A stretch of 33,167 nt of DNA from a virus. The stretch covers positions 1 to 33,167 of IMG/VR virus record IMGVR_UViG_3300049846_001173. One strand, 5' to 3'. The notes beneath the pieces are model-generated. The model had not been told where the DNA came from and did not search any database. It was given only the letters and a program-made list of their open reading frames with translations. Shown in pieces: positions 1-33,167 of the stretch. The position numbers were made by a program, and so were the translations under genes. Each line of letters opens with the position of its first letter. Position 1 is the first letter of the stretch.

Positions 1-1
1 A

Positions 2-196
2 CACCTCACCGCCGATTTACTCACCCGAGGAGACGAACCCGTCTCACCCGACGGAGAACCCGTGCCAGGTGTCGCGTACTACCCAGGAGGCGAACCACGA
101 TCAATCCAGATACGACCCAAACCGGGCGTGCGAGACATCATGGACGATCTCGCTGAAGCCGCAATGCCCCAACTAGCCACCAGGACCACGACGTGA
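2..196 (+). CDS. 3' end of an unknown gene (partial)
   Basis: An open frame runs in from the left edge and ends at a TGA at 194-196, giving about 64 C-terminal residues. The segment is rich in Pro, Asp and Glu, with a VAYYPGGEP stretch and a predicted helical DIMDDLAEAA tail. I do not recognise a family. Its stop overlaps the GTG start of whiB by four bases (GTGA), so it is probably the upstream partner in the same plus-strand operon. Function cannot be assigned from this fragment. Confidence 0.6.
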   Translation, partial: HLTADLLTRGDEPVSPDGEPVPGVAYYPGGEPRSIQIRPKPGVRDIMDDLAEAAMPQLATRTTT

Positions 197-504
197 AAAA
201 AGCGGAGCTTTCTCCTCCCTTAGCCCCAACCGCAGAACACCCGGAAGGTGCACCATCAGTCGGTAGCCACTGGCGTGACCTAGCAGCCTGCCGTGAAGTC
301 GACCCGGAACTTTTCTTCCCAACATCGGTATCAGGATCGGCGAGAATCCACGAAATGCGGCCAGCAAAACAGGTCTGCTACCACTGCCCGGTCGCCACTG
401 ACTGCCTACGGTGGGCACTAACCACAGGACTCCGTTACGGGATAGCAGGAGGACTAGACGAGACAGAGCGCGGCAAGCTCAGGCAACGCGGCTACGGAAA
501 ATAG
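193..504 (+). CDS. WhiB-family transcription factor
   Basis: A 103-aa protein with the WhiB signature: cysteines at 33, 62, 65 and 71 (C-X28-C-X2-C-X5-C) that would ligate a [4Fe-4S] cluster, followed by a YGIAGG turn at about 82-87 and a basic tail (ERGKLRQRGYGK). Wbl proteins bind sigma factor region 4 and modulate host promoters; actinophages carry them to control lysogeny or host gene expression. The start is GTG at 193, supported by an AGGA seven bases upstream and by the 4-nt overlap with the preceding gene. The N-terminal 25 residues are Pro-rich and unconserved in appearance. The family is confident; the specific role is inferred. Confidence 0.95.
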   Translation: MKKAELSPPLAPTAEHPEGAPSVGSHWRDLAACREVDPELFFPTSVSGSARIHEMRPAKQVCYHCPVATDCLRWALTTGLRYGIAGGLDETERGKLRQRGYGK

Positions 505-519
505 AGAGGACCACACATC

Positions 520-1230
520 ATGATCACAATGTCGACCCTGGAACTACGGAAACTCCTCACAGATCTTGTCCCATTCGCTAGCACCGATGAGGAACTGCCC
601 GCACAAAACTGCGTGCGCCTCGAACTCCGCGACGGCATCTTGACGGGCCACGCGCACAACATGTTCGCCGTCGCCGAGCGCACCTGGACACCAGACGACG
701 AAGAAGCAGACGACAGCGAAGACGCGCCCATCATCGCCCTATATGAAGCAGACCAGTCAGCAGAATTCTCCGTCCGTATACGCCTCACTGACGCTCAAAA
801 CATCATCAAAGCGTTCGCGCTGAAAGGAAACAAAAAACAAGGCGCGCCTATATCCATCACAGTCGAGACGGATAGCGTGCCGGAAAACACTTACAAGATT
901 ATCTTCCGCCGCCCATCAGGCGGCCCAGCGTGGACACCGCTAACGTTCGCCGCAGCCGGACGCGGCAAGCCACGGCCAGGATCAAACGACGATCCTGAAG
1001 GCGACTTGCATAATCTCCTGGCCCGGTACGACAACATCGAAGCGTATCTACCGGGCGTCAATTTCAGCCCCAAGCTACTCGCCGCCTTCGGTAAAACCAC
1101 CGACCACGGGCCGATCGAACTCGCCTTCACTGGGGAAGGACAGGGAGTTCGCTGGAAGGCCGGCAACAGGTTCCGGGGGATACTCATGCCAATCAAATCG
1201 AAAAAGACAGACAACGACGAAAACCACTAA
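520..1230 (+). CDS. Possible divergent DNA sliding clamp (DnaN-like)
   Basis: A 236-aa acidic protein with no membrane segment. Its N-terminus (STLELRKLLTDLVPFAS, then NCVRLEL and ILTGHAHNMFAVAE) resembles the first helix-strand unit of bacterial beta clamps. Its C-terminus (GQGVRWKAGNRFRGILMPIK) resembles the terminal strand and the 'LMP' ending of DnaN. It is shorter than a full three-domain clamp of about 370 aa, so it would be a two-domain or degenerate form. The start ATG at 520 has a GAGG about 10 nt upstream; ATG 529 is an alternative. It sits 15 nt after whiB in the same operon and ends just before a bidirectional hairpin. The clamp assignment rests on pattern resemblance only; an unrelated hypothetical protein is possible. 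Confidence 0.5.
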   Translation: MITMSTLELRKLLTDLVPFASTDEELPAQNCVRLELRDGILTGHAHNMFAVAERTWTPDDEEADDSEDAPIIALYEADQSAEFSVRIRLTDAQNIIKAFALKGNKKQGAPISITVETDSVPENTYKIIFRRPSGGPAWTPLTFAAAGRGKPRPGSNDDPEGDLHNLLARYDNIEAYLPGVNFSPKLLAAFGKTTDHGPIELAFTGEGQGVRWKAGNRFRGILMPIKSKKTDNDENH

Positions 1231-1243
1231 CCGAACGTGAACA

Positions 1244-1276
1244 CGTCAGCCCCGGCGAAGAGTGCCGGGGCTGACG
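1244..1276. terminator. Bidirectional hairpin terminator between converging operons
   Basis: A perfect 13-bp inverted repeat (CGTCAGCCCCGGC / GCCGGGGCTGACG) with a 7-nt loop. It lies between the stop of the plus-strand clamp-like gene (1230) and the stop of the minus-strand glycosyltransferase (1278-1280). There is no clear T-run on either side, as is common for actinobacterial terminators. Its position at the only convergent junction supports termination in both directions. Confidence 0.8.
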
Positions 1277-1277
1277 C

Positions 1278-1937
1278 TTATCTACGCACCACGGGCCCCG
1301 CAGGATGCCACTCAACCGGGCCGTCCTCGCCCACAAACCTGCGCGCACGACGTACCACCGTGTGCCCCACCAGCGATTCCCCCGCAGCGTGATCCACCAG
1401 CGACGGCCACGTGTACCACGACTCGTATCTAGCCAGATGAGCCCAGCGACCGATACGCATATCATCCGGAACCCCACCAAGACGATCCCCTTCGGCAATC
1501 ATCGGCTCGATAGCGTGCACCGGCAGTACCACCGCTAACCCCCACGACAACTTCGGCCCCACAACCCACGCCGCCCCGACACTATCCGCGCGGCGCGCAA
1601 GACCTGCCCACACTGTAGGAGCAGGCCTCACGTCTCCGAGATACAGCGAAACGACAGCGCGCGGATACACCCACTCCAGCCCATCCGCGAGCATCCCCAA
1701 CAGCCCCGGGCACACCAGCGCATCATCCTGTAGCACCAAATGCCAATCAGCTTCCGGATCGTGCATCATCCACGCGGACCGCGCATTAGCCCACACGCGA
1801 TCATGACTACGCGTCGGGCTGCCCAGAGCATCCCACGAAACCGGAACCTCCCCCGGACTGCGCCCCAACCGCATCAGCATCCGCTGAACCTGCGCGTGCC
1901 TATCAGGATGTGCCATCACGGAGACACTCAGCCTCAC
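1278..1937 (-). CDS. GT-A-type glycosyltransferase-like protein at the end of the tail operon
   Basis: A 219-aa protein opening with a Rossmann-like strand (MRLSVSVMAHPDRH). It has HLVLQDDALVCP at about 66-77, where the acidic DDA (71-73) occupies the place of the DXD metal/nucleotide-sugar site of GT-A enzymes. The overall layout recalls GT25-like transferases. The GTG start at 1937 overlaps the stop of the preceding minor tail gene (GTGA), with GGAG eight bases upstream, so the two are translationally coupled. Glycosyltransferases at the tail end of actinophage structural operons are known to glycosylate virion proteins; which protein this one modifies is unknown. It is the last gene before the terminator. 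Confidence 0.7.
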   Translation of the reverse strand: MRLSVSVMAHPDRHAQVQRMLMRLGRSPGEVPVSWDALGSPTRSHDRVWANARSAWMMHDPEADWHLVLQDDALVCPGLLGMLADGLEWVYPRAVVSLYLGDVRPAPTVWAGLARRADSVGAAWVVGPKLSWGLAVVLPVHAIEPMIAEGDRLGGVPDDMRIGRWAHLARYESWYTWPSLVDHAAGESLVGHTVVRRARRFVGEDGPVEWHPAGPVVRR

Positions 1938-2389
1938 AGAAGGATCTCCTCAACGCGCATCGTCAGACGTCCGCCAGAACCAGCCGTCAAAAACGTCACT
2001 GTACGCGCGGCAGTATCGTTTTTCGCACGCACCTGAATCGTGTACGTGCCAGCAGAGATGCTTGATATGCGGCTCCAGTCCGTCCACGCATGGTGAATAC
2101 CGGCGTCATTGAAGCGCATCAAACTGACGTCGTAATCAGTGCTGTCAACATTTACTCCCAGCGTGCAGTTGACGGAAGGCGTGGCCAACAAGAACCCGGC
2201 AGCCGACAGAGTGACACGCAGATCCGACTCAGTGCTACCCATCAATTTGTCGAACGAGAGCGAAGCGCCCGTGAAATCGATATACGACGTGCTCGTCGAT
2301 GAGAAGTTGACCGTGAATTTCACATCCTCCGTATTGATGATCGTATTCATCTGACGCGCCGTTGGGCGCTGAATCGACGTGAACGGCAT
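1934..2389 (-). CDS. Small minor tail protein
   Basis: A 151-aa protein rich in Thr, Ser and beta-branched residues, with no signal peptide or membrane segment. It contains the stretches VTLSAAGFLLATPSVNCTLGVNV and SAGTYTIQVRAKNDTAARTVTFLT, typical of beta-sandwich tips and decoration proteins encoded after the large minor tail protein in actinophages. The first 15 residues (SIQRPTARQMNTI) read like an attachment peptide. It is flanked by the 1334-aa tail protein and the terminal glycosyltransferase. The exact role (tip, fibre cap or receptor binding) is not determined by the sequence. Confidence 0.7.
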   Translation of the reverse strand: MPFTSIQRPTARQMNTIINTEDVKFTVNFSSTSTSYIDFTGASLSFDKLMGSTESDLRVTLSAAGFLLATPSVNCTLGVNVDSTDYDVSLMRFNDAGIHHAWTDWSRISSISAGTYTIQVRAKNDTAARTVTFLTAGSGGRLTMRVEEILL

Positions 2390-2399
2390 GAGGTCTCCT

Positions 2400-5300
2400 C
2401 TATCTAGCTAGCGCCGGTCGATACCACAAATCGACTGACTCACCCACACTATGCGCACGCGAGACACCATTCACGCCACGGGCAACCGTCAACTCCTGAG
2501 TGAACCCCGTAACCCCCGACAACAGATACAGCCTGCCATGTCCACTCAGCCCCGTGAGCCACGGCAGCGTCACCGACTGAACGCCAGCCTCATCAACCTC
2601 ACGCGCCCACGCCCGCACCCGCGCCGTATTCGACAGTGTGTCCGCAGAATCCGCCACCGCCGACCAGCCAGCACCCAACGGAGCACCCATATTGTTCCCC
2701 GAGTCCGCAGACCAGCCATGCAACACCAACACCCACCAGCCAACTTCGGCAGACACCGTACTCGTCAGCGTCAGCTCCTCGGTTGCGCTCGACCCACTGA
2801 CCATTTCCTCAACAGTCGGCCCGCCAGAACCATGCGCGATCACTGACACCGCCGCGTACCGCTGCGCGACCGAAAACGTTGCGGTCTGCGTACCCGTCGC
2901 ACCCGACGCAACCAGAGTCTTAGTCGCGTCCTCGAAAGAGTTCGCCTCATCAGTCAAAGCGCCGATCGTCATGCCAGCCGGCAGTGCGTACGTACCCGTC
3001 GCCGACGAAGACGACCACGCACAAATCAGCATGTCGCCGGAATTAGCCGCCGTCACCGACGGGGCTACGTGCGACACCGTAGCCGAGGAACCGTAGTTAC
3101 CCGCACCCACGAACTCCGCCGAACCGGCCACGGCCCCCACAGCTGTGACCGTCATCCGCTCCCCAAGAACCTCGATATCCACGGGAACCTCAGCCACGTC
3201 CGTGCTCCACGCCGGCCCAACCGGTGTACGAATCGTGAGCGTCGTATCGGCCGAAGCGGCATCGACAGCCACATACGACCCGTCCGGATCCAACCGCCAC
3301 TCATAAGCCACCGGCGTCAAATCCTCCGGATACGAGGTAATCTCCAACACATCCCACGAATCGGCGGGGGTCGTGTTCGCCTGCGGTGTATACGTGTACG
3401 GCCCAAACTGCTCCCGATACCCCTGAACGAGAAGCTCAACCGCCCCCACAGTCGACAGCTGCGGAGGAAGCCCCTCAACGCGAATCCGCGCACCAGAATC
3501 GACCGTCAACCACGCGTCAATCAGCTCAGGCGAAACACCAAGATTCGTTGACACAGAAGGGACCCGACTACCAGGGCGTGCGCCCAAATGCACAAGCCAG
3601 CCCGAAGCCTCCACCAAATCGATATCCCGCTCCAGGTTCAGAGTCCCTGACCCCGTGTACGTTCCGCGCCGCGCAATCGAGACATCATCACGCGCCACAA
3701 TCGACGAACCGCCCGTCCGGGAGATAGTCAAACTGTTCCGCAGAAGGCGATCATCGAGGATCGGCGAAAACGGATTCGATACCTGCCCCTGCAGACCATC
3801 AAGCACCAGGTTCGGCGGCTGGTTATACAACGACTCTCTGGTCCGATAGATCAGGCCCGATCGTTCCGTATCCTCATACAAAATGCCGCCGTCAGCGTCC
3901 TGGGCATCCGTCAGTAAATCGACCAGCGTCGCAACGCGCTGCGCGCCTACTCGCGCCGACGTCCCCCGGTCACCAACGAACGCAACCGAAATTCCCTCCT
4001 CGCCGCATAGACGATTAATCCGCTCAACCGCAGTTTCACCCGACCATCCATCGGCAGCGTCGCCCTGGGTGGAGTCCAGAGCGTCCACGAAAGCCAGATG
4101 CCCCATAGCGATGCCATCGATCCCAGCGGAGTTCGGTACCTGCACCCCCGTTGGTTGACCAACCGACCCAGCAAGTGACCCACTGAAACCAAACCCAGAC
4201 CCACCGATCGGGAAGTACGCCACCGTCCAATCGATGTTCGCCCCGTTTTGCTGAACGAAAAGCCGCACGTGACACCATTGCCCGACGAAAAAATCGGTCG
4301 CAGCGTCAGCAACAACAGAAGCCCCGAAAGCGTCATATCCATCTATGAGAATGTCTGTGCCGTCGATCGATATCTGCCATAAGAACACTGTGCCCGTCGT
4401 GAAAACCCACAGGATTGTTGTCTGAGAAGCCGTCGCCTCCGGTATGTACACATACCAGTCAGCAATCCAGTGCCCCGAAAACGGGCCAGCGACCGGGCCA
4501 GCGAGAGAACCTGTCGACTTGAACCTCATAAGTGACTTAGAGCCAAGAAGCGAGTCCTCGGACGCGAAATCTATCTCCCCGAATATCGCCAGCGGATGAC
4601 CGCCGTCGAGCCCAGACGCGATCTGTTGCGACTCCCGCATATCCTCCATCGGCCAATACGACCGAACCGTGATGTCCGAACTCTGGGACCGTCGAAGCGC
4701 AGACTCAAGCGGAAGCTGGCCTGCGCTGAGTCTCCGCAGGATTCCCGCCAGCCCAACATCCGTGCGCGCCTCACCAACGTCGAACCCCGCCGCGCCTTGC
4801 TGCTCAGACAAATCACCCCACGGCCATACCGCCTCCCACGAATCCGCCGTCCCCTGCACCCGGTAGGCACGCCGCGTCAGCTCAGCCCCACCAGCCATTT
4901 GCCACAGCAAACCAGTCGAGTCCACAAAAGCCGGTGCCCCCGACGCTTGATCAACGAAAACAGGATCGGCGACCACAGTCCCGTCTATGCCGTCCCGAAC
5001 CTGCGCCGCGTAGACGCTAGCCTGCGGACACCGATTATCGGTCTGCGTAGACTCGTTACCGACAACCAGATCCGTCGTTGAGGCGAAAATGCTAGTAACG
5101 CCCGCGTCCGTGATCTCCGGGCCCAACTGCGTCCACGGGCCCGTCATGGATTCGCCGCTGTAGAACGTGACCGTCCAGCCCCCCGCGCCGTTATCTACAT
5201 CTAGCGTCGTGCGGATTACCGTCCGCGCCGAGAAGGGCATAAAAGGCGTGGCGGTGAGGGCCTGATGATATGTACCGAAAGTGCCATCTTCTGACCATTC

Positions 5301-6404
5301 CAGCGAGAGTTTTGCATCCCGCTGAAACGACAACCGCCATGATCTACCGCCACCCGGCGCATCATAGACAGACATCAGTATGCCGTCGATAGTGTCATAC
5401 GACATCGCACCAAGGCATACATCTATACGCACGTCGATGTCGCCAGTCACCACATAAGCCGGCGTGTAATCCACCTGTGCGCGCCCAAACGTCTGCGTGG
5501 CAAGTCGCAACCGAGTCGACCCAACATCAAGCCACAACCTCGCCGGGGTCCCAACGTCCACATACGGGTAGTAGGCCGAACCCGGATTATCTGGCGTGTA
5601 GTCCCCACTGTTGTTATCCAGCCTAAGCGACACCGAGGTGGGCGTCACATCATCCGACTCGTTCTGTCGGCCCCTGGACACGCTCAGCGACTGCGACAAG
5701 AAATTCTCGGACGCATCAGTCCACGTCCACGTCGAAGGGTCAGAAGCCGGATCGACCCCGAACGCGAATTCGATACCTGCGGGAATCTCTTGTCCGTATG
5801 GGAACTCCGGCTCCGCTATAGCCGTGTAGTTAACGTTAGCGATCGATGCTTGCTTCGCTGTTCCGAGCCCCGCCGTAGTGGCTAGCCCAAACCGCGCATA
5901 CAGCGCCGTAACTGTAATTGGCGTCGCCAATGTTCCGAACGTCAACCACGGCCCGCGAACCCCCCCAGCGGTCTCAAAAAATACGAACCCATCCGATTCG
6001 CGGATACGCAACCATCGATGCGCCGTAGCGTCATACGCGGCAGAGGCCACCAGATTCGCAACAGCCCCCACCGTGCTATAGGCGTACAGAGTCCCATCAG
6101 ACACCAGGAAATACAAAGCATCATCAAGATCTGTCGCTGTCTGCGTCACGCACAGCGCGTAGCAATCAAGGTCCGGGTCAGCAACGCCAGGATCAATCAG
6201 CTCCACGTGAAGATGAGACCCTGTCAGGTTGTACGAGGCGACCGAGGTCAAGCGCGTAGCGCTAGTCGCCCCAGTCTCAACGATGAACGTGTACCGCGAT
6301 CCGGCCTGGAACGACAGCGTCCCAGCGCCATCCGTAGCCGACCACAACGCAGTGTTCAAAGACGAGCCCGAGAAGCTGTCAACCAGTGCACCCATCAATG
6401 CCAC
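2400..6404 (-). CDS. Large minor tail protein (central fibre/tip)
   Basis: A 1334-aa protein. Residues 1-190 have the look of a concanavalin/LamG-type beta sandwich (FSGSSLNTALWSATDG). Next comes the block conserved in actinophage minor tail proteins (SVSLRLDNNSGDYTPDNP..YYPYVDVGTPARLWL), then a second LamG-like region from about 560 to 760, then SRTGGSSIVARDD. The C-terminus carries the conserved ERMTVTAV and ELTVARGVNGVSRAHSVGESVDLWYRP ending, but these two halves are separated by about 200 residues of Ig-like sequence. The start is GTG 6404, with AGGAGG five bases upstream, preferred over ATG 6395. It lies directly downstream of the 179-aa minor tail gene, in the usual place for tip proteins after the tape measure. 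Confidence 0.85.
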   Translation of the reverse strand: MALMGALVDSFSGSSLNTALWSATDGAGTLSFQAGSRYTFIVETGATSATRLTSVASYNLTGSHLHVELIDPGVADPDLDCYALCVTQTATDLDDALYFLVSDGTLYAYSTVGAVANLVASAAYDATAHRWLRIRESDGFVFFETAGGVRGPWLTFGTLATPITVTALYARFGLATTAGLGTAKQASIANVNYTAIAEPEFPYGQEIPAGIEFAFGVDPASDPSTWTWTDASENFLSQSLSVSRGRQNESDDVTPTSVSLRLDNNSGDYTPDNPGSAYYPYVDVGTPARLWLDVGSTRLRLATQTFGRAQVDYTPAYVVTGDIDVRIDVCLGAMSYDTIDGILMSVYDAPGGGRSWRLSFQRDAKLSLEWSEDGTFGTYHQALTATPFMPFSARTVIRTTLDVDNGAGGWTVTFYSGESMTGPWTQLGPEITDAGVTSIFASTTDLVVGNESTQTDNRCPQASVYAAQVRDGIDGTVVADPVFVDQASGAPAFVDSTGLLWQMAGGAELTRRAYRVQGTADSWEAVWPWGDLSEQQGAAGFDVGEARTDVGLAGILRRLSAGQLPLESALRRSQSSDITVRSYWPMEDMRESQQIASGLDGGHPLAIFGEIDFASEDSLLGSKSLMRFKSTGSLAGPVAGPFSGHWIADWYVYIPEATASQTTILWVFTTGTVFLWQISIDGTDILIDGYDAFGASVVADAATDFFVGQWCHVRLFVQQNGANIDWTVAYFPIGGSGFGFSGSLAGSVGQPTGVQVPNSAGIDGIAMGHLAFVDALDSTQGDAADGWSGETAVERINRLCGEEGISVAFVGDRGTSARVGAQRVATLVDLLTDAQDADGGILYEDTERSGLIYRTRESLYNQPPNLVLDGLQGQVSNPFSPILDDRLLRNSLTISRTGGSSIVARDDVSIARRGTYTGSGTLNLERDIDLVEASGWLVHLGARPGSRVPSVSTNLGVSPELIDAWLTVDSGARIRVEGLPPQLSTVGAVELLVQGYREQFGPYTYTPQANTTPADSWDVLEITSYPEDLTPVAYEWRLDPDGSYVAVDAASADTTLTIRTPVGPAWSTDVAEVPVDIEVLGERMTVTAVGAVAGSAEFVGAGNYGSSATVSHVAPSVTAANSGDMLICAWSSSSATGTYALPAGMTIGALTDEANSFEDATKTLVASGATGTQTATFSVAQRYAAVSVIAHGSGGPTVEEMVSGSSATEELTLTSTVSAEVGWWVLVLHGWSADSGNNMGAPLGAGWSAVADSADTLSNTARVRAWAREVDEAGVQSVTLPWLTGLSGHGRLYLLSGVTGFTQELTVARGVNGVSRAHSVGESVDLWYRPALAR

Positions 6405-6413
6405 GCGAGCCTC

Positions 6414-6953
6414 CTACGGACCAGCAACCAAAACGTTATTGCCGACACCAGGCTGAACCGCGAACAGCGCACGCAGAATAGACGCTGGTTGCCTGAGCGC
6501 CTGCCGTTGAATGACCGACGCTACCCGTACCGGGAAGACCTGCACCGGGGACGTCGGGTGCTCCAAATACGGGCCGGACGGCAGGAAAACCACGTTGCCT
6601 GAGCTACCCCGAGACCACAGCGCCCGCACGTCAATACCGTCGCGACCGGCAGTGAACCTCAGCTCCGCGTCCGACACTGCCTGTTGCCCCAAACGCTGCC
6701 CAACCTGGGGTCCCCAACGATTATCGTCAATCCGATCGGACTCTAGCTCCCAACCGATAATGTCCGTCAAATCGTACGGAGACCCCAGCAACGAAACGCC
6801 AGTCGCGATCTCTGTACTAGTCGGGGCCTGAGTATCCGCAATCGTCGGGACCCACAAAACCTCCACCGACAGGTCATAGGCGTAGGGCCCCGTCAGGTCG
6901 CACACCGGAGCGCTAGGGTCCGGCACGGGGCTAGGGAAAGGAAGAATCGGCAT
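6414..6953 (-). CDS. Minor tail protein
   Basis: A 179-aa protein following the tape measure gene by nine bases, in the position of a distal-tail or tape-measure-cap protein. It contains YDLTDIIGWELESDRIDDNRWGPQVGQRLGQQAVSDAELRF, alternating acidic and aromatic residues of a beta-rich tail protein. There is no signal peptide or TM segment. Its TAG stop is embedded in the AGGAGG of the next gene, so expression is tightly linked to the 1334-aa protein. The assignment comes mainly from position. Confidence 0.65.
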   Translation of the reverse strand: MPILPFPSPVPDPSAPVCDLTGPYAYDLSVEVLWVPTIADTQAPTSTEIATGVSLLGSPYDLTDIIGWELESDRIDDNRWGPQVGQRLGQQAVSDAELRFTAGRDGIDVRALWSRGSSGNVVFLPSGPYLEHPTSPVQVFPVRVASVIQRQALRQPASILRALFAVQPGVGNNVLVAGP

Positions 6954-6962
6954 ATCTAACTC

Positions 6963-9047
6963 CTAAGCCACGCCAAGACGAGACCGGCCAAGCACTTTTT
7001 GCACCACGCCGCCACGATCACGAATCGCGCCCGACAAGATCTCAACCAGCAAATCATCAAGCGGCGTACCAGACGAATTGATCGTGATCGCCATGCCGGA
7101 ATTCGCCCGATCCTGTGACGGCCACACCCGCACACCACGCGACTCGCCCGCAGCAACCCCAGCAGCGTCAACAGTAGGGGCCGCAACGTCAGCCATCAGC
7201 GAATCCATAGCTGACTGCACAAGCTGTTGTTGACCGGCTATACCAGATGCGAGCCCCATCGCGATCCGCTGCCCCGAAGCCTCCGGCGCGCCACTCCCCG
7301 ACAGCGGCCCAACTTTCGCAGGCGAGAACGGAAGGTGATCACGAATCGATCCGACGATCCCAGAGATAGCGCTAACCACACCACCGGCCATAGCCCCGAT
7401 ACCACGGATCAGGCCCTGAATAATATTTTTCCCAGCCTCATACAGCCAACTCCCCGCCGAAGAGAAAAATCCCTGTATGCGACCAGGTAGTGAGCCGATC
7501 GCCCCGTACAAGCCATTGACGAACCCGAGCACCGCGCCCAGCGCGCGCCCAAACCAGCCGATCAACCCGCCAATAGCTCCCACTATCGCGCCGATCACGG
7601 TAATCACAGCCTGAATAGCTGGCACGAGCAGCTGAGTGAGGAACACAGCTATTTTCACGACGATTTCAATGAGTGGAATGATCGCCGGCACGAGGCCAGT
7701 GATGAACGCGGCAGCCAACTGCACGATCAGCGGCACCAGCGGGATCACTGCCTCAATGAGTTGAACCATTGGCGGCACCAGCGGCAAGAGCGCCGCAAGA
7801 ACCTGAACGAACGCGTCAGCTATCTCCGGCAACACCGGCATGAGCTGCGCCGATAGCGTACGAATCAGTTCCGTAAGGGGCGGAAGCAGCATTTGCAACG
7901 CCACGAGCAACACGCCGCCCACCCGCGCCGCGAACTGGCTGAGGAACGCGATCAGCGGCGCGAGTACCGGAGTAAGCCCGGAAACTAGTCGTGCGATCAG
8001 CTCAGCTAACGGAACGAGAAGAGGCAGAATCGCCGAGGCGACATCGCCAAAAGCTCCCACCAACGGGAGAAGCGCAGTAAAAATCTGCCCCACTACCGGG
8101 CCGAGACGTTCCAGCGTAGGCACCAGCGCAGCCGAAAGTTCTGATACGAGGCGTGTAATCAAGGCTAGGAGAGGCCCCATTACCGGCGCGCCAGCCTGAA
8201 CCAAACCGGCGATCAACGGCCCCAAGGCCGCCACCAGGCCGCCGATACTGGCGATCATCTGACCGATTTGAGGAGCTACCGCGCCAACAGAGGCAGATAT
8301 ATCCTGCATTGCGCTAGCGACGCCCAGCAAAAGTGGACCTAGACTCGCGCTGATCGCGGCGAACGCTGGCAGCAGATTGCCGACCACAGGAACCAGCGCT
8401 TGAACGAACGGAACGAGCGCGTTCGCTAACTGCTGTCCGAAAGTCTGAACTGCGGGAGCGATTTTCGCGAAGATCTGTGTGATCGCGGGAAGGACCGCGT
8501 TAAAAGCCTTCTGGAAGGCTCCAGCTAGCGAAATAAGCACCGGCTGGAAAACTGCGCTGGCCTCTTGTAGACCCTCCTGAACACTGTCTTTTAGGCTAGT
8601 GAATGCCTGCGCCACGCCTTCTGCCTGCGCAGCGAATCCGATACCGATAGCGGCGATTCCGGCTATCAGACCGGGTAATAGCGCACCAGCGCCAGCGAAC
8701 GCGCCGGCCGCCGCGAGCCCCAACGCGCCAACCGCGACGACGCCAGCCTTAAGCGCGGTAGAAAAGCCGCGAACGGACGCCTTCAGCCCGTCAGTGCCTT
8801 TCGCGAAACCTTGAGAGAAAGACGACCCGAAATTGAAGCCGATCTTTTTGCCCTCGGCTGCGAACCTGCCATCTAAAGTTCGTAGTCTTCCCTGAGCGTC
8901 CCGCACGAGCTGCTTCTCATCAATCTTGACGGGAAGCTTCGGAGTAGGGACCTTCTTCAGCACGGTTGCTAGCTGCGCGCGGAGACGCCCCGCAAGACCA
9001 GTGGTATCAGCCTCGACAGCAACCTCAATCGAACCGCGCATAGCCAT
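6963..9047 (-). CDS. Tape measure protein
   Basis: A 694-aa protein. The basic, helical N-terminus (about 1-85) includes VEADTTGLAGRLRAQLATVLKKVPTPKLPVKID and GRLRTLDGRFAAEGKKIGFNFG. It is followed by a long, repetitive, hydrophobic region in which PLIA/LVPLA/ALLPLV-type segments recur (about 100-540), and a C-terminus with LPGRIQGFFSSAGSWLYEAGKNIIQGLIRGI and FSPAKVGPLSGSGAPEASGQRIAMGLASGI, a motif found in many actinophage tape measures. It sets tail length and is ejected at infection. At 694 aa a moderate siphophage tail of roughly 100 nm is expected. Unusually, it is separated from the chaperone genes by a plus-strand gene and appears to have its own leaderless start. Confidence 0.93.
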   Translation of the reverse strand: MAMRGSIEVAVEADTTGLAGRLRAQLATVLKKVPTPKLPVKIDEKQLVRDAQGRLRTLDGRFAAEGKKIGFNFGSSFSQGFAKGTDGLKASVRGFSTALKAGVVAVGALGLAAAGAFAGAGALLPGLIAGIAAIGIGFAAQAEGVAQAFTSLKDSVQEGLQEASAVFQPVLISLAGAFQKAFNAVLPAITQIFAKIAPAVQTFGQQLANALVPFVQALVPVVGNLLPAFAAISASLGPLLLGVASAMQDISASVGAVAPQIGQMIASIGGLVAALGPLIAGLVQAGAPVMGPLLALITRLVSELSAALVPTLERLGPVVGQIFTALLPLVGAFGDVASAILPLLVPLAELIARLVSGLTPVLAPLIAFLSQFAARVGGVLLVALQMLLPPLTELIRTLSAQLMPVLPEIADAFVQVLAALLPLVPPMVQLIEAVIPLVPLIVQLAAAFITGLVPAIIPLIEIVVKIAVFLTQLLVPAIQAVITVIGAIVGAIGGLIGWFGRALGAVLGFVNGLYGAIGSLPGRIQGFFSSAGSWLYEAGKNIIQGLIRGIGAMAGGVVSAISGIVGSIRDHLPFSPAKVGPLSGSGAPEASGQRIAMGLASGIAGQQQLVQSAMDSLMADVAAPTVDAAGVAAGESRGVRVWPSQDRANSGMAITINSSGTPLDDLLVEILSGAIRDRGGVVQKVLGRSRLGVA

Positions 9048-9118
9048 GCACCCAGTATCGTCACGACGGGTGTCAGAGATGACTGATCCGACCCTGACAA
9101 CTGGTCTAATCTGTCCGT
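9048..9118. promoter_or_regulatory. Divergent leaderless promoter region
   Basis: The 71 bp between the divergent tape measure and HTH genes contain a TAATCT hexamer (9107-9112, plus strand) ending six bases before the ATG at 9119. They also contain GATACT (plus positions 9054-9059, read on the minus strand) ending six bases before the tape measure ATG at 9047. Neither start has a convincing Shine-Dalgarno, which fits transcription starting on the A of the ATG, as is common in Actinobacteria. TAATCT matches TANNNT; GATACT is a weaker match. No good -35 is evident on either strand. Confidence 0.55.
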
Positions 9119-9613
9119 ATGGATCTCTCCCGCGCGGTCGTAGAAGTTACCGGAGTGCACAGCGTCCGTGTGCTCGGAGACGGATACGCGCTAGAAGTAG
9201 CGATCGAAGTCCGCGACGATGAACCGCGCCTCACGAAACTTGCCTACGAGGCGACGAAAACCCCGCGAGTTCCGGTACGTCTATCAAGCCTCGACTTACG
9301 TCAAGTGACGCTATTAGCCGCGCACGCGCTATGGGGCGCGGAAGAATCCATGTACCGCGCGCTAGCCGCAAACCGGCCCGGAGGTGGAAGAAAGTCCGCT
9401 GACCATTACCAGCGCGTTAGGCAGGTTGCCCAGTGGTCGAAGCGGGCCCGCCGCGTTGGCGGTCCTGCGGTCTGCGTAGCACAGTTTTGGGGCGTGTCTG
9501 AACGTACTGCTCGGCGTTGGCTGGCAGCGGCTTCCCGACTCGCTTCCTCGGCGCCTGCGCAACCTGCGGGGAGGCCCCGAACTCCGGCGGGGGATTCTCT
9601 AGCGTCGCATTGA
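9119..9613 (+). CDS. Small helix-turn-helix protein on the opposite strand of the virion operon
   Basis: A 164-aa protein. Residues 1-60 form a beta-rich half (VVEVTGVHSVRVLGDGYALEVAIEVRDDEPRLTKLAYEA) with no family name that I know. Residues 118-140 (VCVAQFWGVSERTARRWLAAASR) fit a helix-turn-helix, with a low-complexity Ala/Pro tail. The start ATG at 9119 has a TAATCT six bases upstream and no ribosome binding site, so a leaderless transcript is likely. Its last third, including the HTH, overlaps the chaperone reading frame (9417-10031) antisense for 197 bp. It could be a lysogeny or timing regulator expressed independently of virion genes; that role is inferred from the HTH and orientation only. 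Confidence 0.75.
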   Translation: MDLSRAVVEVTGVHSVRVLGDGYALEVAIEVRDDEPRLTKLAYEATKTPRVPVRLSSLDLRQVTLLAAHALWGAEESMYRALAANRPGGGRKSADHYQRVRQVAQWSKRARRVGGPAVCVAQFWGVSERTARRWLAAASRLASSAPAQPAGRPRTPAGDSLASH

Positions 9614-10031
9614 GTCGCGTTAGCCCCTTCTCGTCCATCTGCGCGGCTAGCGACCCATAGATAGCGTCTAGCGCGAGACCCAGCGAGACCTGATCCCAGC
9701 GGATACCGCGCCGCGCCAAATCGGCCCCCACCGAAGCCCAATACGTCTTCGCGATCATCGCTAACGCCACGGCAGACCACGCCGACCTACCGGAAGCAGC
9801 AACCACCACTTCCACCGCAGCAGCGCGCGCATCATCCGCGTTAACGCCACTGAACAACGCATCCGTCAAATCAAACCCTGCATCAAGCTCCAGCGTCCCC
9901 AACAGATCGGCAGACATCAGCAACGGCAGCCACTCGGACGCAGGAAGTGGAGGGACTTTCACCGCATACGGGCCCACCGCCACCTCGATAGACCATGAAC
10001 GAAACGACGCTATCGGATCAATATCCGGCAC
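9417..10031 (-). CDS. Second tail assembly chaperone reading frame
   Basis: A 204-aa frame beginning at GTG 10031, two bases after the stop of the first chaperone gene and in the -1 frame relative to it. Residues 20-150 (YAVKVPPLPASEWLPLLM, IYGSLAAQMDEKGLTRLNATLENPP) match the G/GT-type tail chaperone extension in character; the last 50 are basic and disordered. The frame stays open upstream of the GTG, so it could be made as a -1 frameshift fusion, as in many siphophages. However, the junction (GCGAAAGCCTAG) is not a canonical slippery heptamer, and stop-start coupling is equally possible. It chaperones the tape measure during tail assembly. Confidence 0.75.
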   Translation of the reverse strand: MPDIDPIASFRSWSIEVAVGPYAVKVPPLPASEWLPLLMSADLLGTLELDAGFDLTDALFSGVNADDARAAAVEVVVAASGRSAWSAVALAMIAKTYWASVGADLARRGIRWDQVSLGLALDAIYGSLAAQMDEKGLTRLNATLENPPPEFGASPQVAQAPRKRVGKPLPANAEQYVQTRPKTVLRRPQDRQRGGPASTTGQPA

Positions 10032-10033
10032 GT

Positions 10034-10426
10034 CTAGGCTTTCGCGCGCCGCGCACGCCGATTATCCGACGTGCCGGACTCTCCGCCATAAAGCGAAACG
10101 GCGTGGACAACCAGCTGTGCGCATTCCTCCACCGTCACCGTGCCATCAAGCTGACGGTCCTCCAGCCACTCCCGATCATCGTCATCAGCAATCGTCGAAT
10201 TGATGATCAGTAGGCACCGGCCCCACAACTTCCTGGCCTCATCCGCACTCATACCCTGAGATGACGCCGCATCAAGACGCGACAACAGCCGATCCCACGC
10301 CATCAACTGATCCGGAGTCGGCTGCCTGACCTTCACTGAGCGCCCATGAAAATCAACGCTTTTGACTTCGACGTCAACCGATGGCGGTTTCGGTAGCACC
10401 GGCGATGCGGCTTGAGTGGTTGTCAT
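10034..10426 (-). CDS. Tail assembly chaperone
   Basis: A 130-aa protein, largely helical after residue 35. It contains VKVRQPTPDQLMAWDRLLSRLD, EARKLWGRCLLIINSTIADDDDREWLEDRQLDGTVTVEECAQLV, the usual pattern of the shorter (G-type) tail assembly chaperone of actinophages. AGGAGGAG lies just before the ATG at 10426. It ends with the basic stretch NRRARRAKA at a TAG that abuts the second chaperone frame. Position, size and the two-frame arrangement agree with the G/GT system that keeps the tape measure soluble. Confidence 0.85.
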   Translation of the reverse strand: MTTTQAASPVLPKPPSVDVEVKSVDFHGRSVKVRQPTPDQLMAWDRLLSRLDAASSQGMSADEARKLWGRCLLIINSTIADDDDREWLEDRQLDGTVTVEECAQLVVHAVSLYGGESGTSDNRRARRAKA

Positions 10427-10445
10427 GGCTCCTCCTAGAAGTGTG

Positions 10446-10862
10446 TCATCTCGCAGAGTAGCGGAACGTCAACCCCTCAGCACGGGCCACTTCTTTCGCC
10501 GCATCACGCAGAAACGGACGGCCAGCCGAACCCGGGTGCATCACCTGACGCGCGTACACAGTCCGACCACCCACCCGAAACCGCAGCACTTTAGCCTTCC
10601 TCGCCTTGATGACATGAGGACTCGACCCGTCATGCACCGCCGCCGCATACTGCACCGGATACGACACAGTCCCCTTAGGGCCTTTCGGGCCCATACCCAT
10701 ATCCATACGTCCACTAGCGCGCAGACGACCCGTATCTACCGGACACAGGATCGTCGAGCGATTCAGTATCCGCCGCGTAGTGCGTCTTATCCGGATCGCG
10801 GCGACCTCGTCCGCGTCACGCCGAACACCAGTGCTATCAACCGAAACGTTTCCGCGCGCCAT
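10446..10862 (-). CDS. HK97 gp10-like neck/tail completion protein
   Basis: A 138-aa basic protein beginning MARGNVSVDSTG. It has the family's core: NRSTILCPVDTGRLRASGRM (about residues 40-60), then YPVQYAAAVHDGSSPHVI (about 73-90) and the ending AGRPFLRDAAKEVARAEG. These 'PVDTGRLR', 'YA.YVHEG' and 'PFLR.A' blocks define the gp10-like head-tail joining/tail completion proteins. The start ATG 10862 overlaps the upstream stop (ATGA) and has GGAGG six bases away; a longer version would lack a ribosome binding site. It acts at the head-tail junction. Confidence 0.9.
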   Translation of the reverse strand: MARGNVSVDSTGVRRDADEVAAIRIRRTTRRILNRSTILCPVDTGRLRASGRMDMGMGPKGPKGTVSYPVQYAAAVHDGSSPHVIKARKAKVLRFRVGGRTVYARQVMHPGSAGRPFLRDAAKEVARAEGLTFRYSAR

Positions 10863-11407
10863 CACGAACCTCCGACGTCGGCACAGTCGCACGCCGGACC
10901 GCGAACCGTAACCTCCATAGTCCCGCCCACACAGCCACCCTCAACATCCAGCGGAGACCACGCGCCAAAAAGAACCGACCGGGAACGCGGGACCGGATCG
11001 GCGGCGATGAAACAACAGATCGCGCGCCGCATCGCCGCCGCATCATCCATCACCCGCTGCACGACCTCATCCCACTCTGCGGGACTAGGTATAGCGGTCT
11101 CCGGTGGAGTCGGCGAACACCTCGCAACACCCAACTCAAAGGTGATCGCCCACGATGCTGGGTTAGGAGTGCTCGGAACGCTGTCCTGCGCGGGGAAAAC
11201 CGACCCTGCCGGGAAGAACGTGACCGGACGTACCCACGCCGACCCCTCACAGCACTCATCGCTAGTCGTGCTCACCAGAAGGTCAACCACTGACCCAGGT
11301 CGCAGGCCAACCCGCGCCGGGGGATACGCGACCCGCGCCACCTCAGTATCCAGGCACGCGAGGAGTTCCAGCGCGAGAGGCATCACTAGCGGGTCAGCCA
11401 CACTCAC
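10862..11407 (-). CDS. Probable head-tail connector or tail terminator
   Basis: A 181-aa protein from GTG 11407, chosen because GGAGG lies six bases upstream; GTG 11401 is an alternative. There is no clear family motif. It starts with a helix (PLALELLACLDTEVARV), continues with beta-rich segments (VGLRPGSVVDLLVSTTSDECCEGSAWVRPVTFFP), and ends in a Cys-containing tail (CDCADVGGS). Its place between the adaptor region and the gp10-like gene is where stopper or tail terminator proteins are found. The assignment is by synteny only. The CC and CDC pairs match the cysteine-rich style of the other neck proteins here. Confidence 0.6.
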   Translation of the reverse strand: MSVADPLVMPLALELLACLDTEVARVAYPPARVGLRPGSVVDLLVSTTSDECCEGSAWVRPVTFFPAGSVFPAQDSVPSTPNPASWAITFELGVARCSPTPPETAIPSPAEWDEVVQRVMDDAAAMRRAICCFIAADPVPRSRSVLFGAWSPLDVEGGCVGGTMEVTVRGPACDCADVGGS

Positions 11408-11570
11408 AGCGAACCTCCATAGCCTCGGTGAGCGCACGCTCCAGATCCGCTATCCGCTGCGTCTGGATTGTTGCTGCGAGCCTCAGGGCAGTGATCTCGT
11501 ACTGTGCAGGCCAATCACGGCGCAACGCCACGATCATCTGGTCTGCGCTGACTGTTGGGTCCTCGGTCAC
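11394..11570 (-). CDS. 58-aa helical protein of unknown function
   Basis: A short gene read directly from the sequence: GTG at 11568-11570 preceded by AGGGGGAG, and TGA at 11394-11396. The product, starting MTEDPTVSADQMIVALRRDW, is almost entirely helical. It has a heptad-like segment AATIQTQRIADLERALTEAME (about residues 32-52) that could form a coiled coil, and ends VRCECG with a CxC pair. It overlaps the next gene by 14 bases and fills a gap between the second fibre and the connector gene. It may be a small neck-associated or fibre-associated factor; no family recognised. Confidence 0.7.
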   Translation of the reverse strand: MTEDPTVSADQMIVALRRDWPAQYEITALRLAATIQTQRIADLERALTEAMEVRCECG

Positions 11571-11578
11571 GTCTCCCC

Positions 11579-13087
11579 CTAGGCCGGTGCGATCGTCGTA
11601 ACAGTGCCAGCCGACCCCTTGTATTTGAGTGCACCCGACTCAACGTAGACCACTCCGCCGCCCGAAGGCGTCCCGGAGGGCGTCGACGTCGCATTCGCAA
11701 TCGCTAGCACGCCAACACCGGAACCGAGGGACGTCGTGTTGATCCGTAGCGATGTGGTTGCCTGAAAGGCCCCATCGGTTTTCACGACACCCGGGTTTGA
11801 CCTGTACATATTGGTGTCAGCTAATGTCCCGTTGCCGAGTGTGATAGTGCCCCCTCCTGTACCTAGGGACGTATCGAGGCGTATCCGACTAGTGGAATCG
11901 CCTGTCAAGCGGATATCCACGGCCCGCTTAGAGTCCGAGGACGGGTTGATGACCAGCACTCCGAGAGTCGCGGTTCCGTCTGCTGTGGTTGCGATCGTGC
12001 ACGCCGTGTTCCCATCACGTGTGACATTCAGGCCGTCCGCAGTCCCTGAAGTGCCGCCAATCGACACAAGGCCCGTGCCCCGATCGACAGCGATCGGCGA
12101 ATCAAGGAAAACCCCAGTGTCGTCGTATCGACGGAGCTGGAAATCAGCATCGGTAGATGTGACCCGGAGCGCCCAGCGCCTATATGCGGTATCGCCCTCA
12201 TGATCGAGGGAGAACATGATTTGCTTATCGTGCGAGTCGTTGGCCGATAGACGCAGCTCCTGGCCGTTCGAGCAGCGCACCACGAAATCACAAAGGTTAG
12301 TAGCGACCAGCGTCTTATCCAGGCCAGCTATAGCGTTCGGATCATTCGGGTCTCCGTACCTCACTTCAAAGCGCGTCTGTATCGCGCCACCGCTATCCGG
12401 CGTTTCCACCGACCAGTGCTTGTGGAGGCTCAACCCGTCGTTAGCTTCCCAGTGCGCGCCAGCCCACACAACCGGCACGAAATCCCCTACCGGGTCCCCG
12501 TTACCGTCATACCCGCCGTCTGGGAAGTACCACGCGTGCATGATCTTCGCGTTGGCCTTCATCAGGAAGTGCCGTATCGACTCGCCCCACGAATAGAAAT
12601 TCGCCCGCTGGTATGAGTACAGATTGATACGACCAGTGCTGTCATAGTGCGCCGGGTTCCCGTCATCGTCCCCGCCGAGGAAAGACGACAAAACATCAAG
12701 GCCAGTATCGATCGCCGCCGTAGGGCCAATCGGATACCCAGGACTCTCCCCAGTCTGATTGATCTGAAGCGCGCCGGTCATCATGTCCCCAGCGATCTCC
12801 ACAAACGGCCCACCGCCAGCCGTAGACCATTCCTCGCTCTCGCCCTGACCTACGGGGCCAACAAAAATCCAATACGTGTCATACCCGTCTGGTACATAGA
12901 ACTCCAGGACGCCAGTTACCGGATCAGTCACGGTTGGGTTCGGCAACGGGACCGTGAGCCCCGCGTCCGCGTAGATCGTCGCAAGAAGGTTCGTGTCACC
13001 AGGGCCGAAAACAATCGCACGCTGATTCGTCGCCAGAGTGCCCGCGCCGTCCGGATACCACCACTCACGCTCATAGTGTGCAGCCAT
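11579..13087 (-). CDS. Fibre/receptor-binding protein 2
   Basis: A 502-aa protein. Residues 1-80 share a conserved module with the 925-aa fibre (EWWYPDGAGTLATNQRA, then FGPGDTNLLATIYADAGL and VPLPNPT), which I read as the virion attachment domain. Residues 105-330 form a middle region rich in Asp and Trp. The C-terminal third is repetitive beta sequence (TRDGNTACTIATTADGTATLGVLVI) ending GGGVVYVESGALKYKG, a frequent phage fibre C-terminus. The start is ATG 13087. It lies between head-tail connector genes rather than after the tape measure, so it may be a head or neck fibre. Confidence 0.75.
   Translation of the reverse strand: MAAHYEREWWYPDGAGTLATNQRAIVFGPGDTNLLATIYADAGLTVPLPNPTVTDPVTGVLEFYVPDGYDTYWIFVGPVGQGESEEWSTAGGGPFVEIAGDMMTGALQINQTGESPGYPIGPTAAIDTGLDVLSSFLGGDDDGNPAHYDSTGRINLYSYQRANFYSWGESIRHFLMKANAKIMHAWYFPDGGYDGNGDPVGDFVPVVWAGAHWEANDGLSLHKHWSVETPDSGGAIQTRFEVRYGDPNDPNAIAGLDKTLVATNLCDFVVRCSNGQELRLSANDSHDKQIMFSLDHEGDTAYRRWALRVTSTDADFQLRRYDDTGVFLDSPIAVDRGTGLVSIGGTSGTADGLNVTRDGNTACTIATTADGTATLGVLVINPSSDSKRAVDIRLTGDSTSRIRLDTSLGTGGGTITLGNGTLADTNMYRSNPGVVKTDGAFQATTSLRINTTSLGSGVGVLAIANATSTPSGTPSGGGVVYVESGALKYKGSAGTVTTIAPA
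12994..13030. repeat. 37-bp direct repeat, copy 1 (fibre 2 N-terminus)
   Basis: A 37-bp stretch identical to 16962-16998, in the same orientation. It encodes part of the shared fibre attachment domain (TNQRAIVFGPGD). DNA identity is higher than in the rest of the domain, which suggests recent duplication or gene conversion between the two fibre genes. Confidence 0.85.
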
Positions 13088-13095
13088 GATGCCTC

Positions 13096-13956
13096 CTACG
13101 CCGGACCAATAACCGTCATACGATCACGAGAGGTAAACGAATCCGGAGAGATCACAACCGGGGGTCGAGTGCGCTGCGACGGATTCAGCGCACGGATCAC
13201 CATATCGACCTCGTTAATACCCGTCTGGAACGTTGATACATCTAGTTCGGTCGCTACGAACTCCGCTGTCACGCCTTGACGTGTGAGCGACGATAGGCGC
13301 TGAGGTAAAGCACATGGCGCGCCCACGATCGCCTTACCTAGCTCGCACGCAAGGAGCCCGGTCGCCCGTAGTAGTGATGTCGGAACCTGCGCGCCACGCG
13401 TGTACGTCACCGCGAACGCGTCCGCGCCATCCTGCCCTTGATCAAAATCCTGACATGTAGGCCAACAGCCATCCGTTAGCTTCACGAGCCGGTATGAGCC
13501 ACCAGCAACATCCACCCGATACTCATCATCGGGAACGACATCACCTCGCACTAGAACCTCGGTGATCGAGGAGACAGGCCCATCGAGAATCACCTCACAA
13601 CGCGGCGCGCAACAGCATCGATCCCCGCAACCGCACCCGTTGTACCAGACTCCGCCCCACAGATACGGCAACGAACCCGACCAGCCGGAATCCCCCCCCC
13701 ACCATGCAGGAAACACCCGATAGGTTTCCCCGTAACCCTGATCCTGACACGGACGGACAGTGATCTCACACGGCCCATACCTACGGCCAGTAGCCGACCA
13801 CATGACCAGGGTTGCGATACTCAGCGCGGTCTCTTGCTGCGCCTCCGTGTATGTGTCCCAGTCCGGGCACAAGTCGGCAGGCTCAACGTCCCAACCACAC
13901 CAGCCTTCCGCGCCCGGAGGCAGCGGGTTGACTACAGGGAGCGGTATGACTGGCAT
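13096..13956 (-). CDS. Head-to-tail adaptor (gp6-like connector)
   Basis: A 286-aa protein. It starts Pro-rich (MPVIPLPVVNPLPPGAEGW) and continues EAQQETALSIATLVMWSATGRRYG (about 39-61), which resembles the helical opening of actinophage head-tail adaptors that dock on the portal. Later segments DEYRVDVAGGSYRLVKL and LLRATGLLACELGKAIVGAPCALPQRLSSLTRQGV (about 200-230) also fit the family. A striking cysteine cluster (108, 110, 114, 115, 116, 120) lies in the middle; such clusters occur in some adaptor homologues, but its role is unknown. The gene is separated from the portal by the capsid and fibre genes. Confidence 0.75.
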   Translation of the reverse strand: MPVIPLPVVNPLPPGAEGWCGWDVEPADLCPDWDTYTEAQQETALSIATLVMWSATGRRYGPCEITVRPCQDQGYGETYRVFPAWWGGDSGWSGSLPYLWGGVWYNGCGCGDRCCCAPRCEVILDGPVSSITEVLVRGDVVPDDEYRVDVAGGSYRLVKLTDGCWPTCQDFDQGQDGADAFAVTYTRGAQVPTSLLRATGLLACELGKAIVGAPCALPQRLSSLTRQGVTAEFVATELDVSTFQTGINEVDMVIRALNPSQRTRPPVVISPDSFTSRDRMTVIGPA

Positions 13957-13965
13957 ATCTGCCTC

Positions 13966-14259
13966 CTAGACCCACGTGTAATCGAGTGGCCACGCGCCCA
14001 ACGGAATGTCACTATCGTCACCAGTGAACCCAAGGTCGATTGCCTCACCGTCATACAGGCAGTACGTCACTTCGATAACACCAAAATCCGTTACCCCATT
14101 GGAAAACACGCGCACGTTTACCGGAACACCACCACCCTCAGCTTCCTCCCCGACAGCGGTAACGACCGCCGGCGACGAAACCTCGCCGCCATTGCTACCG
14201 GGGACCATGGGTACCTGCACCAATTGACCGACGAAGACTGGACTAGGCGTAGTAGGCAT
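13966..14259 (-). CDS. 97-aa virion-associated protein of unknown function
   Basis: A small acidic protein beginning MPTTPSPVFVGQLVQVPMVPG, with a Gly/Pro-rich, beta-dominated sequence (AVVTAVGEEAEGGGVPVNVRVFSNGV) ending DIPLGAWPLDYTWV. There is no TM segment or cysteine cluster. It sits between the long fibre and the adaptor gene, nine bases from each, so it belongs to the same transcription unit. It could be a small fibre chaperone or a capsid/neck accessory protein; I do not recognise a family. Confidence 0.6.
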   Translation of the reverse strand: MPTTPSPVFVGQLVQVPMVPGSNGGEVSSPAVVTAVGEEAEGGGVPVNVRVFSNGVTDFGVIEVTYCLYDGEAIDLGFTGDDSDIPLGAWPLDYTWV

Positions 14260-14268
14260 GACTTCCTC

Positions 14269-17046
14269 CTAGAATTTCAGACCAACAAGCGGCGCGTCAT
14301 TATCAGCAAGCACACCAATTGCCGGAAGCGCGCCAGAAACACCGGTCTGGACAAACGCGTTGTTCCACCCGGCACCCGACCCAGACGGGAACGTTGTGTT
14401 CGACACAATCGGCGACAGCCCCGCAGCGTGACGCAACGTGGGCGCTGCAGTTTGCCCCACGATCGCCAGATAGTACGGAGCGCCACCAGACAACGCCAAT
14501 GCGAACGCCACCGTTTTCGTGCCTGTCGTATCGGCTGCGGTCGTCCCGTTATCGACCAACGGAGACCCAGTTGGCAGGAGTGTTGTTGCGTCCGCCGCAT
14601 AAACGCCAGTCCGCACAACCGCCGTCGCGACGTTGCCACTCACCTCAAACGCCAAACCGGAAATCGTCGCGTCCGCAAGAAGCCAAAACGGAATCAAGAA
14701 CATACTGTTCAGAGTGGCCGCTTTAGACGACCGCACAAATGGCACACCACCTACAGGCACATAACCTGTAGAACGCGGATAGACAGAGAAGCTCCGCTGA
14801 TACTGCCAGGCAACCCCGTTAGTCTGCGCTGAATCAGCCGCCAGAACACGACCATTCGCGCCTACGCCCTGACGCGCGACCGTCGCGGAAGCCGTAGCGA
14901 CATACAAGTCGCCCTTGGTGGTGAGTGTCGACAAGGCGGGCGAGCCGATATCGGAAGGCACCAAAACAACCGCGCCAGTTTTACTGTTCACCGACGTGAC
15001 AGGGGCTGAGATGAGCGCCGCACCCGCCGCGCTACCAGTCAGCCGGCCGAGCGGGTAGAAACGGGCCTGCGTAGTATCGGCCAGGTTCGTCGCGTCTTTC
15101 CGGACCGCCATTACAGCTATAGGCAGAGCGTTAGCCAGATCCGGAGAGGTGACGAAAGACGCCGTCCCGATAGCGGCTACAGCATCATCGATAGTGTTGT
15201 ACCACTCTTGTCCGTACTGAATGTTGACGCCAGTTGTGCCCACGTTCGGGAACAGGAAAATTCTCTGCAGCGTCGCCCGAGAACCGGCACCAGGGATAGC
15301 AGTGATCACGCCGGCATTGTCGTAACTGCCCGGTATAACTGTGGTACCTAGCGCGCCCAGACTACCCGCTAGCTGCGTCGCGTACCGAAAACTTTGCGTA
15401 GCTACCGTGATTGTGTTGACAATGTTGGGGCTTTTCAGGTCGACAGCGACGTTCCCGCCCGTGAGGAAAACTTGGCCGGACGCGCGCCCAAACGTCAGAG
15501 TCGCAGGGTTGGGCGTGATACTCAATCCGGACATCACGAACGGGCTTAGAGAGCGCATGAGGTCAAGAGTCTGTTGGAAAGGGTGGTGTGCGAAAAATTT
15601 TGTCGGGTCGACCCTGGTGATAACTCCACCAAACTGGATCGTGCTACCTAGGATCAGTAGGTCGCGTCGCTGTTGGGCGGTAACGGTCGAGTCGATTTGC
15701 ACGATCGTCGATGTAGCGTCTACCGCCCACGTAGTTACCAGACGGGCGAGCGATGCTGGTGTCATAGACAGCCCAGTTTGGGCTGGAAGATCGATACGCG
15801 TAACGGTCGGATTAGTGGGATCGGTAGTCGAATCGACGATATAGCCAAAAATAGCTGAAATGTTGACCTTGGTCGGATCAGCGTTGATCGTCACATTGCC
15901 GCCAGAGACAAGCCCAGTCGAATACTCCGAGACGGCCATCTCCATGACGTTCTGAGTGACCGTCTTATAAGACAAGGTTGTTGCACCCTGGACAGTCAAA
16001 TCGCTGGTAGCGCCAGAAAACAGGACGTCCCCAGTGATCGTGCCGCCCGTGAGCGGAAGCGCACCCACATCAGTAGCGTCAAGAACAACCGCACCCGTCT
16101 CGCCGTTAACTGACGTAACAGGAGCCGTTGCAGGAATCGCCCATTCCAGGCCGGTAGAGGTAGCCGAGTTGGTGGTGAGTACTCGACCATCAACGCCAGG
16201 AGCCAACTCCGCAGTAGTAGCTGCACCTGTACCCGCGTAGATACCTCCCTTCTGGGTGATGGTGGAACGCTGTTGAGCGCCGGTAATTCTGGAGTCATCG
16301 CCCGCCGCTACCGTTCCCGCTGTCGTACCAACGTTCAAGGTTGCGCTGTTACCGAGGCCTAGATTCGTGCGCGCCGTAGCAGCACTAGCGAGATCAGAAA
16401 GGTTCGAAGCTTTCTGAAGCGATGTAGCCAGAACCGCCGCCGCGCTACCGGCAGGATCAGCGCCAACATCGGCAGCGTCAAGAGTGACGTTGCCCGTCTC
16501 GCCGTTAACTGACGTAACAGGCGCTGAAGGCGCGGCCTGCCACGCCGCCGTGCCGCCCGAAACAGTGAGGATCTGCCCCGCACTACCGATAGGCAGACGA
16601 GTAGTAGCGTTGTTGCCCGTCCCGATATATAGATCTCCTGCCGCGTCGATCGTCGCTATAGGTTGACTCGCGGCGGCGGCGGCGGCGGCGGAGCCGGCAG
16701 GATCAGCGCCAACATCGGCAGCGTCAAGCTGAACGTTTCCAAAACCATCTGGCCCTTCGCCGTTTACGGCCAGGACAGGATCGCCTGGAGCCGCCCCCAG
16801 CGTCACCTCAACCCCGTTGCCGCCAGTGGACGGCCCAACCCATATCCAGTACGTACCGTCAGCGGCGTAAAACGTGAGAACGCCCGACCCGTCTGTCGTA
16901 GTCGGGTTCGGAAGCGGGACCGTGAGCCCAGCATCAGAGTAAATAGAGGCAACGAGATTGCTGTCACCAGGGCCGAAAACAATCGCACGCTGATTCGTGG
17001 CTAAAGAACCGTTCGGGTAAAACCACTCTTCCGAATACAGAGTCAT
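14269..17046 (-). CDS. Long fibre protein 1
   Basis: A 925-aa protein from ATG 17046 (GAGAGG seven bases upstream; the longer TTG-initiated frame lacks one). Residues 1-80 are the attachment module shared with the 502-aa fibre. After this come repeated fibre units: VNGEGPDGFGNVQLDAADVGADPAGSAAA, two copies of PVTSVNGETG followed by V.LDA.DVGA, and later PVTSVNSKTGAVVLVPSDIG. The ASNLSDLASAATARTNLGLG block is common to tail fibres. The last 200 residues (GGAPYYLAIVGQTAAP..LVGLKF) form a probable receptor-binding tip. It may be a tail fibre or, given its location beside the capsid and major tail genes, a head fibre. Confidence 0.82.
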   Translation of the reverse strand: MTLYSEEWFYPNGSLATNQRAIVFGPGDSNLVASIYSDAGLTVPLPNPTTTDGSGVLTFYAADGTYWIWVGPSTGGNGVEVTLGAAPGDPVLAVNGEGPDGFGNVQLDAADVGADPAGSAAAAAAASQPIATIDAAGDLYIGTGNNATTRLPIGSAGQILTVSGGTAAWQAAPSAPVTSVNGETGNVTLDAADVGADPAGSAAAVLATSLQKASNLSDLASAATARTNLGLGNSATLNVGTTAGTVAAGDDSRITGAQQRSTITQKGGIYAGTGAATTAELAPGVDGRVLTTNSATSTGLEWAIPATAPVTSVNGETGAVVLDATDVGALPLTGGTITGDVLFSGATSDLTVQGATTLSYKTVTQNVMEMAVSEYSTGLVSGGNVTINADPTKVNISAIFGYIVDSTTDPTNPTVTRIDLPAQTGLSMTPASLARLVTTWAVDATSTIVQIDSTVTAQQRRDLLILGSTIQFGGVITRVDPTKFFAHHPFQQTLDLMRSLSPFVMSGLSITPNPATLTFGRASGQVFLTGGNVAVDLKSPNIVNTITVATQSFRYATQLAGSLGALGTTVIPGSYDNAGVITAIPGAGSRATLQRIFLFPNVGTTGVNIQYGQEWYNTIDDAVAAIGTASFVTSPDLANALPIAVMAVRKDATNLADTTQARFYPLGRLTGSAAGAALISAPVTSVNSKTGAVVLVPSDIGSPALSTLTTKGDLYVATASATVARQGVGANGRVLAADSAQTNGVAWQYQRSFSVYPRSTGYVPVGGVPFVRSSKAATLNSMFLIPFWLLADATISGLAFEVSGNVATAVVRTGVYAADATTLLPTGSPLVDNGTTAADTTGTKTVAFALALSGGAPYYLAIVGQTAAPTLRHAAGLSPIVSNTTFPSGSGAGWNNAFVQTGVSGALPAIGVLADNDAPLVGLKF
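16671..16691. repeat. (CGG)7 microsatellite in fibre 1
   Basis: Seven uninterrupted CGG units on the plus strand encode a run of alanines (GSAAAAAAASQP) at the end of the first fibre repeat. Expansion or contraction would stay in frame and change only spacer length. Confidence 0.9.
16962..16998. repeat. 37-bp direct repeat, copy 2 (fibre 1 N-terminus)
   Basis: Identical over 37 bp to 12994-13030 and in the same orientation. It lies in the sequence coding for the shared attachment domain of the two fibres. Flanking DNA is similar but diverged; for example, an upstream CGGGACCGTGAGCCC block is also shared. Confidence 0.85.
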
Positions 17047-17077
17047 GCGCGTACCTCTCAGGGCTAGCAAGATGAGG

Positions 17078-17103
17078 CCAGGCGGGTGATTTCACCCACC
17101 TGG
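17078..17103. terminator. Hairpin between major tail protein and fibre 1
   Basis: A 12-bp inverted repeat (CCAGGCGGGTGA / TCACCCACCTGG) with one internal mismatch on the plus strand (a G-U pair on the minus-strand RNA) and almost no loop. It lies between the stop of the major tail gene (17112) and the fibre ribosome binding site. It is probably an attenuating terminator that lets the abundant tail protein be expressed above the fibre. There is no T-run. Confidence 0.65.
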
Positions 17104-17111
17104 ACACTCTG

Positions 17112-17813
17112 TTAGCTGATCAGCGTCAGGCACCCACAGTCAGGCTCCGGAGGTGGCAACTGCGTGAACAAATCGAGGTAGTGCGCTCCGGAACTGACCG
17201 CGCTGGGCAGCGGGGCCGGGAGGCCATCGCTGTCTAGCATCACATCGTAAGGGCCAACATCCCACGGCGTGCCCTTTCGGGTGCGGCCCATAAGCGTGTA
17301 CGTGATCAGGTCGTTGGCCACTGTGATCGATTCGCTGAGCTTCCCGTCAATCGTCCACGGCAACAAGATGTACCCGTAGTACGGTGCCTGAACAGCAGGC
17401 GGCGGCGGGCATTCCTGCTGTGCTGTACCGAGCCAGATTTCCAGCGCGAAATTCCCTGCCGCGTAGTTGTCCTCAGTGATGACGTTACCCGCACTGAGGC
17501 CGTCATAGTCCAGGAACAGATCGGCGCCAGTCATCAGATAGAACAGCTCTGGGTCTTTCACCGCCATCGTGACCGTGTAGTCAAACCAGTTCAGGATCGT
17601 CTTCGCCTGTTGGTTGACGAGCGGCACACCAGCGGCGTTGAGCTGCTGAAATGTCTGCCCATCCGTAGTGTTCGGCGTCAACTCAATCTGCGTCTGACCG
17701 TCCGACACCGCATACGAGCACTCGTCATACACCGGATTCCCGCACTCATCAAGTTGAGTCACACGGAAAGTCGCGCCCTGCAACGGTTTGAAGCATCCGA
17801 CGTTAGCCATCAT
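17112..17813 (-). CDS. Probable major tail (tube) protein
   Basis: A 233-aa protein (MMANVGCFKPLQGATFRVTQLDECGNPVYDE). It has the mixed beta character and length of actinophage tube proteins: TILNWFDYTVTMAVKDPELFYLMTGA (about 72-97), FALEIWLGTAQ (about 117-127), YYGYILLPWTIDGKLSESITVANDLITYTLMGRTRKG (about 144-180). The tube fold is built from such strands. The ATG at 17813 overlaps the stop of the previous gene (ATGA). It ends DCGCL, another Cys pair. It is followed by a strong hairpin. Its location before the connector genes, rather than after them, is unusual, so a head-associated role is not fully excluded. Confidence 0.75.
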   Translation of the reverse strand: MMANVGCFKPLQGATFRVTQLDECGNPVYDECSYAVSDGQTQIELTPNTTDGQTFQQLNAAGVPLVNQQAKTILNWFDYTVTMAVKDPELFYLMTGADLFLDYDGLSAGNVITEDNYAAGNFALEIWLGTAQQECPPPPAVQAPYYGYILLPWTIDGKLSESITVANDLITYTLMGRTRKGTPWDVGPYDVMLDSDGLPAPLPSAVSSGAHYLDLFTQLPPPEPDCGCLTLIS

Positions 17814-18670
17814 GAACCCCCTAACGGGTTGAATAGGGCGCTACCCGCGAAGCAATCGAAGCCGATCACATATTCGCGTTCCGATAGCAAGAAATGCTGA
17901 TTGGTTTCCCGGTCCATTGTCTGGTTGACCGGATAGGTCCACACATCATCAGACCGCCACACAGTTACCTGACCAGTCACATACAGGTAAGCGCCACCAG
18001 CGGGAGGCGCGGCATGAGCCGGCCCCGTTCCCGGATACCCGCCACCAAACACCCACACCGAACCGAAAGGCGTGTACTTACGAGGATCACCTGACCGGGT
18101 TTCGACGATGTGCCGATCGTTGGCCCATGCCGCCATCGAAGCCGGGGCGTGAATGTAGGCAACCTGCCCGTATCCCTGCACCCGATAGGCGTAATCCTCA
18201 AGCGCGGCGAGAACCGCGACGATATCGCTATCGTCAGGGTTCGTGACCGCTACCGCATCATCGGTTAGGTTCTGGATCCCGAGCGGATTACCGTCCGCGC
18301 CTAGCCCAGACCACAGCGCGTACTCGGCTGCGCCCTGTTCGCCGTTGTACAGCCTGCGTATAACCTGATCAGTGAATTCCTGTTGCGTGTAGCCGATGGC
18401 TCCGCACTCGATCGACGCGTACGCCGCGAACGAACCCGTCTCCACCATCGGGTTCTGTTCGTCGGCGTCCTTGTCGGGCGTGAGGACCGCGCCACCAGAA
18501 CAGTCAATCGGATACGTGTGCGCTACACCGCACGTGACGGGGATATAGCGCACTCCGCCGCCGCGTGCCTTCTCGGGTAGGCTGATCGGCCCGGAGGCCG
18601 CCACTAGCAGGCCGTATCTGCTAGCGACGGACTCCGGTCCTGTGATCAGCGGCCCTGGGATCATCGCCAT
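17810..18670 (-). CDS. Second capsid protein, possibly pentamer (vertex) subunit
   Basis: A 286-aa protein directly after the major capsid gene. The segment ASIECGAIGYTQQEFTDQVIRRLYNGEQGAAEYALWSG (about 84-122) resembles the spine-helix/P-domain part of an HK97 fold. VAYIHAPASMAAWANDRHIVE and GQVTVWRSDDVWTYPVNQTMDRETNQHFLLSEREYVIGFDCFAG resemble its A-domain and C-terminal strands. Some actinophages split their capsid into hexamer and pentamer proteins, and this arrangement fits. The ATG at 18670 has GGAGG seven bases upstream. The alternative is a decoration protein. The pentamer role is inferred, not shown. Confidence 0.65.
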   Translation of the reverse strand: MAMIPGPLITGPESVASRYGLLVAASGPISLPEKARGGGVRYIPVTCGVAHTYPIDCSGGAVLTPDKDADEQNPMVETGSFAAYASIECGAIGYTQQEFTDQVIRRLYNGEQGAAEYALWSGLGADGNPLGIQNLTDDAVAVTNPDDSDIVAVLAALEDYAYRVQGYGQVAYIHAPASMAAWANDRHIVETRSGDPRKYTPFGSVWVFGGGYPGTGPAHAAPPAGGAYLYVTGQVTVWRSDDVWTYPVNQTMDRETNQHFLLSEREYVIGFDCFAGSALFNPLGGS

Positions 18671-18697
18671 GCCGCTACCTCCGGACTAGTCCTCTGG

Positions 18698-20389
18698 TTA
18701 GGCGCAGCATCCGACGACACCGGACGGGTCAGCAATCGCCGTGTACAGGCGGCTCACTGGGCACGTCTGGATAACGTTGAAGCCGTCCTCAACGAACACG
18801 GCGGTGTACTCGTTACTGGTCAGCAACGCGTTGTCGTAGATCGTGTCGAGGTTCACGACCGGCTGAACGATCTTTGTCCACGTGCCTGCCGGGTAGATCA
18901 GGAACTGCACTGTGGTAGGCAGCGCCGTGAGCGGGCTCGCCCCACCAGGCCCGGTGTTCAGGCCGGTGTAAGAGTCTTGCCAGTCGTACACGAAACGAGG
19001 CATCGCGGAACGAACAGCGAACCAGTCGAACACCGCCTGGTCGGTGACGTCCAACCGGCCGATACCGTAACGGCGCGCCAAAGCCGCCCGCATCTGGGTA
19101 AGCGCCCAGTACGGGAGAACAACCTCAAGAGTCACGTCTCGACTCATGCGCTGCGAGTATTTGATGTCCTCGACCGCCAGATCAACAGCGGAAAGGATTC
19201 CAGACGCCGCATCATCGCCGGCACCGTCAGCCGGGATAACAGTAGCCGCGCCGGACGCGGCAACGATCCTGGCGATAACCGACGCGTTGACCTTGTGACC
19301 CAGGGCCTTGATAGCTTCCTGCGTGAACAGCTCCACAACCTCTGGGTATGTGCGGCGCTGAAGCAGCGAACCCGTAAGACACAGATACGCGGCGTCGAGT
19401 CGAACATCCTCAAAGTCAGGGCACGGGATCTGGAAGCACTCTTTCAACGACCCGTTGATGATGTCGTACTCGGTGAGAATGACATCACCCGCGTTACCGA
19501 TACCGTCCCACACAACCGAGAAGTCAGGGCCGCCGTTGGCGGGCACGTTGAAACCGCCGCGCGCTGCCTCAATCTCAGGCAGGTCAAGCAGACCATCCAT
19601 GCTCGACAGGTCACACAGGTTGTAGATGCTCTCACTGGGTGCGCACCAGCCGATAGCCGCCGTGAGCGCCTTTCCGGCCTTCATCTGCGCCTGAGCCGAA
19701 GCGCGAAGAGAACCGCCCGGAAGGCGACGCTCCTTGGAAGCAAACGCCTTTACGCGCTCGACTTCAGCCTCAGAACCCGTGGTGATACGCAGTTCCTCGG
19801 GGAAGTTCCGCTGGAGACGCACCGCCCCGTGACGCACATACGAGCGGCCCGAAACATCCAGAGAGAACATGCCCCCAGTACCGGCCGGTGTGGCCGGAGC
19901 CTCGGGTGCACGTCCCTTTGGGGCAATCTTCACGTACGAGCGGAGCCGGTTCGTTACGGCCTCAACAGCCTGCCCGAAAGAGGTAAGCGGTTGGCCTCCA
20001 GGCATGTTGGGGACGTCCGGGGCGGTGTACATGGTCGCGCCACCTGCGGGTGCGCCTGGTGCGGGCTCGTCAAGGGTGGAGCGACGCACAGTCGCGACGG
20101 TGGCCGTGACTACGGCAGGTTCCTCGGCCGGAGCCGGCGCGGCTTCCTCGGTCTCGGTTGTCTCGGGCTCGGCCACGGTCGCGGCAAGCTCAGCGGCGAG
20201 AGTGCTGGCCTGCGCGCGGCGGTCTTGCTCGGCACGCAATGCGGCGAACGCGTCGCGCGCTGCGGTAAGCGCATCGATGTCGTTGGGGGTTTCCGTGATG
20301 ACTTTGTTCGCGTGCGCGCGGGCCTCGGTTACGAGGTTCCCGAGTTCGTCGGCGGAAAGCTCGGTCAGGGATTCTGGGAGCGTGAACAT
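18698..20389 (-). CDS. Major capsid protein with fused N-terminal scaffold-like domain
   Basis: A 563-aa protein from ATG 20389 (AGGAG seven bases upstream; the longer frame lacks a ribosome site). Residues 1-80 are a coiled-coil-like helix (FTLPESLTELSADELGNLV, ALRAEQDRRAQASTLAAELAATV), then a Pro/Ala/Glu-rich linker to about 135. This is the delta-type scaffolding segment normally removed by the maturation protease, and no separate scaffold gene is present. Residues 180-550 look like the HK97 shell domain (VILTEYDIINGSLKECFQIPCPDFEDVRLDAAYLCLTG, LEVVLPYWALTQMRAALARRYGIG, TVQFLIYPAGTWTKIVQPVVNLDTIYDNALLTSNEYTAVFVEDG). It ends GVVGCCA. Confidence 0.9.
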   Translation of the reverse strand: MFTLPESLTELSADELGNLVTEARAHANKVITETPNDIDALTAARDAFAALRAEQDRRAQASTLAAELAATVAEPETTETEEAAPAPAEEPAVVTATVATVRRSTLDEPAPGAPAGGATMYTAPDVPNMPGGQPLTSFGQAVEAVTNRLRSYVKIAPKGRAPEAPATPAGTGGMFSLDVSGRSYVRHGAVRLQRNFPEELRITTGSEAEVERVKAFASKERRLPGGSLRASAQAQMKAGKALTAAIGWCAPSESIYNLCDLSSMDGLLDLPEIEAARGGFNVPANGGPDFSVVWDGIGNAGDVILTEYDIINGSLKECFQIPCPDFEDVRLDAAYLCLTGSLLQRRTYPEVVELFTQEAIKALGHKVNASVIARIVAASGAATVIPADGAGDDAASGILSAVDLAVEDIKYSQRMSRDVTLEVVLPYWALTQMRAALARRYGIGRLDVTDQAVFDWFAVRSAMPRFVYDWQDSYTGLNTGPGGASPLTALPTTVQFLIYPAGTWTKIVQPVVNLDTIYDNALLTSNEYTAVFVEDGFNVIQTCPVSRLYTAIADPSGVVGCCA

Positions 20390-20422
20390 CTGCCGTCTCC
20401 TATATGCGGCGTCCTGGCGGCA

Positions 20423-20454
20423 TACGCTCGGTCCCAGGTACATGCACGAGCGTA
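20423..20454. promoter_or_regulatory. Inverted repeat upstream of the major capsid gene
   Basis: Arms TACGCTCG (20423-20430) and CGAGCGTA (20447-20454) with a 16-nt spacer lie in the 75-bp gap between the glycan cassette and the capsid gene. This could be a terminator for the cassette or part of a capsid promoter or operator. No convincing -10 was found. Confidence 0.35.
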
Positions 20455-20464
20455 GCAGAGATGA

Positions 20465-21313
20465 TCAGCTATGCGGCCATGTGATGATCCGCGAGACTCT
20501 CGGTAGGGGCTCATCTAGTGAGACGACAGCGTGATCGGGGTATGAGTGCGCGGCCGCGTTCATCTCGGCGCTATCCATCGCGAGGATCTGCGATGCCTGT
20601 TCGTGCACGGTTCCTTTCAGCGCGGCCCCGTTACGGTGGTAGCCGACGAAACCAGCGTGATATGCCCTGGGGCGACACGCGTAAGCAACCTGTAGGCCGT
20701 GCTTCTCGGCTATCCGGTTCAGCAGGCCATCTTGTTCGGCGTTGCCTTCCGGGATCGTCGAGTGGGGGAAAGTTTTGCGGCAATACGCGATGGGCGCGCG
20801 GAAATACAGCGGCGCTAGATGCGGCAGTATGCGGCGTAGTTGCTCAGGTCTAAACGACACGCCGATCGATTGGTACTGGTGGTCGAGGTATACCGCATCG
20901 TCGTGATTGGGCGGGTCGCTCCGGTAGTTCTGGCTACGGCACCCCGAAACGGCGAAAACATCTGGCGCTGTCTCGTGCGCTGATCGATGGAACTGGAAGT
21001 AGTCGCGGGATACAAGAACGTCCTCTTCAACTAGGTGAATCAGGTCAGTTTTCCAGGTGAGTGCCTCACGATACGTGTCGAGGATGTTGAAGGAGTTGCC
21101 GGCAAAGCGGTGGTTTTTGCCGATCAGACGAACGCGATCGTGACCCATACGCGCCGCGAACTCGTACGCGACCTGCGCAACATCACGCGTGTGCCCACGA
21201 TCCAAACTGATCCAGTACGTCAGGGACGGATCGTCGGCCAGAGTAAGCCGATGCAGGCACGCGGCGAGAAACGCTGGCCTGCGCCACGCGGGAACAATAA
21301 CGATCTCCGTCAT
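20465..21313 (-). CDS. GT-A glycosyltransferase (virion glycan cassette)
   Basis: A 282-aa protein from ATG 21313, chosen because it overlaps the upstream stop as ATGA; GTG 21322 is possible. It begins MTEIVIVPAWRRPAFLAACL, a GT-A nucleotide-sugar fold opening. LIHLVEEDVLVSRDYF (about 91-106) contains the EEDV that takes the place of the DXD motif, as in GT13-like enzymes. Further on are GVSFRPEQLRRI and GNAEQDGLLNRIAEKHGLQVAYACRPRAYHAGF, where the acidic EQD may be catalytic. It is the last gene of a four-gene cassette placed just before the capsid gene. It presumably transfers a sugar to a virion protein or extends the glycan; the acceptor is unknown. Confidence 0.85.
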   Translation of the reverse strand: MTEIVIVPAWRRPAFLAACLHRLTLADDPSLTYWISLDRGHTRDVAQVAYEFAARMGHDRVRLIGKNHRFAGNSFNILDTYREALTWKTDLIHLVEEDVLVSRDYFQFHRSAHETAPDVFAVSGCRSQNYRSDPPNHDDAVYLDHQYQSIGVSFRPEQLRRILPHLAPLYFRAPIAYCRKTFPHSTIPEGNAEQDGLLNRIAEKHGLQVAYACRPRAYHAGFVGYHRNGAALKGTVHEQASQILAMDSAEMNAAAHSYPDHAVVSLDEPLPRVSRIITWPHS

Positions 21314-21945
21314 GGTAGGCACTCTAGTAGCCGGTCAACATCACGGTTGCTCGCGAAGTAGTCGGCCCATTTGAAATTGCCTCCAGCTACGCGCCGATGA
21401 TGCAGCCGCATAGTCGGGATTCCCCACGCGTCGGCGACTATCAGTCCGTGCAGGCTGGACGAGGCGATCGTGTGGCATGAGCCGATAGCGTCAATCACGG
21501 TATCGACGGGTTCAGAGGCGTCGATCACGAGATCCGCCCACGGGTAGGTGCGCTTGTCTATGTAGTGGCGTACTACCCCTACCCGGTGGCGGCCCATGGG
21601 CCGCCTATAGATGTGCGGCACGAGGTATCCAGGATCGCAGGTAGGGACATCGACCCCAATTAGTCGCGCTGTGAGTGGACCCCGTACCGCGCGAACATCA
21701 AGCCGTGACACATCAACTGCTTCGCCGTCGCGCATCAGCCCAGAACCCCACACGACCGTGTCGTCGCGCGCTTCACGAGAAGCGGCTTCCAGGATAGATC
21801 CGCACGCGATCAAGTCGGCGTCGGCCATCGACTCGACCCGCCTAACCTCATAGCCGAGACGCTTCAGGATGGCGGGACCGAGTTCGTCGCCAAAGTTCTG
21901 GACTCCCTCGGACCACGCCCACACGGCAAGCTCGCCTCGCCTCAT
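21310..21945 (-). CDS. Polysaccharide pyruvyl transferase family protein
   Basis: A 211-aa protein with the family's motifs in order: N17-FGDELGP, CGSIL (49-53), VVWGSGL (64-70), RGPLTA (88-93), DPGYL (104-108) and the signature SSSLHGLIVADAWGIP (162-177). In these, Ser/His-Gly residues bind phosphoenolpyruvate or the acceptor. Such enzymes place ketal-linked pyruvate on sugars of capsule, EPS or cell-wall polymers. It is shorter than typical members of about 300 aa or more, lacking part of the N-terminal GT-B-like lobe, but the motif set is complete. It is coupled by ATGA overlaps to both neighbours. In a phage it would make a pyruvylated, negatively charged glycan; that product is inferred. 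Confidence 0.85.
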   Translation of the reverse strand: MRRGELAVWAWSEGVQNFGDELGPAILKRLGYEVRRVESMADADLIACGSILEAASREARDDTVVWGSGLMRDGEAVDVSRLDVRAVRGPLTARLIGVDVPTCDPGYLVPHIYRRPMGRHRVGVVRHYIDKRTYPWADLVIDASEPVDTVIDAIGSCHTIASSSLHGLIVADAWGIPTMRLHHRRVAGGNFKWADYFASNRDVDRLLECLP

Positions 21946-22505
21946 ACGCGGAACACCAACACGCCAGTGCTGAATCCGTCGCCTTCGCGGGTGACGATCC
22001 GGTATGGGATTCCTTCGCTGTCTAGGTGCGGAACAAGCAGGTGGCCCTTGACGACTTCTTGAGAACTCATGTCCACGTCATCGACGATGATCAGGCCAGG
22101 TGAACGCAGAATCTTTCGAGCCACAAGGAATTCGTCTAGCGTCCGTTGCGCGTCGTTCGCGCCGTCGAGAAGCACCACATCAACCTTTCGCGCGGTACGT
22201 CCACGCGCCGGACCCATCCGCCGTATGACCTGGAGCGAATCTTCTTCAACTAGATCAACATACGGGCTGAGGAAGAAGTCATCTAGGACTGTTTGCGCAG
22301 TACTAGTGTCGATATCGACGCTAGTGATACTCCCGCCGTGCTGTTGCACGCGGCGTGCGAAAGCCACGGTTGACCATCCGTCGCCCCGCTCATAGTTAGA
22401 GGTAGCCCCGCGAATGGTGCCTATTTCTAGGATGTCGAGCGCGTCTTTTCCTGTCTCAGTGGCGAAGCGGTCAAGCTCGGCCGTCAAAATCTCCTGTAGA
22501 AACAT
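21942..22505 (-). CDS. SAM-dependent methyltransferase (class I)
   Basis: A 187-aa protein with a Rossmann methyltransferase core: motif I ILEIGTIRG (25-33) and acidic SVDID (62-66) for the ribose of SAM. These are followed by VDVVLLDGANDAQRTLDEFLVARKIL (108-133) and LIIVDDVD (138-145), a layout typical of small-molecule and sugar O-methyltransferases of the MT_24/CmcI type. No DNA- or protein-methylase motif (NPPY/DPPY) is present. It is flanked by glycosyltransferase and pyruvyl transferase genes and coupled by a 4-nt overlap, so the likely substrate is a sugar of the same glycan. A strong AGAGG precedes ATG 22505. Confidence 0.85.
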   Translation of the reverse strand: MFLQEILTAELDRFATETGKDALDILEIGTIRGATSNYERGDGWSTVAFARRVQQHGGSITSVDIDTSTAQTVLDDFFLSPYVDLVEEDSLQVIRRMGPARGRTARKVDVVLLDGANDAQRTLDEFLVARKILRSPGLIIVDDVDMSSQEVVKGHLLVPHLDSEGIPYRIVTREGDGFSTGVLVFRV

Positions 22506-22507
22506 GT

Positions 22508-23416
22508 CTATATCCTCTCTAGTAGTTTCAACGCGGTGTCGCGGAACTCCCGGTTCCTGCGCTCGAAATGCGCGCGCGCGGATCGGCTCATCCTGGCCAG
22601 CTCATCAGAAGGGATCGAAACCGCTCGACGCATAGCGTCGCCGATCGCTTGCGCGCTCACGGAATGCACTTTCACCATGCCATGGGGCGACGATTCCGCA
22701 GGCGGTATCAGGACTCCCCATCCAGGGCGGGCGTGTTCGTTCATGGGGGATGCGTCGGTTGTGAGCACTACAGCTCCGACGCTGAGAGCTTCGGTGATGT
22801 AGTGTCCCCACCCTTCCGCGCGTGACGGGCATACGTGGTACGTGGCTGTGTTCATCTCGCGTCGTAGGTCTTCGTCTGATATGCGCCCCAGGACGCGTAC
22901 ATAGTGCGGTACCTCTAGCGGCACGGCGGAGATGATCGTTAGTGGGGGCAATGACGGATCGGCCCGCCACGCATCGATAACTGCTTGAGTGTTTTTGAAG
23001 TCCGAGTGCCCACGTAGGTGTAGCGCCGTGGGTTGCCTGGGAACTGATAGGTCTTCTAGATCCCGTGAGGCAAAACCCGTGAAGTTGTTGTTCCGTAGAC
23101 GCATCCGTTGGAATGCTTCATGGCATTCGACGGACTTGGCCCACAGTTGGGTGATGCGCGGAAGGTCACGCCGCCACGCCGGCTGGAACCATTCAAGGTT
23201 GAAGATACCTACCGTTTTCCTCGCATACCTGGCCAGTCTGGGATTCCACAGTTCCAGGAAAATAGCCACATCAACGCGCGGCATGTGCGGGCGCTGCCAG
23301 TCAACCCACGTCACGGTGTGGCCTGCCGTAGACAGGATCTCTGTGAGGAGACGCATGTCTACGGTCAAGCCAACACCGTTATCCCGGCTGACTAGCGCGA
23401 CGCTGAGAGGCTCCAA
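22508..23416 (-). CDS. GT-B glycosyltransferase, GT4-like
   Basis: A 302-aa protein with the C-terminal GT4 motif CPSRAEGWGHYITEALSVGAVVLTTD (196-221), in which E201 and E209 form the E-X7-E pair binding the nucleotide sugar. The N-terminal half has VALVSRDNGVGLTVDMRLLTEILSTAGHTVTWVDW, a GT-B acceptor domain opening. It starts at TTG 23416, supported by AAAAGG seven bases upstream and by closeness to the 44-aa gene. It is the first gene of the cassette and probably initiates or builds the virion glycan. It has no TM segment, so it would work in the cytoplasm on assembling virions. Confidence 0.88.
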   Translation of the reverse strand: MEPLSVALVSRDNGVGLTVDMRLLTEILSTAGHTVTWVDWQRPHMPRVDVAIFLELWNPRLARYARKTVGIFNLEWFQPAWRRDLPRITQLWAKSVECHEAFQRMRLRNNNFTGFASRDLEDLSVPRQPTALHLRGHSDFKNTQAVIDAWRADPSLPPLTIISAVPLEVPHYVRVLGRISDEDLRREMNTATYHVCPSRAEGWGHYITEALSVGAVVLTTDASPMNEHARPGWGVLIPPAESSPHGMVKVHSVSAQAIGDAMRRAVSIPSDELARMSRSARAHFERRNREFRDTALKLLERI

Positions 23417-23419
23417 CTG

Positions 23420-23554
23420 TCAGCCTTTTTGCACGATCGCGCCCGGATGCTTAGCGGCGAACGCGTTCGCTTGAGACTCCGAGGACTTCGACACTTTCAG
23501 CCCACCAGGCAATGTGACGATCCACCGTTCGCGTTTCTTACCGCAGCTACACAT
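23420..23554 (-). CDS. 44-aa CxC protein
   Basis: A small gene read from the sequence: ATG at 23552-23554 overlapping the protease stop by one base (TGATG), and TGA at 23420-23422. The product starts MCSCGKKRERWIVTLPGG and continues LKVSKSSESQANAFAAKHPGA. This compact basic protein with an N-terminal CxC pair and a short beta hairpin-helix layout looks like small conserved proteins found near capsid genes of actinophages. The function is unknown; metal binding or capsid association is possible. Confidence 0.75.
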   Translation of the reverse strand: MCSCGKKRERWIVTLPGGLKVSKSSESQANAFAAKHPGAIVQKG

Positions 23555-25281
23555 CAGACAGCCCTCCCGATCAGGTCCCGGAGTTCACGCCAATGACTAG
23601 CCGAGATCTCCCGTTCTAGAGCGACCCTAGTCGACTGGGCGGAGGTCGCCTTGGCGAGTTCCTCGCGCACGAGGCGTTCAGCTGTCGCTCGGAAAACTTC
23701 CGCTGAGTCTGGTGCCTCGACCACGGTCGGGGGCATGAGTGACGCCGTGAGCGCGACTTGACGCCCAGCCGCGAATCCCACGCGCATACGAGGAATCGGG
23801 AACCCGGGGCGGCTTGACTCTGGCGGCCCTGGTTCTAGGGCAAGCACCTCGATCAGCGATAGGCCGTTGACGGTTTCGCGCCAGTCCCCGGACACGGCGT
23901 GTTCACGTACGATTCCGGCCGGAGTTGGGATTGTCACCTGAGGAACGGGCTTGTCTGTGACGAGTGGTCCGCATACGAAAATCCCGTGCTCGTCTTCGGA
24001 AGCCACGACATACGCGATGGTCTCCTTCTGGTCGTAGACCTGCCGTACCTGGGACGCTTGGAGGCTTCCGTCACGTGACGCATGGTCGCCGCCCAGTGTG
24101 ATACGGCCCGCGTACACGGTTCGAGCATCAGTTTCGACCCTGTGGACGTGGAAATCGCGGTAGTTGCCTTCGCCAGCGCGCGGGGCGAGCACACACGCGC
24201 CTTTGATCCCTTCGTGGCATACACCCCAGGGGGCGATGTGCCCGTAGACCTGCCCGCGCTCGTAGTCGTAGCGGATAGGTATCGGCCGGTCAGGGGTGAC
24301 TGGTGGGACGAAAAGTGCGGAGTCGAACACTGTTCCGACTGTGGCGGTGATCGCCGACGCTTCTTCCATATCCGCAGATTCGTCTTCCCGGTCGAATGGG
24401 CATTCTGGCCAGTCCTCGAACTTGCCGCGTACCGTCTCGTACAAGGAACAGATGCGGCTCTTGATTGCGTTCTTGTCTTCCTCGGGGAGATCAGTAGCGT
24501 CTACCCCCCGACCACCTGCGGTCGCTGCTACACCACGGGGGATGATCCGCAGTTCCCCGTCGACGAGGTCCGCGAACCCTAGGCGATAGTCACCACGGAG
24601 GGTGCCGTCACCGTCAACCCACAGGAAGGCGCGCGCGGCGCGTTCCCGATCGACGCTGCCATCCTCAGCCGAGTAGGCGTCGAACACCCGTTGCGCGGCA
24701 CCAGATCCGTCCCACTCGTGCTCGCGGTCGTCAACGACGGGAAGTTCCGTGTCACCCGCTAGGGAAGCTGTGATGGCCTCAGGCCGCTCGTCGAGGAACT
24801 CCATAGAGTGATTCGTCTCCACGAACGCCGGTATGCGAACGAGGGTTGCTGACCTCATGCGGCCCCGAGTGACGAGCAGCTCCACGTCCGTTTCGTCGTC
24901 TTCCAAATCGTCAAGGGAAATCGGCGCGTCTGTTCCTGCGCGTACGGGCATCGCGTCAAAGTCGTCTAGGTCAACGGACGGCCCCACGACGCCTTGCCGG
25001 GCAAGGAAAAGTGCCGATTTCGCGTCTTCCAGGATCGATGCAGTGATACCGGGGTCGGACTCATCGAACACTTCGCCGGTCACCCACACGTCAGTGCCGG
25101 ACATTTCCACGTCGGTGATTGTTCCCACAGTTACAGCGCCGTCGTGTCCTTCCCCGTCCGACCGCACCCAGCCCAGTGGCATTGGTAGTGGCTGGTGCGT
25201 GAGCGCGTCGGCGGCGAACCTCCGCCGGTCACCTGTTGATGCGTCGATCGGGCAAGCCAGCACCCGAAATCTGATACCCAT
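23554..25281 (-). CDS. Capsid maturation protease
   Basis: A 575-aa protein placed between the MuF-like gene and capsid genes. The N-terminal 170 residues (LACPIDASTGDRRRFAADALTHQPLPMPLGW, SILEDAKSALFLARQGVVGPSVDLDDFD, RSATLVRIPAFVETNHSMEFLDE) follow the prohead protease pattern of actinophages. A middle domain (EHEWDGSGAAQRVFDAYSAEDG to VDLPEEDKNAIKSRI-like, about 200-290) recurs in protease fusions. The C-terminal half (GHIAPWGVCHEGIKGACVLAPR, DFHVHRVETDARTVYAGRITLGGDHAS) is the extension seen in the long actinophage version, where it is probably structural. It should process the capsid protein's scaffold domain. The exact active-site residues cannot be proved from sequence alone. Confidence 0.8.
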   Translation of the reverse strand: MGIRFRVLACPIDASTGDRRRFAADALTHQPLPMPLGWVRSDGEGHDGAVTVGTITDVEMSGTDVWVTGEVFDESDPGITASILEDAKSALFLARQGVVGPSVDLDDFDAMPVRAGTDAPISLDDLEDDETDVELLVTRGRMRSATLVRIPAFVETNHSMEFLDERPEAITASLAGDTELPVVDDREHEWDGSGAAQRVFDAYSAEDGSVDRERAARAFLWVDGDGTLRGDYRLGFADLVDGELRIIPRGVAATAGGRGVDATDLPEEDKNAIKSRICSLYETVRGKFEDWPECPFDREDESADMEEASAITATVGTVFDSALFVPPVTPDRPIPIRYDYERGQVYGHIAPWGVCHEGIKGACVLAPRAGEGNYRDFHVHRVETDARTVYAGRITLGGDHASRDGSLQASQVRQVYDQKETIAYVVASEDEHGIFVCGPLVTDKPVPQVTIPTPAGIVREHAVSGDWRETVNGLSLIEVLALEPGPPESSRPGFPIPRMRVGFAAGRQVALTASLMPPTVVEAPDSAEVFRATAERLVREELAKATSAQSTRVALEREISASHWRELRDLIGRAV

Positions 25282-25283
25282 GA

Positions 25284-26102
25284 CTACCTCCTGGCCTTGG
25301 ACTGCCGGTTGCTGAGATCGATGCTTTCGCCGGGCTCAACTAACAGAGTTGTGCACCGGCATTGAATCGTGTTGCCTGCGCTGCCCGATGGGTCGCCGGG
25401 GAACATGAGTGGCTCGCTACCGACGATGAACGGATCGGTTAGGCCGACTCGCTGTCCGTCGGCCGCGCGGTGTGCTGGTCTAGTACGCGAATCGACAGTC
25501 GCGAGCCAGATCCGCTCCAGCTCGTCGCCTGTTTCCTCGGCGTAGGCGTTGAAGGCGTCGGTGCGGCTTGCGTTAAGCGCTCCGAGTGTTTCGGTGCGGG
25601 CGATGACTACAGCCCGGTTAGGCCAACGTTCACTTTTCGTGGTTGATAGAACATTATCGACGCGATCGGCTAGTGCTGGGATGCCTTCCCCGAGTGTTAC
25701 GCCCGCCGCTAACTGACCAGTGACCAAGCCGAACACTTCTTCCGGTATTCGCAAGAGACGATTACGCACGCCGAGTAGATAGTTTGTGATGCTTCCCCGC
25801 TCTCGCCAGCTGAAGCCTTCGCCCATCAGGCCCGCATACGCCCAGTCCATAACGGGAACGATCGCGGTTTCAATGATGCGCGTGACCGCCGTGTCCCAGG
25901 CTGGTGTCTGCGTGAAGACTTCCTCGGGTTGCGGCATAGGTCCGCCGAGTATGCGCCGTAGCGTGGTAACGAGCCACGCGGAGAGTTCCTCCCACACTGT
26001 GGCGTAGACGAGATTCTCGGCCGTTTGTGCGCGTAGGAGGTTGTTTACGCGTTCGGGTAGCCACGGGTCTTCTCCGTGGCCGTCCCACACGGGGCCGGTC
26101 AT
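25284..26102 (-). CDS. MuF-like minor head protein
   Basis: A 272-aa protein. The C-terminal MuF domain (about 168-255) shows ARTETLGALNASRTDAF, then LERIWLATVDSRTRPAHRAADGQ, then FPGDPSGSAGNTIQCRCTTL, the classic Arg-rich and Cys-containing motifs of SPP1 gp7/Mu F proteins. The N-terminal half is helical and likely contacts the portal. MuF proteins are minor head components that interact with portal and ejected DNA. The ATG at 26102 overlaps the portal stop (ATGA). No toxin domain is fused at its C-terminus. Confidence 0.93.
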   Translation of the reverse strand: MTGPVWDGHGEDPWLPERVNNLLRAQTAENLVYATVWEELSAWLVTTLRRILGGPMPQPEEVFTQTPAWDTAVTRIIETAIVPVMDWAYAGLMGEGFSWRERGSITNYLLGVRNRLLRIPEEVFGLVTGQLAAGVTLGEGIPALADRVDNVLSTTKSERWPNRAVVIARTETLGALNASRTDAFNAYAEETGDELERIWLATVDSRTRPAHRAADGQRVGLTDPFIVGSEPLMFPGDPSGSAGNTIQCRCTTLLVEPGESIDLSNRQSKARR

Positions 26103-27922
26103 CTCAGTGTCCGTAGCGTCGCGTCTAGGAGGTCATCCTGGTGCGGTATCCCGTGTGTGAGGAGCTCCACGCAGTACATTTCTAGATGGTCTCGTAGCGC
26201 ATCTGGATCTAGTCCGAGTCGTGACGCTAGACGCGGTACGTGATCCCACACCCCGGTCAGTGCGGTGCGCGCGGTGGAATCGGTGACGGGTCCGACAGTC
26301 AGGTGAGCCTCGTAGGAGATGCCCGTGTATGGGTGACGTGAGCCTATGCGTGCGAGTCTGCGTCCGGCTATTTCTAGTGCACGTAGCACGGTCGCTTCGC
26401 ACGCGGTAGCGACTAATACCGTGCTAGACGCTTCCGCTTCCGGTGTTGGTGGCCCGTCGTTGATACCTTCCGGCATGTCTTGCGTCTCGATATCGACGGG
26501 TTCGATTGCCTGCGTGGGCGTTGGCTGCGGTGATGCACTGGTTGATATGCGCATACCGATGGCTTGTTGTACTCCGGGGTCGGTGAGTAGCGACGGATCT
26601 GAGGCCACGGCCCGGAAGAGCAGCATTTTGAGGCGTTCGTCTTCGTTGGGCATCTGATCGGCTCCGAAAGCCGACGCTGTGACAGCGACTTCGTCAGTGA
26701 TGAGGTACCGGTCCGAGAGCTGCAGGGCTTCGGCGGATCTGTTGGGGCGAACTGCTAGCGGGGCCGTGTCGAACGCGTATGCGTAGCGTTCTGGGTTTTC
26801 GATTCCGGCTTCGTTGAGGGTTGGGGTGAGGAAGCCGCGCGTGAGGGCGTCGGCGATTGTGGATAGGTACGGGCGGATCCGTTTGACGCCTTCTTCGCCT
26901 ACGGCCCACGCGGTCCAGTGGTTGGTGTCGCCTACGCCGGTGAGGATTTCTACTGGTGTTTCGTACACGGCCCCCAACCGGCGTATGGCGCGCTCTTTCA
27001 GCTCCATGATTTCGGCGCTGATGGGCGACCAGAATTGAGCGGGGTCTTTAAATTTGTCTAAATGGTCTAGTAGCGCGTCGGGGACTGTGGTCATGATGGG
27101 GACCATCGCGGACGCTTGCGACTGGTCCCTAATGTTGGTGGACGCAACGCGTTCCAGGAGGGCCATGAAACCGGAAAGGCCCTCAGGATCGCCTTCGCCG
27201 CGCGGGAAGTCGAGGCCCTCGGGCAAGAACCAGACTCCGGCCGATACGAGGCGTGATTCAAGTTCGGCGAATTCTCGCTTCGTTAGTAGCTCGATTTCTC
27301 GAAGGATAGGGATAGCTGCGCGCGTCGGCGAGTCGGATTGCAGGATCGCGTTCGGGTGTGGTCGCCATGCTCGGATGAGGAGGTCGACGCCGTCTCTCAG
27401 GGTGAGGACTCGGCCGCCGTACTGTATGGGGCGCTCGACGCTGATCAGGGAACCTTCGCGGCGTATCTGCGTTCCGCTGACTACCCACCAGTTTTTGGGT
27501 TTTCCGGTCGCGCCTTCTTCGGCGATGATCCACGATTCGCCGCCTACGACTAGTCCGGTGGCGAGGAGGCGTAGGTTGTCTTCCCGCTGCGGACCTGCCC
27601 CTAGTGGAGCGGAAGCCAGGGAAAGAATTCGAGGGTCGTCAACTTCTCCGGTTTCTTCACCGGATTGGTCTAGGTCTGCTACATACAGGCGACACTGAGA
27701 GACCGAGTCGCCGATCCAGCCTGCGAGGAAGCGGAGTTCGCCGACGACGTCGTACAGTCGCCACGCCTCGGCCTGCCAGTCGCCGATACCGAATTTCCAT
27801 CCGGCCCACGCGCTGCCGCGTCCGAGGTCGACGAGGGTTGATGATGCGGTGATTACGCGCGCTGGTTCGGCTGGTGTTGGGGGTGGAGAGGGGGAAGGTT
27901 TCAGTAATGCCATGCGCCTCAC
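26099..27922 (-). CDS. Portal protein
   Basis: A 607-aa protein. It opens with a Pro-rich tail, then AWRLYDVVGELRFLAGWIGDSVSQCRLYVAD (about 54-84). It includes the helical stem block LLTKREFAELESRLVSAGVWFLPEGLDFP and IMELKERAIRRLGAVYETPVEILTGVGDTNHWTAWAVGEEGVKR, which is diagnostic of actinophage portals. A C-terminal 130-aa extension (ATACEATVLRALEIAGRRLARIGSRHPYTGI) is also typical. It forms the dodecameric DNA channel. The start could be GTG 27922, which overlaps the previous stop (GTGA), or ATG 27913. The neighbouring MuF gene confirms the call. Confidence 0.93.
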   Translation of the reverse strand: MRRMALLKPSPSPPPTPAEPARVITASSTLVDLGRGSAWAGWKFGIGDWQAEAWRLYDVVGELRFLAGWIGDSVSQCRLYVADLDQSGEETGEVDDPRILSLASAPLGAGPQREDNLRLLATGLVVGGESWIIAEEGATGKPKNWWVVSGTQIRREGSLISVERPIQYGGRVLTLRDGVDLLIRAWRPHPNAILQSDSPTRAAIPILREIELLTKREFAELESRLVSAGVWFLPEGLDFPRGEGDPEGLSGFMALLERVASTNIRDQSQASAMVPIMTTVPDALLDHLDKFKDPAQFWSPISAEIMELKERAIRRLGAVYETPVEILTGVGDTNHWTAWAVGEEGVKRIRPYLSTIADALTRGFLTPTLNEAGIENPERYAYAFDTAPLAVRPNRSAEALQLSDRYLITDEVAVTASAFGADQMPNEDERLKMLLFRAVASDPSLLTDPGVQQAIGMRISTSASPQPTPTQAIEPVDIETQDMPEGINDGPPTPEAEASSTVLVATACEATVLRALEIAGRRLARIGSRHPYTGISYEAHLTVGPVTDSTARTALTGVWDHVPRLASRLGLDPDALRDHLEMYCVELLTHGIPHQDDLLDATLRTLR

Positions 27923-28329
27923 CTATCTATCAGGACGCCCGCGACGAGGCGCATACCTAGTGCTACCGCTGGTATCAGTATCGATGTGGTGTCCCAGTAT
28001 GGGTAGATAGCCACGACAGATAGGGATACCCAGAATCCCGCGCACCATGGGCAGGTGATTATCTCGGCTATAGCCCAGGCCAGGAAGCGCGCGATGCTGA
28101 ATGCCACGCGGACGATGGTGGCTACAGTGCGTCCGAGGGTTCGTGGACGGTCGTCCAGTCTGGTGATGATCGCATCGCGTTTCGCGGGAAGTCCTTGTAG
28201 TGCGTGGCCCAGTTTCGCGACGATCGCATCACGCGGTCTCTCTAGCAGGGTGTCTGTGGTGATCAGCCGGGTGATTGAGGCAGCGGCGAGAGTGTATATG
28301 GCCAGTAGGTGCGGCTCTAGTAGCAGCAT
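27919..28329 (-). CDS. DUF1360-like membrane protein
   Basis: A 136-aa protein with membrane-spanning helices at about 5-24, 68-90, 93-110 and 114-132. The motif ITCPWCAGFWVSLS (91-104) has the CPWC pair characteristic of DUF1360 proteins. It begins ATG 28329 with TACCCT six bases upstream and no Shine-Dalgarno, so it is likely leaderless and the first gene of the portal-to-tail operon. The middle 40 residues are basic and cytoplasmic. DUF1360 proteins are found in spore and phage genomes; their function is unknown. Phage versions often sit near the portal gene, where a terminase gene would usually be expected. Confidence 0.8.
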   Translation of the reverse strand: MLLLEPHLLAIYTLAAASITRLITTDTLLERPRDAIVAKLGHALQGLPAKRDAIITRLDDRPRTLGRTVATIVRVAFSIARFLAWAIAEIITCPWCAGFWVSLSVVAIYPYWDTTSILIPAVALGMRLVAGVLIDR

Positions 28330-28335
28330 GGGACT

Positions 28336-28341
28336 AGGGTA
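28336..28341 (-). promoter_or_regulatory. Leaderless promoter -10 for the portal operon
   Basis: TACCCT (minus strand) matches the actinobacterial TANNNT -10 element and ends six bases before ATG 28329, so transcription would start on or next to the start codon. No clear -35 is seen. The same spacing is found at 9107-9119. Confidence 0.55.
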
Positions 28342-28354
28342 CGGGATCTTGACA

Positions 28355-28404
28355 CAGTTAGGCCCCCTACGGCTAGCCTCATAGCCTCGTAGGGGGCCTA
28401 ACTG
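28355..28404. terminator. 17-bp perfect inverted repeat between modules
   Basis: Arms CAGTTAGGCCCCCTACG and CGTAGGGGGCCTAACTG with a 16-nt centre, the centre itself holding GGCTA/TAGCC. It lies between the GIY-YIG gene end and the portal operon start, so it could terminate transcription from the transfer module. Its 3' boundary is close to the -10 of the portal operon, so an operator role is an alternative. A TTGACA at 28349-28354 on the plus strand directly abuts it. Confidence 0.75.
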
Positions 28405-28475
28405 TTTGGGATTGCTAGCGTATCACTAGTGCGTGCCGTGCGCTCCCATGGTGTGGAGTCCATCGCGGGCGACCA

Positions 28476-28493
28476 TTTGCGGGTCCGTCAAGC
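28476..28493. repeat. 18-bp direct repeat, copy 1
   Basis: TTTGCGGGTCCGTCAAGC, matching 32245-32262 at 17 of 18 positions in the same orientation. It straddles the stop codon of the GIY-YIG gene. With its partner it brackets the translocase module. Confidence 0.7.
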
Positions 28494-28895
28494 CGGTGTG
28501 CGCAGAACCCCCAAACACGCGCACGCCACGATCACACACGCCCCAACGACCAGACACCCACGCCACCCCAACACCCGGACCACAGACCACAGCACGCGAG
28601 ACCACACTGTGCTAGCAGACCGGTGTCGCAGGCCAGAGCGGCGAGGATTCCCGGCGACGTTGTAGACCGTTCCGCGCCCGCCAGACCAGATACCGGCACG
28701 CTCCGCACGTAGCGCACGTGCGCGCGACCCATACCAGCGGACCCTGGTCCGACCGTGGTCAACCTCAGACCACCAGTACTTATCGTCCGCGTGCTGCCCG
28801 AACCGACGCCGAGGATCATTACTGACCCCCACATACAGGAGCCTCCCGGATCTGTCGCGTAGCTCATACACGGCCGTCCGCTCGCGACGCCTCAT
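28488..28895 (-). CDS. GIY-YIG nuclease with C-terminal membrane anchor
   Basis: A 135-aa protein from ATG 28895 (ATGA overlap with the upstream stop). The GIY-YIG core covers about 7-85: AVYELRDRSG (Tyr10), LLYVGVSN with YVG (21-23), RRRFGQH with Arg and His (29-35), E65 in ALRAERAGI as the catalytic glutamate, and VYNVAGNP with Asn79. A hydrophobic segment at about 112-132 would anchor it in the membrane. It may nick or cut DNA, for example incoming competitor DNA or DNA in transfer; the role is inferred. Base composition of the gene is opposite in strand skew to all its neighbours, which suggests recent acquisition. Confidence 0.8.
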   Translation of the reverse strand: MRRRERTAVYELRDRSGRLLYVGVSNDPRRRFGQHADDKYWWSEVDHGRTRVRWYGSRARALRAERAGIWSGGRGTVYNVAGNPRRSGLRHRSASTVWSRVLWSVVRVLGWRGCLVVGACVIVACACLGVLRTPA

Positions 28896-29146
28896 ATCAG
28901 CACCCCGATCAGGATGACCCACGCGGCGACCACGATCACTGTGATACCGCCGTATAGGAGCAGATCAATGATCGCTGTGCGCGCGGCGCGGAACGCGATG
29001 GGTACGGCGCGGATAGAACCACGCCATGCGTTGTACCGCGCGCGGGCGATGACTCGACGGCCGCCTATGCCTGCTCCTAGTGATGCGGCCAGGATGACCG
29101 ACCCAACCAGGATGATCATTTCCATGGTTTCCATCCTCGTTTCCAT
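28892..29146 (-). CDS. Small membrane protein
   Basis: An up to 84-aa protein with an N-terminal hydrophobic helix (MIILVGSVILAASLGAGIGG), a basic middle (RRVIARARYNAWRGSIRAVPIAFRAARTA) and a C-terminal TM helix (YGGITVIVVAAWVILIGVLI). The first residues (METRMETMEM) arise from repeated ATGGAAAC DNA, so the true start may be the third Met (29125), which has GAGG nine bases upstream, rather than 29146. The next gene (GIY-YIG) starts within its stop codon. It is probably an accessory of the transfer module, comparable in style to Spd proteins, but no family is recognised. Confidence 0.65.
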   Translation of the reverse strand: METRMETMEMIILVGSVILAASLGAGIGGRRVIARARYNAWRGSIRAVPIAFRAARTAIIDLLLYGGITVIVVAAWVILIGVLI

Positions 29147-29180
29147 AGACGTTTCCAGGGTGTTTTTCCACGCGTTTCCG
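29119..29180. repeat. Phased TTTCCA repeats downstream of the translocase gene
   Basis: TTTCCA occurs at 29119, 29128, 29140, 29152 and 29165, with TTTCCG at 29175, all in the same direction. Spacings are 9, 12, 12, 13 and 10 bases, close to a helical turn. Inverted TGGAAA and CGGAAA follow at 29218 and about 29230. The array runs into the start of the small membrane protein gene. It resembles an iteron or TraB-recognition cluster. Confidence 0.7.
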
Positions 29181-29214
29181 GGCCTCTACCAGGGGGGGAA
29201 GGGTAGAGGCCCGG
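29178..29214. terminator. 13-bp perfect hairpin after the translocase gene
   Basis: Arms CCGGGCCTCTACC (29178-29190) and GGTAGAGGCCCGG (29202-29214) with an 11-nt G-rich loop, 20 bases past the stop of the translocase gene. It is likely a transcription terminator or part of a transfer (clt-like) locus together with the adjacent repeats. Confidence 0.7.
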
Positions 29215-29234
29215 CCGTGGAAACCGTGCGGAAA

Positions 29235-31343
29235 TCACACGGCGGTTAGCGCGACCGCGCGGAGAGGATGCAGCCCGTATGTGCCTGTATCCGGCTCGAT
29301 AGTGATGACCCCGTCGGCGGCGAGCCGGCGCAGTTCTTTCGATAGCCACGGGGCTTGACGTCCGACGTGCTGCCGGAATTCGACTAGCTGACTCGTACGT
29401 ACCTCGCTGTCGCCTCGATCGGCCATGGCTTGGAGCATGGCGCGGAGCGCGTGGCGTGCCTGGTCGGTGGTGAGGGGCCGCGATGGCGGAGGGCTGATGA
29501 ACGTCAGCTCCCCGTCGCTGGTCTCCTCGATCTCGATACTGGGGTCGATATCGTCGTGGAATCCGGGCTCGGGTTGTGGCGGGATGGGGAAGTCGAGGTG
29601 GTCTAGACCATCGTCGTCTGAGTCTTGGTCCATGTCTGTGGTCTCCTCGGGTTCGGTCTGGTCCGTAGCCAGCTTGTGGACTGGTAGCGCGGTGGCGGTC
29701 TGCCCCATGGTCTGCCAGATAGCGCGCCCTTCGCGCACGGCGGTCTGATAGTCGGTGTACAGACCGCCAAAAGCGGCGGCGGTGGTCGGGTCTAGTGTCG
29801 GGTTTGCGTACTGTCGGACCGCAGCGGCTAGCTCGCTGGTCTGCGTGTAGTAGGACCGCATAGGGATAGACCAGCGGTCTTCCGGCACACCGGGGGCTTC
29901 GAGGTACGAGTAGCCGGGCTTCGTGTTGCGCCACGCCCATGGGGCCGCGCCAGCTTCTATCGTGGATTCCGACAACCCATATTTTTCTTTATCGTCGCGG
30001 ACGCCGAAGCACCACATCGCGCCGAGGTTAGCGCGGGCGCTGGTGTCGATGCGGTCGTGGGTGAGGCGCTGCTGTGAGAGGACGAGGACGATACCTGCAC
30101 TGCGCGCCTGCTCGGTGAGCTGCACAAAACTGGTGCTGTCGGCGATCAGGGCAGCTGATTCTTCCATCCAGTAGACAAGGAGTTTTAACTCTGCCCCGCC
30201 TTGTGCGATCGGCAGGGCGGATCGGGCTTCCCACTGTTTGAAACCATAGCGGCCTAGCTGAGTGGTCCGCGCCGAGATTGCGACTTTCAGCGCTTTCAGT
30301 CCGGCGATTGCGGTCTGTTGGTCTGTGAGTAGTAGCGCGAGACCGGGAGCGATCGGTTCGCATGATTGCAGACCTTTGACGGGGTCTGAGTAAATGACGG
30401 ATACGTCACGGCGGGTCATCGCATCGCCCAGAAGAGCAAGGCCGGATTCGGTTTTCCCTGCCCCGCTCATGCCGGATATCGCTAGGTGAGCGAGGTTCCG
30501 CCCGGCTTTGTGGTCTCCGGGGAGCCATAGGCGCGCGGTCTCGCCGTCCTCATACATGCCGATGTTGATGGGTTCGGTGATGCTGGCTCCGGGTGCGGAC
30601 GGTCCGGGCCATGGAATGGTTTGTGCGAGCAGGTCTCTGGGTGTGACGGTGAGGGTTCCGCGTGCGGCGTCGTCTGGGTCTGGGATGACGCGGACCGCGC
30701 TGGTCCGGACCCCTAGCGCTGAGGCTAGGTTGCCGATCGAGTTTTGCACGTCGCCTATCGTGTGGGTTCCGCGTGCTACCTCGATTTCGGCGCGGACCCG
30801 GTTTCCTCCAGCCTCCAGTTCGGCTTTACGGACCCGACCGGCTATGCGGACTTTTTCGAGGAGACCAGTCTGGTCTGCGGTCTGGTCTGTGGTGCTGGTC
30901 TGCGCGATGCGGCGTATGGTCCACGCTCCGGCAAAAGCTGGCCCGATGAGTGCCCATGCTCCCCACGGCCATGGTTGGAATACGCCGCCGATCCAGGCGA
31001 GGAGGTTCCATCCGTGGCCGCTGGTGGTCTGCCATAGTCCGGACGCGGTGGCCCATAGGGTCCAGGCCCCGGCGGCGGCAGTGGTGGCGGTGGCTTGGAG
31101 TTGGATTGATTCGCCTCGGGATCGGTATACGCGGTGCGCGAATGCGGTGAGCCCAGCGGCGGTGATGGCGGAGGTTGCGCCTACGGCTACGCCTGCTGTG
31201 ACGCTGGTGGAGGCCATGGCGTGTGTGATAGTCCCTACGGCAGGCAGGGCGCCCCAGGTGGCCCAGGGGGCTATGTAGGGCCGTAGGTGAGCTGACCCGT
31301 AGTAGGTGGTGGTGTCTGTGTGGCGCGTACGACCTTTTCTCAT
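29235..31343 (-). CDS. FtsK/SpoIIIE-type DNA translocase (TraB-like)
   Basis: A 702-aa protein. The N-terminus has hydrophobic helices at about 23-68 and 85-145. The motor domain has Walker A GMSGAGKT (291-298), VIYSDPVKG (316-324), Walker B-type LKLLVYWMEE (386-395) and EQARSAGIVLVLSQQR (411-426). An acidic linker (ETTDMDQDSDDDGLDHLDFP) leads to a C-terminal winged-helix-like region (about 625-690) in the place of FtsK gamma or the TraB DNA-recognition domain. In Streptomyces plasmids such proteins pump double-stranded DNA between cells. The start overlaps the TraA-like stop (ATGA). A host-chromosome FtsK is unlikely, because the protein is too small and the neighbours are plasmid-like. A role in phage DNA packaging or partitioning is also conceivable. 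Confidence 0.87.
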   Translation of the reverse strand: MRKGRTRHTDTTTYYGSAHLRPYIAPWATWGALPAVGTITHAMASTSVTAGVAVGATSAITAAGLTAFAHRVYRSRGESIQLQATATTAAAGAWTLWATASGLWQTTSGHGWNLLAWIGGVFQPWPWGAWALIGPAFAGAWTIRRIAQTSTTDQTADQTGLLEKVRIAGRVRKAELEAGGNRVRAEIEVARGTHTIGDVQNSIGNLASALGVRTSAVRVIPDPDDAARGTLTVTPRDLLAQTIPWPGPSAPGASITEPINIGMYEDGETARLWLPGDHKAGRNLAHLAISGMSGAGKTESGLALLGDAMTRRDVSVIYSDPVKGLQSCEPIAPGLALLLTDQQTAIAGLKALKVAISARTTQLGRYGFKQWEARSALPIAQGGAELKLLVYWMEESAALIADSTSFVQLTEQARSAGIVLVLSQQRLTHDRIDTSARANLGAMWCFGVRDDKEKYGLSESTIEAGAAPWAWRNTKPGYSYLEAPGVPEDRWSIPMRSYYTQTSELAAAVRQYANPTLDPTTAAAFGGLYTDYQTAVREGRAIWQTMGQTATALPVHKLATDQTEPEETTDMDQDSDDDGLDHLDFPIPPQPEPGFHDDIDPSIEIEETSDGELTFISPPPSRPLTTDQARHALRAMLQAMADRGDSEVRTSQLVEFRQHVGRQAPWLSKELRRLAADGVITIEPDTGTYGLHPLRAVALTAV
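30879..30903. repeat. 25-bp direct repeat shared with 33037-33061
   Basis: An identical 25-bp stretch occurs at 33037-33061 in the same direction. Both copies encode the peptide QTSTTDQT, in the translocase linker and in the Spd-like protein's N-terminus. Several GGTCTG hexamers lie within it. Confidence 0.85.
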
Positions 31344-31702
31344 TCTGGCACCACCTTCATGGTGCGGCGCGCGCCGCGCACGTTGTTGGGGGTCAGTTCA
31401 GCTTGGTATTCGGCGCGGAACGCGGACCATGTGCGCACGGATGAGGCTCCGGCTTGGGCGATGAGGTCGGCGGCGTGTTTCATGTGGCGGGCGACTCTTT
31501 TGGCGCGGCGGCGGCGGATCATGCGGGACATGAGTCCGGTTTCTTGTCCGATGGTTTCTAGTGCGGCTTCCATCTCGGCCGCGCCGATGTGGAGTGTCAT
31601 GGAGGCTTCGTGGCAGGCGCGCCTTGCTTGGTTGCAGAATTGACGTAGGTCGCTTGATGTGCCGAAGTCTGGTTCGGGGAAGCGTGGCTGTTGTGTGGTC
31701 AT
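31340..31702 (-). CDS. TraA-like plasmid transfer protein (tentative)
   Basis: A 120-aa basic, helical protein with no TM segment. DLRQFCNQARRACHEASMTLHIGAAEMEAALE (about 18-49) and RRRRAKRVARHMKHAADLIAQAGASSVRTWSAFRAEY (about 63-99) follow the pattern of the small proteins annotated TraA beside traB in Streptomyces-type plasmids. The ATG at 31702 has AGGAG six bases upstream, and the gene ends in the start codon of the translocase gene. It probably acts with the translocase. The name rests on position and a remembered sequence pattern. Confidence 0.6.
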   Translation of the reverse strand: MTTQQPRFPEPDFGTSSDLRQFCNQARRACHEASMTLHIGAAEMEAALETIGQETGLMSRMIRRRRAKRVARHMKHAADLIAQAGASSVRTWSAFRAEYQAELTPNNVRGARRTMKVVPE

Positions 31703-31710
31703 CGGTGCTC

Positions 31711-31875
31711 CTAGTGGTGTGTGCGGGTGAGGACGATAGCGGCGGAGGCTGCTAGCAGCGCGATGGCCGCGTTGAAAATCCAGTTGGTGCCTTGTACTGC
31801 GTGTTTGGCTGCTAGTGCGGTGTTGATGACCACGGCGGCGATGTTGATGGCCAGAAGTATGCGGGTGATGGTCAT
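31711..31875 (-). CDS. 54-aa two-helix membrane protein
   Basis: Read from the sequence: ATG at 31873-31875 with AAAGGA upstream, TAG at 31711-31713. The product (MTITRILLAINIAAVVINTALAA, then NWIFNAAIALLAASAAIVLT) is almost entirely two TM helices with a short polar loop and an RTHH end. It overlaps the previous gene by four bases and its stop lies beside the next ribosome binding site. It resembles small Spd-type spread proteins in size and topology, though no family is recognised. Confidence 0.75.
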   Translation of the reverse strand: MTITRILLAINIAAVVINTALAAKHAVQGTNWIFNAAIALLAASAAIVLTRTHH

Positions 31876-32006
31876 TTTGTTTTCCTTTCGGCTTTTTGCT
31901 GTTCGCGGGTGGTTTTTTGGGCTTGTGCTTGGGCTAGACGGTCTGGGGTGGTCTTGTATGTGTGGTGGCCGTTGATGCGGGTTCCTGCGGCGATCCGTTC
32001 GCGCAT
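31872..32006 (-). CDS. 44-aa basic protein of unknown function
   Basis: ATG at 32004-32006 with AGGAG eight bases upstream; TGA at 31872-31874 overlaps the next ATG. The product begins MRERIAAGTRINGHHTYKTT and continues PDRLAQAQAQKTTREQQKAE, a short conserved-looking beta/turn segment followed by a charged helix. No TM segment. It is part of the small-gene string ahead of the TraA-like gene. Confidence 0.65.
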   Translation of the reverse strand: MRERIAAGTRINGHHTYKTTPDRLAQAQAQKTTREQQKAERKTK

Positions 32007-32011
32007 GGTGC

Positions 32012-32026
32012 GTGCTCCTAGTGGTG
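32012..32026. repeat. Repeated ribosome binding region
   Basis: GTGCTCCTAGTGGTG on the plus strand here is identical to 31705-31719. Both copies carry the minus-strand AGGAG in front of a gene start (32006 and 31702). Confidence 0.7.
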
Positions 32027-32027
32027 G

Positions 32028-32053
32028 GGGAGAGAGCTTATTGGCTCCCTCCC
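32028..32053. terminator. Imperfect hairpin between small genes
   Basis: GGGAGAGAG (32028-32036) pairs with CTCCCTCCC (32045-32053) with one mismatch and an 8-nt loop. It lies just after the stop of the 45-aa gene, in the 52-bp gap before the next start. It could partially terminate transcription or stabilise mRNA. Confidence 0.4.
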
Positions 32054-32058
32054 TGTGG

Positions 32059-32196
32059 TTAGCGGCGGCGGTCGTTTTTGCGGGTTTCGGTGCAGTGGTC
32101 TGCGGCTTGGGCTTTCTCGATTTCCTTCATGATTTGGTCTCTGGTCTGTTTGCTGATGTCGTCGTTGCGGGGCTTCTGGCCTGGGATTTTCGCCAT
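32059..32196 (-). CDS. 45-aa charged protein of unknown function
   Basis: ATG at 32194-32196 with AAAAGGAG upstream, TAA at 32059-32061. The product begins MAKIPGQKPRNDDISKQTRD and continues QIMKEIEKAQAADHC. It is highly charged and probably helical in the middle, with one Cys and a basic RKNDRRR end. It lies just downstream of the Spd-like gene. No family recognised. Confidence 0.65.
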   Translation of the reverse strand: MAKIPGQKPRNDDISKQTRDQIMKEIEKAQAADHCTETRKNDRRR

Positions 32197-32244
32197 TGTG
32201 GTCTCCTTTTGTGGCGGTTGTTTGTGTGTTTAGACTAGCGACGG

Positions 32245-32262
32245 TTTACGGGTCCGTCAAGC
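32245..32262. repeat. 18-bp direct repeat, copy 2
   Basis: TTTACGGGTCCGTCAAGC, differing at one base from 28476-28493. It straddles the stop codon of the Spd-like gene in the same relative position as copy 1 at the GIY-YIG stop. Confidence 0.7.
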
Positions 32263-33167
32263 ATCCTTGGTCTTCCGGCCCGCACGGCGCGCCTCCCGGT
32301 CCGCAGACCATGCCGCATACCTAGACCGCGCCTCCGCCGTGGTCTGCGCAGGCTCCCAGCTAGTCAGCCACAGAGTCATGACCCAGCGGACCGGATGCCA
32401 AACTTTCGCGGCGGTCGATAGACGGGGCATAGCGCGGTCTAGCTGTCCGTTTCTGCGCATAGTCTCGCGGTTGGTCCATTTCGCGCCCATGATCCATAGC
32501 AGGATTGATGATGCGGCTAGACCGGACAGCACGGTCGCTAGCTCCCACGGGAGGCCGCGCTTATCTGCCCACCAGTGGATCATGACAGCGGACCCGGACA
32601 CGTACACCACCAGGAGCAGACGCAGACTCAGCGTCGAGTCTTGTGCAAGGAGGTGCCGCCGGTACAGGTCGAGGATGTACGCGGCGGAGCCTTCCAGCGC
32701 GGTAGCGATACCGACCCCGAATAGGACGGCGAGCCCGAAAAAGATCAGCTTGTCGTCGCGGTTGGTGTCATACCGGTCTATGAGCGCGTTCCCGAGTAGG
32801 TCCGTCACGATGATGACCTGCATGATCGCGGACAGTCCGAGAGACGCTAGCGGTGGTAGGAGCGCGAGCTTGCTGGTCTGGTCTGTGGTGTGCGGTGCCG
32901 GTCTGGTCTGGGGCAGCGCCTCGGGTGTGGTCTGATCCATGTCGGTGGTGGTCTCGGTCGTCTCTACGGTTGTGGCGGCCGTTGTGGTTTCGTGGGCTGC
33001 CTCGGTCGCGATGGTCTGTGGGGTTTCCTCGGCGATGGTCTGGTCTGTGGTGCTGGTCTGCCGTGCGCGCGGTGTGCGTGGTCTTGGTGTGCGTGGTTGC
33101 GATGCTGGTCTGGTCTGAGTAGCGATAGGGAGCGTGGCGGGCACGTATAGGGCCGGGTCGAGGTCTG
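32257..33167 (-). CDS. Spd-like multi-TM protein (5' end outside window)
   Basis: The frame is open to the right edge (DLDPALYVPATLP before the first possible GTG at 33144), so the start probably lies beyond the window. The first 95 visible residues are Pro/Thr-rich and disordered (TSTTDQT, ETTDMDQTTPEALPQTRP). Four TM helices follow, at about 95-118, 133-158, 173-193 and 199-221 counted from 33144, then a basic cytoplasmic tail. The topology and neighbouring translocase resemble DUF2637/Spd proteins of actinobacterial conjugative plasmids, involved in intercellular spread. The N-terminal low-complexity peptides are shared with the translocase linker. The family assignment is by resemblance. 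Confidence 0.65.
   Translation of the reverse strand, partial: DLDPALYVPATLPIATQTRPASQPRTPRPRTPRARQTSTTDQTIAEETPQTIATEAAHETTTAATTVETTETTTDMDQTTPEALPQTRPAPHTTDQTSKLALLPPLASLGLSAIMQVIIVTDLLGNALIDRYDTNRDDKLIFFGLAVLFGVGIATALEGSAAYILDLYRRHLLAQDSTLSLRLLLVVYVSGSAVMIHWWADKRGLPWELATVLSGLAASSILLWIMGAKWTNRETMRRNGQLDRAMPRLSTAAKVWHPVRWVMTLWLTSWEPAQTTAEARSRYAAWSADREARRAGRKTKDA
33037..33061. repeat. 25-bp direct repeat, second copy
   Basis: Identical to 30879-30903 and in the same direction. It codes for QTSTTDQT in the Spd-like protein. Confidence 0.85.

Follow-up and report, generated by a model that had tools for sequence, protein, structure and literature searches.

A predicted virion-glycan cassette with a pyruvyl transferase family gene in the head operon of a phiAsp2-like actinophage

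Within the window (the whole 33,167-base virus record analysed here, IMG/VR IMGVR_UViG_3300049846_001173, from a virus of actinobacteria), four co-oriented minus-strand ORFs at positions 20465–23416 follow each other almost without gaps, with a capsid protease gene on one side and the major capsid protein gene on the other. They encode a GT4-family glycosyltransferase, a methyltransferase (MT), a polysaccharide pyruvyl transferase family protein (PvyPT) and a GT-A fold glycosyltransferase. From the families and folds of the proteins, their conserved residues, and the order and recurrence of the genes, all read from sequence or structural models, we consider it likely that an Actinoplanes phiAsp2-like phage uses these genes as a cassette for virion-glycan assembly, which would place a methylated, pyruvylated glycan on capsid and/or tail. 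Sugar-coated phages are already known, and the new elements here are the pyruvyl transferase and a putative slot for exchangeable tailoring enzymes. The minus-strand gene order is portal, MuF, capsid protease, a 44-aa gene, GT4, MT, PvyPT, GT-A and major capsid protein, then further head and tail genes, and the features discussed are as follows:

26099–27922, minus strand: portal protein (phrog_776, 1.2e-139)
25284–26102, minus strand: MuF-like head morphogenesis protein (PF04233, 6.3e-15)
23554–25281, minus strand: capsid maturation protease-like protein, upstream of the cassette (phrog_18402 head maturation protease, 8e-20)
23420–23554, minus strand: small gene of 44 aa at the protease/GT4 junction (66–70% identical in phiAsp2 and L007-L010)
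22508–23416, minus strand: GT4-family glycosyltransferase, 302 aa, TTG start (PF00534, 6.8e-11; EX7E motif E201-E209)
21942–22505, minus strand: class I SAM O-methyltransferase-like protein (Methyltransf_24), 187 aa (PF13578, 4.7e-13)
21310–21945, minus strand: polysaccharide pyruvyl transferase family protein (PvyPT), 211 aa (PF04230, 8.7e-6; putative PEP residues R88, H166 and K192)
20465–21313, minus strand: GT-A fold glycosyltransferase, 282 aa, GnT-I/POMGnT1 (GT13)-like (PF13641, 2.8e-9; E96/D98)
18698–20389, minus strand: major capsid protein, directly downstream of the cassette (phrog_777, 3.3e-128; start from alignment)
1278–1937, minus strand: phrog_854 glycosyltransferase, adjoining tail genes (phrog_854, 5.3e-39)

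All four cassette proteins scored above the Pfam gathering thresholds, which served as cut-off for domain calls, and the four identities proposed in the initial annotation were thus upheld. Both glutamates of the GT4 motif (E201 and E209) are invariant in 17 homologues, and GT4 copies with 65–67% identity occupy the same locus in three related contigs (L007/L008/L010). The MT resembles annotated O-methyltransferases of Streptomyces phages, and is kept between GT4 and GT-A in relatives. The GT-A enzyme is placed by Pfam as GT2-like, with a profile match to GnT-I (1fo8, E 0.0034); its AlphaFold2 model (pLDDT 88) gave GnT-I and POMGnT1 as best Foldseek matches (E 1e-10, but TM 0.53), and the acidic E96/D98 motif is conserved. 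The 4-nt overlaps reported earlier were found at the MT/PvyPT and PvyPT/GT-A junctions (both ATGA), whereas GT4 and MT are 2 nt apart. For the GT-A enzyme, the start at ATG 21313 (282 aa) is more likely than GTG 21322, since this ATG forms the ATGA overlap with the PvyPT stop codon. The capsid gene probably begins at ATG 20389 (MFTLPES...), in agreement with relatives, and with the start placed there the gap between GT-A and capsid genes is about 75 bp. The position between protease and capsid genes was confirmed, with the 44-aa gene (missed before) intervening between protease and GT4; the accompanying statement that phages normally have a scaffold or nothing in this slot did not hold, as other related actinophages carry a single small gene, an HNH gene or genes on the reverse strand at the same junction.

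The 211-aa protein passed the PF04230 cut-off by a margin of about 1 bit (26.3 versus 25.3 bits), with scores of 39.5 bits for its sister in contig L046 and 37.4 bits for ExoV of Sinorhizobium. Its AlphaFold2 model, built on 50 viral rows, had a mean pLDDT of 95.2, and a Foldseek search of the PDB placed the Schizosaccharomyces pombe enzyme Pvg1p (5ax7) at ranks 1–2 (E 3e-4, probability 1.0, TMq 0.54), with Klebsiella KP1_0663 also among the best fold matches and ordinary glycosyltransferases far behind. A sequence search of the PDB gave no meaningful matches, while tblastn of plasmids identified S. meliloti ExoV (27% identity, E 3e-6). A pattern scan of viral contigs built on the single PvyPT sequence gave no relatives, which emerged from an alignment-based search. 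Residues R88, H166 and K192 do not vary among 52 viral homologues and are also present in ExoV; judged by order, spacing and fold, they would be the counterparts of R148, H308 and K328 of Paenibacillus CsaB, which are critical to PEP binding (PMC10435577). The position of CsaB R306, two residues before the histidine, is S164 in PvyPT and likewise a serine in ExoV, and ExoV-type members may lack an equivalent of this arginine; for the CsaB R207 loop, the short PvyPT offers no clear counterpart. The protein has its family or fold and the R/H/K motif in common with ExoV, CsaB and Pvg1p, but these are longer proteins whose substrates are polysaccharides or glycoproteins of the cell surface.

The marginal Pfam score and the missing R306 equivalent, together with a length below that of ExoV (316 aa) and Pvg1p and the annotation of the phage homologue Tunturi_5 as a galactosyl transferase, would also fit a PF04230 relative that catalyses something else, for instance a glycosyltransferase-like reaction, in which case the glycan would be methylated and not pyruvylated. 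We regard this as unlikely, given Pvg1p as best PDB fold match with ordinary glycosyltransferases well behind, the invariant R/H/K residues and the homology to ExoV, which is described as the succinoglycan pyruvyltransferase (PMC6801904). By profile and model, therefore, the 211-aa protein is a true pyruvyl transferase relative, which at family and fold level excludes the non-pyruvyl-transferase identity that had been named as a refuting outcome; pyruvyl transfer would be its predicted activity.

A tree of the 52 homologues grouped the PvyPT of the window with those of contigs L046 and L047 (support 100/99), and among 80 viral PvyPT loci these two were the only ones with a phrog_854 neighbour. 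L046 represents an unrelated, lower-GC phage, in which a GT-PvyPT-phrog_854 trio lies amid portal, MuF, capsid and scaffold genes, suggesting that this PvyPT clade is tied to head genes and to a virion-glycosyltransferase family in two lineages. A recent gain of the PvyPT gene was considered and rejected by the measure of base composition, because the GC content (0.616) and GC3 (0.675) of the gene are like those of its neighbours and not foreign.

The arrangement of the remaining genes recurs in independent contigs. Five IMG/VR contigs (L007, L008, L010, L131 and L132) carry GT4-MT-GTA in the exact protease-capsid slot, without PvyPT, and this recurrence at the same position argues against a chance assembly. 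In further contigs GT4-MT-GTA is located about 1 kb upstream of the capsid gene (L136) or adjoining inverted portal genes (L011), is extended to GT-GT4-MT-MT2-GTA (L033), or has extra GT-A copies (L142). Comparison of these loci suggests that GT4 and GT-A are conserved bookends around a variable middle, which may consist of nothing, MT, MT with MT2, an FkbM methyltransferase with a weak sulfotransferase match, or MT with PvyPT. The last of these was seen only in this window among the surveyed cassettes, with PvyPT present in 1 of about 14 distinct GT4-MT-GTA records; the other records searched that carry GT4 and GT-A together, many of them fragments, contained no PvyPT in the sequence available. 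The survey thus gave GT4-(MT)-GTA as the conserved unit with PvyPT as an extra, and not the set of four genes, and the link of PvyPT to the pathway rests on gene coupling in this window and on the clade shared with L046 and L047.

Two other contigs gave separate observations on such cassettes. In the low-GC phage contig L028 (9270–12882), GT4 and GT-A enclose a weak sulfotransferase match, with a label that falls below the Pfam cut-off, and an FkbM methyltransferase. The largest such cassette observed was in the Bacteroidota-binned contig L187 (1263–6931), where GT4 and GT-A enclose two methyltransferases and a GT along with other, unassigned genes.

The proposal of virion glycosylation in the initial annotation was supported by the position in the head operon, by a precedent in Corndog-type phages and by the phrog_854 glycosyltransferase on the same contig, which probably also acts in the same glycan pathway. 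The latter is 29% identical to Che8 gp110 and 45% to Pas35 of phiAsp2, and Che8 gp110, Gamgam gp247 and gp36 of the Corndog-type phage Shida all belong to phrog_854. For capsid glycosylation, PMC12363180, citing an earlier study, describes Che8 gp110 and Corndog gp38 as the essential glycosyltransferases. Members of phrog_854 were also detected in four relatives (G001-G004) and inside a cassette contig (L032); the co-occurrence with the cassette may partly reflect lineage inheritance, since phiAsp2 has phrog_854 and GT4/GT-A were not found there.

The Corndog-type (cluster O) genes gp35-gp38 resemble those of the window in combining an O-methyltransferase with several glycosyltransferases (O-MT, GT, GT and GlcNAc-T) as overlapping genes in the head operon, and have been proposed to add methyl and glycan groups to the capsid (PMC4351075). 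They differ in lying in the portal-protease interval, a layout shared by Shida, instead of between protease and capsid genes, in using other glycosyltransferase families except for phrog_854, and in lacking a pyruvyl transferase. A methyltransferase and glycosyltransferase set among head genes was therefore known before, and the pyruvyl transferase is the part that is new. The literature searched contained no account of a pyruvylated phage virion, and a 2019 review of pyruvate substitutions has no mention of "virus", with phage appearing only as users of O-antigen receptors (PMC6801904). In Che8 (cluster F1), gp108-gp110 share phrog_854 with the window through gp110, but these glycosylation genes are located at the right genome end, with no MT or PvyPT in the stretch examined.

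Streptomyces phages Satis, Kradal, JustBecause, Kela and Frankenweenie encode a GT4 and a GT-A enzyme with 46–49% identity to those of the window, likewise adjacent and overlapping. In these phages the pair lies just upstream of tail genes, with an O-MT homologue elsewhere in the genome, and in Satis and relatives the interval between GT4 and GT-A, upstream of the major tail gene, is empty or holds one small gene and no tailoring gene. The Satis-type records showed no homology to the head proteins of the window and no PvyPT match. The closest sequenced phage is Actinoplanes phage phiAsp2, with the capsid protein nearest to that of the window (57%), and its Pas33-Pas35 genes similarly combine a GT, a Methyltransf_24 protein and the phrog_854 GT in one operon; however, these are located after the tail genes, and the protease-capsid junction of phiAsp2 contains six reverse-strand genes. 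Pas34 (L197 10937–12727), which lies between two GTs, is annotated as a DNA methyltransferase but combines a Methyltransf_24 domain with a GT-like N-terminal region, and is probably a mislabelled GT/O-methyltransferase acting in a glycan pathway.

Pyruvate and methyl groups on sugars are characteristic of the surface polymers of bacteria, and bacterial PvyPT homologues such as ExoV work in exopolysaccharide synthesis (PMC6801904), so that the cassette could serve to modify a host surface glycan, for superinfection exclusion or receptor change, rather than the virion. This is quite unlikely, as none of the enzymes has a membrane segment (no TM-like segments in the cassette proteins, maximum KD19 1.16) and no GtrA flippase was detected in the window or in ten related records, in a search with a working control. 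The location within the head operon, the partner GT of the Che8 gp110 family and the adjacency of GT4-GTA to tail genes in the Streptomyces phages also argue for the virion as target. Phage glycosyltransferases can glucosylate hydroxymethylated bases, and the L046 GT2 that adjoins PvyPT has a weak, sub-threshold match to TAGT (TET-associated glycosyltransferase); however, glycosylation of a hypermodified base in phage DNA by these enzymes is highly improbable, as the MT belongs to Methyltransf_24 and is not a DNA methyltransferase, the genes are placed in a virion operon with a partner GT family with reported virion targets, and 11 records gave no Tet_JBP match, although this weighs little because the control was equally silent.

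For the virion-glycan cassette, we propose that late in infection soluble cytoplasmic enzymes would equip capsid and/or tail proteins with a short oligosaccharide; neither the capsid, the pentamer-like nor the major tail proteins contain a cassette-specific Ser/Thr-rich insertion as a clue to the target. The first sugar(s) may be attached by the phrog_854 GT (1278–1937) and/or GT4, after which the GnT-I-like GT-A enzyme would add another sugar and the Methyltransf_24 enzyme would O-methylate a sugar. Finally, the ExoV/Pvg1-like enzyme would form a pyruvate ketal from PEP on a hexose, probably the terminal one, giving a methylated, acidic glycan. The middle of the cassette may be a slot for exchangeable tailoring enzymes between GT4 and GT-A, which would allow phages to alter the terminal part of the glycan.

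That actinophages glycosylate their virions was discovered only recently, and such a coat might bear on shielding, stability or adsorption of the particle. If the proposed function is correct, this phage would make a charged, methylated glycan that carries a modification familiar from the surface polymers of bacteria and from an enzyme of yeast; the GT4/[tailoring]/GT-A layout could be used as a search signature to predict which phages are glycan-coated, and the bare, methyl, pyruvyl and other forms would offer a natural series for testing the effect of each decoration. We tentatively suggest that tailed phages might possess modular virion-glycan cassettes, with GT4/GT-A bookends and an exchangeable tailoring middle (O-methyl, pyruvate ketal, FkbM methyl and possibly sulfate), by which unrelated phages could give their particles sugar coats of differing charge and cap, with the window as first case of a pyruvate ketal, i.e. 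of an acidic virion glycan.

Elsewhere in the window, no large terminase was recognised among the genes, and a 702-aa protein on the portal side (29235–31343) matches phrog_24831 (unknown), with a weak FtsK/SpoIIIE-like match. Two tail-fibre-like proteins of 933 and 502 aa are encoded at 14269–17070 and 11579–13087, respectively; their genes flank the head-tail adaptor gene, an unusual position for fibres, and the N-termini of both proteins match phrog_24355, which is labelled polysaccharide deacetylase.
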